Source of the DNA: Verrucomicrobium sp. BvORR106
Lineage (GTDB): Bacteria; Verrucomicrobiota; Verrucomicrobiia; Verrucomicrobiales; Verrucomicrobiaceae
Reading direction: 5' to 3'
Assembly: GCF_000739655.1 (NCBI RefSeq)
Contig: NZ_BATR01000162.1
Span: 124,001 to 188,000, forward strand
Length of the DNA stretch: 64,000 nucleotides
Under the pieces are notes generated by a model. That model was not told where the DNA came from. It worked only from the letters and a program-made list of their open reading frames with translations, and ran no database searches. Position 1 is the stretch's first letter; every line of letters begins with the position of its first letter. Both the position numbers and the translations under genes were made by a program. Positions 1 to 64,000 of the stretch are shown piece after piece.

Positions 1-219
1 TGTCCGGAGACGGGCGAGGTCTTGCTCACCATCACAGCCGCCACCGTCCGCCCCATCCAGCTGCGATTCCCCTCCCTTCCTACCGTATCTGAGCTCTCCA
101 ATCGCCTTCAGGAGTCGGTGAAATCGTCAGATTATTTCAACGATCCCCATGGCACAGCCGACCACCGGCGGCATCTCGTGCACTACTTTGCGCCGCAGAT
201 CATTGAGGAACTGGCCTGA
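1..219 (+). CDS. C-terminal end of a xanthine dehydrogenase-type FAD-binding subunit (partial)
   Basis: The reading frame is open from the first base of the window and ends at 219, so only about 72 C-terminal residues are seen. The piece AATVRPIQL followed by a helical stretch and then GTADHRRHLVHYF matches the layout of the C-terminal domain of CO/xanthine dehydrogenase flavoprotein subunits, where an alanine-rich strand is followed by a D-x-R-x-x-Y-R-like element and a terminal helix. The family passes electrons from the molybdenum site through FAD to NAD or another acceptor. The assignment is strengthened by context: XdhC and urate catabolism genes follow on the same strand. Upstream XDH subunits would lie outside the window. 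The match is made by eye on a short fragment, so it is moderate only. Confidence 0.6.
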   Translation, partial: CPETGEVLLTITAATVRPIQLRFPSLPTVSELSNRLQESVKSSDYFNDPHGTADHRRHLVHYFAPQIIEELA

Positions 220-249
220 CTTTCGCTAGTCGTTCAGTCCCGCTTCCCC

Positions 250-1227
250 ATGAGTGACCCGCAAGCCCACGCCACTCTCATCTGCACCCTTCCGGCCCGC
301 TCCGGCACCGGCATCCACCGGGCCGTCTCTGCCTGGCAAATTCGCTTCCACACCAAGGTCATCCGGTTTGAGGGGTTCATGAGCGCGGACCTCCTCCCTC
401 CGCCCCACGCCGGCAGCCGGGATTGGAAGCTCATCGTGCGCTTCCGGTCTCCCGCTCAACTGGAGCAGTGGATGCTCTCTGCCGAGCGCGGCTGGCTCAT
501 TGCCGAGGCGGAAGAGTTGCTGGCAGACGGGGCGGTCTTTTCTGAAAGTCTTCCCGACAAAGAGGAAACCTCGCATCCAGGCGGCGTGACCGAGATCATC
601 CGCTCCCAAATCCGCCCCGGCATGGAGGAAGCCTACCGTCTCTGGACGCGACGCACCCAGGAGACCCAGGCACGTTTCGAGGGATTTCGCGGTGTCCATA
701 TCATTGCTCCCACACCCGGTGACGGCTCATTTGAATGGACCACCCTTCTGCGTTTCGACTCAGAGACCAATCTGGATCGCTGGCGTCATTCGCCGGAGCG
801 CTCCGCCCTCCTGGAGGAAGCTCGGGAGGTCATTCAGAAGACCGAGGCCACCCGCCTCAAGTCACCCTTCCCCGGCTGGACCCCAGTGGATCCCAAGACC
901 GGAGCCGCTCCACCCCGCTGGAAGACTGGCCTGCTCGTCCTCGTCGGCCTCTATCCCCTGGTGATGATCAATCTTCGCTATGTCCGGCCGCTGTTTGCGA
1001 GTCTGGACATCACTCTGGTCACGCTGATCCTCAACATCCTGACGGTCGCCGCCACCACCTACATCACCATGCCGATCCTGGTGGCAAGATTCGGGTGGTG
1101 GTTGATGCCCGGCAAGATCGAAGGCGACCCGAGGAAATCGATCACAAATACGACCTGGCGCGGCCTGGGAATCATCATGGGTATTCTGATTGCAGAAGCC
1201 GGAATCTTTTGGGTCATTCATGCGTAA
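250..1227 (+). CDS. Double antibiotic-biosynthesis-monooxygenase (ABM) domain protein with C-terminal membrane anchor
   Basis: 325 aa. Residues about 5-100 and 110-200 are two repeats of the dimeric ferredoxin-like ABM fold; both contain the typical pattern FEGF, then W-x-x-x-x-RF, then a helix with L-x-x-W and S-x-E-R. Three hydrophobic segments follow (about 225-242, 252-277, 305-323), which would anchor the pair of domains at the membrane. ABM domains act as small heme-, quinone- or antibiotic-oxidising enzymes, or only as binding folds, so no substrate can be given. It begins 30 bases after the FAD subunit and lies on the same strand as the urate genes, so it may be part of that operon. 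Start is the ATG at 250. Confidence 0.8.
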   Translation: MSDPQAHATLICTLPARSGTGIHRAVSAWQIRFHTKVIRFEGFMSADLLPPPHAGSRDWKLIVRFRSPAQLEQWMLSAERGWLIAEAEELLADGAVFSESLPDKEETSHPGGVTEIIRSQIRPGMEEAYRLWTRRTQETQARFEGFRGVHIIAPTPGDGSFEWTTLLRFDSETNLDRWRHSPERSALLEEAREVIQKTEATRLKSPFPGWTPVDPKTGAAPPRWKTGLLVLVGLYPLVMINLRYVRPLFASLDITLVTLILNILTVAATTYITMPILVARFGWWLMPGKIEGDPRKSITNTTWRGLGIIMGILIAEAGIFWVIHA

Positions 1228-1373
1228 AGTTTCCAGTTCGGGAGACTTTGATCACTATGTCTTCGATCAAAACGCTTGCACCCCTCCCGTTCTTCATCTT
1301 TGATTTTGATGCCTATACGACGATTCCCCTCGCCTCCCTCCTATTCCGTGACCATAGAAGCCCTCATGCGACA

Positions 1374-2513
1374 ATGAAGGGGAAGAAAAAAGAACCTACC
1401 AATCCCGAAACGGTTGGCAAACAGTCCCGATCAGGAGCGCATCGCCAAAAGGCCTCCTTTTCCGACGAGAATCAGGTGAAGATAAACAGCCTTGTTTCCT
1501 TGGTTGCGGAAATCCGCCGCCTTGTCCAATCCTCTCGGCACGCTGCTTCCTCGGCAATCAACACCTTGCATGTGCTCACGAATTTCGAAATTGGTCGACG
1601 CATCGTTGAGCATGAGCAGAAAGGAGCCACAAGGGCCGAATATGGCGCTGCAGTGCTGAAAGAGCTATCCTCCCGACTCACCAGAGAGTTTGGGAAGGGG
1701 TTTTCTCGCGCCAACTTGGAGTATATGCGAAAGTTCTTTCTTCTTTGGAGAGACCGCGCACCAGCAATTTCCCAGATAGAGTCTGGGAAATCTCCCTTCG
1801 CCTTAAGTTGGTCTCACTATGTCCTGTTCCTCACCATCAAGGACGCAGACGAGCGCAGCTTCTACGAAGTCGAAGCCATCCAAGAAAATTGGTCATTGGC
1901 TGAGCTAAAACGTCAAGTGGCTTCCAGCCTCTACGAACGGCTGGCGCTAAGCCGGAAGAAAAAGGATGTGCGTCGCCTCGCCCTCCAAGGACAGACTGTC
2001 ACTCGCCCAGAAGACGTCTTGAAGGAGCCGTATGTTCTTGAGTTTCTAGGTCTGGACGAGAAAACTGGCTACACGGAGTCAGACCTGGAACAAGCAATCA
2101 TTGACCGCATTGAGCAATTTCTCCTCGAACTTGGAAAAGGCTTTCTCTTTGAATCCCGTCAACGCCGCTTCACTTTTGACGAAGATCACTACTTCGTCGA
2201 CCTTGTCTTCTACAATCGGCTCCTGCGCTGTTACGTTCTAATCGACCTTAAGCTGGACAAGCTCACGCACCAGGATCTGGGGCAGATGCAGATGTACGTG
2301 AACTGGTTTGACCGCAAAGTGAAACTACCAGAGGAAAACCCAACGATTGGAATACTCCTCTGCAAGCGCAAGAAAGACGCCATCGTGGAGCTCACTCTCC
2401 CACCCGACGCCAATATTCACGCCCGAGAATACAAACTTTACCTGCCCACCAAAGAGCTACTCCGCCAGAAACTCATCGAGTGGACTCAGAAGGAGGAAAA
2501 CCACAAGGCATGA
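1374..2513 (+). CDS. DUF1016 / YhcG-type PD-(D/E)XK nuclease protein
   Basis: 379 aa from ATG 1374; an upstream in-frame ATG at 1257 would add a tail with no resemblance to the family. Residues about 38-125 form the DUF1016 N-terminal helical region (TNFEIGRRIVEHEQ, then GKGFSRANLEYMRKF). Residues about 215-370 form the nuclease-like C-terminal region, with a D-LVFYNR strand at 276-282, the LIDLKL strand at 289-294 and Q-M-x-M-Y-V-N at about 304, consistent with the PD-(D/E)XK core. Such proteins are commonly found in restriction-modification neighbourhoods and defence islands, or alone. Here there is no methylase or specificity subunit. It sits between an ABM gene and uraD, has lower GC than its neighbours by eye, and looks inserted. 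Whether it cuts DNA or RNA cannot be read from the sequence. Confidence 0.9.
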   Translation: MKGKKKEPTNPETVGKQSRSGAHRQKASFSDENQVKINSLVSLVAEIRRLVQSSRHAASSAINTLHVLTNFEIGRRIVEHEQKGATRAEYGAAVLKELSSRLTREFGKGFSRANLEYMRKFFLLWRDRAPAISQIESGKSPFALSWSHYVLFLTIKDADERSFYEVEAIQENWSLAELKRQVASSLYERLALSRKKKDVRRLALQGQTVTRPEDVLKEPYVLEFLGLDEKTGYTESDLEQAIIDRIEQFLLELGKGFLFESRQRRFTFDEDHYFVDLVFYNRLLRCYVLIDLKLDKLTHQDLGQMQMYVNWFDRKVKLPEENPTIGILLCKRKKDAIVELTLPPDANIHAREYKLYLPTKELLRQKLIEWTQKEENHKA

Positions 2514-2538
2514 ACGCCTCCGTCTTCCCACTTTAGCC

Positions 2539-3033
2539 ATGCCCTCCTTGCCTGAACTCAACACGCTTCCTCAAGACGCCTTCACAGCCGCATTGGCCGG
2601 GCTCTTCGAGCACTCGGACTGGGTGGCCGCTCGGACTTGGGCACTGCGTCCTTTCGCCAGTGTGGAGGCGTTGCATGAGACGATGTGCACCGTCATGCAC
2701 GAAGCAACAGAGGAAGAGAAGCTCACCCTGATTTGCGCCCACCCAGACTTGGGTGACCGGCTTGCCACACTGACCCCGGAATCTGCCTCCGAGCAGGCGG
2801 CCGCTGGACTCAACCAACTCACGGCTGCGGAGCAAGCCCGGTTTCACTCCCTCAATGCCGCCTACAAAGCACGCTTCGGCTTCCCCTTCATCCTCTGCGC
2901 CCGGCTCAACGATGCCGCGAGCATGCTCTCCGCCTTCGAGAACCGCCTGCCTCATGATCGCGACACCGAAATCGCCACCGCCCTGGCCGAGATCGAAAAG
3001 ATTGCCAGACTGCGGCTGGAGCGAGTATTCTAG
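2539..3033 (+). CDS. uraD: 2-oxo-4-hydroxy-4-carboxy-5-ureidoimidazoline (OHCU) decarboxylase
   Basis: 164 aa. Catalyses decarboxylation of OHCU to S-allantoin, the third step after urate oxidase and HIU hydrolase. The family's active-site motif is present as CAHPDLG (about residues 69-75), with the histidine as the catalytic residue, and the helical end FPFILCAR-x-x is also typical. Length agrees with the family (about 160-175 aa). Start is ATG 2539, 25 bases after the DUF1016 stop; an upstream ATG at 2347 lies inside the nuclease gene and was not used. The HIU hydrolase gene follows after 21 bases, so both are likely on one transcript. Confidence 0.93.
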   Translation: MPSLPELNTLPQDAFTAALAGLFEHSDWVAARTWALRPFASVEALHETMCTVMHEATEEEKLTLICAHPDLGDRLATLTPESASEQAAAGLNQLTAAEQARFHSLNAAYKARFGFPFILCARLNDAASMLSAFENRLPHDRDTEIATALAEIEKIARLRLERVF

Positions 3034-3054
3034 ATCAAGGCTCCATAACACTCC

Positions 3055-3411
3055 ATGTCAGGCCGCATCTCCACCCACGTTCTGGACACTTACCACGGCA
3101 GGCCAGCTGCGGGCATGCTGGTGGAACTCCATCGCCTGACCGGGGAGTATCGGGAGCCTTTGTTCACCGCCAAGACGAACGTCGATGGGAGGCTGGACGA
3201 GAGCATGGTGGATGCCGAGGAAATCACCACCGGGGTGTATGAGCTGCTCTTTCACACGGGAGATTATTTCAAAGACTCCGGCGTGCCAGTGGGCCACCCT
3301 CCCTTCCTGGACCTGATTCCCATCCGCTTTGGGGTGGAGAGCCCTCACGCCGCCTATCACGTTCCCCTGCTGGTAGGCCCCTGGTCCTACAGCACCTACC
3401 GGGGGAGCTGA
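3055..3411 (+). CDS. uraH: 5-hydroxyisourate hydrolase (transthyretin-like)
   Basis: 118 aa. Hydrolyses 5-hydroxyisourate, the unstable product of urate oxidase, to OHCU. Diagnostic features are the N-terminal ISTHVLDT-x-x-GRPA motif with the catalytic histidine, a central TTGVYEL strand, and the C-terminal YRGS signature that ends the protein and forms the active site with the family's arginine. No signal peptide, so cytosolic, unlike the periplasmic enterobacterial relatives. The gene lies 21 bases downstream of uraD and 75 bases upstream of the allantoinase gene. Confidence 0.96.
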   Translation: MSGRISTHVLDTYHGRPAAGMLVELHRLTGEYREPLFTAKTNVDGRLDESMVDAEEITTGVYELLFHTGDYFKDSGVPVGHPPFLDLIPIRFGVESPHAAYHVPLLVGPWSYSTYRGS

Positions 3412-3486
3412 TCCGCACTTCTTGCGAGACACATCGCAACCAACGGCTTGCCCTTTGACGCCCGCCGGGGCACAATCGCGGGTGCC

Positions 3487-4437
3487 ATGAATTCAGACTC
3501 CACCTACCCGCGCGACCTGATTGGCTATGGACGAGAGCCCGTCCACGCCGCGTGGCCGGGCAAGGCCCGCATCGCCGTTCAATTCGTGCTCAACTATGAA
3601 GAAGGCGGGGAAAACAATGTGCTGCATGGAGATCCGGGCTCCGAGACTTTTCTCTCTGAAATAATCGGGGCTCCGAGCTACCCGGGCCGTCACCTCAGCA
3701 TGGAGTCGATCTATGAATATGGCAGCCGGAGCGGGGTCTGGCGTATCTTGAGAGAGTTTGAAAAGCGCGACCTGCCCCTCACGGTTTTTGCTGTCGCCAT
3801 GGCCCTGCAGCGCCACCCTGAGGTGGCCCGCGCCATGGCGGAACAAAAGCACGAGATCGCCAGCCACGGCCTCCGCTGGATCAGTTACCAGCAAGTGGAT
3901 GAGGAAACAGAACGCAGCCATCTGGAGCAGGCGACTGCGATCATCGAGGAAATCACCGGCCGCCGGCCTCTGGGATGGTACACTGGACGGGACAGCCCCA
4001 ACACTCGCAGGCTCGTAGTGGAGCATGGCGGATTCCTCTACGACTCCGACTACTACGGCGATGACCTGCCCTTCTGGACCACCGTGGAAACCGCCTCCGG
4101 TGCAAGCAAGCCGCACCTGATCGTGCCGTACACGCTTGATGCCAATGACATGCGCTTCGCCACGGCGCAGGGCTTCAACACCGCCGACCACTTCTTCACC
4201 TACCTTCGGGACACTTTCGATGTCCTCTATGAAGAGGGGGCGGAGCTCCCCAAGATGATGTCCATCGGCATGCACTGCCGCCTCTTGGGCAGACCCGGTC
4301 GGTTTGTTGCCTTGCAGCGGTTTCTTGATCACCTGGCCAAACACGATCGGGTGTGGATCACGCGCCGTGTCGATATTGCCCGTCACTGGCACCAGCAGCA
4401 CCCCTTCTCCAGCACGACATCAGGCGCTCCATCATGA
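3487..4437 (+). CDS. puuE: PuuE-type allantoinase (polysaccharide-deacetylase fold)
   Basis: 316 aa. Hydrolyses allantoin to allantoate; this is the metal-independent class with the NodB/chitin-deacetylase fold, unrelated to the zinc amidohydrolase allantoinases. Visible family features are the early NYEEGGEN segment, the GDPGSETFLSE stretch, EYGSRSGVWR, the IASHGLRW motif, the GWYTGRDSPNTRRL segment and a late MHCRLLGRPGR motif. Start ATG 3487 was preferred to an upstream in-frame start because it begins directly with the conserved N-terminus. Its stop codon overlaps the urate oxidase start by four bases (ATGA at 4434-4437), implying coupled translation. Confidence 0.93.
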   Translation: MNSDSTYPRDLIGYGREPVHAAWPGKARIAVQFVLNYEEGGENNVLHGDPGSETFLSEIIGAPSYPGRHLSMESIYEYGSRSGVWRILREFEKRDLPLTVFAVAMALQRHPEVARAMAEQKHEIASHGLRWISYQQVDEETERSHLEQATAIIEEITGRRPLGWYTGRDSPNTRRLVVEHGGFLYDSDYYGDDLPFWTTVETASGASKPHLIVPYTLDANDMRFATAQGFNTADHFFTYLRDTFDVLYEEGAELPKMMSIGMHCRLLGRPGRFVALQRFLDHLAKHDRVWITRRVDIARHWHQQHPFSSTTSGAPS

Positions 4438-5273
4438 AGCTCGTCTCTCAAAACTACGGCAAAGCCCGGGTTCGACTCTGCAAGGTGCTCCGGGATGGCC
4501 CCGTGCACTCCGTCAAGGAGCTCACCGTACGCATCGCCCTGGAGGGCGAGTTCACCTCAGGCTACCAGTCGGGGGACAACTCCTGCATCGTCCCAACGGA
4601 TACGATGAAGAATGCGATCAATGTTCTGGCCTTTCATCATCTGGGAGCGGACAACGAGCCCTTCGCCCTCGTGGTGGGAGAACATTTCCTGAACCGCTAC
4701 ACGCAGGTCACTCAGGTGACGGTGGAGCTTGAGGAACGCGCCTGGAGCCGCCTGGAGGTGGACGGCGTCCCCCACCCTCACAGTTTCGCCCAGACCCAGC
4801 GGGCCACACCGCTGGTGAAGCTCATCCAGAGCCGGACCTCCCAGTCACTCGAATCCGGCGTCCAGGACTTCACCCTGCTGAAGACCACCGGATCCAGCTT
4901 CAGCGGCTTCGCCACCTGTGAGCACACCACCCTGGCCCCCACAGAGGACCGCCTGCTCGCGACCACGCTCAAGGCCCGCTGGACCTGGAACACCGTGCCA
5001 GCCAGCTATCAGGCCACGACCGACACATTGCTAAAAGCCCTGGTGGTGCCATTTGCCGGAAACCACAGCCCCTCCGTCCAGGCCACCCTTTGGCAGATGG
5101 CAGAATCCGCGTTCGAGGCCTGCCCAGAGATTCAGGAAATCACCCTCACGCTCCCCAATCTTCACTACTTCTCCCAGAACCTGCGGGCGTTTGGCATCGA
5201 AAACACCAATGTCCTCCTGCTTCCCTCTGAGGAACCTCACGGCCAGATCGAGGCCACCCTCTCCCGCAACTGA
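4434..5273 (+). CDS. pucL: Urate oxidase (factor-independent urate hydroxylase)
   Basis: 279 aa. Oxidises urate with O2 to 5-hydroxyisourate and H2O2 without metal or cofactor. The catalytic Thr-Asp pair lies in VPTDTMKN (about residues 54-61), with the following Lys near the start (KARVRL), and the substrate-binding signature LPNLHYF near residues 236-242 supplies the Asn and His. Two tandem T-fold halves give the usual length of about 280-310 aa. No peroxisomal-like or export signal. The start overlaps the allantoinase stop (ATGA). With HIU hydrolase and OHCU decarboxylase the complete uricolytic trio is present in one cluster. Confidence 0.96.
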   Translation: MKLVSQNYGKARVRLCKVLRDGPVHSVKELTVRIALEGEFTSGYQSGDNSCIVPTDTMKNAINVLAFHHLGADNEPFALVVGEHFLNRYTQVTQVTVELEERAWSRLEVDGVPHPHSFAQTQRATPLVKLIQSRTSQSLESGVQDFTLLKTTGSSFSGFATCEHTTLAPTEDRLLATTLKARWTWNTVPASYQATTDTLLKALVVPFAGNHSPSVQATLWQMAESAFEACPEIQEITLTLPNLHYFSQNLRAFGIENTNVLLLPSEEPHGQIEATLSRN

Positions 5274-5293
5274 CGCCTGAGCGAGCCTCATCC

Positions 5294-6097
5294 ATGACGA
5301 CAGACGGTCTACTCCGCGAACTCCTCGCTGCCCGCGCAAGGCGTGAGCCCTGTGTGCTGGCCACAGTGGCCGCCGTCCGGGGCTCCGTGCCGCGCGACAG
5401 CGGAGCCAAGGCGCTGATCTTTGAAGATGGTCGCATCCTCGGTTCCATAGGCGGAGGCAAGATGGAAGCCCTCGTCATTGCCGATGCCCTAGATACCCTG
5501 ACGGATGGCCGCCCCGTACTAAAGACTTACCCGCTGCACGAAGCCAGTCCAGACTCCTTTGGTGCCATCTGCGGGGGTGAGGCGACCGTCTTCCTAGAAC
5601 CCCAGGCCCTGGGGGAATGCCTGCACGTCTTTGGCGGCGGACATTGTGGACTCGCCCTCGCCAGGCTGGCCATGGACTGCGGATGGCATGTGACTCTGGT
5701 GGATGACCGGCCGGACATCCTGCAGGGAGGTGCCGCTCACGTGCTGCATGAAGGACCAGCCTCTGAATACATCGCCTCGCGAGTCTGGCGGAAAAACGAT
5801 GCGGCCGTCCTGGTTGCGCGGAATTTCCATCTGGACCGGGACGCCCTGGCGGCGCTGCTGTTGCATCCCGGCGCGGGCTATCTGGGCATGATGGGCAGCA
5901 GAAAAAAAGTGCGCTCAGTCCTGGAGGAACTGCAAGCTCAGGGGGTTGCCCCGGAAACACTCGCCACCGTCCACGCCCCGGTGGGCCTGGACATCCAGGC
6001 TGATTCACCCATGGAGATCGCCGTCAGCATCCTTGCGGAGATCATGGCTGTCATGCGGCAACGGACTGGGAACAGTCTGCGGAACAGTTTGCACTGA
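5294..6097 (+). CDS. xdhC: XdhC/CoxI family xanthine dehydrogenase maturation factor
   Basis: 267 aa. XdhC proteins bind molybdenum cofactor, protect it during sulfuration and deliver it to the xanthine dehydrogenase large subunit. The N-terminal XdhC/CoxI domain is seen at about residues 1-75 (RGSVPRDSGAKALI, then GSIGGGKME), a short CGGEATVFLEP connector with a cysteine follows, and the C-terminal Rossmann-like domain begins with HVFGGGHCGLALARLA and VTLVDDRPD. Start is ATG 5294, 20 bases after urate oxidase. The 3' end overlaps the converging TPR gene by about 93 bases, so the last residues of one or other may be mis-bounded. Confidence 0.95.
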   Translation: MTTDGLLRELLAARARREPCVLATVAAVRGSVPRDSGAKALIFEDGRILGSIGGGKMEALVIADALDTLTDGRPVLKTYPLHEASPDSFGAICGGEATVFLEPQALGECLHVFGGGHCGLALARLAMDCGWHVTLVDDRPDILQGGAAHVLHEGPASEYIASRVWRKNDAAVLVARNFHLDRDALAALLLHPGAGYLGMMGSRKKVRSVLEELQAQGVAPETLATVHAPVGLDIQADSPMEIAVSILAEIMAVMRQRTGNSLRNSLH

Positions 6098-6937
6098 ATC
6101 ATCCACGGCAAGCGCAGCGTGAAGCCCGCGTGACGGCGGCGGGAGCGGCCCCAGCGCCGCAACGATCTCGGCGGCCGTCGAGGCCAGAGTTCCTGCTTCC
6201 TGAAACTGGCCCAGCGCGCGATGGCTCAGCACCAGCAGCCGACAGGTACGGGCATAGGCAGCCGCCGACTCATCGCTCGACTGGCCGAGCTCCATGCGAA
6301 CGGCATGAGCCTTCTGGTGCATTTCCAGAGCCTCCTCCAGCCGCATCATGCGGTAGTTTAGAGCACCTATATTGTCCGAGACATCCGCCACTTCCGCAGA
6401 GACGGCACCATGGTGGGTGACATACCCTGCCAGAGCCTCCTCGTACCAATGTGCCGCCTTTTCAAAGTCCCCCTGGCCCTTGCAGATGTGGCCGAGGTTG
6501 TTCATCAGCAGTGAAAGTGTGGGCGAGGACGAAATCCCCAACCGAGCCGCCAGTTCAGCCGCTTTCTCATACAGCTCTCTGCCCCCTTGGGGCTCACCCC
6601 ACCTCACCTGCAATTCTGCCAGGAGTGAGCTGATCCCCAGGATCAGTTCGCCATCCATCACCGGAGCATCCAGCAAGCGATAGAGGATGCGACGGTACAG
6701 CGCTTCCGCTTGATGGAATGCCCCTTTGCACAACCACAGCTCCGCCAGCACATGCACCTCCACCATCAACTGACCCATGCGCGAAGGGTCGCGGTAAGCC
6801 TTGGGGCGCAGCTCCTCCACCAGTTCGTTCTGGAAGGCGAACTCCTGCTCAAACTCTGGGCTCTCAGGGTGCAATGCTAAACTGTCGGGGCTTGGGGGGG
6901 CGGGAAGCTGAACTCCCACTGGGGGAAAGAACCGCAT
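6005..6937 (-). CDS. Tetratricopeptide-repeat protein
   Basis: About 310 aa from ATG 6937; a TTG at 6994, overlapping the upstream gene by 23 bases, is the alternative start. GGAAGG lies directly before the ATG. Helical TPR-like units are visible: HQAEALYRRILYRLL, then a repeat with GGRELYEKAAELAARLG, then MNNLGHICKGQGDFEKAAHWYEEAL, then the NIGALNYRMMRLEEALEMHQKA unit. No signal peptide. It lies immediately downstream of the tandem kinase-like gene in the same direction, so the two probably form an operon and the TPR array could be a partner or scaffold; that is inference. The last 30 residues are proline- and aspartate-rich and lie inside the region shared with xdhC on the other strand. Confidence 0.75.
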   Translation of the reverse strand: MRFFPPVGVQLPAPPSPDSLALHPESPEFEQEFAFQNELVEELRPKAYRDPSRMGQLMVEVHVLAELWLCKGAFHQAEALYRRILYRLLDAPVMDGELILGISSLLAELQVRWGEPQGGRELYEKAAELAARLGISSSPTLSLLMNNLGHICKGQGDFEKAAHWYEEALAGYVTHHGAVSAEVADVSDNIGALNYRMMRLEEALEMHQKAHAVRMELGQSSDESAAAYARTCRLLVLSHRALGQFQEAGTLASTAAEIVAALGPLPPPSRGLHAALAVDDSVQTVPQTVPSPLPHDSHDLRKDADGDLHG

Positions 6938-6971
6938 CCTTCCACCGATCTCTGACAGTGGCAACCGCAGC

Positions 6972-8888
6972 TTACCACCAGCACACGCCAACAAAGACGG
7001 CCAGGGTCCACAGTCCCTTCAGGAAAGACTTCTTGCCAAAGTCCATGAAGGAGGATTTCCCTGAACCCCGCTCAGGTTCGCGGGCATCGTCATCAGACGT
7101 CTCCGGCTTATCACCAGCCACGTCGAAGTCTTCATCGAAGTCAGAGACGGAGCCCATGCTTTCCATGGGTTCATCCACCGGATGCTGGCCACGCAGACGC
7201 TGCCGGAGCGCCTCCCGGGGGTCAGCACGATTCATGGCCCCGCCGGCATCGCCACCGTAATCATCTTCGCCTTCAGCATAGACAGGCAGGGGCACGAGAC
7301 TCTCCACTTGATTCAAGATATCAGCCGGAACCGGCAGGGAGCCCGAGTCCAAGTCCGTAAGCGCCTGCTGCAAACGACAAACCAGGGCCTTCAGCTCGGC
7401 AGACCACGAGTCATTTTCTTTGACGGCCTGCTTGGAGACACTGCGAGCGCCACCAAACAAAGCAACCGCGAGGGCGGCGAATTCACGGACGTAGTCTCCA
7501 CCCTCGCCCGCCTCTGAGGGCTGACGCTCCAATGGGGGCTCCATGAGGCAGCGCAGAGTGGCGTGGGGCCGGGCCAGGACCAGGAAGCTGGGCCAGGCAT
7601 CGAGATGGCGGTAAGCGAGCTTCTCCACCTCCCGATCCGAAACCCGCGCCGTCACTCTCAAAACCAAGTTCCCAGGGCGCAGATCCAGTCCCTGCAACGC
7701 GATCGACTGGGCCTGCTCGACCGCCTGTTTCACCTGGGCAAGCAAGAGGCGGACTTCCACCGGCTTCAAGCATCCCCGTTCCCGCAGCACGTGCAAGAGC
7801 GGCAGGTCATGAGCGCGCTCTTCCAGCAGAAAGGCAAGACTCCCCCCCTCCCAGGCACCGGCACATCGCATGATGTTGGGATGCGCGTCCGTTTGCAGAT
7901 CTCCCAACTGCGGAGCGAGGCAGGAAGGATTGAGCACATTCATCACCCCGGGCGGCGGCAGCAGCTGCACCGTGAGTTTCCGCCCGGAAGGGGCCTCCGT
8001 CACCGGCAGGGAAAAAGGATGCCGCTCCCCGCCCACGTCCTCCAGCTGATAACGCCGGGCCAGCACCTCCATGTTGGGGGGATTAGGAAACAATAAATCC
8101 CGTAGCGAGGAGTGAGGCACCATGCTCTCCAGCGCCACGACGTGGCGGCGGGTGTCCTTGCCGTGGAGGTCACGACTTTGAGCCAGGAAGGCCTCCTGAA
8201 CCTGCGCACGAAGCGCCTCCAGGGAGGCGGGCACCTCCCCCGCGACTCCCAGGCAGGCCCGCAGGCCACTGCGCAAACGGCCCGGCAGAGTATTGAGCAC
8301 CGCCACCCGGTCGGGATGGATCCCGGCCCGCAACGGCCCGGTAAGCAGACGACTCAACACCAGAGACACTTCACGCACCTGGCGGGCCATCTCATCCGGA
8401 GCGCTGCCCGCGGCAGAACGACAACGCCCATAGTCCAGAATGCGCAGCCTTAACAAACTGTCATCCTCCAGGCAGACCAGCACCCTCTCCAGACTCACCC
8501 CCTGGAGATCCCCACGCACCCTTTGCAGCTCCATGAGCTCGTCCAAAAGATGCAGGACGAGACTGAAGGCGGTGGGCGCAATGAGGGCACCGCGACGGGC
8601 AATGTAATGCTCCAGCAACTCGCCGTCACGGAAGGCGGTGACATAGAAAGCAGTGCCTTGAACCTCGCCAGAATCCAGAACGGGTTCGCCACCCTGATCA
8701 CTCCCGGGAGGAAGGGAAATCTGGAACTCAGGAGCCGTTTCCGCGACCAGATGAACCTCCACCAACTGCCGGTGCCGCCGGTCCACCGCCAGGTACACGT
8801 CCTCGCAAGACGCCCTGAACAAAGGCATGGGGGCCTCCCCCGCGCTCATCGCCAGTTCGTAGTGATTGAAACTTCCAATTTGCCGCAT
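6972..8888 (-). CDS. Tandem protein-kinase-like (probable pseudokinase) protein with C-terminal membrane tail
   Basis: 638 aa. Two kinase-like modules are seen. In the first, LQGVSLERVLV (about 128-138) stands where a catalytic loop would be and ILDYG (150-154) where DFG would be; the HRD aspartate is replaced. In the second, QGLDLRPGNLVL (399-410) is close to a true HRDxxxxN loop, but no clear VAIK lysine, glycine loop or DFG follows. This suggests at least one inactive lobe. A Pro/Asp/Glu-rich stretch (about 530-615) precedes a single hydrophobic C-terminal segment (about 621-637), so the protein would be tail-anchored with the domains in the cytosol. The TPR gene follows downstream. Reading as kinase-like is from motif spacing only; no catalytic activity is claimed. 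Confidence 0.6.
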   Translation of the reverse strand: MRQIGSFNHYELAMSAGEAPMPLFRASCEDVYLAVDRRHRQLVEVHLVAETAPEFQISLPPGSDQGGEPVLDSGEVQGTAFYVTAFRDGELLEHYIARRGALIAPTAFSLVLHLLDELMELQRVRGDLQGVSLERVLVCLEDDSLLRLRILDYGRCRSAAGSAPDEMARQVREVSLVLSRLLTGPLRAGIHPDRVAVLNTLPGRLRSGLRACLGVAGEVPASLEALRAQVQEAFLAQSRDLHGKDTRRHVVALESMVPHSSLRDLLFPNPPNMEVLARRYQLEDVGGERHPFSLPVTEAPSGRKLTVQLLPPPGVMNVLNPSCLAPQLGDLQTDAHPNIMRCAGAWEGGSLAFLLEERAHDLPLLHVLRERGCLKPVEVRLLLAQVKQAVEQAQSIALQGLDLRPGNLVLRVTARVSDREVEKLAYRHLDAWPSFLVLARPHATLRCLMEPPLERQPSEAGEGGDYVREFAALAVALFGGARSVSKQAVKENDSWSAELKALVCRLQQALTDLDSGSLPVPADILNQVESLVPLPVYAEGEDDYGGDAGGAMNRADPREALRQRLRGQHPVDEPMESMGSVSDFDEDFDVAGDKPETSDDDAREPERGSGKSSFMDFGKKSFLKGLWTLAVFVGVCWW

Positions 8889-9124
8889 GACCGGTCACGA
8901 TCCCCTTCCTGATCCGCGTTTACGCCGGGGGTGCTGCTTGTGATTTCCTGAATTTCGAGGCACCTAATGTACCATCTCGCAGGCCTACTGCCACGCACAT
9001 TCGAGTCCGCAAGCACCATGTTACGAAAAATTCTCCCCGGAAACGCCACGCTTCACACAAAAGCGAGCAAAGGTTGGACAATGCTCGTTCCGTATTGGTA
9101 TTGAATGGATATCCGCACCCAGCC

Positions 9125-9607
9125 ATGAACGGAGCCCCCAGCCCTTCCCGTTTTCTGTCGGCCCTCCCCATGGCTGGCCTCCTCCTCGCCACCACCGCCC
9201 TGCTTTCCTGCCAGAATCTGGCTCGGAAAAAGGAGGGGGATCAAACTAAAACCTCTCCGCCAGCCTCAACCCCTGCGCCCGCCACCCCCACGGATGCCCG
9301 GTTCATCTATAAGATGGCCGACGTAGAGTCCGTAGCCGTCACCCTCTTACCTGGCCAGACCCGCCAGGCGACGGTGACCATTTCCGGCCTGCTGAACGAT
9401 GGAGCCACCAGCCTCCATGAGATCAAGCAGCAGAAGATCTCGGGGGGCGTCTTTATCACCGTGATCACCTCCAGGCCCCGCGATGCCATGGCCACCCTGG
9501 CCATCATCCCCTTTGAGCGCACGGTGGAAGTCGATCTCACCGGCCTGCCTCCTGGCACCGCCGTCATCACCGTCAATGGCAAGCAAGTCGCGCTGGAGCT
9601 GCCTTGA
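9125..9607 (+). CDS. Small hypothetical lipoprotein
   Basis: 160 aa. A signal peptide ending in a lipobox (TALLSC, cysteine at about residue 30) predicts an outer- or inner-membrane lipoprotein. A Lys/Thr/Pro/Ala-rich linker (to about residue 60) precedes a globular beta-rich part with VAVTLLPGQTRQATVTISG and a final AVITVNGKQVALELP, which could be an immunoglobulin-like or PEGA-like carbohydrate-binding fold. ATG 9125 was chosen because it puts the signal peptide at the N-terminus; an upstream ATG at 9074 adds 17 residues before it. No family recognised. It ends 8 bases from a converging gene. Confidence 0.65.
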   Translation: MNGAPSPSRFLSALPMAGLLLATTALLSCQNLARKKEGDQTKTSPPASTPAPATPTDARFIYKMADVESVAVTLLPGQTRQATVTISGLLNDGATSLHEIKQQKISGGVFITVITSRPRDAMATLAIIPFERTVEVDLTGLPPGTAVITVNGKQVALELP

Positions 9608-9615
9608 TCGTCTGG

Positions 9616-10194
9616 CTACGGCTGTTTCTTGAATGCGCCGGACTCCCAATCTGCCTCTGTGATCCGATCTTTGAACGGGTAGGGCAACAGGGCTCCGTCG
9701 ACCAGATAACCGCGGTAGCGTGTAAGGTCGTCATGGTTCCCGAAGTCAATGATTGCCAAGTTCCCACGCTTCAGGACTTCGCCATCGAGATGGTAGGGAA
9801 CGACGTCCTGCCGAGTATGGGCGACCACCTTGCTGGCCTTAGCATCCAGGCAAACCAGGAAAAAATGCCCTCTCGCCGGAGGAGTATCGCGATCAGCCAG
9901 ACGTGACCGGATGTAAAAGGCCGTCGCGAGCACGACCGTTTCGCCCTGCCACGTCAATGTCCCCAGATAGTCCGCGGATTTGAGATGATAGGTAGCGCGG
10001 ACACCACCTTCCCTGTGGTCGCGTGAAGTCAGGTCATCCAGTCCGGAGCTCTCCAGAGCATCGATCACCTTGAGCAAGATCTTGGGATCCGCCACCGGGG
10101 CCTCATGTCCCTCCGCTCTGAGACGGCCTTCAGGCAGGCAAGTCAGAAGCAAGGCAACGGCGAGAGAGCGGGAGACGTGCATGATGGATCTCAT
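9616..10194 (-). CDS. Hypothetical exported protein
   Basis: 192 aa with an N-terminal signal peptide (SLAVALLLTCLPEGRLRA, cleavage near residue 28; ATG at 10182 is a possible alternative start). The mature part alternates short strands and charged loops, for example GTLTWQGETVVLATAFYIRS and ARGHFFLVCLDAKASKVVAHT. I recognise no domain. It lies 22 bases downstream of another exported protein on the same strand, so the pair is probably co-transcribed and may work together in the periplasm. Converges with the lipoprotein gene. Confidence 0.65.
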   Translation of the reverse strand: MRSIMHVSRSLAVALLLTCLPEGRLRAEGHEAPVADPKILLKVIDALESSGLDDLTSRDHREGGVRATYHLKSADYLGTLTWQGETVVLATAFYIRSRLADRDTPPARGHFFLVCLDAKASKVVAHTRQDVVPYHLDGEVLKRGNLAIIDFGNHDDLTRYRGYLVDGALLPYPFKDRITEADWESGAFKKQP

Positions 10195-10216
10195 GGCTGA
10201 GTGGGGCCGTCATCAA

Positions 10217-10762
10217 TCAGTTCGATACCCCGGCCTTTGGCTTGGCTTCGGGCGATGTGGGAGCTGCCTTTTTCTCGGCGTCAGCCGGAGCACTGGGTGC
10301 CGGGATGATTTTGATAGCCAGCCGTCCCTCGCCTTTAGGCCGGTCAGGGTACATGAGCCTCACGCAGGTGGCTGCGGAATCGACGACTTGCTCAATCGTG
10401 AAGGGATACCCCTCCGGAACTTTCGCCTTGGTGGCATCGATGGTGACCAAGAAATCCTCATCGAAGCTGCCCACCAGGCAGGTGATGGAGAGGCCATATC
10501 GAGAGACCATGTTCACATCGCCCTTCTCCCGCCAAAACTGGTCTGAAGGCGATACAAAGGGAAGCCCCAGCGCATGGACCCACCACTCCGGCGAAGCCCC
10601 TCCGGCGACAAAAGGCACATCGATGATCGTGAGGTAAGTGTCGCTGTCCGAGCCATGGAGGTACACGGGCAGCTTGACGGTTCCAAGGCCAAGCGTGGTC
10701 GCCTGCACCCGGGAACACACCATGGCCAGGAAGATCGACAATGACAGGAGGAGGGTTTTCAT
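10217..10762 (-). CDS. Hypothetical exported protein
   Basis: 181 aa from ATG 10762; the longer frame to 10852 would put 30 unlikely residues in front of the signal peptide (MKTLLLSLSIFLAMVCSRVQA). The mature part has an acidic/aromatic middle (SDSDTYLTIIDVPFV, GGASPEWWVHALGLPFV) and ends in an Ala/Pro/Lys-rich tail of about 25 residues that is probably disordered. No family recognised. It is the first gene of a two-gene unit with the exported protein downstream. The start faces the JetD-like gene across about 150 bases, which must hold promoters for both directions. Confidence 0.65.
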   Translation of the reverse strand: MKTLLLSLSIFLAMVCSRVQATTLGLGTVKLPVYLHGSDSDTYLTIIDVPFVAGGASPEWWVHALGLPFVSPSDQFWREKGDVNMVSRYGLSITCLVGSFDEDFLVTIDATKAKVPEGYPFTIEQVVDSAATCVRLMYPDRPKGEGRLAIKIIPAPSAPADAEKKAAPTSPEAKPKAGVSN

Positions 10763-10914
10763 CGCGGCCCATTTTACCCTGCCGTATCCCCAACGTCGAG
10801 ACAAACGGCCCATTCGCTGGCCAGACCGGCCGACCTCGCATGCAGGAAACAACCTTTATTCCAAATCCCCGCTCGACCCGCCTCCGTCCCTCTTCTAACT
10901 TGAGCCCCATTTCC

Positions 10915-12156
10915 ATGCCCTCCTTTCCCGTTCTCGAAGCACTTGCGAGGCGCTATCACGCCTCCAAGCAGGGGCGCACCGGGACAGGAGTGCGCGACTT
11001 CCAGGTGGACTATCCGGACCTGCTGAAACTGGCTGGCTGTACCGATGGAGATTCCCGTGCCCAAGCAGAAAGAGAGCTGACCGCCGCTTCCAACCTGCCA
11101 GACAGCAAGCTGGTCCTGGAGCGCCATCCACGCGATCCCTCCATCATCTGGAAGGTTCGCTTGCAGGCGGACGGTGGTGAAGCGTGGCTCTTTGACACGT
11201 TAGGAAAACCGACTCCCGCCGAACTTCGGGCTCAATGGGCTGCCTTCTTCCACGCCGCTGCGGCAGACCTGTCCGGCCTGTCTGAACCCTGGCTAGATCG
11301 TTGGTCCCGATGGTGCACTGGCCTGGCGAATGCGGCCGATCAAGGACAGTCGATCGCCCCCTTCTCCTTCACCGACAAGGATGCCGCCCCCGAATTTCAA
11401 AGGGTATTGAAAGGCGTTCTCAAATGGCAGGGCCCAACGCTCCTTCGGGTTGCGAGCTGCGCGCTCTGCGGTGATTCCAAGCAACTGGAACGAATGGCCC
11501 CTCGCCTGAGCCAAGCTTTGAATCAGCTCTCCGAAGGGCTGATCACGAGTCTTGAAGGCGCGGGGCTGACGGAAACCCCACGATCCGTCCTGCTTCACGG
11601 TCCTCTGCAGATTCACACGGAATCAGGCATCGTGAATCTTGAGTTGTTGAAGGATGCTTCCCGCATCTCTGCTGCGGACATTGAGAACGCTCTCGCTCTG
11701 ACCACTACCGCCACCCGCTGCCTCAGTGTGGAGAATGAAACCACCTTTCACCAACTGGTGCGGCTGCAGAGTGGCGTGCTGCTCATTCACACGAGCTACC
11801 CCGGTTCTGGCGTGTTGCAGTTGTTCGAGCGACTCCCTGCTGACTTGGAATACTGGCATTTTGGCGATACCGATCCCGCTGGTTTTGACATCCTTCGTGA
11901 CCTGAGAACCCGCCTCGCCCGGCCCATCCAGCCGCTGCACATGAATTTTCGCGAAGACGAAGATTCTCCTCATCTCTCACCACAGGAGATTCGGCTGCTC
12001 GACCGCTTGCTGGCAAGCCCCCAGCTAGCCGATGTGAAACCAGAGCTGGCAGCAATGCGATCCGCCAACCGAAAAGGACGATTCGAGCAGGAGAATCTGG
12101 GTCAACCCAGCGCTGGATGGCCATTTTTCCACTTCGCAAATGCGTCGAAACGCTGA
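10915..12156 (+). CDS. Solitary Wadjet JetD-like (DUF2220-type) toprim protein
   Basis: 413 aa from ATG 10915. The C-terminal half resembles the JetD nuclease subunit of the Wadjet plasmid-defence condensin: SVENETTFHQL (about 271-281) carries the conserved glutamate of the toprim fold, a strand LLIHTSYPGSG follows, and YWHFGDTDPAGFDIL (about 313-327) gives the D-x-D motif; RFEQE near the C-terminus also fits. In Wadjet, JetD cleaves circular DNA after extrusion by the JetABC SMC complex. No jetA, jetB or jetC gene is in the flanking sequence, where the neighbours are exported proteins and sdhC. The N-terminal half (1-250) is not recognised and could be the DUF3322-like region or something new. 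Assignment rests on motifs read by eye. Confidence 0.7.
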   Translation: MPSFPVLEALARRYHASKQGRTGTGVRDFQVDYPDLLKLAGCTDGDSRAQAERELTAASNLPDSKLVLERHPRDPSIIWKVRLQADGGEAWLFDTLGKPTPAELRAQWAAFFHAAAADLSGLSEPWLDRWSRWCTGLANAADQGQSIAPFSFTDKDAAPEFQRVLKGVLKWQGPTLLRVASCALCGDSKQLERMAPRLSQALNQLSEGLITSLEGAGLTETPRSVLLHGPLQIHTESGIVNLELLKDASRISAADIENALALTTTATRCLSVENETTFHQLVRLQSGVLLIHTSYPGSGVLQLFERLPADLEYWHFGDTDPAGFDILRDLRTRLARPIQPLHMNFREDEDSPHLSPQEIRLLDRLLASPQLADVKPELAAMRSANRKGRFEQENLGQPSAGWPFFHFANASKR

Positions 12157-12291
12157 AGACAGCGACAGTTTTAACCCATACCACAACCAAACAACCCCAA
12201 CCGCCGTGGCCGATTATCACAAGACAATTGAGACTTTCTTTTGCCTCTTCTTGCCAAACGGCGGCGTATCGCCATCTTGGAATATCTGCCT

Positions 12292-12987
12292 ATGAGCGCC
12301 CTGACTAAGTCCCTTTCCGCGTTTATTTGTTCATCCATTGGCAAGAAATTTCTTGTAGCCCTCACCGGGGCAGCTCTGGTCATCTTCATTCTTGGCCACA
12401 TGGTCGGGAACCTCCTGATCTTTCTGGGTCCGGATGCGCTGAATGCCTACGGGCACAAGCTGCAAAGCATGGGAGCCCTGCTGTGGGTGGCCCGCATCGG
12501 GTTGCTGGTCACGGTGGCGATCCACATCATCTTTACGATCAAGCTCACGCGTGAAAACCGTGTGGCCCGCACAAGCCGGTACGGCTACCAGGCGACCATC
12601 CAGGCCTCCAAGTCCTCCCGCTACATGATCTTCAGCGGTCTCACGGTCCTGGCCTTCATCGTTTACCACATCCTGCACTTCACCCTGCACGTGGGGAATA
12701 ACTACGGAGAGCTTCACACCAACCTCCACGGAGAGACTGTGCATGATGTGTACACCATGGTGATTCACGGCTTCTCCTGGAAGCCCGCTTCTATTTTCTA
12801 CATCTTCGCGATGGGGCTGCTCTGCTCCCACCTGAGCCACGGTGTTTCCAGCATGTTCCAGACGCTGGGTCTCGCCACCGCCCGCAGCTGGCCGGTGTTC
12901 AAGGCCCTCGGCCTGGCCTATGCCGCGTTCATCTTCATCGGAAACTGCTCCATCCCCCTCGCCGTCATGTTGGGCTGGGTGAAGTAA
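12292..12987 (+). CDS. sdhC: Succinate dehydrogenase cytochrome b558 subunit
   Basis: 231 aa, five hydrophobic helices (around residues 17-42, 61-82, 105-128, 152-180 and 200-225), as in the single-subunit diheme anchors of Bacteroidetes/Bacillus type rather than the two-subunit SdhCD. The histidine-containing helices [31 protein letters not shown] and [11 protein letters not shown] offer the heme ligands. The protein carries electrons between the iron-sulfur subunit and menaquinone. ATG 12292 is chosen; the upstream ATG at 12241 adds a basic stretch not seen in the family. It heads the sdhCAB operon and is followed by sdhA after 73 bases. Confidence 0.95.
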
Positions 12988-13060
12988 GAGAGAGCCAACC
13001 CACCTTCCCTTTCCGCTCCGATCCCCTTTTTCTGACCTCGACCTTTCTCCGTTGCCTGCC

Positions 13061-15079
<2,019 letters not shown>

Positions 15080-15142
15080 TTTCCCGTCACCTCCGCATTT
15101 TCGTTTTCGACTCCGTTCCGCAACTTTTTCACTGCTCCACCC

Positions 15143-15943
15143 ATGGCCCGCATTCTTAATCTCCACATCAAGGTCTGGCGTCAATCCAGCACCAATGCCA
15201 AAGGAAGCTTCCAGGAGATCGAGGCAAACAACATCCCTGAGACGGCCTCGTTTCTGGAGATGCTGGACATCGTGAATCAGCGCATCATCGAGTCGGGTGG
15301 CGATCCCATCGCGTTCGACCACGACTGCCGCGAAGGCATCTGCGGCGCATGCTCCATGGTGATCAATGGGATCCCCCATGGCCCTGAGCGCGCCACCACC
15401 ACCTGCCAGCTTCACATGCGCAAGTTCCATGATGGCGACACCATCTGGATCGAGCCCTTCCGCGCCAAAGCCTTCCCGGTCATCAAGGACCTCGCGGTGG
15501 ATCGCAGCGCCTTCGACCGCATCATGACGGCAGGCGGGTTCATCAGTGTCCGCACCGGCTCCGCTCAGGACGCCAACGCGCTGCCCATTTCCAAGGAAGC
15601 AGCTGACGCCGCCATGGATGCCGCCGAGTGCATCGGCTGCGGTGCCTGCGTGGCCTCTTGTAAGAACGCGAGCGCCATGCTCTTCGTCTCCGCCAAGGCC
15701 GGCCAGCTCAACAGCCTTCCTCAGGGGCAGCCAGAAAAACACCGCCGTGTGCTCGGCATGGTCAAGACCATGGACGAAGCCGGTTTCGGCAATTGCACGA
15801 ACCAGTACGAGTGCGAAGCCGCCTGCCCCAAAGAAATCAGCGTCCGCTGGATCACCAAGCTCAATCGCGACTACGCCATGGCTGTGACCCACGAAGCCCT
15901 CCTCGCCCCCGTAGGCAAAGGCAAGGGTGATGGCGGCGGTTAG
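15143..15943 (+). CDS. sdhB: Succinate dehydrogenase / fumarate reductase iron-sulfur subunit
   Basis: 266 aa. Carries the three clusters that move electrons from FAD to the cytochrome: the 2Fe-2S ligands are in CREGICGAC plus a later TTCQLH; the 4Fe-4S motif is [11 protein letters not shown] (about residues 163-173); the 3Fe-4S ligands are in [15 protein letters not shown]. The C-terminus ends in a short Gly/Lys-rich tail. Last gene of the sdhCAB operon; a strong hairpin without a T run follows at 15987. Confidence 0.97.
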
Positions 15944-15986
15944 TTGAGGAAGATAGTTTAAGGGACGTTTGATCCTGTTGGGTGAG

Positions 15987-16004
15987 CTTGGCCTCCGGGC
16001 CAAG
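15987..16004 (+). terminator. Hairpin after sdhB
   Basis: CTTGGCC-TCCG-GGCCAAG is a perfect 7-bp stem 43 bases after the sdhB stop. No T run follows, so it may be a transcript-end stabiliser or a Rho-dependent stop rather than an intrinsic terminator. Confidence 0.45.
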
Positions 16005-16094
16005 TAAATCAGTGGGCAGTGGTCAGTGCGTCAGTGAATATCGCTTGGACGGCTGGTGAGGTTGCGCCGCCGTTCCGCCTCACCTCATTCACAG

Positions 16095-16193
16095 CTCTTC
16101 GTCGAAGAGGATGCGGCTAAAAGCCCAACGTTGACGAGCTTCCAGCGAGTCTACGTTAGGGTGACAAGAAGACGAAACCTACTCCGAAGGAGT
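16095..16193 (+). repeat. Three-hairpin interspersed repeat, copy A
   Basis: About 100 bases shared with 39184-39284 in the same orientation. Hairpin 1 is CTCTTC-GTC-GAAGAG (16095-16109). The core 16121-16157 (37 bases) is identical to copy B and is bounded by the complementary CCCAACGT and ACGTT-A-GGG arms (one extra A here). Hairpin 3 is ACTCC-GAA-GGAGT (16181-16193). The hairpin 1 to core distance is 26 bases in both copies. It lies downstream of sdhB and carries no reading frame. Function unknown; a REP/MITE-like element or structured RNA are the options. Confidence 0.85.
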
Positions 16194-16270
16194 TGCGGCG
16201 GTCTTCCACGCTCCGACTAAGCGGCTACCACGTCCACACCTGGCCGGGAGCCATGGATGGACGCAAAAGC

Positions 16271-16395
16271 AACCAGCGGCAGCGCCTCAACCAGCGGCAG
16301 CGCCTCAACCAGCGGCAGCGCCTCAACCAGCGGCAGCGCCTCAACCAGCGGCAGCGCCTCAACCAGCGGCAGCGCCTCAACCAGCGCAGCGTCTC
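16271..16395 (+). repeat. 18-bp tandem repeat, six exact units plus one degenerate
   Basis: The unit AACCAGCGGCAGCGCCTC is repeated six times without change (16271-16378), followed by a 17-base variant lacking one G and with a T (16379-16395). The length being a multiple of three keeps a frame open, but the Asn-Gln-Arg-Gln-Arg-Leu peptide has no credible start or context. It sits 100 bases upstream of the PEP-CTERM gene. Related units follow that gene at 19829-19906. Confidence 0.95.
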
Positions 16396-16496
16396 AACTT
16401 CCTGTATGTACTAAGCAACTTCTTTAGAGAGTGCAATTCTTCTAGGTTTTGCCGCTCGGGTTTGATAAATTTCAGCCCGAAAAATCAAACCCCCAA

Positions 16497-19400
16497 ATGC
16501 GCTTTCCAACTTCATCCCCTTCAATGGGAGATGTCCGCCTGCTTCGTCGCGGGATGACTCTCATCCTGAACGCTCTGGCGGCGACAGCGGGCTTCGCTCT
16601 GATGTCTGCTTCGCAGATCCAGGCCCAGTCTTTGTATTGGGATGCCAATGGTACCACCACCGGCACGGGTGCTACCAGCACCAGCACTTGGGACACGACA
16701 CTCTCCAACTGGAGCACTGACTCCACTGGAGTTGCGGCGCCAGGTCTGTGGGCTGATGGAAACATCGCCGTCTTCAGCGCAGGCACAGATGGCACCGGCA
16801 TTCAGACCATCACCGTCTCCGGCACGATCAATCCGTTGGGGATTACCGTGGAAGAGGGCGCGGTGAATCTCTCAGGTGGCACGCTGGATCTGGGTGGGGA
16901 TGTCGTCTCGGTGGCAACGGGCACCAGCAGCATCAGTTCCGTGGTGAGCGGCTCAGGCATCTTGACCAAGTCGGGCGGTGGCACCCTGATACTAAGTGGC
17001 AGCAACACCTTCACGGGCACCATGACGACAGGCGCAGGCATTCTCCGTGCCACCACCAGCGCCAGCGCATTGGGCACCGGGGCAGCCACCGTGAATCTCA
17101 ATGGTGGAACGCTCTGGCTCGCTAATGACTCGACCACCCCGCTGGCCTTCAACCGCAACACCACCGTCTCGACCGCTACAACCGTGACCCTAGGGCGCCT
17201 CACTGCGGGCAACGGTGGGCAGACCTTCGCCATGGGTACCCTGGCCATGGGCAGCGCCATTCTCACCGTGAACGCCGATAGCACGACGCTGAATGTGACA
17301 AACAACGCCGCGACCACCCTCACCTTCGGGGCCACCACCTTCTCTGCTGACGCGACCTTCAACATCGTGAACTCGACGGCAAGCGGTGGCAACACCACTG
17401 TCAGCTTGGGGGCCATCACCAATGACGGCACCGCTCGCAACCTCATAAAAACCGGCAACGGGCGGCTCACCCTCACCGCAGCCAACAGCTACGGCGGCAA
17501 GACGAGCGTCACCGGAGGCCTGCTCAGTATTGCAGCCGAGGCCGCGCTGGGGGCGGCCCCAACGCCCGACGCCGCGGCAGACCAGCTCACTCTGAACGGA
17601 GGTGGGCTTGAAATCAGCACCAGCATCGCACTGAACGTCAACCGGGGTATCACCCTGGGGTCGGCTCATGGCACCCTGGACGTGAACTCCGGGTTGACCC
17701 TCACCGTCAACGGCGTCGTCACCGGCACCGGCAACCTGATCAAGGCGGACTCTGGCATATTGGTCCTGACTGCAGCCAACACCTACACCGGCACCACTGT
17801 GGTAGCCGGGGGCACCCTCCGGCTGGACCAAGACATCGCCAGCGGCGCGTCCTCCGGGCATCTGGGTAGCAGCACGGCCGCCATCCAGGTGGCCTCGGCC
17901 AGTCTCATCACCAGCGGCAGCTACACCATCAGCCGGGGCGTTCAGGTCAACGCCTCGGGCGGCATCACCACGCTGGGCACGCAGGCCGCCACTGGCACTA
18001 CCACCTTCAACGGGAACATTACCAACAACAACAGTGGCAACAGCCAGCAGCTCAACTTGCGAGCCGAAGGCACAAGCACCGTGGTGTTCAATGGCATCAT
18101 CAGTGGGAACTCCAACAATAACTTCGATGGTGACTCCTCCGTGTACACCAGCAGTACCGGTACGGGCACGGTGGTGCTGGGAGGAAACAACACCTACCGC
18201 GGCTACACCCAGGTGAGCACGAATACCACCCTCGTAGCCCGCCACAACAATGCGTTGGGCACGGGTACTACGGGGATCTCCTTTGGCACCGGCGTGGTCG
18301 CGGGCGCCACGCTTGAGTTGCAGAACAACATCACCACACCAGAGGAGATCATCATCAATGGCACCGGCGTGGCGAGTGCCGGAGCCCTCAAAAGCTCTGG
18401 AGGAAATAACTCAGTGAGCGGTCCCGTGACGCTCGGTTCTGCCGCGACGGTGAATTCCGCCACGGCCGGCCAGACGCTTACATTAGCCGGGAATGTGAAG
18501 GCCGACTACGCCCTCACCGTCACGGGAGCGGGCAACACCATCATCAGCGGCGTCGTCTCAGGCCAGACGGGCTATGTGGCAGGTCTGAAGGAAGGACGCG
18601 TCACAGCTGGATCTTCGTTCAACACCACCACAGTCAACCCCGGTGGGGCACAGGTGCTCTCAGCCATCGCAGGGTACTCCGCAGACAAGACAACCGCTGG
18701 AAAATGGGCCGATCAGGAGACATGGGTTTACACAGGCCAGTTTTTTGATGCCGATGGCAAGTTTGCATTTGCCGAGAACATCGACGACTCCGTACAGATC
18801 ATCGTTGACGGCAAAGTCGTCTTGACGAACTCCACCTACAACGTCGTCACCACCACCAACTCGACCACGGCCAACGGCGCTCCCGCGGGCAACATCACCT
18901 CCGATTTCGGCATGGGGACCAATGGCGACGGCTGGCACACGATTGAGATCCGCTTTGGCAATGGTGGGGGCGGGGCCGGCCCCGTGGTGGGTTCGGGATG
19001 GACCTCGACCTTCGGCTTCGGTTACAACCCGATGGCGGGTGGGACCCCGGTCGTCTCCTTCAATGCGAGTGATTACCTCAAACTCCAGGACGATGGCTCC
19101 GGCACGCTGCTGCGCACGCAAGTCTCCAACAGTCTCAACAAAACCGGCACTGGCATCCTCACCCTGAGCAATGCCAACACCTATGATGGACCGACCATGG
19201 TCACTCAAGGCACCCTGCTGGTGACCAATCTCGCCGGCTCCGGCACGGGCACGGGGGCGGTTTCAGTAGCCAGCGGTGGCAGTCTGGGTGGCACCGGCCG
19301 CATCGCGGGCAGCACGGTCGTCAGCGTGGGTGGGAGACTCATCATGGGCGCAGACACCGCCGCAGTAGGCACAGATTTTGGCATCGGCACCTTGACCTTT

Positions 19401-19775
19401 GACTCCAGCCTCACCGTCTCCGGCACCATCAACTTCGACCTCGCCTCAAGCACCGTCTTCGACAAGCTGAGCGTGGGCGGGCTGTTGAGCCTGGATGCCA
19501 ACACCATCATCAACGTCAATCTTGGCACCTTCACCCCCACTGGTTCGGAAGTCTTCGACATCATCGATGCGAGCTCCATCGCCCTCAACGGCTTCAACCC
19601 CGACAGCTTGGGCGATCTCGTGCTGCCAAGTCTGGCACCAGGCTATCAGTGGGACACCACCCGCTTCGCCTCCGATGGCATCATCGCTATCGCCGTGCCC
19701 GAGCCATCACGGATGATCCTCTTCTTCATGGGATTTGCAGCCTTGGTGTTGCGGAGGAAACGCGCCAAGGGTTGA
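16497..19775 (+). CDS. Autotransporter-type beta-strand repeat protein with PEP-CTERM anchor
   Basis: About 1092 aa from ATG 16497 (TTG 16449 and ATG 16524 are alternatives). A long signal peptide (RRGMTLILNALAATAGFALM, cleavage near AQAQS) is followed by many repeats of the type G-x-G-x-L-x-K-x-G-x-G-x-L-T-L and N-T-Y-x-G-x-T-x-V-x-x-G-x-L, the passenger-associated beta-strand repeat that builds a long beta helix. A PA14-like segment (about residues 725-850; TWVYTGQFFDADG, DDSVQIIVDG) interrupts it and could bind glycans. The C-terminus is VPEPSRMILFFMGFAALVLRRKRAKG-like, that is PEP motif, one membrane helix and basic residues, the exosortase sorting signal. It would be displayed at the cell surface or released into matrix. 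The gene is very rich in Thr, Ser, Gly and Asn. Confidence 0.93.
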   Translation: MRFPTSSPSMGDVRLLRRGMTLILNALAATAGFALMSASQIQAQSLYWDANGTTTGTGATSTSTWDTTLSNWSTDSTGVAAPGLWADGNIAVFSAGTDGTGIQTITVSGTINPLGITVEEGAVNLSGGTLDLGGDVVSVATGTSSISSVVSGSGILTKSGGGTLILSGSNTFTGTMTTGAGILRATTSASALGTGAATVNLNGGTLWLANDSTTPLAFNRNTTVSTATTVTLGRLTAGNGGQTFAMGTLAMGSAILTVNADSTTLNVTNNAATTLTFGATTFSADATFNIVNSTASGGNTTVSLGAITNDGTARNLIKTGNGRLTLTAANSYGGKTSVTGGLLSIAAEAALGAAPTPDAAADQLTLNGGGLEISTSIALNVNRGITLGSAHGTLDVNSGLTLTVNGVVTGTGNLIKADSGILVLTAANTYTGTTVVAGGTLRLDQDIASGASSGHLGSSTAAIQVASASLITSGSYTISRGVQVNASGGITTLGTQAATGTTTFNGNITNNNSGNSQQLNLRAEGTSTVVFNGIISGNSNNNFDGDSSVYTSSTGTGTVVLGGNNTYRGYTQVSTNTTLVARHNNALGTGTTGISFGTGVVAGATLELQNNITTPEEIIINGTGVASAGALKSSGGNNSVSGPVTLGSAATVNSATAGQTLTLAGNVKADYALTVTGAGNTIISGVVSGQTGYVAGLKEGRVTAGSSFNTTTVNPGGAQVLSAIAGYSADKTTAGKWADQETWVYTGQFFDADGKFAFAENIDDSVQIIVDGKVVLTNSTYNVVTTTNSTTANGAPAGNITSDFGMGTNGDGWHTIEIRFGNGGGGAGPVVGSGWTSTFGFGYNPMAGGTPVVSFNASDYLKLQDDGSGTLLRTQVSNSLNKTGTGILTLSNANTYDGPTMVTQGTLLVTNLAGSGTGTGAVSVASGGSLGGTGRIAGSTVVSVGGRLIMGADTAAVGTDFGIGTLTFDSSLTVSGTINFDLASSTVFDKLSVGGLLSLDANTIINVNLGTFTPTGSEVFDIIDASSIALNGFNPDSLGDLVLPSLAPGYQWDTTRFASDGIIAIAVPEPSRMILFFMGFAALVLRRKRAKG

Positions 19776-19828
19776 TGAAGCACTGCCGGGGCACCCCACC
19801 TATCAAAGATTGCCCCTTGCCTGCCCCA

Positions 19829-19906
19829 AGCGTAGCGCCTAAACCAGCGTAGCGCCTCAAGGGCCCGCTTGCGGGCCACCTCAACCAGCGCAGCGCCTCA
19901 ACTTCC
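19829..19906 (+). repeat. Degenerate relatives of the 18-bp repeat, with GC palindrome
   Basis: Units of the form ACCAGCGTAGCGCCT occur around 19829-19860, then the palindrome GGCCCGC-TT-GCGGGCC (19862-19877), then a 27-base copy (19880-19906) that matches 16376-16402 except at one base. So the PEP-CTERM gene has this sequence as direct repeats on both sides. The palindrome may also end transcription of that gene, though no T run follows. Confidence 0.8.
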
Positions 19907-19920
19907 CGCTCTACTCCCCC

Positions 19921-20568
19921 TTGAACTTGTTCATCACCGGCACCGACACTGACGCAGGCAAGACGTATGTGACCCGACTGTTGCTGGATGCCCTGAAGCA
20001 GAGCGGCATTCAGGCCGCAGGCTTCAAACCCTTTTGTTGTGGCGGGCGGCAGGATTCTATTTTGCTGCACCAAGGGAGCGCCGAAGGCCCCGGGTTTACC
20101 TTAGATGAGATCAACCCCATCTGGCTCAAGACACCCGCCTCGCCCTTCACCGCCGCACTGATCGAGAACCGAAAGCTGGACTTTGCCGGACTGCGAAGAA
20201 GCCTCGATAACCTCACTTCCCGGGTCGATCACGTGCTCATAGAGGGTGCGGGTGGCTGGGAAGTCCCCCTCGCTCCGGGTTACACCCTGGCCGACTACGC
20301 CCAGGAGATTGGCTGGCCCGTGCTGGTGGTGGTCAACAACCGTCTCGGAGCCCTCAACCACACGATCCTGACAGTGAAGAACATCCAGGCCCGGGGCCTC
20401 AAGTGTGCTGGCTTGGTGCTGAACTACGCCCACGAAGAGCGTGATGCCGCGAGCATCTCAAACCGCATGGTGCTGGAATCCATGGACCTCGCCCCCGTGG
20501 TGGCAGACATCATGCACGGCGAGACCGATGGTCGGGAGTTGCTGGATGCATTGCAGGAGTGGATGTAA
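19921..20568 (+). CDS. bioD: ATP-dependent dethiobiotin synthetase
   Basis: 215 aa. Forms the ureido ring of dethiobiotin from 7,8-diaminopelargonate, CO2 and ATP. The P-loop is GTDTDAGKT at residues 7-15, with the family's conserved Thr-Asp-Thr, then KPFCCGG, the EGAGGWEVPL motif at about 109-118 and the VVNNRLGALNHT segment. The start must be TTG 19921 because the P-loop follows at once and no ATG or GTG lies upstream in frame. No other biotin gene is near; the neighbours are a surface protein and a lipid acyltransferase. The start abuts the repeat tract at 19829-19906. Confidence 0.93.
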   Translation: MNLFITGTDTDAGKTYVTRLLLDALKQSGIQAAGFKPFCCGGRQDSILLHQGSAEGPGFTLDEINPIWLKTPASPFTAALIENRKLDFAGLRRSLDNLTSRVDHVLIEGAGGWEVPLAPGYTLADYAQEIGWPVLVVVNNRLGALNHTILTVKNIQARGLKCAGLVLNYAHEERDAASISNRMVLESMDLAPVVADIMHGETDGRELLDALQEWM

Positions 20569-20596
20569 GAGCGCCTGACTGGCTGCCACCGGGCAA

Positions 20597-20735
20597 CTTC
20601 GATGCGACATCGAAGGCGGGATGGTTTGGGTACCGCAAGGGTTTGCGATGTCGGAGGCTCTTGCAATTCCAAGTCATCACGTCATGCCCAGCGTCTGGAT
20701 GCGAAGCATCTGTGGAGTGCGGCGAGAATCGCCGC
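20597..20735 (+). repeat. Cluster of perfect triloop hairpins
   Basis: The 397 bases between bioD and the converging acyltransferase gene hold no gene I can support. Three perfect hairpins are present: CTTCGATG-CGA-CATCGAAG (20597-20615), GATGC-GAA-GCATC (20698-20710) and GCGGCGA-GAA-TCGCCGC (20719-20735). All have three-base loops, two of them GAA, as does the third hairpin of the interspersed repeats at 16181 and 39272. This suggests the same class of dispersed palindromic elements. The rest (to 20965) is featureless with AACCCCTAACA-like runs. Confidence 0.7.
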
Positions 20736-20965
20736 TTTCGGGAGTCCTGTGTAGACCTCGAACCAGAGCACGTGAACGCAGGCATTTGACCAGCAGCGCA
20801 GATTGGCAATCGGCACAAAATGGTAACGAAGCACAATGGCGGAAGTTGCCTGAGCAACCTGAAATCTGCTCCGAACCCTCAGCCCCGTCCTCAGAGTGCA
20901 CGCCCTGTGCACCCCACATCATTCGTCATCTAACTCATAACCCCTAACACTTAACGCCTCCCCAC

Positions 20966-22843
20966 CTAACCCTTAACCTCCGTCTCCTTCGCCACCTCCA
21001 CACCGTGGTGCTTGAGATACTTGGCGCAGGCTTCTTCTCCCATGTACTTCGCAAGCAGCTTCGGATCGGTTTCCGTCACATCCACGAGGATGAGTCCGTC
21101 CAGGCAGGAGCCGAAGTCCTTGTCCACGTTGAAGCTCAAGAGCGTGCCGTTGAGGCGCAGGTAGTGTTTAAGCAAAACCGGAATACCCTTGCCGTCCTCC
21201 TCCAAGCTGGAAATCAAGGCGGAGAAGTCATCCACGTTGCCCAGGTCCGCGGAAATAAACTCCCGCAGGATTTTGCGATTCTTCCCATAGCGGAAGGGCT
21301 TGCGCGGCTTTACCAGCGTAGCCAGATCAGGGTGGAAGTTGTTCTCCCGGAGGAACTCCACCATGAGCTTGCGTGAAAGCCCTTGGTAGGCCTGACTGAT
21401 GCTGACCGGACCATAGAGCTTGGTGTAGTGGGGATTCTGGCACACCCAAGTGAGCACCCCCTTCCACAAGAGCGGCAGCGCCGTGACGCTCCTCTGATAG
21501 TTTGGAGCCACAAAACTGCGCCCCATCTCCAGTGCCTGTTCCAGATGTTTCAGGAAGGGTTTCTGGAACTTGAACAGCGTACTGGTGTAGAGCCCCTTGG
21601 CCCCGTAGCGACGCATGATCATGTCAGCACGGCCGAGACGATACGCCCCTGCAACGCGGCGCTCTTTGTCGTCCCACAGGAAGACATGGAGGTAGTAGTC
21701 ATCGAACTTGTCCAGGTCCACTTCCTCACCGGTGCCCTCGCCCACCAACCGGAAACTCACCTCCCGCAGGCGCCCAATTTCCCGGAGGAGATTGGGGATC
21801 TCTGGAGCAGAGGCGATGAAGACACTGAAGTTGCCCTGCTGCGCGATGGGTCCGCCTGTCTGCCTGAGCGCGGCGATCTCGGCTTCGAACGCCTGCTGCA
21901 ACTGCGGGCTGTCAGGAGCCAGCGGCACCACTGGAGCGGCAGCGATTCCCGGCGCAGAAGCCGCAGGTGCCGCTGTGGAACCGGAGCCTCCACCGAGCCC
22001 TTTGAGGGGAGCCTTGGGTCGCTGGCTCAAGATGAAGGTGTGAAGACGCAAGTAGCGGGTCAGACTTTCATCGTCCTCAAACTTGCGCAGACGGTTGAAG
22101 GGGATGGGCTGCCCCACCTTCACCGACACCACGCCCTGGTCATTATGAAACAACTCCCGGAAGAGCAGGCCGGTGCGCAGCATGGGATGCACCAGACCGG
22201 CTCCATGAAACAACACGCTGTTCTGCCCCTCAAAATAGACCGGCAGGACGGTGGCCTTTGTACGACGGACCAGAGCCCCCACATGGGAGCTCCACGGGCT
22301 CTCCTCCACACCGCGTCCCATCTTGAAATGGGCCACCTCACCGCTCGGGAAGATGGCCAGCGCGCCCCCCTGCTTGAGGAAACGCAGCGCCTCCTTCATC
22401 GGGCCGAGATTGCGTTGGGCACTGTTTTCCCCGTTGAAAGGATCCACCGGAATGATCCAGGGGCGCATTTCCTCCATCTCCCCCAGGAGGAAGTTGGTCA
22501 TGAAGCGGACGTAGGGCCGATACTGGGAAATCAGATCCCCCAGAATCACCGGATCCAGAATGCCGAAGGGATGGTTCGACACGATGACGAGCGGTCCTTC
22601 CGACGGGAAGGTGAAGTTCTGAGGCAGATCCACCTCATACTTCGTGCCGATCTCTTGAAGACCCGATGAAAACCAGGCCCGGGCTGACGGATAGTCCGGG
22701 TGCTTCACGTAGCGATCACGAGTGCGTTCATACAGATGATTGAACGAACGGATGCCGAGGCCACGCTCTACGACAGGGGCTGCGAGTTTGTAGAGATTCC
22801 GCTTAAGAGGTCCCTGCAAACGAGAGGAAAGGTCGATAACCAT
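20966..22843 (-). CDS. OlsF-like bifunctional acyltransferase (lysophospholipid acyltransferase + GNAT)
   Basis: 625 aa. N-terminal PlsC-type domain: acyltransferase motif NHPFGILD (residues 90-97, H-x4-D), a glycerol-phosphate-type block FPSGEVAHFKMG (about 165) and VLPVYFEGQNS. An Ala/Pro/Gly-rich linker lies at about 285-315. The C-terminal part (about 335-560) has an OlsB-like acyl-ACP N-acyltransferase pattern: RVAGAYRLGRADMI, then a TSTLFKF block and YGPVSISQAY. In OlsF proteins the two halves make ornithine or other amino lipids, the C-terminal half first. So this enzyme probably makes a phosphorus-free aminolipid; the amino acid is not evident. Divergent from nothing close: 169 bases separate it from the next gene on the same strand. 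Confidence 0.85.
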   Translation of the reverse strand: MVIDLSSRLQGPLKRNLYKLAAPVVERGLGIRSFNHLYERTRDRYVKHPDYPSARAWFSSGLQEIGTKYEVDLPQNFTFPSEGPLVIVSNHPFGILDPVILGDLISQYRPYVRFMTNFLLGEMEEMRPWIIPVDPFNGENSAQRNLGPMKEALRFLKQGGALAIFPSGEVAHFKMGRGVEESPWSSHVGALVRRTKATVLPVYFEGQNSVLFHGAGLVHPMLRTGLLFRELFHNDQGVVSVKVGQPIPFNRLRKFEDDESLTRYLRLHTFILSQRPKAPLKGLGGGSGSTAAPAASAPGIAAAPVVPLAPDSPQLQQAFEAEIAALRQTGGPIAQQGNFSVFIASAPEIPNLLREIGRLREVSFRLVGEGTGEEVDLDKFDDYYLHVFLWDDKERRVAGAYRLGRADMIMRRYGAKGLYTSTLFKFQKPFLKHLEQALEMGRSFVAPNYQRSVTALPLLWKGVLTWVCQNPHYTKLYGPVSISQAYQGLSRKLMVEFLRENNFHPDLATLVKPRKPFRYGKNRKILREFISADLGNVDDFSALISSLEEDGKGIPVLLKHYLRLNGTLLSFNVDKDFGSCLDGLILVDVTETDPKLLAKYMGEEACAKYLKHHGVEVAKETEVKG

Positions 22844-23012
22844 GCGATGTGCGTCAGCCAGGTAGATGAATCGGGGTTTGAAAGTGCGGCCTTAACACGG
22901 GGAACGGTGCGGGGCGTGCCGAAAGAGTCAAGGAACAAGGCTGTCACCTTTCTATGAATGAAAGGTCCTTCATCCTGAGGCAGTCCGACCGGTCGGATGA
23001 CGTCTTCCCCCT

Positions 23013-24545
23013 TCAATCGTCAAAGCGCACATCCTCAACGAACTCGCCCATTTTGATCCCCGCACCCTCTGCTGAGACCACCGGAAGCCCTGCCATTTCC
23101 ATCCCTGCGAAGGTCACCCCCCGGATGCAGCTGTCCGGTCCCAAACCCCGCAGAAAGCCCGGGCGACGCTGTTTGAAGCTCACGTCCTCAAACCGCACCC
23201 CATTCACCCTTCCCCCGTCCAGCAGCTGAATCACGATGCCGTTCCGGCCGCAGTTCTCCACCCGGATGTCTTTGAAAACGATCTCGTCCCAGTCCGCTTT
23301 CCCCTCCCCGTGCATCACATTCATGGCATCCCGGCAGTGAATAATGTCAACATCCTCAAACCGAATGCGTTGGAGCGGAGAATGGGCCTGCGGTCCGCAG
23401 CGGAGGGCCCGCCCGCTCGTAAGCGCCATCAGTCTGCGGAACACGACCTGCTCACTCACCGCATCCTCTGGGGAAGTCACGGCAAAGGCGTCCTCCGTGG
23501 TGTACACCAGGCAGTCCTCCACCAGGGCACGCTGGGTGCCAGCGAGCCGGATGCCATCCACCCGGTCGTTACTGCTCAGGTCATTGATCACCTTTACCCT
23601 CCGCATGGCCACATCCTCGCAATGCGTCACTGGCAGCGCCACCGCAGTCGCCTCCTTGCAGATCACTCCTTCCAGAGTCACACAGCGTGATCGTTCTACG
23701 GAAACGCAGCTGGCCAGCAATCTCCTCCCCTCCCGGTTGTTGGCCTCCCCTGCCAGAGCTTGGCCACGGGCATCCAGAGTGCCCCGCCCGAAGATCCGCA
23801 CGTGCTCCGCACCATTCACTTTTATCAGGGCGGTGGTCCCCGTCTTTCCCGGAGTTGTGGGATATTCCGGGTAGCTTTCCGCATCATCGCTGCCCTGCAG
23901 CACCGCCCCAGGAGCCAGGTAAAGCTGGGTCCGGCTTCGCAGGTGGATACCCGTGGTGGTGTAGAGGCCGGGAGGCAACATGACCACCGCCTCATTCGCC
24001 AGCGCCCCTGCGTCATCGCAGGCCTTTTGAAGCATCGCGGTGCTGTCTTTGGCCCCGGACCGATCCAGATTGTAGGGCGCAGATGATACATCCAGAATTT
24101 TCTGGCGCTCTGGAAGTTCATCCTCGGGTGGATCCGCCAGCAGGAGGAGTCGCAGCCCGTTCACCGTCACCACCATGTAGTGGGAGGTGAGCATGGTGAA
24201 TTTCAGACGGCCACGCTCCATCCGAGTGGGCACATCACACTTCTCAGGGCTCATCGCCCAGTGCCGCACCCCACCAGGCACCTCCACCTCCACCTCAGCA
24301 GAGCCTGGTAGCGTCAGGGGCGCGTAAGTGCAGTTTAGCCGGCCTTCCACCCAGTGCTCGATCACCGGCACCTGCTTGTCATTCACCCACACATTGATTA
24401 CCGGAGGTCGATTCCCTGCCTCACGAGCGAGCAGCTCCCCTCCAGCCATCACAAAAAAGACCCCAAAGACCAGGAGTAGCGCCCGAGCTGGAAAAACAGC
24501 TCTCCCACCGGTCCGCACCGGGAATCCGGAGATTGGCGGCTTCAT
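23013..24545 (-). CDS. Secreted right-handed beta-helix protein, GH28-like
   Basis: 510 aa with an N-terminal signal (AVFPARALLLVFGVFFVMAGG, cleavage near 41). Residues about 45-150 form a beta-sandwich (NRPPVINVWVNDKQVPV), then a pectin-lyase-type helix begins with DRSGAKDSTAMLQKACDDAG, the usual entry of GH28-like proteins. Later coils show DRVDGIRL, EDAFAVTS and SGRALRCG, placed where GH28 has N-x-D, DD and GHG, but those catalytic residues are not exactly matched. It probably binds or cleaves a polysaccharide outside the cell; pectin is only one option. Family GH28 is a suggestion; the helix fold itself is well supported. Confidence 0.7.
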   Translation of the reverse strand: MKPPISGFPVRTGGRAVFPARALLLVFGVFFVMAGGELLAREAGNRPPVINVWVNDKQVPVIEHWVEGRLNCTYAPLTLPGSAEVEVEVPGGVRHWAMSPEKCDVPTRMERGRLKFTMLTSHYMVVTVNGLRLLLLADPPEDELPERQKILDVSSAPYNLDRSGAKDSTAMLQKACDDAGALANEAVVMLPPGLYTTTGIHLRSRTQLYLAPGAVLQGSDDAESYPEYPTTPGKTGTTALIKVNGAEHVRIFGRGTLDARGQALAGEANNREGRRLLASCVSVERSRCVTLEGVICKEATAVALPVTHCEDVAMRRVKVINDLSSNDRVDGIRLAGTQRALVEDCLVYTTEDAFAVTSPEDAVSEQVVFRRLMALTSGRALRCGPQAHSPLQRIRFEDVDIIHCRDAMNVMHGEGKADWDEIVFKDIRVENCGRNGIVIQLLDGGRVNGVRFEDVSFKQRRPGFLRGLGPDSCIRGVTFAGMEMAGLPVVSAEGAGIKMGEFVEDVRFDD

Positions 24546-24700
24546 GGCAAGGTGGGTGACTGATCACAGGTGGCAAGCACCCCACGGCGGACAGGCCCGG
24601 GCAGCCTGTTCACCCTATCCGTTCTTGAGACAGTTCCTGCCTGCGCGGCGTTGCGAAAAAGTGGGGCCAGGCCCGACAAATCGTAAGCGTCACGATTCGA

Positions 24701-25428
24701 TCAGAGCGTCGAATCCGCCGATTCGGCCACGCGGACCGCAGGTTGAGTCTTCGCCAGACGTTCAAGCGTCTCCAGCATGTCTCCTTCGGATCGCATGACC
24801 TGCAGGTCCACCGGCTTCACAGCCCCGTCCAGATCCAGGACGAAGTTCTTCCCCACCGCGTCCGAGACAGCCAGCCGAAGCAGGGGATGGTGATACATCC
24901 CCTCGCCCACGCGCAGAAACCCCAGAATGGTCATGTAGGCCCAGATCTGCCTGTCATTGGGATGTACCGCAGCGCCATTGCGTGTGCGATACCAGGGCTG
25001 CGTCACCACCAACCGCACCCCCTGCTCCCCCGGAAACTCGATCCAGCCCGCCAGCTTGTAATCGTCACCAAAGACCTCATTGGTGAGCGCCAGTCGTTCC
25101 AGGTAGAGTTCGATTTCGGAGCGATCAATGACCTCCATTGGCTGCAGGGTGAACTTGACCACCCGGCCTGCGGCCAGATCAAACCGCACCTCGTGCTCCG
25201 CTCCTGCAGCCCTCATCAGCGGGACGATGCGGTTCAGGAAGGCTCTCGGTTCGAGGAATTCAAGATCGCCAGCGCCGCCGCTGCGGGATCGGGCGTGGCC
25301 GGACTCACTCCGTGCTGTGATTTCAGCGCCTCCAGGGATTCCTCCACCGGCACCGCTGCGTAGGCTCTCAAGGACTCGGCGAGGGTCGAGACTTTGACCG
25401 CCGGGAGCTTCACAATGTCTTGATTCAT
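24701..25428 (-). CDS. Polyvalent-protein-type kinase-like protein, apparently frameshifted
   Basis: Two frames are needed. From ATG 25428 a plausible N-terminus (NQDIVKLPAVKVSTLAESLRA) runs to a stop at 25234. A shifted frame, readable from about 25260 down to 24701, holds the conserved part: AGAEHEVRFDLAAGRVVKFT, LALTNEVFGDDYKLAGWIEF, RLVVTQPWYR, a GFLRVGEG stretch and a final AVSDAVGKNFVLDLDGAVKPVD. That pattern is like the kinase-fold domain of phage polyvalent proteins, in which a D-x-x-x-x-N and D-G-x-x-P-x-D form the active loop. Either a one-base indel, or a separate second gene starting at ATG 25216 (171 aa). Extending frame two upstream to 25438 gives an Arg/Gly-rich shadow, so I do not trust it. 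It lies just beyond the tRNA. Confidence 0.55.
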
Positions 25429-25527
25429 GGCTGGGCATGGGGTGGCGTGGCGCGAGGAGATCGTATCAGATCGGGAGCAGCGTGGAGAGGCTATCGCCGC
25501 CCCCTTCCAAATCCTGGAAAAGTTAAG

Positions 25528-25600
<73 letters not shown>

Positions 25601-25864
25601 GTGAAGGAGAAATCTCCATCCGACGAAAGGACACAATTTACCCGGGATTTGTATTCGTCTCCTAATTTCTTACAGAAGTTTCCTCATCGTAAAATAGCGC
25701 CCGCACGGACGACAACCCCCAGGACAAACCAGTGGAAGTCAGCCGCCGTCACCTTGCAGCATCCCGACACATCCCACATCTCGTGGGAGAGCACCCCGCA
25801 TGTTGTCCGAACTTCAAAAATCTCAGCCCCCATCAGCTACCACTCTACGACAGCTCAAATCTCT
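25601..25864. other. Gene-free stretch beside the tRNA
   Basis: About 260 bases with AT-richer composition than the chromosome around it. I see no supportable reading frame, hairpin or duplicated tRNA 3' end, so no attachment site can be claimed. Confidence 0.5.
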
Positions 25865-26239
25865 TCAGGTCACTTTTAGGCCGCACTCGTCGGGATAACG
25901 GCGGTTGAGAACGGCATCCTCACCAAGATCCCACCACGTCCGCAGGTCATCCACTAAAACCATCATAGCGGGCACCGACTTCAGCTCGTTCCAAGGGCGA
26001 AACTCATCGCGTCGCTGATGATGATGCAACGCCGACGCGATGGCGATTGGCGGCGCGGGGTTCGGCGTCCTGATTCTCTTAAATGGCACATCGTAGCCGC
26101 CCGACCGCGGCTCCTCTCCGTCTTCATACCACTCCCTTGAGCCCGAATTGCGGGCTCCGCATTTCCTTTCAGCATCGTCCGCCATTTTCCCACCGGACCA
26201 GGCTGATTGCCGCCTGCCGCAAAGCACAGAGCCATGCAA
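25865..26239 (-). CDS. Hypothetical protein, doubtful
   Basis: 124 aa open frame directly downstream (9 bases) of a small membrane protein gene on the same strand. The second half (DVPFKRIRTPNPAPPI, then a middle rich in His and Arg, then LRTWWDLGEDAVLNRRYPD) looks more protein-like than the first, so the true start may be internal. No family is recognised. Two competing frames over part of the region make this uncertain. Confidence 0.3.
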   Translation of the reverse strand: MHGSVLCGRRQSAWSGGKMADDAERKCGARNSGSREWYEDGEEPRSGGYDVPFKRIRTPNPAPPIAIASALHHHQRRDEFRPWNELKSVPAMMVLVDDLRTWWDLGEDAVLNRRYPDECGLKVT

Positions 26240-26248
26240 ACGCTGGCA

Positions 26249-26446
26249 TCAAAGCCCGCCAAACCATTTCTCCAGTTTCTTGCTTGGCGCAAAAATGGCC
26301 ATCGCTAGGAGCATAAGCCCAAAGGAGCCCACTACACCCAGAACCCAAGATCGCAAGCCGCCGCCGAACGCAATGACGACGCAGGTCACAAACAAGGCAC
26401 CCAGCAAGCCGCCGCCAATTCTTAAAAGGTAGCAGCTTTCACGCAT
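26249..26446 (-). CDS. Small two-helix membrane protein
   Basis: 65 aa. Two hydrophobic segments (about residues 9-29 and 34-54) separated by a short Gly/Arg loop and followed by a basic tail KKLEKWFGGL, a common form for small inner-membrane proteins. No family recognised. It precedes the doubtful 124-aa gene in the same direction. Confidence 0.45.
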   Translation of the reverse strand: MRESCYLLRIGGGLLGALFVTCVVIAFGGGLRSWVLGVVGSFGLMLLAMAIFAPSKKLEKWFGGL

Positions 26447-26618
26447 GCGCGTAATATCGATCTGCTGACACCCTTCTCAAGGAAAAAGGACTGGCCGCCG
26501 CTATGAATCACAATGGCCTGCAAGGGACATTCGAAACTCTTCATGTGTCATCCAGTCATGGAGAGGAGCCCTACCCTAGCACATACTCTGATGCCAGCAA
26601 CCGTGCTCCTGCTAACTG

Positions 26619-26771
26619 ATGGCAGCCGCCGCCTGTGCATTGCCGACCTGGACAGTCTATTTTGGCCGTTTTTTAGCTTTCCTGATCCTCGAGATTGGCG
26701 CTGCGGGGTTGAAGACTTGGGGGAGATTTATTGCTCGATACTTCAAGAATTTCCCCCGTTTCGTGTTTTAA
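26619..26771 (+). CDS. Tiny one-helix protein, possible
   Basis: 50 aa from ATG 26619. The middle YFGRFLAFLILEIGAAGLK is a hydrophobic helix followed by a basic tail (FIARYFKNFPRFVF). It ends 7 bases before ATG 26779 of the next small membrane protein, a spacing expected of a coupled pair. Neither is similar to anything I know. The evidence is only composition and spacing. Confidence 0.35.
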   Translation: MAAAACALPTWTVYFGRFLAFLILEIGAAGLKTWGRFIARYFKNFPRFVF

Positions 26772-26778
26772 TGTGCTC

Positions 26779-26991
26779 ATGTATGTACGCGCCCTCTTCT
26801 TCGAAGCGCCTTTGAACGCCAAGCGAGCAGTAAAGTTCGCGGCCCTTGCGCTTTTGCTGACGATTTTGGGCGCTCTAGCCGGTTTTGAATTCCTTGTAGT
26901 GTCCTTGCCGCTAAGCGGCTTGCTGGCCAGAGCGTTGGATGTGCGTGATTACCGGCAACGTGAGGCAACAGGGGCCCGATCTGAAGCTTGA
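26779..26991 (+). CDS. Small membrane protein, possible
   Basis: 70 aa from ATG 26779 (an upstream start at 26731 is in the preceding small frame). It has a basic N-terminus, one long hydrophobic stretch (AALALLLTILGALAGFEFLVV and SLPLSGLLA) and a charged C-terminus DYRQREATGARSEA. One bent or two membrane helices are possible. No family recognised. Confidence 0.4.
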   Translation: MYVRALFFEAPLNAKRAVKFAALALLLTILGALAGFEFLVVSLPLSGLLARALDVRDYRQREATGARSEA

Positions 26992-27253
26992 ATCACGAGA
27001 GCATGATGCTGGCTGGAGGCACGAGTCCTCCTCCGCGCCTGCCTTTTCTTGTGCGGAGCTGTCTTTTCTAACAGGAGTACCCCGTAGCGCCTCCGCTGCC
27101 TGCCAGCTTAGCCATCGCAGCTTCCATATGCCACCTTAGAACTGGAGCACTCCTGAGCTTTCGCCATAACTATCGACACTGCCGAGGGGAGGGCGGCATC
27201 TAGATGACATTGTGATAAGTCACTCTAACAGGCGGCTTCCGGAGACCAAGTGT
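26992..27253. other. Gene-free stretch in the low-GC island
   Basis: About 260 bases between the small membrane genes and the next reverse gene. No reading frame with protein-like composition, no strong hairpin and no repeat seen. Confidence 0.5.
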
Positions 27254-27499
27254 TTAGTAATTCCCATATCCGACGCGCATCCAAAAGAACCAGTAGTCTC
27301 CCAATGGCTTTGCGACGAGATCGATATCGCCGATCAAATCGTAAGGAGCGCAGCATACGTCCAACGGCTTTTCCGGCACTCCTATCTTGTCCGCCACAAC
27401 GTACAGCGCAGGCGCAGTCAACACGTAAATCACAGGCAATGCCACAATCAACGATGCCCACATCGCGATGTTAGCACTATTCGGTTCGCATTTCTTCAT
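27254..27499 (-). CDS. Small membrane protein, family of 27971
   Basis: 81 aa from ATG 27499. One N-terminal helix (MWASLIVALPVIYVLTAPAL) is followed by a polar C-terminal half with APYDLIGDIDLVAKPLGDYWFFW. The pattern LP-(V/I)-x-YV-x3-P-x-L, then K, then (A/M)PY-x-L, then L-x3-L-x2-Y-x3-W is shared with the 82-aa protein at 27971 on the other strand. So the two are diverged paralogues on either side of the DUF1493 gene. A longer frame up to 27730 overlaps DUF1493 and is not the real start. Confidence 0.6.
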   Translation of the reverse strand: MKKCEPNSANIAMWASLIVALPVIYVLTAPALYVVADKIGVPEKPLDVCCAPYDLIGDIDLVAKPLGDYWFFWMRVGYGNY

Positions 27500-27545
27500 G
27501 GTGTGGATGAACCTTTCCGCCGTCTGAATGTCTTGCCAGCCACTA

Positions 27546-27905
27546 CTATCGACGCTCGACCTGCGTCCACTTTCTTGTTTCCAAGGCCTCTGCAATAATC
27601 CCCAGGGTGATTGAAGTGTAAAATATTTTCCTGCGTCGTATAGCCGCGGCAAACGGGCAAAGCCAAAAGAAGAGACGCTCCAAACTATGGCTGCCATAGA
27701 ACTCCGGAGGAAAATAACGGTCGAATTCAAACCCTGTCATATCAACTTGCTTGGAGAGGTCCTCAACAAACCACTGTGCGATGTCTCCATACATCCCCAA
27801 ATCGTGATAGAGACGAGAACGTAGAGTTGAGCTCTTGAGAGCGGCGTCCGAAATCCCAGCAGCTCGCAAAATCTGCAAAAATGGTTCCGACAATTGTTCC
27901 GTCAT
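27546..27905 (-). CDS. DUF1493 family protein
   Basis: 119 aa. The DUF1493 pattern is clear: LRSRLYHDLGMYGDIAQWFVEDL, then a DRYFPPEF stretch, and a C-terminal SITLGIIAEALETRKW in place of the family's LT-x-x-x-L-x-x-A-x-x-x-x-x-W. The family is related in form to acyl-carrier-type helical bundles, best known from enterobacteria, with no agreed function. The 'LGMYGDIA' part is where the family has L-G-x-x-G-D-D-A. The gene is flanked by the two related small membrane proteins (27254 reverse and 27971 forward). Confidence 0.85.
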   Translation of the reverse strand: MTEQLSEPFLQILRAAGISDAALKSSTLRSRLYHDLGMYGDIAQWFVEDLSKQVDMTGFEFDRYFPPEFYGSHSLERLFFWLCPFAAAIRRRKIFYTSITLGIIAEALETRKWTQVERR

Positions 27906-27970
27906 TCAAATGGTTGGGCAGTGCCATTTTCGCTTTGCAGATCCTTGGCAGTTTACGATATGCTGCCCAC

Positions 27971-28219
27971 ATGATCAACAAGGCAGAACAAAAAGCACGA
28001 GGCTCTTTTTGGCTATTGTTGCTTCCCATCCTGCCGATCCTCTACGTATTCAGCGTTCCTCCTTTGGAATTTTTGACTGCTAAGCCTTACGCCGACAGCA
28101 GAAGATCGCCGGAAATGATTCAGCGCTATGCAATGCCCTATTCCTGGTTGCGGGATAACACGTTTCTTGAGGGTGCGCTCGAAGGATATTCCGAATGCTG
28201 GTGGGATGCATTGTACTAG
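27971..28219 (+). CDS. Small membrane protein, family of 27254
   Basis: 82 aa from ATG 27971; the longer start 27881 overlaps the DUF1493 start and is unlikely. The helix FWLLLLPILPILYVFSVPPL is followed by a polar half (TAKPYADSRRSPE, MPYSWLRDNTFLEGALEGYS) and a terminal WWDALY. It matches the 81-aa protein at 27254 in order and spacing of W, LP-I-x-YV, P-x-L, PY-x-L, L-x3-L and Y-x3-W. Similar short proteins with a single helix and a conserved Pro-Tyr-x-x-Leu are common in Planctomycetes and Verrucomicrobia; function unknown. Confidence 0.65.
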   Translation: MINKAEQKARGSFWLLLLPILPILYVFSVPPLEFLTAKPYADSRRSPEMIQRYAMPYSWLRDNTFLEGALEGYSECWWDALY

Positions 28220-28493
28220 AAGAGCGTGATCAGGGACTGCGGCGAGCGCCTTCCCGAGCATATGCGACTTGGCGGGTCCTTTTTTGACACTGGGACGGGA
28301 TTGATCCTGCCGACATTTTGCACGCCGCCAGCAGCGGCATAGACATCTGAGATGTCTTGCTGGAGCATCTCCACATGAATTCCTCGGCCTGATACTGAGC
28401 GGGAGCCGGTTTCCAGCCAGTTGAAAAAGAACGGCCAGTCCATCCCCGGTACATGCGGGTAACGAACTGGCCGCGGTGGAGCTTGTCGCTCCG
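28220..28493. other. Unresolved stretch before the nuclease gene
   Basis: About 270 bases. A reverse frame at 28216-28443 encodes a 75-aa peptide (DWPFFFNWLETGSRS at its start) that could be the tail of a decayed gene, but it overlaps a second frame of equal quality. I do not call a gene. No strong hairpin seen. Confidence 0.3.
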
Positions 28494-30278
28494 TTAATCG
28501 TCATCCGCCGTGATGGAGATGTCTGCCCAGATCAACAGGTGATCGGAGCGCGTCTCGAGGTGGTTCTCGCGCCATTGTTTCCGCGCTTCACGGTCGGCAC
28601 CATACGGGCCATGCACGGTCTGCGCCGCCCCATTAAACTCGGGCTGCCCCAGTGGAACGAAAATGCGGTCGAACGGCGGGAACTGCTGATTCCTAAATGG
28701 TTTGATGTAGGTGTAGAGCTCACGCGTATTCAGGTCACGGAACTTGCCTCCCCACTGCACAGCGGCGGTGGTTTCACCGTGGAGCATGTTCGTATCCCCC
28801 AGGAGCACGATGTCTTTCTCGCCCTGGAGCGCTTCCGTAAGGCTTTGCAACTGGGCTTTGAGCTGCTGCGCCTCCTGGACCCGGGTGGCCAACCCGACAT
28901 TCCGACCATTCACCGTGTTGTTGCTCTTCATGTGCAGGGGGATGATGGCAATGTCCGTCTGCCCCTCGCCCGTGGAGAAATGGAATGCCTCGGGACGACG
29001 ATTCCACACGTCAGCGCCATCCACTTCGCCGCCAGGCACGGAGACTGGCTCGCGGCCAATGAGCTCCACCACCTCCGTGTCCCAAGCCACACCCGTCAAC
29101 TGCTGGCGGATGTTGGCCGGACCAGGAGCCGTGAGCACATACTTCCAGCGATGGCCGGAACGCTCCTCCAGCTCCGCCATGGTGCGATCCAGGATCTTGT
29201 TTTTCCAAGGAGCACGCCCCGGAGTTTCAGAGCTGTCTTGCTCATCATCATGAATCTCCTCCAATGCCAGGAGGGAGACTTGGGATGAATGAATGTACTC
29301 GGCCAGAGCTTCGGGTTCCTGGTCATCCGCATTGCTGTCCGCAGATCGGGTGCCGAGGTTCTCTATGTTCCATGCTCCAATCCGCAGCTTGTTCCCCGCC
29401 AGAAGCACGGCTTCATCGGCAGGGCGCACTTCACGGGGCTCGATTGGTTCGGCTGGGGTGACCTCCGCTGCCGACGTTCTCCGCAACACCATCGCAGAGT
29501 CCTCGTGTGAGGCCACGACAGGCACCTGACCGCCAAAGGCACGCTTCGCAAGCGTCGCATCCAACACGTAAGGATTGCGATTCCCCTGCACGGCTGCGAT
29601 GCGCTGGGTACGCTCGATCTCCCGGGCATCTGCTGCATCCAGCTCATGCCATTTCAGGAGTGTGGGCACTTGGGGCTTGAACCACTCCACCTCAATGTTC
29701 TGATCACCGTAGACAGTGTAGAAGTACAAGAGCGCCCGGGCAATGTTGCCCTTGTGATCCTCGCGGGGCTCGAACTCGCCATCAGTGGCTTCCGAATAGC
29801 TGTCGCGATCATCATTGGGGATCTGCTGCTGTGCCAATGGGGACCGATACCAGAACTGCGTGCGCTCGTCAGGAATATCGCCGAAAGCATTGTTGCCGCG
29901 ACGGCTGTTCACACTGTTCGAGGTGGGGAACAAGTGATGAAGATCCGACTTCATTCGCCCACGTCCCACCGAATCCTCAAACCGCGATTGCGGCCAGGTG
30001 TGCTCGGTGTTCACCTCGCGCTCCGGCGGGATGGTGTTCGTGGAGTAGCTTTCACCGGTATACATCAGCACCACCCGGCCGCCATAGTTGTCGATCTGGC
30101 CAAACATGTTCTGCCGGGCTTCCCGGTAGCTCAGAGAACGCGTCGGTTGATACTGGGAACGGAGCCCCTGCACCAGCGCTGCGCCCGACTTGCCCGGCAA
30201 GATCTCCTCCGCCCCAAGACCGCCAGCCACCGCCAAGATGGCCAAGATGGCCAAGATTGATAGAATATTTTTCTCCAT
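28494..30278 (-). CDS. Exported nuclease: endonuclease I domain fused to an endonuclease/exonuclease/phosphatase domain
   Basis: 594 aa from ATG 30278. A signal-like helix ILAILAILAVAGGLGA is encoded by near-identical 12-base repeats. Endonuclease I (EndA/NucM) domain, about 30-245: NTEHTWPQSRF at 90-100 holds the catalytic histidine and a metal ligand, KSDLHHLFPTSNSVNSRRGN at about 110-129 follows. A linker (about 255-295) leads to an EEP domain: IGAWNIENLG at 300-309, LLALEEI, LLGDTNM, and SDHLLIWADI at about 580 with the catalytic His. Both catalytic sets look intact. It would degrade DNA outside the cytoplasm, for nutrient scavenging or to remove extracellular DNA; that is inference. Confidence 0.9.
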   Translation of the reverse strand: MEKNILSILAILAILAVAGGLGAEEILPGKSGAALVQGLRSQYQPTRSLSYREARQNMFGQIDNYGGRVVLMYTGESYSTNTIPPEREVNTEHTWPQSRFEDSVGRGRMKSDLHHLFPTSNSVNSRRGNNAFGDIPDERTQFWYRSPLAQQQIPNDDRDSYSEATDGEFEPREDHKGNIARALLYFYTVYGDQNIEVEWFKPQVPTLLKWHELDAADAREIERTQRIAAVQGNRNPYVLDATLAKRAFGGQVPVVASHEDSAMVLRRTSAAEVTPAEPIEPREVRPADEAVLLAGNKLRIGAWNIENLGTRSADSNADDQEPEALAEYIHSSQVSLLALEEIHDDEQDSSETPGRAPWKNKILDRTMAELEERSGHRWKYVLTAPGPANIRQQLTGVAWDTEVVELIGREPVSVPGGEVDGADVWNRRPEAFHFSTGEGQTDIAIIPLHMKSNNTVNGRNVGLATRVQEAQQLKAQLQSLTEALQGEKDIVLLGDTNMLHGETTAAVQWGGKFRDLNTRELYTYIKPFRNQQFPPFDRIFVPLGQPEFNGAAQTVHGPYGADREARKQWRENHLETRSDHLLIWADISITADDD

Positions 30279-30471
30279 GAACACAAACAATGCACAAGCA
30301 CTCCGGTGAGAAAGCAGAACAGTGAAACGCTTTCTTCACCCATTCCACACATCCAGCCAGGGCCGCTGGCGAGATTGGCAGGACTGCATCTTGCGCCAAC
30401 CAGAGACCTGAACAGGCCAGGTCGCCCGGTCTGATTTTATTTCATAAATCCCCCAACAGGCTTTTCTCAAC

Positions 30472-30765
30472 CTAGGGACGACGCTTTCCCTGCTGCCCTG
30501 TGGGACTGGCAGAGACCGCCTTCAAGTGGCGTTGTAACTGTTCCCTTCCCTGCCAGCCCGCCGGAGCGGTTGTCCCCTTGCTGCGCCAGGGATGTCCGGC
30601 CGCCACCCAGCGTTCCCTGGCCTCCGTGTAGGTGATGCCCTTGTCATCATCGTCCACGCCGAATTGGAAACCACAAGAGGGGCAGATCTCATAGGAGCCG
30701 CCGCCGGAAGGCGCGTGAGGCGGCTCGCGCAACGCTGGATAGCCGCAGACAGGACAAGTGTTCAT
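30472..30765 (-). CDS. CPxC zinc-ribbon hypothetical protein
   Basis: 97 aa from ATG 30765. Two cysteine pairs, CPVCGYPAL near the start and CPSCGFQFGVDD at about residue 29, form a zinc-ribbon knuckle; the acidic run after the second pair is typical of this family of short uncharacterised proteins. The rest is a basic Gln-rich helix (QGREQLQRHLKAV). It follows the Fn3 gene by 26 bases on the same strand. Confidence 0.75.
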   Translation of the reverse strand: MNTCPVCGYPALREPPHAPSGGGSYEICPSCGFQFGVDDDDKGITYTEARERWVAAGHPWRSKGTTAPAGWQGREQLQRHLKAVSASPTGQQGKRRP

Positions 30766-30791
30766 GGGAGGTCGAAAGGGATGGGGAGGCG

Positions 30792-31520
30792 TCAAGGTTT
30801 TCTCAATCGTACCGGACGGCCAGGCTGCCTGTCCCAGTACCCGGAGCTGCCAGGTTTGAAGTAAGTCTTCGTGGTGCCATCGCGATTGTAGGCAGCGAAT
30901 GCCCCGCTGGCCGGATCATAGACGCGCAGGGTGCCGTCCGAAGCGTCCTGTTTGGCCGGTAACCCCTCGGTCATCGCCCGTTGCAAAAATTCCCACGCCT
31001 GCCGCGCATAGTCCTCCTCATTCTTCGCGGCGAAATCGGAACCGTGCCGTTCAAAGTGGTCCCGCAGACTGGGCAGGTGACCCCACGTCACCCTGGCTGG
31101 CGGAGCCCGGGGAGCCGCAGCAGATTCGGTCGGCGGCTTCTTCTTGAGGACCGGCCCCTCAGGAGTCGCCCCTTTCGCAGGGAGGGTGAACTGCCCCGAC
31201 TTGAGCCGGACCTTGGCAGTGCCCACGGTGTAGTAGTAAGTGGTGCCGGGGGCCAGCCCCTCCAGGATCGCAGAGTGCTGCACGGCCACTCCATCCCCAG
31301 CTTTCCACTCCAGCTTGTCCGGGGCCAGCCCGTAGCGGACGCGGGTGCCACATTCAGCGTCCGTCTGCCACGTCAGCGTCGCTTTCGTTCCCGAGGCATC
31401 GATCACCGCGTCCGGCCCCTGAATGACTTCCACTGCCCGCAGTCCTCCCGTCAGCGCGATCAGCGTCCATATTGCCGACCACATGCCCACCATCCAGCGC
31501 CATCGGTCAATACCCATCAT
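30792..31520 (-). CDS. Exported Fn3-like domain protein with toxin-like C-terminal domain
   Basis: 242 aa. Signal peptide to about residue 29, then an Fn3-like domain as found in purple acid phosphatases (about 30-115): ATLTWQTDAECGTRVRYG and LAPGTTYYYTVGTA. A Pro/Ala linker follows. The C-terminal part (about 145-235) has DHFERHGSDFAAKNEEDYA and later YDPASGAFAAYNRDGTTKTY, FKPGSSGYW. The H-F-x-R-H-G and Y-x-P-x-x-x-x-F-x-x-x-x-x-x-G-T-x-x-T-x-F-K-P order is familiar from C-terminal ends of polymorphic toxins and phage-encoded proteins, but I cannot name the family with confidence. No immunity-like gene is obvious. It could instead be a secreted protein of other use. Confidence 0.6.
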   Translation of the reverse strand: MMGIDRWRWMVGMWSAIWTLIALTGGLRAVEVIQGPDAVIDASGTKATLTWQTDAECGTRVRYGLAPDKLEWKAGDGVAVQHSAILEGLAPGTTYYYTVGTAKVRLKSGQFTLPAKGATPEGPVLKKKPPTESAAAPRAPPARVTWGHLPSLRDHFERHGSDFAAKNEEDYARQAWEFLQRAMTEGLPAKQDASDGTLRVYDPASGAFAAYNRDGTTKTYFKPGSSGYWDRQPGRPVRLRKP

Positions 31521-31625
31521 CCTCAGAGGCTAGCGAAGAAAAAAATAAGGATCAAGCTCAAGAAACAGCACTTTCCAGTTGCACGCTTTCGCGTGCTCGG
31601 CATACTAGCGGTCCCACAAACGAAA

Positions 31626-31698
31626 GGCTCGGTAGCTCAGTCGGTAGAGCAGAGGATTGAAAATCCTCGTGTCGGCGGTTCGATTCCGTCCCGAGCCA
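31626..31698 (+). tRNA. tRNA-Phe (GAA)
   Basis: 73 bases: acceptor GGCTCGG with CCGAGCC, D arm TAGCTCAGTCGGTAGAGCA, anticodon loop TTGAAAA (GAA), T arm CGGCGGTTCGATTCCGTC, discriminator A. No CCA encoded. Confidence 0.95.
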
Positions 31699-31908
31699 CT
31701 TTCTTCCCTACCTTTAGGGAGATTTTGGCAGCTACGCTGGCCCTACTCAGATCGATCAATAGATCCTTCGCCTTGGTTTCAGGAATGCACCCGCCATGCG
31801 GCGCACCTGGACCACAAAAGGTTGTCTCCATCGCATCATTGGCGGTTGCAGCTCGTCCGTCTGCCGCACTATATCTGAGGGAAGAGTGTTCCCTTCTTCT
31901 CTCACACT

Positions 31909-34113
31909 ATGATGTTTACCCTGCGTCTCGCCAGCCTGTCTGCAACGCTCGTGCTCTTGCTGCCTCAAGGAAAGGCTGCTGATCTCAGCAAAGGTTATGA
32001 GTGGAACCCCATGAAGATCGGCGGAGGCGGCTGGGTGGTGGGACTCAGCGCCAGCCCGGCAGAGAAGGGGCTGATCTACGCCCGAACGGATGTGTCAGGA
32101 GCCTACCGCTGGGATCCCGCTAGGGCTGTCTGGAAACAGGTGGTCACTTCTTCAAGCATGCCCCCAGATTCAGTCGGCTATGGGCGCTATCTCGGGGTGG
32201 ACAGCATTGTGGGGGCGCCGGGCGACGCCAATGTCGCCTACATGGTGCTGGGCAGTCAGCCCTATGCGCTGACGGCCGGCCAGGTCTACCGCAGCGAGAA
32301 TCGGGGGGAGACCTGGACCGCCACCCAATTCAAAGCGACCGGCGTAAAGGTGGAAGCCAACGGTGAAGGCCGACAGGAAGGGGAACGTCTTGCCGTGGAT
32401 CCAGCGAATAGTCAGGTCGTGTACTTTGGATCGATCGGCGACGGTTTGTGGACAACGGAGAACGGCGGAAGCAAATGGCTCAAGGTGGATGCAGTGCCAG
32501 CAGGCAAAGCTCCCCACGGGGTGTCCACCATTGTCTTTGACCCGAGTGGCGGCACCACGAAGGGCCAAGACGGCACCTCAAAGACGAACGTGATCTATGC
32601 CAGCGTGGAGGAAGGCGGCATCTTCAAGACCATCGATACGGGCAAGAACTGGCGCAAGATCTCTGACTCCGGCCTCGGAGATGGCGGCAAGCCCCGAGAT
32701 GCCACCGTGGGTCCGGATGGCACCTACTACGTCGTGTATGATCATGAAAAAGGAGCCACCGGTGGCGTGTGGAAGTGCAACCCGGAAGGCAAGTGGACGG
32801 AGCTCACCCCTCCCGGCCAGGAAGGTGGGAAGAACCAATCCTACTGGGCCATCGCCGTGGATCCCTTCGATGCCCGCCATGTCGTCGCCATGATCCATGG
32901 CGGCAAGACCTTCGTCTCTCACGATCAGGGCGCGACCTGGAGCCTGCATCACTTCGCCTTGAACAGCCCCAACATTGGATGGCTCGGGACACAGACGAAT
33001 TATTTCCTTAGTACCGGTGAGCTGGCTTTTGATCCTCATGAGAAGGGAAAGGTCTGGTATGCGGAAGGTTTTGGCGTCTGGTGGACGCGTGACCTCTCCC
33101 CCGCCCAGATCCCCTGGCAAGCCGCGAGCGAAGGCATAGAAGAAGTCTGCGGCAATGACGTCATCTCCCCTCCCGGCGGGAAGCCAGTAGCCGCCATGTG
33201 GGACGCTGGCGTTTTTCACTTCGGCAATGTGGATGCCTATGACGCCCAGCGCTCCCAGCCTACGTTCATGTCCGCATGGTCGCTCGACTGGTGCCCTGCC
33301 GACCCCAAGTTCCTCGTCTCCGTCTTCCGCAGTCACCTCGACTTCGTGCCGAATGCCAAGTCCAGCGGCTTCTCAACGGATGGCGGCAAAACTTGGACCC
33401 GTTTCCCTTCGGTGGAAAAAGCCACCCTCCCAAAAGAGCTCGACTACGGAGTCATTGCCGTATCCGCGACTCAAACGGACAACATCGTCTGGTGCCCCAC
33501 CGCAGGCAAGCTCCCCTACTTTACCAAGGATCGCGGCACCACATGGCAGCCTTCAGACTTTGGCGGACCACGCGAGACGGGGCTACATGCCCCCTACACG
33601 TCTCTCAAGCCTCTCTGTGCGGATCGGGTGACGCCGGACACGTTCTATTTCTACACTCCTCAAGAAGGCCTCTTCCGCTCCAGTGATGGCGGAGGACACT
33701 TCGCGAAGGTCGGCAATCCCATGGCCACCCGCTGGAACGCGATCCTGAAATCCACTCCCGGCCATGCCGGAGATCTCTGGTTCGCTTCAGGCCCTGGCAC
33801 CGGCCTGCTGCACACCTCTGACGGTGGAGTCACCTGGCAGGAGATTGCTGGAGTGAATGCCGCCCACAACATCGGCCTAGGAAAACCCGCCCAACCCGGC
33901 GGCTACCCCACCCTCTTCCTCGTTGGCACGGTTTCAGGAGTCCACGGCATCCACCGCTCCACCGACAAGGGGCTCACCTGGGACCGGATCGTGGAATACC
34001 CGCTGGGCATCTTTGATACCATCGATGCGATTGACGGAGACAAGGACATCTTCGGCCAGGTGTATGTTGGCTTCACCAGCGCCGGCTTTGCCTATGGCCA
34101 ACTGAAGAAGTGA
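31909..34113 (+). CDS. Secreted GH74/sialidase-type beta-propeller protein
   Basis: 734 aa with a signal peptide (LASLSATLVLLLPQGKAADL, cleavage near 24). The body is a chain of propeller blades with the sialidase-type Asp-box pattern S-x-D-x-G-x-T-W: YRSENRGETWT, FKTIDTGKNWRK, FVSHDQGATWS, FSTDGGKTWTR, FTKDRGTTWQ, FRSSDGGGHF, LHTSDGGVTWQ, HRSTDKGLTWD. The double seven-bladed layout, the opening WNPMKIGGGGWVVGLSASP and IYARTDVSGAYRW match xyloglucanases of family GH74, so it may cut xyloglucan or a similar polymer. Catalytic aspartates cannot be fixed by eye. It stands alone, 211 bases after tRNA-Phe. Confidence 0.82.
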   Translation: MMFTLRLASLSATLVLLLPQGKAADLSKGYEWNPMKIGGGGWVVGLSASPAEKGLIYARTDVSGAYRWDPARAVWKQVVTSSSMPPDSVGYGRYLGVDSIVGAPGDANVAYMVLGSQPYALTAGQVYRSENRGETWTATQFKATGVKVEANGEGRQEGERLAVDPANSQVVYFGSIGDGLWTTENGGSKWLKVDAVPAGKAPHGVSTIVFDPSGGTTKGQDGTSKTNVIYASVEEGGIFKTIDTGKNWRKISDSGLGDGGKPRDATVGPDGTYYVVYDHEKGATGGVWKCNPEGKWTELTPPGQEGGKNQSYWAIAVDPFDARHVVAMIHGGKTFVSHDQGATWSLHHFALNSPNIGWLGTQTNYFLSTGELAFDPHEKGKVWYAEGFGVWWTRDLSPAQIPWQAASEGIEEVCGNDVISPPGGKPVAAMWDAGVFHFGNVDAYDAQRSQPTFMSAWSLDWCPADPKFLVSVFRSHLDFVPNAKSSGFSTDGGKTWTRFPSVEKATLPKELDYGVIAVSATQTDNIVWCPTAGKLPYFTKDRGTTWQPSDFGGPRETGLHAPYTSLKPLCADRVTPDTFYFYTPQEGLFRSSDGGGHFAKVGNPMATRWNAILKSTPGHAGDLWFASGPGTGLLHTSDGGVTWQEIAGVNAAHNIGLGKPAQPGGYPTLFLVGTVSGVHGIHRSTDKGLTWDRIVEYPLGIFDTIDAIDGDKDIFGQVYVGFTSAGFAYGQLKK

Positions 34114-34135
34114 CGCCCCCCTTTTAACGCAAGTT

Positions 34136-34168
34136 GGCCAGCCTGACGCGTGAGCGCCGAGGCTGGCC
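34136..34168. terminator. Hairpin between converging genes
   Basis: GGCCAGCCT and AGGCTGGCC (9-bp stem, 15-base loop) lie between the GH74-like gene and the HU gene. No T run on either side, so the reading as a terminator is weak. Confidence 0.45.
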
Positions 34169-34202
34169 CTGAATGCACGTTTCAGTGCGAAGGAATCGAG
34201 GT

Positions 34203-34532
34203 CTAGGCGACCATGTCCTTCAGCTTCTTCAAGGGGCGCACTTTCACCACGGTGGAAGCAGGCTTCGCCTTGAAGACGGTCGGCTCCTTGGTGAATGGGT
34301 TGATTCCCTTGCGAGCCTTGACCGCCGGCTTGCGGACGGTCTTGATCTGCAAGAGGCCGGGAAGAACGAACTCACCGACGGAGTTTTTCTTCAGGTGGGA
34401 GCTGATGATCTCCGTGAGGCTGTCCAAGACTGCGGAGACCTGCTTGCGGCTGAGTTCCGTGTCCTGCGTGATTTGCTCCAGAATCTGAGTTTTGGAGAAA
34501 CGGTCTTTGATGGTTGCTGCTTTTTTCGCCAT
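34203..34532 (-). CDS. HU/IHF family DNA-binding protein
   Basis: 109 aa from ATG 34532; the longer frame to 34646 has no protein-like sequence. Two-helix dimer base (SKTQILEQITQDTELSRKQV) followed by the beta arm GLLQIKTVRKPAVKARKGIN, which carries the DNA-intercalating region, then GINPFTKEPTVFKAKP. The arm sequence departs from the usual RNPQTG. Architectural DNA-bending protein, cytosolic. The gene converges with the GH74-like gene and is divergent to the methyltransferase gene. Confidence 0.93.
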   Translation of the reverse strand: MAKKAATIKDRFSKTQILEQITQDTELSRKQVSAVLDSLTEIISSHLKKNSVGEFVLPGLLQIKTVRKPAVKARKGINPFTKEPTVFKAKPASTVVKVRPLKKLKDMVA

Positions 34533-34690
34533 GGGAAGAAATTGTGCAAAAATTACGGGAGAGTCAAGGCTCCAACTTGAGGGTAATGCGCTATTTCTGC
34601 GGGAAAACACGGTCTTGGGCGCAGATTTCTCCATTTGGCACCGCATCAGCCAGCCCCGGGAGAGACGTAACTAGCGGCACGCTATCCACT

Positions 34691-35374
34691 ATGAACCTCT
34701 CAGACAGCCCCTTTTCTGACGCCAAAGCCGTAGCCGACTATGCCGCCAAACCTCCCCGTCTTGTTCCAGGTTTGGCTGGTCTGCAACGCATGACCACCCT
34801 GCTGCTCGCAGAGCGGACTCCCGCGACAGGCCGGGTCCTGGTACTGGGGGCGGGCGGCGGATTGGAGCTCAAAGAGTTCGCCAACGCGCATCCCGAGTGG
34901 GAGTTCGACGGGGTTGATCCCTCCGCGGAAATGTTGAAGCTGGCCAGCGAGACCTTGGGCCCCCTGAGATCTCGAGTCCGGCTTCACCAAGGCTATATCG
35001 ATGCGGCACCCCAGGGACCCTTCGATTCCGCCTCCTGCCTGCTCACTCTCCATTTTGTGCCGCGGGAGGCCAGGCTCTCCACCCTTCAGCAAGTGCATCA
35101 GCGCCTCAAAAGCGGTGCGCCCTTTGTGGTGGCGCATCTCAGCTTTCCACAAGCTGAGCCAGAGCGTTCACTCTGGTTCTCACGATATGTCGCCTTCGCC
35201 GTGGCCTCCGGCGTCGAGCCCGCCATGGCCGAGAAAGCGGTGCCCGCCATTCAATCCCAGCTCGACATCCTGGATCCCGCAGAGGAAGAAGACTTGCTGC
35301 GTGAGGCAGGCTTCACAGACGTCAGCTTGTTCTACACAGGATTCACCTTTCGAGGCTGGGTCGCGTATGCGTGA
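34691..35374 (+). CDS. Class I SAM-dependent methyltransferase
   Basis: 227 aa from ATG 34691. Motif I is VLVLGAGGGLEL (about residues 48-59); motif II has FDGVDPSAEMLKLA; the post-I region VRLHQGYIDAAP and then FDSASCLLTLHFVP match this fold. No substrate evident; C-terminal half is variable and the last residues FTFRGWVAYA are aromatic. It starts 159 bases from the divergent HU gene. No methylation target can be read from the neighbours. Confidence 0.85.
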   Translation: MNLSDSPFSDAKAVADYAAKPPRLVPGLAGLQRMTTLLLAERTPATGRVLVLGAGGGLELKEFANAHPEWEFDGVDPSAEMLKLASETLGPLRSRVRLHQGYIDAAPQGPFDSASCLLTLHFVPREARLSTLQQVHQRLKSGAPFVVAHLSFPQAEPERSLWFSRYVAFAVASGVEPAMAEKAVPAIQSQLDILDPAEEEDLLREAGFTDVSLFYTGFTFRGWVAYA

Positions 35375-35543
35375 GCGGGCGGATGGCTTCTATGCAGAAA
35401 GCCGACGTTGGCCCGCATGGACTCGTCCAGTTCTGATTGTCCACAGCCTTATAGATTGTTGCGCATCAGATTGATTCGTCGATCCCACCCCACCCCACGC
35501 ACCTCATAGACAACGGTCGCCTTTGCGGCAACACTCCCCTCTG

Positions 35544-36176
35544 ATGCCTGCCACCTCCAGCTTGATCGCGTTCAGCCTTGTCGCCCTGGGCATGGTGCTG
35601 ACGCCAGGGCCCAACATGATCTACCTGGTCTCACGCACGATCTGCCAGGGGCAAGCCGCAGGATTGATCTCGCTCATAGGCGTGGCGCTGGGATTTCTGT
35701 TCTACATGCTGTGCGCGGCGTTGGGCATCACCTCCCTGGTGATGGCCGTCCCGTACGCCTACGATGCGCTGCGCTTTGGCGGAGCCGTGTATCTGCTCTA
35801 TCTGGCCTGGCAGGCAGTGAGACCAGGAGCGAGGTCCGTGTTTGAAGTGCAGAACTTGCCCAAGCAGGGCCCTGCGAAGCTGATTACCATGGGCTTTATC
35901 ACGAACCTGCTCAATCCAAAAATCGCGGTGATGTACCTCTCCCTCCTCCCACAGTTTATCGAAGTACAACGCGGCAGCGTGCTCACTCAAGCGCTGGCTC
36001 TTGGCACCGCCCAAATCATAGTCAGCGTGACCGTGAACACTCTCATCGTCTTCACAGCCGGGGCCATCGCCGTCCACTTGTCCCGCCGCCCCCTCTGGGC
36101 CAGGGTGCAGAGGTGGTTCATGGGAACCGTTCTTGCCGGACTGGCGGTGCGCATGGCGTTCGAATCAAGGAAATAA
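35544..36176 (+). CDS. LysE/RhtB family amino-acid exporter
   Basis: 210 aa from ATG 35544 (TTG 35523 is possible). Six hydrophobic helices. Signature MVLTPGPNMIYLVSRTICQG with the early G-P-x-x-x-x-x-x-x-x-x-x-x-G-x-x-x-G spacing, VALGFLFYMLCAALG, and LLNPKIAVMYLSLLPQF. RhtB exporters remove homoserine lactone, threonine or lysine-like amino acids; substrate unknown. A bidirectional terminator follows. Confidence 0.93.
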   Translation: MPATSSLIAFSLVALGMVLTPGPNMIYLVSRTICQGQAAGLISLIGVALGFLFYMLCAALGITSLVMAVPYAYDALRFGGAVYLLYLAWQAVRPGARSVFEVQNLPKQGPAKLITMGFITNLLNPKIAVMYLSLLPQFIEVQRGSVLTQALALGTAQIIVSVTVNTLIVFTAGAIAVHLSRRPLWARVQRWFMGTVLAGLAVRMAFESRK

Positions 36177-36223
36177 CCATCCGATCCGCAGCAACCCCGA
36201 AGGCACCGGCATAAAAAGGAAAA

Positions 36224-36248
36224 GGAGCCTCCGCAGAGGCTCCTTCTT
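36224..36248. terminator. Bidirectional intrinsic terminator
   Basis: GGAGCCTC-CGCA-GAGGCTCC (8-bp stem) flanked by AAA on one side and TTCTT on the other, between the LysE gene and the converging DUF1552 gene. Confidence 0.85.
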
Positions 36249-36286
36249 GATGATTCAAATTCGCTGGGACCGGTCCAATCCGAGAC

Positions 36287-37630
36287 TCAAATCCCCTGCA
36301 GCACGCCGGTGCTGTCGCCCACGCGCTCTGCGTTGACGCCCATGCGGTCGAGCATGGAGAGATAGAGGTTGGTCATCGGCACCTTGTCCTTGAGGGCGAT
36401 ATGACGGCCAGGATTGAGCGTGCCATTGGCGCGGCCGGCAACCAGCACAGGCAGACGGTCATGGTCGTGGGCGTTGCCATCGCTGATGCCGCCGCCGTAC
36501 ACAATCATGGAGGTGTCCAGCAGGGACTTGTCGCCTTCCTTGGAGGCCTTCATGCGCTCCAGGAAGTAGGCAAACTGCTGCACGTAGAAGTGGTCGATCT
36601 TCGCGATCTTTTCCAGCTTCTCCGGATTGTTCTGGTGGTGGGAAATGTTGTGGTGCGAGTCCGGCACGCCGATCTCCGGAAAGCTGCGGTTGCTACCATC
36701 ATGCGCCATGAGGAAGGTGGCAATACGGGTCGAATCCGTCTGGAAGGCCAGCAGCAGAAGATCAAACATGAGGCGGATGTGCTCCTGCGTCGTGGAGGGC
36801 ACTCCAGCCGGCACCTGCACTCCAGAGGGCAGCTCGACCTTCATGGTCTCTGCCTTCTGGATGCGCTGCTCGATGTCGCGCACGGAGGAGAAGTACTCGT
36901 CCAGTTTGCGATTATCGTTGCCGGAAAGCCGCTTCTGCAGGCTCTTGGCGTCGGCCATCACAAAGTCCAGAATGCTCTTCTGGTACTTCATGCGGCGCTG
37001 GGCCTCAGCGGAGTTCCCGCCAGCGGCAATGGTACCGAAGAGACGCTCGAATACGAGGCGCGGGTCCATCTCCGGAGCCATCGGCATGGATTCCGTCTTC
37101 CAGGAAAGGTTGAACTGATAAGCGCAGCTGTAACCGGAGTCGCACTTGCCGGAGCTGCGATCACCGTCGGTGCTGAGTTCCAGCGAGGAAAGACGGGTCA
37201 GATGGCCGAGCTGAGTGGCCGCGATCTGGTCCACGCTCTGGCCGATGCGAATGTCATTGCCAGCAGTCTTCTTCGCCTGGCAGCCGGTCAGGAAGGTGGC
37301 CGTGGCCCGGGCGTGGTCTCCTGCGCCGTCCCCGTTGGATTCCGCCTTGTCATGGGCCAGGTTGGAGATGACAGAAAAATCATTTCGGAGGCCTGCCAGA
37401 GGCTGAAGCGTCGGGGAGAGCTCGTAGCCAGCCCCCTCGCCTTTCACGTTCCACTTGTGCACGTTCACCCCGTTGGGAATGTAGAGGAACGCCATCCGCG
37501 AGATGGCCTCAGGAGCCTTTTCTGCCGCGAATGCCCTGAATCCGAAAGATTCCAAGGCAGGCAGGGCCAGCAGAGTGCTGGCGCTGCGAAGAAACGCCCG
37601 GCGGGAAACTTGTGATGCAGAGGTGGACAT
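36287..37630 (-). CDS. DUF1552 domain protein, Tat-exported
   Basis: 447 aa. Twin-arginine signal VSRRAFLRSASTLLALPAL at the start. DUF1552 motifs: MAFLYIPNGVNVHKW, SNLAHDKAESNGDGAGDHA, GQSVDQIAA, SSLELSTDG, and HHNISHHQNNPEKLEKI, then the late YGGGISDGNAHDHDRLPVL. The family is almost confined to Planctomycetes and Verrucomicrobia, sits beside DUF1592-type cytochromes, and has a hydrolase/phosphatase-like fold of unknown role. The second copy is at 57973. Neither neighbour here is a DUF1592 gene. Confidence 0.95.
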   Translation of the reverse strand: MSTSASQVSRRAFLRSASTLLALPALESFGFRAFAAEKAPEAISRMAFLYIPNGVNVHKWNVKGEGAGYELSPTLQPLAGLRNDFSVISNLAHDKAESNGDGAGDHARATATFLTGCQAKKTAGNDIRIGQSVDQIAATQLGHLTRLSSLELSTDGDRSSGKCDSGYSCAYQFNLSWKTESMPMAPEMDPRLVFERLFGTIAAGGNSAEAQRRMKYQKSILDFVMADAKSLQKRLSGNDNRKLDEYFSSVRDIEQRIQKAETMKVELPSGVQVPAGVPSTTQEHIRLMFDLLLLAFQTDSTRIATFLMAHDGSNRSFPEIGVPDSHHNISHHQNNPEKLEKIAKIDHFYVQQFAYFLERMKASKEGDKSLLDTSMIVYGGGISDGNAHDHDRLPVLVAGRANGTLNPGRHIALKDKVPMTNLYLSMLDRMGVNAERVGDSTGVLQGI

Positions 37631-37907
37631 GGTCGCTAGTTAGGAGGGGGATTTGAAAGGGTTGGTTCTCTTCAAGATACGCCTGACAGGGTGGCAAACT
37701 TTCGCTCTTCCTGGCGCTGCTGCAAAAGAATCTCAGCAGACACCATGCCGCGCTTCCTAGGACAAATTGTTGCGAACGCGGCAAATTTTTGAGACAGCTC
37801 TCCCGCCTTTTCGTTTGCAAAAGGCCTCCCAGTGAGTCCGTTTGTTGTCTCCCCTTTGCCGTGCCTGCCGCGGAAAAGGGGTACCAACACCCACCATTGC
37901 CGAAATA

Positions 37908-38360
37908 ATGATCCGTACTCTGCTTACCGCCGCCTGCGCATTGACGCTGCTCTCCACTGTGGCCCGCGCCCAGGATGTGTCCGTCACCATCAAGCCGGAC
38001 AACGCCAACCCCCTCATGTACGACACCAAGACCTTCACGGTGAAAGCCGGCCAGAAGGTGAAGGTGACCTTTGAGAACAAGAGCGCCGTGCCCCAGCCGC
38101 ACAACTTCCTCGTGGTGAAGCCCGGCACCCTGATGAAAGTCGGCGCCCTGGCCAACGGCATGCTGAGCGACCCCCAGGCGATGACCAAGAACTACATCCC
38201 TGAGTCCACGGACATCCTTTTCCACACGAAGCTCATCCAGCCCGGCCAGACCGAGTCCCTTGAGTTCACCGCCCCCGCAGAGGCTGGCGACTACCCCTAC
38301 CTTTGCACATTCCCCGGCCACTGGATGCTCATGCAGGGCAACATGAAGGTCGAGAAATAA
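37908..38360 (+). CDS. Type I blue-copper (plastocyanin/azurin-like) periplasmic protein
   Basis: 150 aa. Signal peptide (TLLTAACALTLLSTVARAQ, cleavage near 22). The cupredoxin copper ligands are visible: His in VPQPHNFLV, then Cys-x4-His-x4-Met in LCTFPGHWMLMQGNM. It carries one electron in the periplasm, or copper, between membrane complexes. Start ATG 37908 places the signal peptide first. Divergent from the DUF1552 gene, 278 bases apart; a terminator follows. Confidence 0.93.
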   Translation: MIRTLLTAACALTLLSTVARAQDVSVTIKPDNANPLMYDTKTFTVKAGQKVKVTFENKSAVPQPHNFLVVKPGTLMKVGALANGMLSDPQAMTKNYIPESTDILFHTKLIQPGQTESLEFTAPAEAGDYPYLCTFPGHWMLMQGNMKVEK

Positions 38361-38380
38361 GCCACTCCGATCTCCGTACA

Positions 38381-38427
38381 GGACAAGGGTCAGCAGCCAG
38401 ATTCTGCTTCCACCCTTGTCCTTTTTT
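38381..38427 (+). terminator. Intrinsic terminator after the blue-copper gene
   Basis: GGACAAGGGT and ACCCTTGTCC (10-bp stem, 21-base loop) followed by TTTTTT at 38422-38427. Confidence 0.9.
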
Positions 38428-38496
38428 CTGCCCAGTAGCAGGAAAACCCCTGCGGATGTCCCCTTTCCTCCGTTAAAGAAGCTCCGTCATCACCCT

Positions 38497-39024
38497 ATGA
38501 AAACCGCACTCTTCGCCGCTGCCGCCCTCCTTTTCACCGCCGTCACCGCCTCCGTCCAGGCGGAAGACAAGACCGTCGCCGTCGGTGACTTCAGCTTTGC
38601 CGTCGCCGCCCCCTGGACCGAAGCCCAGAACACCGGCATGATGACCAAGGCCGTGCTCTCCCACCCCGTGGAAGGCGGCACCGCGCTGGAAGCCAAGTTT
38701 TACCACTTCGGCACCGGCCAGGGTGGTGATGTGGACGCCAATGTGAAGCGCTGGATCGGTCAGTTCGAGGGCACGCCTGAAGTGAAGAAGGAAGATCTGG
38801 ACTACAGCGGCACCAAGGTGACGCTCGTGACCATCCACGGCACCTACCTCGACGGCCCTCCCTTCGGTGGCACCAAGACCCCGCGTGCAGACTACACCAT
38901 GCTGGGCGCGATCCTCGTGGGCAAAGACGCCCCCGTCTTCATCAAGCTGACCGGCCCGAAAGCCGCGACCGCTGCTGCCACCGAGTCCTTCAAGAAGCTC
39001 GTGGCCAGCCCGTTCAAGAAGTAA
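38497..39024 (+). CDS. Hypothetical exported protein
   Basis: 175 aa with a signal peptide (MKTALFAAAALLFTAVTASV, cleavage near VQAED). The mature part starts with VAVGDFSFAVAAPWTE and has VTLVTIHGTYLDGPPFGG and a terminal basic FKKLVASPFKK. It looks like a small periplasmic domain of unknown family, about 150 aa, with no recognisable active residues. ATG 38497 is chosen; a longer frame from 38416 is not protein-like. A terminator and a repeat follow. Confidence 0.65.
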   Translation: MKTALFAAAALLFTAVTASVQAEDKTVAVGDFSFAVAAPWTEAQNTGMMTKAVLSHPVEGGTALEAKFYHFGTGQGGDVDANVKRWIGQFEGTPEVKKEDLDYSGTKVTLVTIHGTYLDGPPFGGTKTPRADYTMLGAILVGKDAPVFIKLTGPKAATAAATESFKKLVASPFKK

Positions 39025-39080
39025 GCAAGCAAGCAGGTTCCTCGCGAACTGAACTGCACCGCCACAGTTTTTATGCATCG

Positions 39081-39110
39081 AGAGCCGCCTGCGAGGGCGG
39101 CTCTTTTTTT
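39081..39110 (+). terminator. Intrinsic terminator
   Basis: AGAGCCGCC-TGCGAG-GGCGGCTCT, 9-bp stem followed by seven T, 56 bases after the exported protein's stop. Confidence 0.9.
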
Positions 39111-39183
39111 GTGTTTGCAGCATGCGAGAATAAAACCAACCGCCGCACTCGGGGTGGCTGCCAAGGATTCAGCTCAGTCGAAG

Positions 39184-39284
39184 CTCTTCCTCGAAGAGGA
39201 TGGGGCTACAAGCCCAACGTTGACGAGCTTCCAGCGAGTCTACGTTGGGTATGGGGGTGTTAGAGATCTCTACTCCGAAGGAGT
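39184..39284 (+). repeat. Three-hairpin interspersed repeat, copy B
   Basis: Hairpin 1 CTCTTC-CTC-GAAGAG (39184-39198), identical 37-base core (39210-39246) shared with copy A, outer arms CCCAACGT (39213-39220) and ACGTTGGG (39242-39249) forming a perfect 8-bp stem, and hairpin 3 ACTCC-GAA-GGAGT (39272-39284). The loop of hairpin 1 differs by one base between copies (GTC/CTC) while the stem does not change. It lies after a terminator and before a small reverse gene. Confidence 0.85.
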
Positions 39285-39398
39285 TGTGGCGGTCTGACTG
39301 GTTTCACTTCCAAAGTTCCTCGGCTGGACAACCTAGGAAACAACTAACGATGGACTGCAACCACTCCCGTCGAACTACGCCACAGGCGCACAATTCAC

Positions 39399-39554
39399 CT
39401 ACTTCCCAACCAGCAACAACACCCCGGCAATCAATGCCAGAATAGGCTTCACAATCTCCGCCTGCCCCAGTCTCAGCCCAAACAAGGCACTGACGCCGAT
39501 GAGGATGAGATAGATGGCGAGAAGGAGGGTGCCGACGCTGGTGTTGAGCTTCAT
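39399..39554 (-). CDS. 51-aa membrane protein
   Basis: ATG at 39554 and stop at 39399. Two hydrophobic stretches, GTLLLAIYLILIGVSALFGL and PILALIAGVLLLVG, with a short polar link (RLGQAEIVK) and a lysine end. That is the typical form of short conserved membrane proteins in this phylum. It is between the repeat copy and the regulator gene that points the other way. No name. Confidence 0.6.
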   Translation of the reverse strand: MKLNTSVGTLLLAIYLILIGVSALFGLRLGQAEIVKPILALIAGVLLLVGK

Positions 39555-39710
39555 AGATTTCTGTTTGGTGGATGAGTTGCAGCTGAATCGCCATCCGGAA
39601 ACTTTTGCGTGCAGACAATATCCAAGGGCATCGCCTCAAGTCTTCGGCCTCCCCTGGCACCCGCATCCGTATTCGCTGGAATTTTGCCTCTTTTGAGGTA
39701 GTAAGCAGGC

Positions 39711-41498
39711 GTGACCGAGCGCTCCATCAAGATCGCCCTCATGCCTTTCGAAAACCTGTCTGGCACCCCGGATGGGGCCCTGCTGGCTGCCGGGTTTGTC
39801 CAGGACTTGATCACGGAGATCGCCCGCTTCCCCTCCTTGGGCGTCATCGCCTCCCAGTCGTCATTTGCCGCGGCCTCGACGGACCTGGATGACACCGCCA
39901 TCGGCCAGCGATTGGGAGTGAGCTACCTCTTGCGCGGGAGCATTCGCCGCTCGGGCGAGATTATTCGCATCAGCGTCTTACTCATCGATCTCTCCAGCGG
40001 CCGGCATCTTTGGGCGGAAAAATTTGATGTCCCCGGAGCGGACCTCTTCCGGCTTCAGGATGAGATTGCGGCAAAGATTGCCAACTCCCTCGCAGTACGC
40101 ATCGATCAGTCGGCCCTCAGTGCGAGCCGGAAGGTTCCCCCCAGTTCTCTGGCCGTTTATGAGTGCTGGCTGCGCGGCATGGAAGCCGTGCAGCAAGGCA
40201 CCTGTGAAGGCGATGCCGAGGCGCGACAGTTTTTCACCAAAGCCCTGGACCTGGATCCCGGATACGCCCGGGCCATGGGCGGCATGTCTCTCTCTCACTT
40301 CAACGAATGGAGCTGCCAGGCCTGGAACCAGTGGGAGGAGAAAGAGCAGCGTGCCTATGATTGCGCCAAGCAGGCAGAGGCCCTGGACCCCAATGACCAG
40401 CTGGTGCAGGTGATCCTGGGCCGCATTGAGCAATACCGCCGACAGTTTGACTCTGCCGCCACACGATTCGAGCGGGCACTGCAACTCGCCCCCAACGATG
40501 CCTCCACGCTCATCCAGTTGGCCGCCTGTTTTGCCTACAACGGCAATCCGGAGCTGGGCATGGAGTTGAGCAACCGGGCCATGGCCTTGAATCCCATCTG
40601 CCCTGGGTGGTACTTCACCTTTGCGGCCATCCCGCGCTTCATCCTGAAGCACTACGAAGAAGCGGCCCTCATGGCGGCCAAGGGCCCTGGACTGGTGGAC
40701 ACCGGGGCTTACCAGGCGGCGGCCTACGCTTATCTGGGGCGCAAAGAGCGGGCGGACTTTTTCCTGCGCGAATTCCGGCAGGAGTTCACCCAGCGGATCA
40801 CCTATGGTCGGGAGCCGGAGGTCGGTGAGGCGCTGAGCTGGCTGCGACATGTGAACCCCTTCCGCCGCGAGGAAGACACCCAGCACTTCCTGGAAGGCGT
40901 GCGCTTGGCCGGACTGGACGGCAATCTTCCCCAGGCACCCCGCTCTGCCCCGCTGGCCTGGCCCATCGCCAACATCTTCCGCAAAGAAGGCGAGCTCTGG
41001 ACAGCGTCCTTCGATCACGAGGTGGTGCAGCTTGCCGAGTCACGCGGATTTCTCGATCTCGTCCAGCTCCTCGCCTGCCCGGGCAGTGAGATCCACTGTC
41101 TCACTCTCGCAGGCCTGCCGCAGGACACCCACGCGGGACGCGGCACCGAGATGCTGGATGAACAGGCGAAGCGCGCCTATCACGCCCGGCTTCAGGAGAT
41201 CAATGCCGAGCTCACCGAGGCGGAAGCCGCACACGACTCCGCCCGCGCCACCCAGCTGGAGGAGGAGAAGGACGCCCTCGTGGAGGAGATCAAGAAAGCC
41301 ACCGGCCTGGGCGGACGCACTCGGAAGATGGGCGATCCGGCCGAACGCGCCCGTTCCGCGGTGACCTGGCGCATCCGCCATGCCATCAAGAAGCTGGAGC
41401 CGGTCCACCCCGCGCTCTCCCGGCACTTCAGCAACGCGGTACGCACCGGCGTGTTTTGCAGCTATACTCCGGAAAAGGACACAAAATGGTTTGTGTGA
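39711..41498 (+). CDS. TolB-like/TPR regulator with ATPase-regulator-type C-terminus
   Basis: 595 aa from GTG 39711 (in-frame stops lie just upstream). Residues about 5-140 form the TolB/FlgO-like amino domain (IALMPFENLSGTPDGALLA, and later LRGSIRRSGEIIRI and LIDLSSGRHLWAEKFD) found in many adenylate-cyclase and transcription-activator relatives. TPR-like helices fill about 145-330. A charged coil with many Glu (about 505-530) leads to a tail GLGGRTRKMGDPAERARSAVTWRIRHAI and VFCSYTPE that also ends large AfsR/guanylate-cyclase-like regulators. No obvious HTH or catalytic domain. A methyltransferase gene begins 81 bases downstream, and doubled dyads lie between. Confidence 0.75.
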   Translation: MTERSIKIALMPFENLSGTPDGALLAAGFVQDLITEIARFPSLGVIASQSSFAAASTDLDDTAIGQRLGVSYLLRGSIRRSGEIIRISVLLIDLSSGRHLWAEKFDVPGADLFRLQDEIAAKIANSLAVRIDQSALSASRKVPPSSLAVYECWLRGMEAVQQGTCEGDAEARQFFTKALDLDPGYARAMGGMSLSHFNEWSCQAWNQWEEKEQRAYDCAKQAEALDPNDQLVQVILGRIEQYRRQFDSAATRFERALQLAPNDASTLIQLAACFAYNGNPELGMELSNRAMALNPICPGWYFTFAAIPRFILKHYEEAALMAAKGPGLVDTGAYQAAAYAYLGRKERADFFLREFRQEFTQRITYGREPEVGEALSWLRHVNPFRREEDTQHFLEGVRLAGLDGNLPQAPRSAPLAWPIANIFRKEGELWTASFDHEVVQLAESRGFLDLVQLLACPGSEIHCLTLAGLPQDTHAGRGTEMLDEQAKRAYHARLQEINAELTEAEAAHDSARATQLEEEKDALVEEIKKATGLGGRTRKMGDPAERARSAVTWRIRHAIKKLEPVHPALSRHFSNAVRTGVFCSYTPEKDTKWFV

Positions 41499-41532
41499 GG
41501 GCCTGACCTTACAATGTGAGGCGGTTCCTTAC
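41495..41532 (+). promoter_or_regulatory. Two imperfect dyads GTGAGG-CCTTAC before the methyltransferase gene
   Basis: GTGAGG occurs at 41495-41500 and 41516-41521, CCTTAC at 41507-41512 and 41527-41532. So a 21-base unit with near-palindromic halves (GTGAGG / GTAAGG) is repeated about two helical turns apart. The first copy overlaps the regulator's stop. An outer pair, GGTTCCTT at 41523-41530 and AAGGAACC at about 41567-41574, brackets the ribosome-binding region. It could be an operator for the upstream regulator or an RNA fold near the start. Confidence 0.5.
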
Positions 41533-41578
41533 GCCTGATGGGTGAACACCAACCCCATTCAAGGAAAGGAACCACCCC

Positions 41579-42670
41579 ATGTGCCAGATCATCCCTCCAC
41601 AGGACGCCATCGCCGGACGCCTGTTTCAAGCCACCATTCAGACGCTGGAGCTTTTCGGCGTGTATCTGGGGCGCACCCTCGGGCTCTATAAGGCGCTCCA
41701 TCGCCATGGACCGCTGAGCGCCCGGCAACTCGCCGCCACAGCCCGCATCGCTGAGCGCTACGCCTGGGAGTGGCTGGAGCAGCAAGCCGTTGCTGGATTC
41801 CTCACCGTCGATCAAGAACCCGCTGACGGCACACCCGAGGACCGGGTCTACCGCCTGCCTCTGGAATACACCGGAGTGCTGGTGAATGATGACGACGCCT
41901 CGCACGTAGCCCCCTTTGCCCACATGGTGGTGGGGATCGCCGGCGCCCTGCCCGAAGTGGTCACTGCCTACCGCACCGGAGGTGGCGTGAGTTACGAGCG
42001 CTATGGCCCGGACTTCCGCTACGGGCAGTCAGGGATCAATCGGCCCGCTTTCTTGCATGACCTCACGCACCACTGGCTCCCAGCCGTGCCGGGACTGATG
42101 GCACGATTGGAATCCAGTCCCGGATTCCGCATTGCGGATGTGGGCTGCGGCGGTGGTTGGGCCGCCATCGGCCTCGCCCAGGCCTTTCCGCAGGCGGACG
42201 TCCGGGGTTATGATCTGGACGAAGCGTCCATCCATGATGCGGCACGCAATGCTGCGGACAAAGGAGTCAACGTTCGCTTCTCCACCCACGACGCCGCCCA
42301 GATGGCCGGCGAAGGCCCCTTCGACCTGGTGCTGCTCCTGGAGACGCTGCATGACATGTCCCGCCCGCAGGAGGTGCTGGCCGCTCTGGGCGCAGCCCTC
42401 GCCCCCCAGGGGTCCATCGTCATCGCGGACGAGCGGGTCGAGGAAACCTTTGCCGCCCCAGGCGGCGAGATCGAGCGGATGATGTACGGCTGGAGCATCA
42501 GCCACTGCCTGCCCGTCTCCATGTCAGAGCAGCCCTCCGCCGCTATCGGCACCGCCATCCGGCCGGGCATCGTTCAGAAGCTGGCATCGGACGCCGGATT
42601 CGCCTCCTGCGAGGTCCTCCCCATCCACAACGAGTTCTTCCGGTTCTATGAACTAAAAAAGGCCGCCTGA
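41579..42670 (+). CDS. Class I SAM methyltransferase with N-terminal winged helix
   Basis: 363 aa from ATG 41579. The N-terminal part (about 10-85) has the form of an O-methyltransferase-type winged helix: GVYLGRTLGLYKALHRHGPL, SARQLAATARIAERYAWEW, LEQQAVAGFL. The catalytic fold begins with FRIADVGCGGGWAAIGLAQAF (motif I, about 180-200), then VRGYDLDEAS and later FDLVLLLETLHDM. No export signal. AAGGAAAGG lies before the start. It follows the TolB/TPR regulator in the same direction, 81 bases downstream, and may be its target. Confidence 0.88.
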   Translation: MCQIIPPQDAIAGRLFQATIQTLELFGVYLGRTLGLYKALHRHGPLSARQLAATARIAERYAWEWLEQQAVAGFLTVDQEPADGTPEDRVYRLPLEYTGVLVNDDDASHVAPFAHMVVGIAGALPEVVTAYRTGGGVSYERYGPDFRYGQSGINRPAFLHDLTHHWLPAVPGLMARLESSPGFRIADVGCGGGWAAIGLAQAFPQADVRGYDLDEASIHDAARNAADKGVNVRFSTHDAAQMAGEGPFDLVLLLETLHDMSRPQEVLAALGAALAPQGSIVIADERVEETFAAPGGEIERMMYGWSISHCLPVSMSEQPSAAIGTAIRPGIVQKLASDAGFASCEVLPIHNEFFRFYELKKAA

Positions 42671-42728
42671 AACCCGCCCCACCTCAAGACAACTCTTAAC
42701 TCTTAACCCATAACCCTTTCCCCACCCC

Positions 42729-44402
42729 ATGAAACTCTGCCTCTCCTATGTTGCCCTCGGAGTCTTCGGCCTCACCGTCTTGCACGCCCTGGGTGGCTGC
42801 ACCGCTCAAGCCAAGGTCCCGCCATCGGCACCCGCTTCCTCCCAGTTAAAACAACTGGGCAAGCACCACTTCCCCGTGACCACGAAGTCCAAGGAGGCCC
42901 AGCGGGCCTTCGACCGCGGTCTCACCCTGGCCTATGCCTTCAGCCACCACGCGGCGGAGCAGGAGTTTCGCGCTGCGGCCGGGGCGGATCCCAGGTGTGC
43001 CATGGCCTACTGGGGCATCGCCCTGGTGAACGGGCCACACATCAACTTCCCCATGGTGCCGGAAGATCGCGCGGTAGAGGCTTGGGAAGCACTGAAGAAG
43101 GCGACCTCTCTCGCCCCCAAGGCCACCCCGCTGGAGCAGCAACTCATTGCCGCCCAGCTCAAGCGCTACGCCAGCCCCCATCCTGCGGACCGCGCCCCAC
43201 TGGATCAGGCCTATGCCGGGGCAATGAAAGAACTCTGGCAAAAGCACCCCACAAACGCCGATGTGGCCACGCTCTGCGCCGAGGCGCTGATGGACCTGCA
43301 CCCCTGGGACCTGTGGACGGCGACCGGCCCCCAGCCCTGGACGCCAGAGATCGTGACCGCTCTGGAACAGGCGATCCAGCTCAACCCCGATCACCCGGGC
43401 GCCCTGCACCTGTACATCCACGCCGTTGAAGCCTCGAACCAGCCGGAGAAGGCGCTCGCCGCCGCAGACCGCCTGCTGAATCTGGTCCCGGATGCCAGCC
43501 ACCTCGTGCACATGCCCTCCCATATCTATGCCCGGGTCGGCAAGTGGCAGGAGGCTGCCGATTCCAATCGTCACGCGGGAGAAGCAGACAAGCTCTTCCG
43601 CAAGGCATACCCCCGTCCCGGGTTCTATGCCATGTACATGGCTCACAACACCCACTTTCTGGCCTTCACCGCCATGATGCAGGGACGCAACGAAGAGTCC
43701 TGGAAGCTGGCGCAATCCATGGTGCACGATGTTCCGGAGGACTTCAAAACCGAGTTCGGTCCCGTGGTGGATGGCTACATGGTCTTCCGTTCCGAGGTGC
43801 TCATGCGCTTCGGGCGCTGGGAGGAGATGCTTCAAGAGCCAGAGCCTGCTGCGCCCTTCCTGATCGCCCGCGCCCTCTGGCGCTTTACCCGGGCGGTGGC
43901 ATTCACCAGCCTGGGCCGGATGGAGGAAGCCCGACAGGAGCGGGAGCTCTTTCTGAAGGCCAAGGCCAGCCTGCCTGCGGACCGGTTCTTTGGAAACAAC
44001 TCCGGGGCCGACCTTCTGGAAGTGGCCGCCTTCACCCTGGACGGCGAGATGGCCGCGAAGGAGGACAAGTTCGAGGAGGCGATCGCCCTGTTGAAGAAGG
44101 GCGCCGCCAAGGAAGACTCGCTCCGCTATGACGAACCGCCAGACTGGATCCAGCCCGTACGCCACACGCTGGGCGCAGTGCTGCTCCGGGCCGGCCGCGC
44201 GGCAGAGGCAGAGCAGGTGTATCGCGAGGACCTGGACAAGTACAAGGAAAACGGCTGGTCGCTGATGGGCCTGCGCGATTCCCTGGCCAAGCAGGGCAAA
44301 AAGGAGGAGTCCGACGCCGTGGACGCCCGGTTTCGCAAAGCTTGGGCAAATGCTGACGTCACCCCGTCAGCCACCTGCTTCTGCCAGGCAAAGGAGGAAT
44401 AA
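42729..44402 (+). CDS. TPR-containing lipoprotein
   Basis: 557 aa. Signal with lipobox LHALGGC (Cys near residue 24). TPR-like repeats throughout: KEAQRAFDRGLTLAYAFSH, AAEQEFRAAAGADPRCAMAYW (a common opener in this family), GALHLYIHAVEASNQPEKAL, HMPSHIYARVGKWQEAADS, and GAVLLRAGRAAEAEQVYRED near the end. The conserved histidine-rich parts around HMPSHIY and MAHNTHFL suggest more than a scaffold. Role unknown. Confidence 0.82.
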   Translation: MKLCLSYVALGVFGLTVLHALGGCTAQAKVPPSAPASSQLKQLGKHHFPVTTKSKEAQRAFDRGLTLAYAFSHHAAEQEFRAAAGADPRCAMAYWGIALVNGPHINFPMVPEDRAVEAWEALKKATSLAPKATPLEQQLIAAQLKRYASPHPADRAPLDQAYAGAMKELWQKHPTNADVATLCAEALMDLHPWDLWTATGPQPWTPEIVTALEQAIQLNPDHPGALHLYIHAVEASNQPEKALAAADRLLNLVPDASHLVHMPSHIYARVGKWQEAADSNRHAGEADKLFRKAYPRPGFYAMYMAHNTHFLAFTAMMQGRNEESWKLAQSMVHDVPEDFKTEFGPVVDGYMVFRSEVLMRFGRWEEMLQEPEPAAPFLIARALWRFTRAVAFTSLGRMEEARQERELFLKAKASLPADRFFGNNSGADLLEVAAFTLDGEMAAKEDKFEEAIALLKKGAAKEDSLRYDEPPDWIQPVRHTLGAVLLRAGRAAEAEQVYREDLDKYKENGWSLMGLRDSLAKQGKKEESDAVDARFRKAWANADVTPSATCFCQAKEE

Positions 44403-44533
44403 TCGCGACATCAGGAGCCGCTGGACGCCCCCCCTTCCTCACTTTCGCAAGAAAATTGCAAAATCCCGCTTGAGGATTTGACGCGAGGATGGAGGCTCTG
44501 CGGCTCCTGCCCCCCGGGGCTCATCCCCTCCCT

Positions 44534-45133
44534 ATGACCGTCATCCTTCTCTGGTGCCTTGCTGGCTTTGTCGCCAATTTCGCCTTTGCCTCGTTTTTTG
44601 AATGGTACTTGCACAAGTACGTGATGCACCGCCCGGTAGGGAAGTTCCGGTACGCCTTCGAGGCCCACGCGGTCGTCCATCACCACATTTTCAAGGCGGA
44701 CCACACCTACCACTTGGTGAATGAGAAGGACAAGGAGAAGATCCCCATGGAATGGTGGAACGGTCCCGTCCTCATCCTGCTCTGCTCCCTGCCCACCACG
44801 CTCAGCGCCCTGGTGTTTGGCATCTGGCCTCTGGCCCTGGGCGGAGTGCTCGCCGCGGGTGCCTACTACGGCATCTATGAGTACCTTCACTGGTGCATGC
44901 ACCTCCCGAAGAACCGCCGCGTGGAGAAGCCCTGGATCTTCCAGCGCCTGAACGGCCACCATCTGCTGCACCACCGCTACATGCACAAGAACTTCAACGT
45001 GGTGTTCCCCCTCGCTGACCTCGTCCTCGGCACCCTCATGCTTCGTGCGAAGACCCATTTCGCCCAAGCCCGCGGCCCCTCCGTCCCAGACGTGCAGCCC
45101 AAGCAGCCCTCCGGCACCATGGCCGCAGCGTAA
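44534..45133 (+). CDS. Fatty acid hydroxylase superfamily membrane protein
   Basis: 199 aa from ATG 44534 (ATG 44489 is upstream and less likely). The diiron histidine boxes are HKYVMH (H-x4-H), HAVVHHH, HWCMH and HHLLHHRYMH, placed on cytosolic loops between four hydrophobic helices. Proteins of this superfamily hydroxylate or desaturate lipids, sterols or carotenoids. The substrate is unknown. A perfect terminator follows. Confidence 0.85.
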   Translation: MTVILLWCLAGFVANFAFASFFEWYLHKYVMHRPVGKFRYAFEAHAVVHHHIFKADHTYHLVNEKDKEKIPMEWWNGPVLILLCSLPTTLSALVFGIWPLALGGVLAAGAYYGIYEYLHWCMHLPKNRRVEKPWIFQRLNGHHLLHHRYMHKNFNVVFPLADLVLGTLMLRAKTHFAQARGPSVPDVQPKQPSGTMAAA

Positions 45134-45160
45134 AGCTTGCCCGTCATCTCAAATTCAAAC

Positions 45161-45200
45161 AAAAAGCCCGCTGGAATGATCCAGCGGGCTTTTTGTTTTT
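45161..45200 (+). terminator. Strong intrinsic terminator
   Basis: AAAAAGCCCGCTGGA-ATGA-TCCAGCGGGCTTTTT, 15-bp perfect stem, with further GTTTTT. The symmetrical A and T runs also let it end the converging GDPD transcript. Confidence 0.95.
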
Positions 45201-45282
45201 GGGGAAAAGAGTCACTCCCTCCCCACCTGAATCCATCTTGTTAATCTGCCCTAAATCTTGTTAATCCTGTCTAAAGGGCCAC

Positions 45283-46092
45283 CTACTTCCCCAGCGCATT
45301 CTCCCGCAGGTAAGCCGGACGATCCGTCGTGATGGCATCCACACCCGCCTTCACGTGGCGCTTGGCGATCTCCGGATCATCCACCGTCCATGTGATGAGC
45401 TTCAGCCCCTGGTCCTTGAGACCTTTCACAAAGGATTCATCAATCGGCCAGCCATGGTTCAGGTCCAGACCGTCCAACTTGGCGGCTTTGGCTTTTTCCA
45501 CGAACTCGGACAACTCAGGCAGCTTGCCAGTCTCCTTGTCCTTCTTGTAGCCAGCCAGGAGATAGTGCTCCACTTCCGGGAACAGAGGTTTGGACTGCTT
45601 CATGACCTCGTAGTTGAAGGAGATGATGACCAACTGCTTCGGGTACAGCGGGGAGGCCTTGATCACCTTGGCCAGTTCCGGCAGGATCTCGGGCCCGCAT
45701 TTGATCTCCAGCACCATCTTCTTCCCCGCCGGGGTCGCTTCAAAGATGGATTCCAAGGTGGGGATCTTCTCCCCGGCGAACTTGGGATCCTTCCAGCCAC
45801 CCACATCCAGCTTCTGAAGCTCTTCCCAGGTCTGGTCGACAATCTTCTTGTCCACGCCGCCAATCCGCTTGGTAGTGCCGTCATGCATGACCACGAGGCG
45901 TCCATCCTTGGAGAGCCAGAGATCCAATTCGGCGCCATCGGCCCCCTGTTTCCAGGCCTCCTTCATGGCAGAAAGGGAGTTTTCCGGGGCGTCATGGGAG
46001 GCCCCGCGGTGACCGACGATCTCGGTGGCGGAGAGGGGCAGAGCCATACTGGCGGCCAGGAGGGGGAGCAGGCGATTCAACGTGAACGTCAT
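45283..46092 (-). CDS. Glycerophosphodiester phosphodiesterase
   Basis: 269 aa from ATG 46092, with a signal peptide (LLPLLAASMALPLSA). Releases glycerol-3-phosphate from deacylated phospholipids. GDPD motifs: VGHRGASHDAPENS (catalytic His-Arg and Glu-Asn), GADGAELDLWLSKDGRLVVMHD (metal Glu/Asp and the second catalytic His), VLEIK and LDLNHGWPID, then a final LITWTVDDPE. Probably periplasmic. It diverges from the ABC-F gene at 46197, 104 bases apart. Confidence 0.95.
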   Translation of the reverse strand: MTFTLNRLLPLLAASMALPLSATEIVGHRGASHDAPENSLSAMKEAWKQGADGAELDLWLSKDGRLVVMHDGTTKRIGGVDKKIVDQTWEELQKLDVGGWKDPKFAGEKIPTLESIFEATPAGKKMVLEIKCGPEILPELAKVIKASPLYPKQLVIISFNYEVMKQSKPLFPEVEHYLLAGYKKDKETGKLPELSEFVEKAKAAKLDGLDLNHGWPIDESFVKGLKDQGLKLITWTVDDPEIAKRHVKAGVDAITTDRPAYLRENALGK

Positions 46093-46196
46093 AGCGAGCA
46101 AAACGGGCCACGGGCACACGATCCTTTCAAGAGACATTGCGTGACATCCTGTCCGCACTGGACACCCGCCCCGGAGCGGGGTCTATTGCCCGCCCC

Positions 46197-48104
46197 ATGA
46201 GCGCCGTCGTCCCTGCCCTGATCTCCGCCACCGATCTGTTCCTGTCCTACGGACAGCAGCACCTGCTGGAGGGCGTGACCTTGGCCGTGGCCCCCGGGGA
46301 GAAAGTCGGCCTCGTGGGCCGCAACGGCTGCGGCAAGACCAGCCTGCTCAAGATTCTGGCAGAGGCACACCAGGCCGACAGCGGCATCATCTCCCGCCGC
46401 CGCGGCCTGCGCGTGGGCTATCTGCCGCAGGAGTTCGTGCTCGATGGCACCAAGACCGTCCGGGAAAACATCGAGTCCGGCGTGGCCGATCTTATGGGCT
46501 GGCTCCGGCGCTATGAAGCTGGCGATGGCAGCGAGGCCGAGCTCGCAGAACTGCAGCATCTCATTGAGGCGGCCGATGGCTGGAATCTGGAGGCCCGCAT
46601 CAAGGCAGATGCCACCGCTTTGGACGTCCCTCCGCTGGATGCTCCCGTGGGCCCTCTCTCAGGTGGGGAGAAACGTCGCGTGGCCCTGTGCCGGGCCCTG
46701 GTCACCCAGCCGGACCTCCTGCTCCTGGATGAACCCACCAACCACCTGGATGCCGAGTCCATCCGCTGGCTGGAGGAGTACCTGCGCACCTTTGCCGGAG
46801 CAGTCATCTTCGTCACGCACGACCGATATTTCCTCGATGTCATCGCCACCCGCATCATCGAGATCTTTGACGGCAAGGCCTATTCGCATCCGGGAAACTA
46901 CACCGCCTATCTGGAGTCCAAGGCCCTGCGGCAGGAGATCTCCGAGCAAACCGAGCGCCGTCGCCAGCGCTTCCTCAAGGTGGAGCTGGCCTGGGTACGC
47001 TCCGGGGTCAAAGCCCGCGGCACCAAGTCCCGCCACCGCATGGATCAGTACTACTCCATCGCCGGTCAGGATGCCCCGGTGGAAGAGCGCGAGATGGATG
47101 TGCTCATCCCCCCTGCCCCAGAGATGGGAAATATCGGCGTGGACCTGCTCAATGCTTCCGCCCGCGTGGGCGAGGGCGACGAAGCCCGCTGGCTCTTCCG
47201 CCAGCTCACCATGTCCCTGAAGCCCGGCCAGTGCACCGGCGTGGTGGGTCGCAACGGCGTGGGCAAGACTACCCTGCTGCGTCTCTGCCTGGGCGAACGC
47301 CAGCCGGACGAGGGTGCCGTCACCATCGGCAAAAAAGTCAGCTTCAACTACATCGACCAGAACCGCATGCAGCTCGACGGCAGCAAGACGGTGATCGAGG
47401 AAATTGCGGACATGGATGAGACCGTCTCCTTCGGCGGGCAGAAGATGGGCGTGCGCACCTATCTGCGCCGTTTCCTCTTCAACGATGACCGGCTGCGGGA
47501 GCGCATCGACCTCATGTCCGGAGGCGAGCGAGCCCGGCTCATGCTGGCCAAGGTGCTGAAGCGCGGCGGCAACATCGTCGTGCTGGATGAGCCCACCAAC
47601 GACCTTGACCTGCCCAGCCTGCGCATGCTGGAAGAGGCCCTCGTGGACTTCGAAGGCAGCGTACTTGTGGTGAGCCACGACCGCTATTTCCTCGACCGCG
47701 TGTGCGACCAGATCGTCGCCTTTGAAAACGGAGGTGTGTTTGTCCAGCCCGGGAACTACTCCTACTACCTGGAAAAGAAAAAGGAACGCGACCTGCTCGC
47801 CCGCCCCTCCTGGGCAGAGCCGGGCAAGGCCGCCCGCAAGCCCACTGCGCCCGCTGCCGCCAAGCCTCGCAAGCTCACTTTCAAGGAGCAGAAGGAGCTG
47901 GAAGGTATGGAAGCCCTCATCCTCGAAGCAGAAGGCAAGGTCGAGGAACTGGACCGCACGCTCAACGATCCCGAGTTCTTCGTCACCCGCTCGCTTGAGG
48001 CCCCTGCCAAAATCGAGGCCCTGGAAAAGGCCCGTGCAGAGGTCGCCCGCCTCTACGCGCGCTGGGAAGAGCTGGAGCAAATCCAACAAGCCGCCCTGGC
48101 TTGA
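46197..48104 (+). CDS. uup: ABC-F family ATPase (Uup-like)
   Basis: 635 aa from ATG 46197. Two ABC modules with Walker A GRNGCGKTS and GRNGVGKTT, signatures LSGGEKRR and MSGGERAR, Walker B LLLLDEPTNHLD and IVVLDEPTNDLD, and HDRYFLD switch loops in both. No membrane segments. A Lys/Ala/Pro linker (about 545-560) and a C-terminal Glu-rich coiled coil (about 565-633) are as in Uup, which binds the ribosome and branched DNA. ABC-F proteins act on translating ribosomes. A MITE-like element follows the stop after 33 bases. Confidence 0.93.
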   Translation: MSAVVPALISATDLFLSYGQQHLLEGVTLAVAPGEKVGLVGRNGCGKTSLLKILAEAHQADSGIISRRRGLRVGYLPQEFVLDGTKTVRENIESGVADLMGWLRRYEAGDGSEAELAELQHLIEAADGWNLEARIKADATALDVPPLDAPVGPLSGGEKRRVALCRALVTQPDLLLLDEPTNHLDAESIRWLEEYLRTFAGAVIFVTHDRYFLDVIATRIIEIFDGKAYSHPGNYTAYLESKALRQEISEQTERRRQRFLKVELAWVRSGVKARGTKSRHRMDQYYSIAGQDAPVEEREMDVLIPPAPEMGNIGVDLLNASARVGEGDEARWLFRQLTMSLKPGQCTGVVGRNGVGKTTLLRLCLGERQPDEGAVTIGKKVSFNYIDQNRMQLDGSKTVIEEIADMDETVSFGGQKMGVRTYLRRFLFNDDRLRERIDLMSGGERARLMLAKVLKRGGNIVVLDEPTNDLDLPSLRMLEEALVDFEGSVLVVSHDRYFLDRVCDQIVAFENGGVFVQPGNYSYYLEKKKERDLLARPSWAEPGKAARKPTAPAAAKPRKLTFKEQKELEGMEALILEAEGKVEELDRTLNDPEFFVTRSLEAPAKIEALEKARAEVARLYARWEELEQIQQAALA

Positions 48105-48137
48105 TGGTCTGAGCGAGCCTCGCACGCCAAAGGGTCC

Positions 48138-48299
48138 AAGGAGCGGCGGTTTGTGCTTGCACAACCGCCGACGGTTACCGGAGGAAGGGTGCTTAAAAGA
48201 AAGAAGCCAGCGGCTAGACCACCTAAGGTGGTAGTTGTTTTGGCAATCGAGCGCTCCGCTTTCCCTCGGCGGTTGTGCAAGCACAAACCGCCGCTCCTT
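48138..48299. mobile_element. 162-bp MITE-like element with perfect 34-bp terminal inverted repeats
   Basis: 48138-48171 is the exact reverse complement of 48266-48299 over 34 bases. Each end is itself an almost perfect hairpin (GGCGGTT...AACCGCC around GTGC-TT-GCAC). The middle carries another palindrome, ACCACCT-A-AGGTGGT. It has no open reading frame of its own. It lies in the 358-base gap between the ABC-F and metal-efflux genes. No target duplication was found at the ends by eye. Confidence 0.8.
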
Positions 48300-48462
48300 G
48301 TGGGCGTCCGACCTGATTTGCGGATGGCCCATCTGCGCGACTTATCGCCTTTCCGCACCATGCGTTGAACAAAAACCCCGCGGTCGCCGTCTCATTGTCA
48401 CCGCAAGCACGGGTTGAAGCGAAGGATTGACATTCTGCGCTCCCTGTCGCTAACTACCCAAC

Positions 48463-48903
48463 GTGAACAAGTCCCTCACCAACTTCTGCATCCTCTTCCT
48501 CGCGTTCATCGCGGTGGGCTGGGCGCAGGTGGCGGGGCTCAATCACCACTATGTGTGCGTCTGCACCGGGGAGCCGGTGGAGGTGGCCTCTGACCACTGC
48601 CACGCCCACGGGAGCCAGGTGGTCACCGATGATGAAGGCAGTCACGACGAACACGCCGATCATCACGACTCCCAGCCGCACACTCCACTTAAGAAGGAGT
48701 TCAAGGCGCAGAACAAGACCACTGCCACGGTCACGATTCAGGCCCCCGCTCCCGTGATGCTTTTTGACCTGCCCGACTTTGCTCGGCCGGTCATTCCCCT
48801 TTTGATCGCAGAAGATCAAATCGACTCTCGTCCGCCACATCATCTGGCGGAGAGTCCCCCGGCGGCACTCCAGGTCAAGGAGTGCGTCGTCCTGCTCGTT
48901 TGA
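48463..48903 (+). CDS. Small His-rich exported protein at the head of the metal-efflux operon
   Basis: 146 aa from GTG 48463. A hydrophobic N-terminus (FCILFLAFIAVGWAQVAG) is followed by NHHYVCVCTG, HCHAHGSQ and HDEHADHHDSQPH, giving many His and Cys residues for metal binding, then a Lys/Thr stretch and a hydrophobic tail ending VKECVVLLV. This form heads many CzcCBA-type operons as a periplasmic metal sensor or chaperone. No sequence family named. Confidence 0.7.
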   Translation: MNKSLTNFCILFLAFIAVGWAQVAGLNHHYVCVCTGEPVEVASDHCHAHGSQVVTDDEGSHDEHADHHDSQPHTPLKKEFKAQNKTTATVTIQAPAPVMLFDLPDFARPVIPLLIAEDQIDSRPPHHLAESPPAALQVKECVVLLV

Positions 48904-48995
48904 GCCGGAACGTGGTGGTGATCATACCACCTTCTACGCAATAAAACCTGCGCGGCTTCGTCATGCTCGCGCATCACCTGCTTCATGCACCCGTC

Positions 48996-50252
48996 ATGCA
49001 ACCACGTTCCTACTTTACTCCCCTGCTTTTTTCCAGCCTCCTGCTGTGCCCCGCCCTGCTAAAAGGCGACGTCCAGATCTCAATCAACGGCGCGCCTTCC
49101 TACGCGCTGAAACACAATCCTGACATCGCTGCTGCCCGCATGCGCATCGTGGAGGCGCAGGGCCGCCTCCATCAGGCCGGCCGCCTCTCCAACCCCGAGC
49201 TGGAGTTCGACTACAACAAGAACCCGCGGAGCTCCGAGCGAAATGTCGGCGTCGCCTTCAACCAGAAGTTCCCCCTCACCGCCCGGCTCAGCCAGGAGAA
49301 GACCCTGAGCCGCCAGCAACTGGCGCAGGCCGAGGCGGAAGTCCGCAATGAAGAGCGCAAGCTCATCGCTGAGGTCAATGCCGCAGCGATCAAACTCCTC
49401 GTGGCCGACCAAAAGCTGGCCCTCGTGGAAGCCCAGTTGAAGGTCTCCAACTCGCTCGTCGAGGTGGTCGAGAAACGCACGCAAGCGGGAGAAATTGCCG
49501 CCAGCGATGCCGCCCAACTGGCGATCGACAACCAAAATCGTCTGCTGGAACTACAGCAGATCACGGGACAAAAAGCAGTCCTCGTGAATGAGCTCAAGCC
49601 CTTGCTGGGCGTGAGTGCGACGAATGGCCTGACGCTCACCGGATCGCTCCCGGCCATCAGCAATGGGGCCAAAGGCATCGACGTGCAGGGTCGTCCCGAT
49701 CTGGACTCCTCCCGAATCGCTCAATCCGTCGCCCAGAGTGAGGTGGATCTCGCCAAGTCATCCCGCTGGGAAGACATCGGCGTGGGTCTGACCGTCGAGC
49801 ATGAGAAGAGCGAGGACGCTCCTGAAGGCATCCGAGGCGACAGCTTCGTCGGCTTCCGCATCAGCCTTCCCCTCCCTCTCTGGAACAAGCAGAAAGGTTT
49901 GATCGCCGAGAAAGAGGCTGCCCAACAGCGGGCCATCCTCGAGACCAAGGCGCTCGAGTCCCGCATCCAGAGCGAGGCCGCCGCCGCCCGAGCCGAGATG
50001 GCCGCCAGCGCCCGTCTCTACAACGAGACCAAGACGAAGCTTCTGCCCACCATTGAGAAGCACTCGCAGACCATTGAAAAGGCCTACGGTGTGGGTGAAG
50101 CGGACGCCATGGCGCTGCTGCGATCCAGAGAACAGAAGCTGCATGCCGAAACGGCCGCCCTGGACGCTCTCCAGAGCTACCATCTGGCCCGGGCACGGCA
50201 TGAAGCCGCCACCGCGACCCAGCCCGCCCTTCGCAACCACAGCGGAAAATAG
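48996..50252 (+). CDS. czcC: Outer-membrane efflux protein of an RND system (CzcC/TolC type)
   Basis: 418 aa from ATG 48996 (48963 is an alternative). A signal peptide to about residue 24 is followed by the TolC-like helical hairpin repeats: ALKHNPDIAAARMRIVEAQG with GRLSNPELEFDYN, the first repeat, and the second half with a SLPLPLWNKQKGLIAEKEA block. It would form the outer-membrane channel. Followed by the adaptor gene after 33 bases. Confidence 0.9.
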   Translation: MQPRSYFTPLLFSSLLLCPALLKGDVQISINGAPSYALKHNPDIAAARMRIVEAQGRLHQAGRLSNPELEFDYNKNPRSSERNVGVAFNQKFPLTARLSQEKTLSRQQLAQAEAEVRNEERKLIAEVNAAAIKLLVADQKLALVEAQLKVSNSLVEVVEKRTQAGEIAASDAAQLAIDNQNRLLELQQITGQKAVLVNELKPLLGVSATNGLTLTGSLPAISNGAKGIDVQGRPDLDSSRIAQSVAQSEVDLAKSSRWEDIGVGLTVEHEKSEDAPEGIRGDSFVGFRISLPLPLWNKQKGLIAEKEAAQQRAILETKALESRIQSEAAAARAEMAASARLYNETKTKLLPTIEKHSQTIEKAYGVGEADAMALLRSREQKLHAETAALDALQSYHLARARHEAATATQPALRNHSGK

Positions 50253-50285
50253 TTTCCTCGTTCCCCATTTTATTCTTTTCGTTAC

Positions 50286-51455
50286 ATGACCCCATTTACT
50301 TCTACCGCCGCCTGGCGCGGCATGAGGCTGCTTATGCTAGCAGCCTGCCTGGTGATCCTGCACGCCCTCCCTGCCCACGCCGCCGAAGGAGGCGGCAATC
50401 GCAAGGACAGCACCATCATTCTGGACGAGACCCGGATCAAAAACCTGGGCCTGGAACTCGCGGAGACCGAGGAAACAGAATTCGAAGAAGCCATCTTTGC
50501 CCTCGGTGGCATCGAGGTGCTGCCGGGCAAGAAAGCCGTGGTGAGCAGCCGCATCGCCGGTCGCGCCTTCTCTGTGCTGGCCCTGCCAGACCAGGAGGTG
50601 GACGAGGGTGAGGAGCTGATGTGGGTGGAGAGCCGCCAACCCGGCGATCCCCCGCCCACCGTGCGTCTGGAGGCCCCCATCGCTGGCACCATTGCCAAGG
50701 TGGACATCGCCCAAGGCCAGCCCATCAGCCCGGACCAGTCACTCATCGAGATCGTGGACCTCTCCCAGGTGGAGGCGGCCGCCCGCGTGCCCGAACATCT
50801 GGCTGGCAAGCTGGCCAAGGAACAGCACGCCCGCATCCGCATCTCTGCCTACCCGGACAAGGTGTTCGAGGCCCAGCTCAACCACCTCGGGGCTTATGCA
50901 GATGAAACCGCCGGCACTGTGGAGGCCGCATTCCATGTGCCCAATCCGGACAAGTTGCTGCGCCCCGGCATGCGTGCGGAGTTCAGCATCGTCACCAGCA
51001 AGCGTGACGCCGTTCTCTCCATTCCCCGCTCTGCCCTTCAGGGTGATGCCGGGGAGAAGTATGTCTTCATCGCGGACTACGAGCTGAAAAATGCCTTCGT
51101 GAAAACGCCGGTGCAGATCGGTGCCCAGAACGATGAGCGTGTGGAGATCCTCAGCGGCCTGCTGCCAGGTGACCAGGTGGTGACCAAGGGAGCCTATGCC
51201 TTGAGCTTCGCTGGAGCTGGCAGCGTTTCACTGCGTGAAGCGCTCGATGCTGCCCACGGCCATCCTCACAATGAGGACGGCACGGAGATGACCAAGGAGC
51301 AGATCGCGGCAGGCGGCAAAGGCGGCCACGACCATGATCATGACGGTGGTGGTGAAGGCGGGTGGACCCGCCTGACCACCTTCTTCGCCGGCACCAGTGC
51401 GCTGCTGTTTTGCATGCTCGCGCTGAGTTTCATCTTCCGCAAACGCAGCCTGTAA
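50286..51455 (+). CDS. czcB: RND periplasmic adaptor (CzcB/CusB type) with His-rich region and C-terminal membrane helix
   Basis: 389 aa. Signal peptide to about residue 33; then an adaptor core with KKAVVSSRIAGRAFSVLALP, a LEAPIAGTIAKVDIAQGQPI lipoyl-type half and the GLLPGDQVVTKGAYAL strand. Near the C-terminus HDHDHDGGG follows a KGGH run, and then a hydrophobic stretch FFAGTSALLFCMLALSFIF with a basic end. That helix is not part of ordinary adaptors, which are anchored at the N-terminus. Metal binding by the His-Asp run is inferred. Confidence 0.9.
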   Translation: MTPFTSTAAWRGMRLLMLAACLVILHALPAHAAEGGGNRKDSTIILDETRIKNLGLELAETEETEFEEAIFALGGIEVLPGKKAVVSSRIAGRAFSVLALPDQEVDEGEELMWVESRQPGDPPPTVRLEAPIAGTIAKVDIAQGQPISPDQSLIEIVDLSQVEAAARVPEHLAGKLAKEQHARIRISAYPDKVFEAQLNHLGAYADETAGTVEAAFHVPNPDKLLRPGMRAEFSIVTSKRDAVLSIPRSALQGDAGEKYVFIADYELKNAFVKTPVQIGAQNDERVEILSGLLPGDQVVTKGAYALSFAGAGSVSLREALDAAHGHPHNEDGTEMTKEQIAAGGKGGHDHDHDGGGEGGWTRLTTFFAGTSALLFCMLALSFIFRKRSL

Positions 51456-51464
51456 GCCCCGGTC

Positions 51465-54400
51465 ATGCTGAATCATCTCATTCGATTCTCGCTGCGACAC
51501 CGCCCCCTCATTCTGGCGGCGGCGTTGTTGATCCTGGTGTCTGGATGGCAGGTCTTGAAGAACCTGCCGGTGGAAGTGCTGCCAGACATGACCAAACCGA
51601 CCGTGACCATCCTCACGGAATCTCCGGGCCTCGCACCTGAGGAGGTGGAAACCCTCGTCACCCAGCCCATTGAATCCGCCCTCCAAGGTGTGGGTGGGTT
51701 GGATCGCTTGCGCTCCAGCTCAGACGTCAGCCTCTCGCTGGTCTTTGCGGAGTTTAAGTGGGGCACGGATATCTACCGCGCACGTCAACTCGTGCAGGAG
51801 CGCATGCAGGCCGTGCTCAATACCCTGCCCGAAGGCACCCAGCCCGGTATGACACCCGTGTCCTCCCTCATGGGCGAGATCCTGCTGGTGGGCATCCGCA
51901 GCAAGGACAACAAGACCGCCCCCATGGACCTGCGTACCCTTGCTGACTGGACGGTCCGCAGAAGGTTGCAGAGCATCAATGGCGTGGCGGAAGTACTGGC
52001 CATCGGCGGAGGCGTGAAGCAGGCCCAAATCCTGCCGGATCCGCAAAAGCTGGCCGCGTACGGCATCACGTTCGAGGAGTTACAACAGGCGGCCACCCGT
52101 GCTGCGGACAACTCCACGAGCGGCTACCTGACGACCGACACCCGGGAGATCATGGTGCGCAATCTGGGCATGACCACCGATCTCGACGAGCTCGGGCGCA
52201 CCGTGGTCAAGCAGCTCGACCATCGCCCCGTGCTCATCCGGGATGTAGCCACGCTCCAATATGGCCCCCAACTCATGCGCGGAGACGCCAGCGTAGATGG
52301 ACACATGGGCGTGATCCTGAGCGTGGACAAGGCCCCCGGCTTTGACACACTCAAACTGAGCGAGAGCATCGAGAAGGCCTTGAAGGACCTGAAGCCCTCG
52401 CTGCCGGAGGATGTGGAGCTGGAGGTTCTCTTCCGCCAGGGGGACTTCATTAAAAGCGCCATCGACAACCTCGCAGACGCCATTGGCGAAGGAGCGGTCA
52501 TGGTGGCGGTGGTCTTGCTGCTCTTCCTGCTGAGCGTCCGTACCACCCTCATCACGCTCATGGCCATGCCGCTCTCGTTCGGCATCACGCTGCTGGTGTT
52601 TCAGTGGCAGGGGGTCAGCGTGAACTCCATGACCCTCGGCGGTCTGGCCGTGGCCATCGGCATGGTGGTGGATGACGCCATCGTGGATGTGGAGAACGTC
52701 TGGCGTCGCCTCCAGGAAAACGCCTCCTCATCCACACCCAAGCCCAAGCTGGAGGTCATCGCCACGGCATCGGGTGAGGTGCGAAACTCCATCCTCTACG
52801 CCACTGTGCTCATCGTGCTGGTCTTCCTGCCCCTCATGGGACTGGAAGGGCTGGAGGGACGCCTCTTCACCCCCATCGCGATCGCGACTATCACCAGCAT
52901 GATCGCGTCCTTCGTGGTCTCGCTGACCGTCATCCCGGTGCTCTGCTCTCTGGTGCTCAATCCCAAGCCAGTCAAGGAAGCCCACGGCTCCCACGATGGA
53001 TGGCTGGTGCGCCAGCTCAAGGGTGGCGTGAAGCACACCCTGCTGAAGGTGGCCCTGGGCAATCCGCTCCTGGTTCTAGGTGTCACTGCCGTGCTCCTCA
53101 TGGGCTCCTTCATGCTCTACCCCAGCATGGGCAAGGAGTTCCTGCCCACCTTCAATGAAGGCAGCGCCACCATCTCCCTGGCCGGGCCTCCCGGTACCGG
53201 CCTTCGCCAGTCCAACGAGATTGGTGAAGTAGGCGTGCGCATTCTTAAAAGCATACCCGAGGTGAAAAGCGTGGGCCGCCGCGCTGGACGCGCTGAGCGC
53301 GACGACCACGTCGTGCCGGTTTCGGTCAACGAGTTCGATGTCGAGTTCAACAAAGACGGGCGTCATCGCAACGAAGTCTTCAAGGAAATCCGCGAGAAAC
53401 TAGGCACCATTCCCGGCACCTTTGTGAACGTGGGGCAACCCATCGGCCACCGCCTTTCCCACATGTTGAGCGGGGTCAGCGCCAAGATCGCAGTCAAAAT
53501 CTATGGATCGGATCTGCAGAAGCTGCGCGATTTCGGCAAACAAGTAGAGGCCATCGCCCGTGGGATACCCGGGCTCACTGACGTGAACCTGGAGGCCCAG
53601 GTGCCTATCCCCCAGCTCAAGATCGAGGTGAACCGTGAACGGGCTCACGCCTACGGCATGCAACCGGGGGAACTCAACGCCCAGCTCTCTGCGCTGGTGG
53701 GGGGTACCACCGTGACCGAGTTGCGGGAAGGCCAGCGCACGATGGACCTCGTGCTGAGGCTGCCGGAATCGTGGCGGGATTCCCCGGAAAAGATCCGGGA
53801 CTTGCCCATCGAGACCAGCAGCGGACGCCGCATCCCGCTGCACCTCGTCGCGGATGTGAAGGACTCGAAAGGGCCCAACGTCATCAACCGCGAGAACACC
53901 CAACGCCGCATCGTCATAGGAGCCAACACCAGCGAGCGCGACCTGGAGTCCATCGTGACCCGGTTGCAGAAAGAGGTGCGGGAGAAGCTGCAACTACCCA
54001 CGGGTTACTTCGTGAGCTTTGAAGGGGAGTTCCAGGCCCAGCAAGAAGCCGCCCAGCGCATCACACTGCTGTTCACCCTCGTTCTCGCGGTGGTGAGCGT
54101 CCTGCTCTATGGCTACTTCAAGAGCGTCTCCCTGGCTCTCCAGGTGCTGGTGAACATTCCCCTCGCCCTCATGGGCGGTCTGGTGCTCACGTGGCAGGTG
54201 GTGAACAACATCTCCATCGCCACGCTGGTGGGCTTCATCGCCGTTGGCGGTGTCGCCGCCCGCAACGGCATCATGATGATCTCCCACTACCTCCACCTCA
54301 TGAAACATGAGGGTGAGGGTTTCACCCGGGAAATGATCACCCGCGGTACACTGGAGCGGCTCGTTCCCGTGCTCATGACCGCCCTCAGCGCTGGCATCGC

Positions 54401-54590
54401 CCTTATCCCCCTGGTACTGGCTGCTGGTGAGCCGGGGAAAGAAATCCTCCACCCTGTGGCCGTGGTCATCGTGGGCGGTCTGGTCAGCTCCACGCTGCTC
54501 GACCTGCTCGTCACGCCAGCCGCCTTCTCCCTCTTTGGCCGCAAGGCTGCGGAGAAAGCGATCCGGCTGGAAGCACCCGCTGCCCATTGA
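51465..54590 (+). CDS. czcA: Efflux RND transporter permease, heavy-metal (CzcA/CusA) type
   Basis: 1041 aa, starts 9 bases after the adaptor. About twelve helices with two large periplasmic loops. Opening: RHRPLILAAALLILVSGWQV then DMTKPTVTILTESPGL, GLAPEEVETLVTQPIE typical of HME-RND. The proton-relay helix IV has GMVVDDAIVDVENVWRRL, in which CusA/CzcA proteins have D-G-A-V-x-x-V-E-N, so the metal type is not certain. Late GGVAARNGIMMISHY is the usual helix X region. Exports cations or organics from the periplasm or cytosol using protons. Confidence 0.93.
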   Translation: MLNHLIRFSLRHRPLILAAALLILVSGWQVLKNLPVEVLPDMTKPTVTILTESPGLAPEEVETLVTQPIESALQGVGGLDRLRSSSDVSLSLVFAEFKWGTDIYRARQLVQERMQAVLNTLPEGTQPGMTPVSSLMGEILLVGIRSKDNKTAPMDLRTLADWTVRRRLQSINGVAEVLAIGGGVKQAQILPDPQKLAAYGITFEELQQAATRAADNSTSGYLTTDTREIMVRNLGMTTDLDELGRTVVKQLDHRPVLIRDVATLQYGPQLMRGDASVDGHMGVILSVDKAPGFDTLKLSESIEKALKDLKPSLPEDVELEVLFRQGDFIKSAIDNLADAIGEGAVMVAVVLLLFLLSVRTTLITLMAMPLSFGITLLVFQWQGVSVNSMTLGGLAVAIGMVVDDAIVDVENVWRRLQENASSSTPKPKLEVIATASGEVRNSILYATVLIVLVFLPLMGLEGLEGRLFTPIAIATITSMIASFVVSLTVIPVLCSLVLNPKPVKEAHGSHDGWLVRQLKGGVKHTLLKVALGNPLLVLGVTAVLLMGSFMLYPSMGKEFLPTFNEGSATISLAGPPGTGLRQSNEIGEVGVRILKSIPEVKSVGRRAGRAERDDHVVPVSVNEFDVEFNKDGRHRNEVFKEIREKLGTIPGTFVNVGQPIGHRLSHMLSGVSAKIAVKIYGSDLQKLRDFGKQVEAIARGIPGLTDVNLEAQVPIPQLKIEVNRERAHAYGMQPGELNAQLSALVGGTTVTELREGQRTMDLVLRLPESWRDSPEKIRDLPIETSSGRRIPLHLVADVKDSKGPNVINRENTQRRIVIGANTSERDLESIVTRLQKEVREKLQLPTGYFVSFEGEFQAQQEAAQRITLLFTLVLAVVSVLLYGYFKSVSLALQVLVNIPLALMGGLVLTWQVVNNISIATLVGFIAVGGVAARNGIMMISHYLHLMKHEGEGFTREMITRGTLERLVPVLMTALSAGIALIPLVLAAGEPGKEILHPVAVVIVGGLVSSTLLDLLVTPAAFSLFGRKAAEKAIRLEAPAAH

Positions 54591-54722
54591 TGTTCTGCAA
54601 TTTAGCCCCTTTCCCCTGAATGCCAGGGGACCCACGACAGTCAAAAAACAAACCAACAAAAACCGAATCGATTCAAATCAAACCAAGTCCAACCCTCTCA
54701 CAACCCTGAGCCAAACAATAAC

Positions 54723-55193
54723 ATGAAATCCCAATTGAAAATCGCCTCCGTCTTCGCCGCCGTGCTGCTCGCTGCCAACTCCCTCTTCGCCCATGGCGGC
54801 GTGGAACTGGGACCGAATGGCGGCCGCATCCTTGAGTTCAGCAAGGACGAAACCATGCACGGCGAAGTCACTGCCAAGGATGGCAAGTTCCACATCGCCC
54901 TGCTCGACAAGGACATGAAGCCAGTCGCCCTGGCCGAACAGACGCTCACCGTCACCGCAGGAGACCGCGACAAGCCCACCAAGGTGGAAGTGACCAAAGC
55001 CGACGGCAAGTTCGTGGTGCCCATGCAGAAAGGCGAAGCCTACTGGGTGATCTTCCAGTTCAAGGCCAGCGCCAAAGCCAAGCCCGTGACCGCCCGCCTC
55101 CACTACAACGCAGAAATCTGCGAGGAGTGCAAAGCTGCCGAATGGCTCTGCAAATGCGCCCCTGAAGGTGAAACAAAAGAGAAGAAGAAGTAA
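54723..55193 (+). CDS. Exported metal-binding-like protein at the end of the efflux operon
   Basis: 156 aa with a signal peptide (SVFAAVLLAANSLFA). The mature part opens HGGVELGPNGGRILEF, the same pattern as the N-terminal GPHGG domain of metal-type adaptors, so it resembles a detached copy of that domain. The C-terminus has Cys pairs EICEECKAAEWLCKC before a Lys/Glu tail. It lies 132 bases after the permease and is followed by a terminator. Confidence 0.65.
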   Translation: MKSQLKIASVFAAVLLAANSLFAHGGVELGPNGGRILEFSKDETMHGEVTAKDGKFHIALLDKDMKPVALAEQTLTVTAGDRDKPTKVEVTKADGKFVVPMQKGEAYWVIFQFKASAKAKPVTARLHYNAEICEECKAAEWLCKCAPEGETKEKKK

Positions 55194-55225
55194 TCCCGGC
55201 ATTTCCGCTCTCTTCTGATCCACGG

Positions 55226-55261
55226 CACCCTCCCTGCTCCCTGCATGGAGGGTGTTTTTTT
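55226..55261 (+). terminator. Intrinsic terminator of the efflux operon
   Basis: CACCCTCC and GGAGGGTG (8-bp stem, 13-base loop) followed by seven T. Confidence 0.9.
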
Positions 55262-55376
55262 AAGCTCCCCTTCATTTCCTCGATCCCTAGCCTCGGAACT
55301 TCCAAAGTTCTGTAAATTCTGACAATTCCATCAATCCTCACGATCAGAATTCCCGTTCCCAACCCGCATCCTCACC

Positions 55377-55730
55377 ATGACCGCGTTCCAGATTCTGAAG
55401 TTCTTTCTCAGCGCCGCGGTGATCGTCGCGGTCACAGAAGTTGCCAAGCGCAACAACTTCGCCGCCTCCATTATTCATTCCCTGCCCCTCACCTCCCTGC
55501 TCGCCTTCATCTGGCTCTATGCGGAGAAAAAGGACACCGAGCTGATCGCGAGCCATGCCTTCGGCACTTTTTGGTTCGTCCTCCCCACGCTGCCGATGTT
55601 TCTGGTGTTGCCCCTCCTGTTGCGACGCGGGTGGGGCTTCTGGCCGGGACTGGGGCTTTGCATCGTCGGCACATTTCTACTCTACCTGCTCACCATGTGG
55701 TTGTTGCGTGTCGCCGGGGTGAGATTATGA
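55377..55730 (+). CDS. DUF3147 family membrane protein
   Basis: 117 aa, four hydrophobic helices: FLSAAVIVAVTEVAKRNN opening (with the family's early E-x-x-K), SIIHSLPLTSLLAFIWLY, FWFVLPTLPMFLVLPLLL and LGLCIVGTFLLYLLTMW. DUF3147 proteins are small membrane proteins of unknown role. Neighbours are the efflux operon and phoU. Confidence 0.85.
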   Translation: MTAFQILKFFLSAAVIVAVTEVAKRNNFAASIIHSLPLTSLLAFIWLYAEKKDTELIASHAFGTFWFVLPTLPMFLVLPLLLRRGWGFWPGLGLCIVGTFLLYLLTMWLLRVAGVRL

Positions 55731-55780
55731 TTGGGACCGTGTGAGGCTTTCTATCGCATTTTGTCCGTTGGAATCGGATA

Positions 55781-55800
55781 ATGTGACGCAAACTTCACAT
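55781..55800. promoter_or_regulatory. Dyad upstream of phoU
   Basis: ATGTGA-CGCAAACT-TCACAT is a perfect 6-bp inverted repeat with an 8-base spacer, about 80 bases before phoU. The half-site TCACA resembles that of PHO-box and CRP-type sites, but the spacer fits neither exactly. Candidate operator only. Confidence 0.35.
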
Positions 55801-55882
55801 GTCAGCATTAGCTTGCAGCCCCCCTGTGATGTTGGGTGGTGCACAAATTCCACCATTCCATCTCAGTACGTCTTCCGTCATC

Positions 55883-56551
55883 ATGAACGACCGCCACATC
55901 CTCTCCAGCTTTGACCAAGCCCTCGATCAACTGCGCCAGGATCTGTTTCATATGGCCAGCGTCACCACGCAGAACCTAAACGATGCCGTGCGTGGCCTGA
56001 TCGAACGCGATACCGACCTCTGCAATCAGGTCATCGCCGAAGACGAGCAGGTGGATCAGTACGAGAAGAAGATCGACGCCACCGGCATCTCCATCCTGAC
56101 CCGTTTCACCCCTCTCGCGCAGGACCTCCGCCGCGTGGTCAGCACCATGAAGGCCTCCAGCAACCTGGAGCGCATCAGTGACCAGGCCGTGAACATCGCC
56201 CGTCGTGCCAAGCGCATCCTGCAGAGCCTGGATCTGCCAGAGACCCGCATGATCGAGCCGATCCACGCCCAGGCCATGGCCCTCCTCAAGGATTCCGTGC
56301 AGGCCTTCAGCGTGGAAGACGTGCCCCTCGCCACCAGCCTCAAGGCCCGTGACAAGGAGCTGGACCACCAGCAGAACGAGTTCATCATCCGCCTCACCAA
56401 GCGCATGGAGGAAGACACCTCTCGCCTCAAGGATTACATCGACCTCGTGTTCATCGCCCGCTTCCTCGAGCGCGCTGGCGACCACTCCGTGAACATCGGC
56501 GAAGACGCCGTGTACGCCGGTGTCGCCAAGGACATCCGCCACGAGCACTAA
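55883..56551 (+). CDS. phoU: Phosphate transport regulator PhoU
   Basis: 222 aa from ATG 55883; the earlier start at 55799 adds an unlikely tail. Two three-helix bundles with the conserved metal-binding motifs E-x-x-x-D-x-x-E in the first half (IAEDEQVDQYEKKID) and SSNLERISDQAVNIA, and in the second half VFIARFLERAGDHSVNIGE. PhoU links the Pst phosphate transporter to the PhoR sensor and holds back the Pho response. No pst genes are in the window. Confidence 0.95.
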   Translation: MNDRHILSSFDQALDQLRQDLFHMASVTTQNLNDAVRGLIERDTDLCNQVIAEDEQVDQYEKKIDATGISILTRFTPLAQDLRRVVSTMKASSNLERISDQAVNIARRAKRILQSLDLPETRMIEPIHAQAMALLKDSVQAFSVEDVPLATSLKARDKELDHQQNEFIIRLTKRMEEDTSRLKDYIDLVFIARFLERAGDHSVNIGEDAVYAGVAKDIRHEH

Positions 56552-56585
56552 GAGTTGCCCGACAGGAGCATCTCCTTCCCAATTC

Positions 56586-56619
56586 ATCCCGGGCTGGCCA
56601 TGTCCCGCCTGGGATTTTT
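56586..56619 (+). terminator. Intrinsic terminator after phoU
   Basis: ATCCCGGGC and GCCTGGGAT (9-bp stem with one G-U pair) followed by five T. Confidence 0.85.
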
Positions 56620-56764
56620 GTTTTGGTCCCCGGCGTGGAAGCGGACCGAAACTACCATCTACTCTCAACTGGACCGCGGATCAGCAATTCCCTGAGTTCA
56701 ACCCACTCGTTGCGAGAGAGGGAAATGTCTTGTGCCGCGGTTGATCGGTTCGTAAAAGCATGAC

Positions 56765-57907
56765 ATGAACTCGCTTTTGCACGTTCACTGTTTACCGACA
56801 TTTTTCAGCTCCATCCTGCTCATCCTCTCAATTCAGTCACCTACTTCCGCCGAGGTATTGTATGAGACGGCTTTATCACCGTACGCCGTGCCCTGTCGGG
56901 TAACCTGCTCGCAAAAGGACCGGCAATTCAAGCTTGTAGTCGACACCGGCTCAACCCACACCTTGCTTGATCCGACTCTGTATGGGCCACTGGGAACCAG
57001 CAAGGCAGTCTCTGTGGTCAAGACTCCTTCAGGCTCAATAGACGTCCCTCTCTATGCCAGCCCTGCGCTAACCGTCGGCAAGCTCAGGTTACCCGACTCC
57101 GTCATTGGTGCGTTCGACACGACTGAGATTCGGTCAATGACCGGATTTGCCGTGGAGGGAGTGTTGGGATCTTCCAGCCTGGCGAATCTCCAGTTAGAAC
57201 TAAATTATGACGCGCAAAAACTGAGACTCCTCAGGGACGACTCCCCTCCAGCCAATGGCTATCTAACGTGTCGGCTTGTGATGGTGGACGCAGTCCCCTT
57301 TTTGATTGCAAAAGGAGGGCAGAGAGACCTGAATCTTATGATAGACTTGGCTTCCAATGAAGATATCGCTCTATCCTCAGAAGAGTTTGCGGCTCTGACA
57401 AGTGATGGAATGATCGAAACAACCGGAAAGGGACGCTTGCTCTCAACCTCTACCTCACAAGCAACCACGAGAGGGAGGTTCAAGAACTTCCAATTGTTTG
57501 GAATCGATCTCTCTGGCACCATCGTCACCGGCAGCGGCACACATGGAGTCGTGGGATCGCGGTTTCTGCTCCGTTTCAATTCCGTGATCGACTACGCAGG
57601 AGAAAAATTTCACTACAAGCAACGTGCGACAAACAAGGTCTTCAGCAGCCAGAAGTCGCTTGGGATGATCCTCCGTTTTGGCGACTCCCCCACGGTATTT
57701 GCCTTGCAGCCTTCAGGAGTCGCTGAAAATGCTGGACTTCAAAAAGGGGACGTACTCGTACAGTGCGGCGAGATGGACGCACACAAATTGGATATAGAGG
57801 TGCTTACCCAGCTATGCGAAAAGCGTGCGGGTGAAACCATCCAGATTCTTGTTCGACGCAATGAGGCGCTCTACACTTTTGCACTTACCCTTCCGACCAA
57901 TAACTAG
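56765..57907 (+). CDS. Retropepsin-like aspartyl protease with C-terminal PDZ domain
   Basis: 380 aa with a signal peptide (LPTFFSSILLILSIQSPTSA). The first lobe has LVVDTGSTHTLLD (about 57-69), the D-T-G catalytic triad followed by the flap and a VEGVLGSSSLANLQLELNYD element that ends such domains. A second lobe has LMIDLASNEDIAL where the second D-T-G would be, so its catalytic residue is missing, and HGVVGSRFLLRFNSVIDY. A PDZ domain (about 290-378) has PSGVAENAGLQKGDVLVQCG. Codon use is AT-richer than around it. Confidence 0.85.
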   Translation: MNSLLHVHCLPTFFSSILLILSIQSPTSAEVLYETALSPYAVPCRVTCSQKDRQFKLVVDTGSTHTLLDPTLYGPLGTSKAVSVVKTPSGSIDVPLYASPALTVGKLRLPDSVIGAFDTTEIRSMTGFAVEGVLGSSSLANLQLELNYDAQKLRLLRDDSPPANGYLTCRLVMVDAVPFLIAKGGQRDLNLMIDLASNEDIALSSEEFAALTSDGMIETTGKGRLLSTSTSQATTRGRFKNFQLFGIDLSGTIVTGSGTHGVVGSRFLLRFNSVIDYAGEKFHYKQRATNKVFSSQKSLGMILRFGDSPTVFALQPSGVAENAGLQKGDVLVQCGEMDAHKLDIEVLTQLCEKRAGETIQILVRRNEALYTFALTLPTNN

Positions 57908-57972
57908 GATGCAGCCCGTCGAACGAAACAAGCCACCGAGATCGACTTTTTTGTCACCCTCTAGAACCCGGC

Positions 57973-59376
57973 CTACGCGAGACCTTTGAGCGGCTCCTTG
58001 CTGTCGCCAAACCGGTCCGTCTTAATGCCTGCCGTCTGCAACATGCTCAGGAACAGATTGCACATGGGTGTGTCCTTCGGATTCATCAGGTGACGTCCCG
58101 TGGCCAGCTTCCCGCCGCCTTTGCCCGCCAGAATGAGGGGCAAGTTGTTGGGGTTGTGGGAATTGCCATCCCGCAGGCTGGAGCCAAACAGGACCATGCT
58201 GTTGTCCAGCAGCGTCCCCTCGCCCTCCTTGATGGACTTCATGCGGTCCAGCATGTAGGAAAACTGGTCCACGTGCCAGGTGTTGATCTTCTCGTATTGA
58301 TCCAGCTTCTCCTGGCGGTTCTCATGGTGGGACAGCTCGTGGTGACTCTGGGTCACGCCGGGCAGGAATGAGAAGTTCTTGCCGCTCACTGCCCAGCCAA
58401 ACATGAAGGTGCTGGCCCGGGTGCTGTCACTCCAGAAGGCCAGCGTGATGAGGTCCATCATCAGGCGGGAGTGCTCCGTGTGATCGAGCCGCAGACGACC
58501 GCCGGGGTCGGCGTTGTTTCCCGCCATGATCTTGCTGATGCGCTCGTCCAGATTTTTGATCTCTCCCTGCAAGCCGGGGTCGAGGTTCTCACCCGTGGCC
58601 ACGCGGGCGATGTCCGCCTCGATGCGCTGCTCCACGGAGCGGATGCTTTCCAGATACTGATCCAGCTTCTGCTGGTCCTCCGTTCCCACCTTGGAACGCA
58701 GCGTCTTGGCATCAGAGAGCACGAGATCCAGCACGCTCTTGTTCTCCAGCGCCGAGGCACGGCGCTGTTGGGCGTTCTCGCGGAAGAGCCGATCAAAGAC
58801 AAAGCGCGGATTGATCTCCGGCGGCAGCGGCGAGGTCGGCGTGCGCCAGGCGATGTGTGAACCATACAGCATGGTGTAGTTCACATTGAAATCCACGCCG
58901 GTATGGATGGGCTCCGTGCCCAACTCCAGGGAGGAGAACCGCGTCTCGTGCCCGAACTGCTGGGCAAAGGCCTGGTCCACACTCACGCCGCAGTGCAGGT
59001 CCTTGCCTGTGGTCTTGGCGATCTTCGTCCCGGTCAGCCAGTTGGCCGTCTTCGCATAGTGGCCGTCGCCACCCTCGCAGTTCTCGTGACCGAGGTGCGT
59101 GAGGATGTTGATATCGCCCCGATGGCGATCAATCGGCTGGAGGATGGGTGAAAGCTTGAAGTCCGCCCCCTCGCCTTCCGGCGTCCAGCGATCCTGGCGC
59201 ACGCCGTTGGGCATAAAAATGAACGCCATCCGCACCGGAGGCTTCCCAGCGCTAGCCGCTGCCGCCCTCGCCGTGGGCACCATGGCATTCAGGAAAGGCA
59301 GCGCAATAGTTGCGCCAAGGCCACGAAGCACCTGGCGGCGGGAAAGCGGTTCACGGGGGATGATGAAACTCGGCAT
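57973..59376 (-). CDS. DUF1552 domain protein, Tat-exported (second copy)
   Basis: 467 aa from ATG 59376. Signal PLSRRQVLRGLGATIALPFL with twin Arg. Same motifs as the copy at 36287: MAFIFMPNGVRQDRW, LTHLGHENCEGGDGHY, SSLELGTEP, VTQSHHELSHHENRQEKL, FGSSLRDGNSHNPNNLP. The two differ much, so they are old paralogues. It diverges from the glycosidase-like gene; the DUF1592 gene at 62383 is on the opposite strand. Confidence 0.95.
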   Translation of the reverse strand: MPSFIIPREPLSRRQVLRGLGATIALPFLNAMVPTARAAAASAGKPPVRMAFIFMPNGVRQDRWTPEGEGADFKLSPILQPIDRHRGDINILTHLGHENCEGGDGHYAKTANWLTGTKIAKTTGKDLHCGVSVDQAFAQQFGHETRFSSLELGTEPIHTGVDFNVNYTMLYGSHIAWRTPTSPLPPEINPRFVFDRLFRENAQQRRASALENKSVLDLVLSDAKTLRSKVGTEDQQKLDQYLESIRSVEQRIEADIARVATGENLDPGLQGEIKNLDERISKIMAGNNADPGGRLRLDHTEHSRLMMDLITLAFWSDSTRASTFMFGWAVSGKNFSFLPGVTQSHHELSHHENRQEKLDQYEKINTWHVDQFSYMLDRMKSIKEGEGTLLDNSMVLFGSSLRDGNSHNPNNLPLILAGKGGGKLATGRHLMNPKDTPMCNLFLSMLQTAGIKTDRFGDSKEPLKGLA

Positions 59377-59519
59377 GGACTGAGAAACTACGTGCCTTGA
59401 AGGACGAATGTTGCGGAGGTGACTGCGAAAAAGTCTCAATTCGCAACGTAGCAGCGGGTGTGCCCAGATCATCACCATTTGCCTGATGGGCCGCTACGCT
59501 TCTTCCTCACTCACATCGC

Positions 59520-60857
59520 ATGAAGCTCTCCCTCCCCCGGGCACCCCGCCCGTCCGTCGCCCTGCTGGCTGCTCTGGCGGCCTTCACCACCCTCTCCGTT
59601 GCCCCCGCTCAGGCGAAGGAACCCGCCCCCCTTTTCCGGGAATTTGTCGGGCTGAACGGCCACACCGTGAACTTCAAGCCGGACCTCTACCAACCCGTCT
59701 GCCGGGTGGTGCGGGACTACCACCCCGTGGAGTGGGACCTGAAGGATGACACCAGCACTCTGCCAGAGTGGCCCTTTGCCAAAAACCGCGTCTCCTGGGA
59801 GAAGGTGTACGGGTCCTGGCATGCGGCAGGCCTCAAGATCAACGTCTGCCTCATCTTCGACAACATGAAGGTCACGGCGTGGAAGGACCTCGCCAAGGAC
59901 GCAGAGGCCTACGCCCGCAGCTTTGCCGAAAACTTCGGTCCGGGCGGAAAGTGGCCCTATGTGGAGACGGTGGAGATTGGCAATGAACCCGGGCTGTACG
60001 ACGACGCCACCTACATCACGCTCTTCAAGGCCATGACCAAGGGCATCCGGGAGGGCAATCCCAAGATGAAGATCGCCACCTGCAATGTCGAGGGAGGCAA
60101 GAGCGACCGCTACTGGAAGGGCGCGGAGCTCTTCCGGAATCTCGGCAGCCACTACGATGTGCTACAGATCCACCGGTATGCCATAGCCGAGCAGTGGCCG
60201 GTCTGGCGTCGCACCTACCCCGAGAACCCCAAGGTGCCTTACCTGAGCGCCATCCAGGATCTGATCGACTGGCGCAATGCTCACGCTGCGGGCAAGCCCG
60301 TGTGGGTGACGGAGTTCGGCTGGGACGCCAGCAGCAAGACCCCGGACCCCAAGGGTGAGTGGGCCAAGTGGCAGGACAGCACCGACGAAGAACAAGCCCG
60401 CTGGGTGGTGCGTTCTTTCTTCCTCTTTGCCGAGATGGGTGTGGACAAGGCCTTCGTCTACTTTTTCAACGACGAGGACGAAGCCAAGCTGCACGCCGCC
60501 TCCGGCCTCACCCGGCACTACCAGCCCAAGCCCGCCTACCATGCGGTGGCGTGGATGCTCCGCTCGCTGGAGAACTACCGTTTCACCAAGGCGGTCAAGA
60601 AGTCGCTCGACGACGGCTATGTGTTCGAGTTCACACCGGAGAAGACCGGTGATCCCATCATCTGGGCAGCCTGGCATCCTACCAAGGAAGACCATTCTCT
60701 GACCCTTGATCTGGCCGGAAAAAAGGTGCTCCGCCAGGAACGCATGCCGCTGGCCAAGGACGAGTCCACCGCCACCACTGCGCCTGATGCTTCGGGGGCC
60801 CTCAAGGTGGGTGAACGGCCCATCCTGCTCTGGCTGGAGGCAGGCCCCTCCTCCTAG
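59520..60857 (+). CDS. Secreted clan GH-A-type glycoside hydrolase, family not certain
   Basis: 445 aa. Signal peptide (VALLAALAAFTTLSVAPAQA). A beta/alpha-barrel is suggested by VETVEIGNEPGLYDDATY with the acid/base Glu156 in GNEP, and PVWVTEFGWD with the nucleophile Glu265, the two-Glu pattern of clan GH-A (GH5, GH39, GH44-like). The C-terminus after about 390 is beta-rich. Polymer not determinable. The sorbosone-dehydrogenase-like gene follows after 67 bases. Confidence 0.75.
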   Translation: MKLSLPRAPRPSVALLAALAAFTTLSVAPAQAKEPAPLFREFVGLNGHTVNFKPDLYQPVCRVVRDYHPVEWDLKDDTSTLPEWPFAKNRVSWEKVYGSWHAAGLKINVCLIFDNMKVTAWKDLAKDAEAYARSFAENFGPGGKWPYVETVEIGNEPGLYDDATYITLFKAMTKGIREGNPKMKIATCNVEGGKSDRYWKGAELFRNLGSHYDVLQIHRYAIAEQWPVWRRTYPENPKVPYLSAIQDLIDWRNAHAAGKPVWVTEFGWDASSKTPDPKGEWAKWQDSTDEEQARWVVRSFFLFAEMGVDKAFVYFFNDEDEAKLHAASGLTRHYQPKPAYHAVAWMLRSLENYRFTKAVKKSLDDGYVFEFTPEKTGDPIIWAAWHPTKEDHSLTLDLAGKKVLRQERMPLAKDESTATTAPDASGALKVGERPILLWLEAGPSS

Positions 60858-60924
60858 CCCCAAGAGCCTTTTACAGCCGGGTTGGAACGACATCACGATC
60901 TCTTGGGTACCCCTCTCTGTTCCC

Positions 60925-62283
60925 ATGAGACACCCGTCCCCTTCCCGGCTGTTGAGCGCAGGCACCGCAGCGCTGCTCATTCTCCCCTTCCTCACCCACC
61001 CTGCCGTTGGCCAGGAGGCAAAGGTGAAGAACTTCGACCTCCTCACCGGCGAGTCCGCCATGGGTGATTGGACGACTGATGCTCCCGGGGTGCGCCGCAA
61101 GCTCACCCTGAAGGACCTCCCCCCACCGAACGAAAAGCAATCGGTGCGGAACCAGCCCAAGATCGTGAAACGTCCCGAGGACGCCTGGCCCAAGGTACCG
61201 GAGGGATTCAAGGTGGATCTCCATGCTGCGGACTTGAAGAAACCTCGCGTGCTGGTGACAGCCCCCAACGGGGACATCTTTGTGGCGGAGAGCAAATCGG
61301 ATCGCATCACTGTCCTGCGCGACAACGATGGCGACGGCAAGGCTGATGCCTCTGAGGTCTTCTCCACAGATCTCAAGCAACCCTTCGGCATTGCCTTTTA
61401 TCCGCCCGGCAACAAGCCGACCCATGTCTATGTGGCCAACACGGACTCCATCGTGCGATTTCCTTATACCAAGGATCTCATGAAGGCCCAGTCGAAGCCC
61501 GAGCAGATCGCCAGCCTGTCAGGTGGCGGTCAACTCACCGGAGGCGGCCACTGGACGCGGGACATCGTGTTCTCCAAGGACGGCAGCAAGCTCTATGCAT
61601 CCATCGGCTCCAAGTCCAATGCCAGCGACGATGAGGTGGAGAACGACCGTGCGCGCATCTTTGTCATGAAACCGGATGGCAGTGACATGAAGGTGTTCGC
61701 GACCGGCATTCGCAATCCGGTGGGGCTGGCCATTCACCCTATCACAGGTGATCTCTGGACCTCAGTGAACGAACGCGACGAGATCGGAGACCACTTGGTG
61801 CCGGACTACGTCACCCGCGTGAAGGAAGGCGGTTTCTATGGCTGGCCTTGGTACTACATGGGCGGTCGTCAGGATCCCCGGCATCCCGGTAAACATCCCG
61901 AACTCAAAGCCAAGGTCATCACGCCCGACGTGATGCTCCAGTCTCACTCCGCCTCGCTCGATCTGGCGTTCTACAACGATGACCAGTTTCCTGCCCAGTA
62001 CCGAAATAGCGCCTTTGCCGCGCAGCACGGATCGTGGAACCGCACCCGCCGCACTGGCTACAAGGTGATCCAGATCCCCACCAACGATGGGGCTGCCACG
62101 GGCGAGTATGTGGACTTTCTCACAGGATTCGTCACTGCGGACGGAGATGTGTGGGGGCGTCCCGTGGGAGTGACCGTCGCCAAGGACGGTGCCCTCCTCG
62201 TCAGCGATGACGCGGGCGATTGCATCTGGCGGGTTTCCTACAAGGGGAAACTCCTGGTACCCGCACCGCCCAAGGCCCCCTAA
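60925..62283 (+). CDS. Secreted sorbosone/PQQ-type sugar dehydrogenase-like propeller
   Basis: 452 aa from ATG 60925. Signal peptide (GTAALLILPFLTHPAVGQ). Propeller motifs of the L-sorbosone/soluble glucose dehydrogenase type: LVTAPNGDIFVAESKSDRI, FGIAFYP, HWTRDIVFSKDGSKLYAS, IRNPVGLAIHPITGDLW, GWPWYYMGG and AFAAQHGSWNRTRRTGYKV. An earlier in-frame start at 60706 lies in the previous gene. It would oxidise a sugar or aldehyde in the periplasm with PQQ, or be a lectin-like relative. Confidence 0.88.
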   Translation: MRHPSPSRLLSAGTAALLILPFLTHPAVGQEAKVKNFDLLTGESAMGDWTTDAPGVRRKLTLKDLPPPNEKQSVRNQPKIVKRPEDAWPKVPEGFKVDLHAADLKKPRVLVTAPNGDIFVAESKSDRITVLRDNDGDGKADASEVFSTDLKQPFGIAFYPPGNKPTHVYVANTDSIVRFPYTKDLMKAQSKPEQIASLSGGGQLTGGGHWTRDIVFSKDGSKLYASIGSKSNASDDEVENDRARIFVMKPDGSDMKVFATGIRNPVGLAIHPITGDLWTSVNERDEIGDHLVPDYVTRVKEGGFYGWPWYYMGGRQDPRHPGKHPELKAKVITPDVMLQSHSASLDLAFYNDDQFPAQYRNSAFAAQHGSWNRTRRTGYKVIQIPTNDGAATGEYVDFLTGFVTADGDVWGRPVGVTVAKDGALLVSDDAGDCIWRVSYKGKLLVPAPPKAP

Positions 62284-62382
62284 GGGCCTCACCTACGCCT
62301 GCTGCGGCCTTTGAGTCCTGCCCCCCTGAGGGACGTCACTTGATGTGCTGGACTGGCGGGCTGGTGACAATTGACTATAGCG

Positions 62383-64000
62383 ATGCTGTTCTCCAGATTC
62401 TCCGTCACCCCCCTCGTTCTCGCCAGCGCGCAGGCTTTCGCAGCAGTTCCGGCCCACCAGCCGGATGCGAAGGGATTTGCCAGCATCACCCAGCCCTTCA
62501 TCCAGCAGAACTGCATCAGCTGCCACGGGCCGAAGAAGCAGAAAGGCGAGCTCCGCCTCGACACGCTGCCCAATGACTTCTCGGATCCAACAACGGCCAA
62601 GAAATGGGCGGAGGTGTTGAACACCGTGAACAGTCACGAGATGCCGCCGGAGGAGGAGGACCAGCCGACGCCAGAAAGCGCGGGCAAATTCACCGACTGG
62701 CTCACCTCAGAACTCGGGCGCGCGGAGATCGCGAAACGCAGTTCCGGCACGGTCATGCGCCGCCTCAACCGGGCGGAGTACAACAACACGATCCGTGATC
62801 TCGTAGGCCTCGATTTCGATGCCTCAGAGAGTTTCCCACAGGATCCGCCGGCGGGGGGCTTCGACAACATCGGCCAGGCGCTCACGGTTTCGCCTCTCCA
62901 CATGGAGCTGTACTACGCCACCGCGCGCCGCATCCTTGATCGCGCCATCGTGACCGGCGAGAAACCGCCGACCATCAGGTGGCACTTCGAGCCGGAAGAG
63001 CACAAGGACAAGAGCGACGGCGCGCGCATCAAGCGCGATGGCAAGGACATCATTCTGGGCAAGGGCTCATTGCCCGCGGAGAACGGCTTCGCCGTGATGC
63101 ACCACGCCGGATGGGACCGCGTGGTCTATGCCCGCAATCTCGCGCTCGCCAATCCCGGCAAATACACGATCCGCTTCCGCGCTGCGGGTCGCATTCCCAC
63201 TCGCGCCCAGGTGATCGAAGGGGCAAAGGTCGTCCTGGCCCAGCGCCGCGATCAGGCCATCGCCAAGGGCTCCAGCCGTGAATATCAACAGGGCCTCTAC
63301 GATGCCGATCTCAAGCACTTCGAGACGCACCGCATGTATGACTACGGGGCACCCCGCGTGAAGGTGGTGACGAACATCGGCGGCGTGCCGAAGGTGATCG
63401 CGGAAATGGACATCAACGCCACGGAAGCGGAGCCGCAGGTGTATGAGGTGACCGCGGATTTCACCAAACAGAAGTCCCACATTCAGTTCGAGTATGCTTA
63501 CTCGATACCTTCCGTGCTGGACCGCGACTGGCAGATCAAACCGGAGTTTGCTGCCCCGCTCCTGCTGATCGACTGGTTCGAGTTGGAAGGACCGATCAAC
63601 ACCGTCTGGCCGCCGGAAAGCACCAACCGACTGGTGGGCGATCGCTCCATCGCCGACGAACGTGAGCGGGCCCGGAAGATCCTCGAGAATTTCATGCCGC
63701 GGGCCTTTCGTAGACTCGTAACCAAAGAGGAAATCGAAAGCCGCCTGCAGATGTTCGATGCGAACCGGCCGAAGAAGCCATCGTTCGAGGAAGCCATCAA
63801 GGTGCCGCTCGCTTCCGTGCTCACCTCACCGAACTTTATCTATCTCATCGAACCCGCGAGGACTGGAGATGAGAAGAAGCTCACGCCTTTTGAGTTCGCC
63901 TCGCGTCTCTCCTATTTTCTGTGGTCGTCCATGCCGGATGACTCGCTGTTCCGTCTGGCCTCCAGCGGAGAACTGATGAAGCCGGACGTGGTCAAGGCAC
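62383..64000 (+). CDS. DUF1587/DUF1595/DUF1592 family cytochrome-like protein (3' end outside the window)
   Basis: At least 539 aa from ATG 62383 with no stop before the window end. Signal peptide to about residue 20. A single haem motif CISCH (44-48) with GPKKQKGELRLD is the planctomycete-type cytochrome C. The DUF1587 part starts with VMRRLNRAEYNNTIRDLVG. Near the window end ENFMPRAFRRLVTKEEIES, SPNFIYLIEPA and FASRLSYFLWSSMPDD are DUF1595 and DUF1592. DUF1588 and DUF1585 would follow outside. The family is paired with DUF1552 proteins; here one is about 3 kb away on the other strand. Confidence 0.95.
   Translation, partial: MLFSRFSVTPLVLASAQAFAAVPAHQPDAKGFASITQPFIQQNCISCHGPKKQKGELRLDTLPNDFSDPTTAKKWAEVLNTVNSHEMPPEEEDQPTPESAGKFTDWLTSELGRAEIAKRSSGTVMRRLNRAEYNNTIRDLVGLDFDASESFPQDPPAGGFDNIGQALTVSPLHMELYYATARRILDRAIVTGEKPPTIRWHFEPEEHKDKSDGARIKRDGKDIILGKGSLPAENGFAVMHHAGWDRVVYARNLALANPGKYTIRFRAAGRIPTRAQVIEGAKVVLAQRRDQAIAKGSSREYQQGLYDADLKHFETHRMYDYGAPRVKVVTNIGGVPKVIAEMDINATEAEPQVYEVTADFTKQKSHIQFEYAYSIPSVLDRDWQIKPEFAAPLLLIDWFELEGPINTVWPPESTNRLVGDRSIADERERARKILENFMPRAFRRLVTKEEIESRLQMFDANRPKKPSFEEAIKVPLASVLTSPNFIYLIEPARTGDEKKLTPFEFASRLSYFLWSSMPDDSLFRLASSGELMKPDVVKA

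Follow-up and report, generated by a model that had tools for sequence, protein, structure and literature searches.

A probable REPIN-like element with a CAAGGAG foot in Verrucomicrobium, whose arms flank a RAYT-type gene in a sister species

Few repeats are as common in bacterial genomes as REPs and REPINs, and the feet reported for REPs are GTAG or GTGG, CGTC (not associated with a transposase) and CnGA (PMC2817692, PMC3733652, PMC6006769). How a RAYT—a REP-associated HUH/Y1 transposase—chooses its targets is known only for GTAG-tagged cases. In Verrucomicrobia such repeats already have a precedent in the GTAG REPs of Opitutus terrae (PMC3733652). The REPINs of Pseudomonas fluorescens SBW25 are inverted pairs of REP hairpins with conserved ends and a variable centre (Bertels & Rainey 2011, PMC3116915), and the element described here, from Verrucomicrobium sp. 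BvORR106, is built in the same way. We are confident that a RAYT moves this REPIN-like, non-autonomous element, whose foot is CAAGGAG in place of GTAG/GTGG.

The window—the whole 64-kb stretch of DNA under analysis—belongs to an 8.69-Mb assembly of 209 contigs (G000). The element sits in a gap of 358 bp, with an ABC-F type ATPase gene on one side and a small ORF on the other; all flanking genes lie on the + strand. In window coordinates, the features are as follows.

46200..48104, + strand: upstream neighbour, ABC-F type ATPase gene (Pfam ABC_tran in two stretches, ABC_tran_Xtn, ABC_tran_CTD; start codon not fixed, open frame from 46137)
48137..48300, no strand: whole REPIN-like unit, 164 bp, with the family boundary CAAGGAG ... 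CTCCTTG taken from a 29-copy alignment
48137..48171, + strand: left arm (REP-like unit), CAAGGAG foot plus hairpin, 35 bp
48137..48143, + strand: CAAGGAG tag, invariant before unrelated hairpins around related RAYT genes
48144..48170, + strand: left hairpin, CGGCGGTTTGTGC-TT-GCACAACCGCCG, 27 nt, one bulged base
48172..48265, no strand: variable centre, 94 bp, 65% mean pairwise identity against 97-99% in the arms
48178-48184: sub-terminal CCGGAGG in the centre
48218-48232: weak 6-bp hairpin in the centre
48254-48258: sub-terminal CTCCG in the centre
48266..48300, - strand: right arm, perfect inverted copy of the left arm, 35 bp
48267..48293: right hairpin, 27 nt, stem and loop as in the left, one bulged base
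48463..54590, + strand: downstream neighbours overall, region of the RND metal-efflux operon
48463-48903, + strand: small ORF, no Pfam match
48963-50252, + strand: OEP gene (Pfam)
50286-51455, + strand: CusB/HlyD-type fusion protein gene (Pfam)
51465-54590, + strand: ACR_tran pump gene (Pfam)

A preliminary description of this DNA had placed at 48138-48299 a gene-free, 162-bp element with perfect 34-bp inverted ends, themselves hairpins, in the gap before the metal-efflux operon. The ends are indeed inverted and perfect, and each is a 27-nt hairpin with a single bulge; no gene lies inside, and the ABC-F gene borders the gap on one side and the RND efflux genes on the other. The limits, however, fell one base short at each end, the arms being 35 bp and the unit 164 bp: in the 29-copy alignment conservation passes from ~90-100% inside to random beyond CCAAGGAG and CTCCTTG. 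The central palindrome of that account corresponds to the 6-bp hairpin, but this is weak and only partly conserved among copies. Read from the sequence, the arms are complementary without interruption over 35 bp each, and a repeat finder extends the pairing imperfectly to 47 nt at 91%. The 162-base stretch folds at -63.5 kcal/mol, compared with -27.5 +/- 3.3 for 200 dinucleotide shuffles (z -10.9). The GGAG of the tag occupies the position of the GTAG/GTGG guide tetranucleotide in known REPs. No T-tract terminator was found in the arms, a terminator-like score being returned only for the weak central hairpin. Rfam offered only plant and animal microRNAs, below threshold (29.8 bits against a gathering score of 70), and this identity was rejected, the matches being a by-product of the long complementarity; a plasmid collection searched with the element gave no match.

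Searched against its own genome, the element returned 107 match pieces, and a 28-nt arm pattern with at most 3 mismatches occurs 95 times genome-wide (71 perfect), compared with 0 for the reversed-pattern control; the element is thus not single copy. Both occurrences in the window are the element's own arms. The 95 arms resolve into 35 inverted doublets and 25 singlets, and in every doublet (35 of 35) the arms face the same way, with starts 121-128 bp apart, giving the over-representation of inverted units at fixed spacing that characterizes REPINs. Also as in REPINs, the ends are more conserved than the centre: over 29 full copies, pairwise identity averages 98.8% in one arm and 96.6% in the other, against 65% in the centre and 32-35% beyond the element, placing the constraint on the arms. 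Perfect arms make up 18 of 25 in singlets and 53 of 70 in doublets, and this good preservation of both forms suggests a recent expansion or some constraint. The direct duplications at insertion sites that the preliminary description had suggested looking for are absent, the longest word shared by the two flanks averaging 3.00, at chance level (2.97 in shuffled pairings).

Twelve of the 29 copies (L002-L005, L008-L012, L016, L018, L022) are extended on one side by a common ~60 bp (GTCAGG...GGATC), as though adjoining DNA had been picked up by a master copy, and because of them the moved unit is not always 164 bp. One singlet, on C125, carries the foot on both sides of a single hairpin, a "double foot" form that has been explained by central deletion of a dimer (PMC6006769). 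At L059 (G000:C200:125833 and 126917), two arms stand as direct repeats 1084 bp apart; both have the GTGGCGG variant and are followed by the same 40 bp, and a 224-aa ORF lies between them. This pair was considered as a possible transposon and set aside, the ORF being unlike a transposase on reading. All three arm-bearing genomes also contain, beside the short-loop type, hairpins of a second type whose loop is longer (TTCAA, CTTGA, TTTGAG and others). Two further interspersed repeats unrelated to the element, of ~120 bp (L222:2707-2828) and ~100 bp (L222:3034-3137), have many copies in the window genome and in a third species of the genus (G003).

Among four genomes of the genus, three contain the exact arm; it was absent from all 53 other relatives scanned. 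One arm-bearing congener assembly is a single contig of 8,220,857 bp, which we take to be V. spinosum. Orthologous sites were compared in Verrucomicrobium sp. BvORR034 (G001) and the third species, each locus being assigned by BLAST. At ten loci besides the window's, both flanks are conserved and the congeners lack the arm in all 19 comparisons, so that the family varies in presence and absence between related genomes, as REPINs do; at several of these loci the congener gap is only ~30 bp or less, and the inserted DNA often exceeds 164 bp. The ten polymorphic loci represent gains in the window lineage or losses elsewhere, and gains are the simpler account. Of the BvORR034 doublets, one recurs in the window genome at C158 but not in the third species, and another has no counterpart in either. 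The window's own site differs, in that both congeners carry there a single long-loop hairpin that likewise starts GTCCAA..GGAG; a second arm is missing, and the spacer that separates the hairpin from the gene has diverged. A hairpin was therefore present at this place before the species split, so the short-loop doublet either took the place of the older hairpin in the window lineage or joined it there, with re-insertion or recombination as possible routes.

A transposase gene with the same ends, as anticipated in the preliminary description, lies in BvORR034 (contig C35; locus L108), though no close relative of it is found in the window genome. In BvORR034, a 215-aa ORF stands between two identical arms, at 2391 (+) and 3254 (-), oriented inward as in the doublets, with a second doublet just downstream. 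Its product scores 34.7 bits against Y1_Tnp (cut-off 23) and 69.9 bits (E 2e-19) against NCBIfam NF047646, the REP-associated tyrosine transposase model, below the curated cut-off of 80. It carries H128-V-H130, and Y188 within YIRRNP, and thus the HUH motif, catalytic Tyr and Y---NP of a RAYT; across 15 aligned relatives both histidines, Y188 and P193 are invariant, N192 is nearly so, and PNHxH is kept (HVH in most). These motifs fit the published class-2 TnpA-REP signature of NHVH, WQ and Y---NP (PMC6006769), and a profile of the relatives finds its best PDB match in E. coli TnpA-REP (4ER8, E 1.1e-7). By its motifs and profile matches, the ORF is predicted to be an HUH/Y1 transposase of the RAYT (TnpA-REP) type.

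The best match to this RAYT in the window genome is only 44% identical, and no remnants of it were detected at the orthologous place in the window genome, where other sequence is found, or in the third species. With no close copy of the RAYT there, the element family in the window genome looks orphaned, now lacking its transposase unless the gene sits in an assembly gap; after a fairly recent expansion its members have probably been left behind as immobile remnants. The window genome's own RAYT-like genes on C43, C29 and C53 were rejected as cognates, being 40-44% identical and in other branches of the tree, and different hairpins or inverted repeats surround those on C43 and C53. The C43 gene (L179) lies between hairpins particular to it, AGGAG-CAGGGG.. 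and GGAG-GCGGGATT.., and the C53 gene (L181) has 67-nt flanking inverted repeats that are 87% complementary and TIRtron-like. A Y1 gene on C106 was likewise discarded, as it is not flanked by the element's hairpins.

Around RAYT relatives in other genera the stems differ, and CAAGGAG directly precedes each, for example CGGCGATTGGTAATCGCCG, CGGCACTAGCCTAGTGCCG and TGACGGCTTCTAGCCGTCA. The tag with a hairpin occurs at 13 of 58 RAYT-like loci, at least twice per locus, compared with 0 in 100 shuffles of each locus's flanks. Mapped on the RAYT tree, the tag label requires 5 changes against 11.9 when shuffled, and 10 of the 13 tagged loci fall in one 12-row branch (support 92/88). Three RAYT loci ~51% identical were scored untagged: L155, a member of that branch, where the script missed what the eye finds in the sequence, CAAGGAG followed by a GGGGCG..CGCCCC hairpin; L163, which lies at a contig end such that its tag status could not be judged; and L264, with GGAG-GCGGGGTT hairpins instead of CAAGGAG. 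Hairpins of GGAG/AGGAG type occur in the neighbouring branch, to which the window genome's C43 gene belongs. A CAAGGAG tag for such elements was not found in PMC2817692, PMC3733652 or PMC6006769. We lean, with caution, towards a reading in which a Verrucomicrobiales RAYT branch replaced the GTAG/GTGG guide by GGAG within an invariant CAAGGAG: the foot rather than the stem would be the conserved recognition element, the stems would have diversified freely between RAYTs, and the cleavage sites would have shifted accordingly.

The preliminary description had offered two origins, a MITE moved by a transposase elsewhere or a local fold with a local role. The former is essentially borne out, as the element is multicopy and insertion-polymorphic, and in a sister species a transposase gene lies between its ends. 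A classical MITE, however, derives from a DDE-type insertion sequence by internal deletion and has both terminal inverted repeats and target-site duplications, and although the copy number, inverted ends and non-coding centre would suit one, we find this origin barely credible: target-site duplications are lacking, each arm is a hairpin that stands alone 25 times, and the gene between the arms is of HUH/Y1 rather than DDE type. No DDE transposase with these ends was seen in the loci examined, in a non-exhaustive search. Closer to home, the window's own genome has an IS200-type Y1 transposase gene on contig C27 (L046, 46990-47433, 148 aa) between two outward-facing CAAGGAG hairpins, whose product might have moved the element. 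That it did so is very unlikely: its hairpins have a TTTGAG loop that a pattern scan finds nowhere else in the genome, relatives at up to 72% identity lack such hairpins, the gene is flanked by another repeat family, and the product scores as IS200 (62.9, cut-off 55) rather than as REP-associated (19.3, cut-off 80). The BvORR034 counterpart of this gene has one hairpin of the TTTGAG-loop type.

A DNA or RNA structure kept for a role at the site—protection of a 3' end, attenuation of transcription, or insulation of the ABC-F gene from the efflux operon—would accord with the persistence of one long-loop hairpin at the same place in both congeners despite a diverged spacer, and with hairpins well preserved in singlets too. 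As an explanation of the element it is nonetheless improbable, given that the arms recur 95 times genome-wide, that they have no T-tract terminator and that ten other copies have no counterpart in the congeners; a local role leaves the family unexplained and is not needed for its origin, though the related single hairpin in both congeners leaves room for a secondary role, added later.

The copy number, fixed architecture, constraint on the arms, lack of target-site duplications, polymorphism between species and placement of the arms around a RAYT in a sister species are all observed here; that the RAYT recognizes the element as single strands, cleaves it and copies it is what we infer from published TnpA-REP biochemistry. 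The two REP-like hairpin units, with their CAAGGAG feet, lie inverted around the 94-bp centre, and each arm would fold into its hairpin when the region becomes single-stranded. The RAYT would then bind the hairpin, with the 5' GGAG foot serving as guide, and nick beside it, and the unit may be moved or copied to another intergenic site without a target-site duplication.

The biology at the window site itself is ordinary: the space between two genes holds a small mobile repeat. The guide-sequence model nevertheless gains a natural experiment in a clade whose foot is different and invariant while its stems vary freely, and because only one of three congeneric species has the RAYT, the fate of a REPIN population can be followed after transposase loss. 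Like the SBW25 REPINs, the family has many intergenic copies, singlets alongside doublets and a RAYT link, and unlike them it has a CAAGGAG rather than a GTGG/GTAG foot and no RAYT in the window genome; at 164 bp the element is longer than the SBW25 unit (GI spacing 71 bp), and its singlets are not visibly decayed, in contrast to the decaying singlets reported for Pseudomonas (PMC3116915). The BvORR034 RAYT resembles class-2 TnpA-REP in its NHVH, Y---NP and WQ motifs, its hairpins on both sides and its low copy number, and departs from it in falling below the NCBIfam cut-off and in flanking hairpins with GGAG, not GT[AG]G (PMC6006769). TIRtrons (TIRYT) offer a further likeness, as some TIR families at RAYT-like genes are self-complementary and dimer-forming; their shared TIR motif is GGGGWSAS, and no CAAGGAG was found in that report (PMC3733652). 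The O. terrae repeats are reported as GTAG/GTGG tagged, unlike those described here (PMC3733652). Because its foot is GGAG—within a CAAGGAG found also at the 13 RAYT loci—and not GT[AG]G, the element falls outside the strict definition of a REP; it is a known kind of element, of the REPIN/RAYT type, with CAAGGAG as a variant foot.
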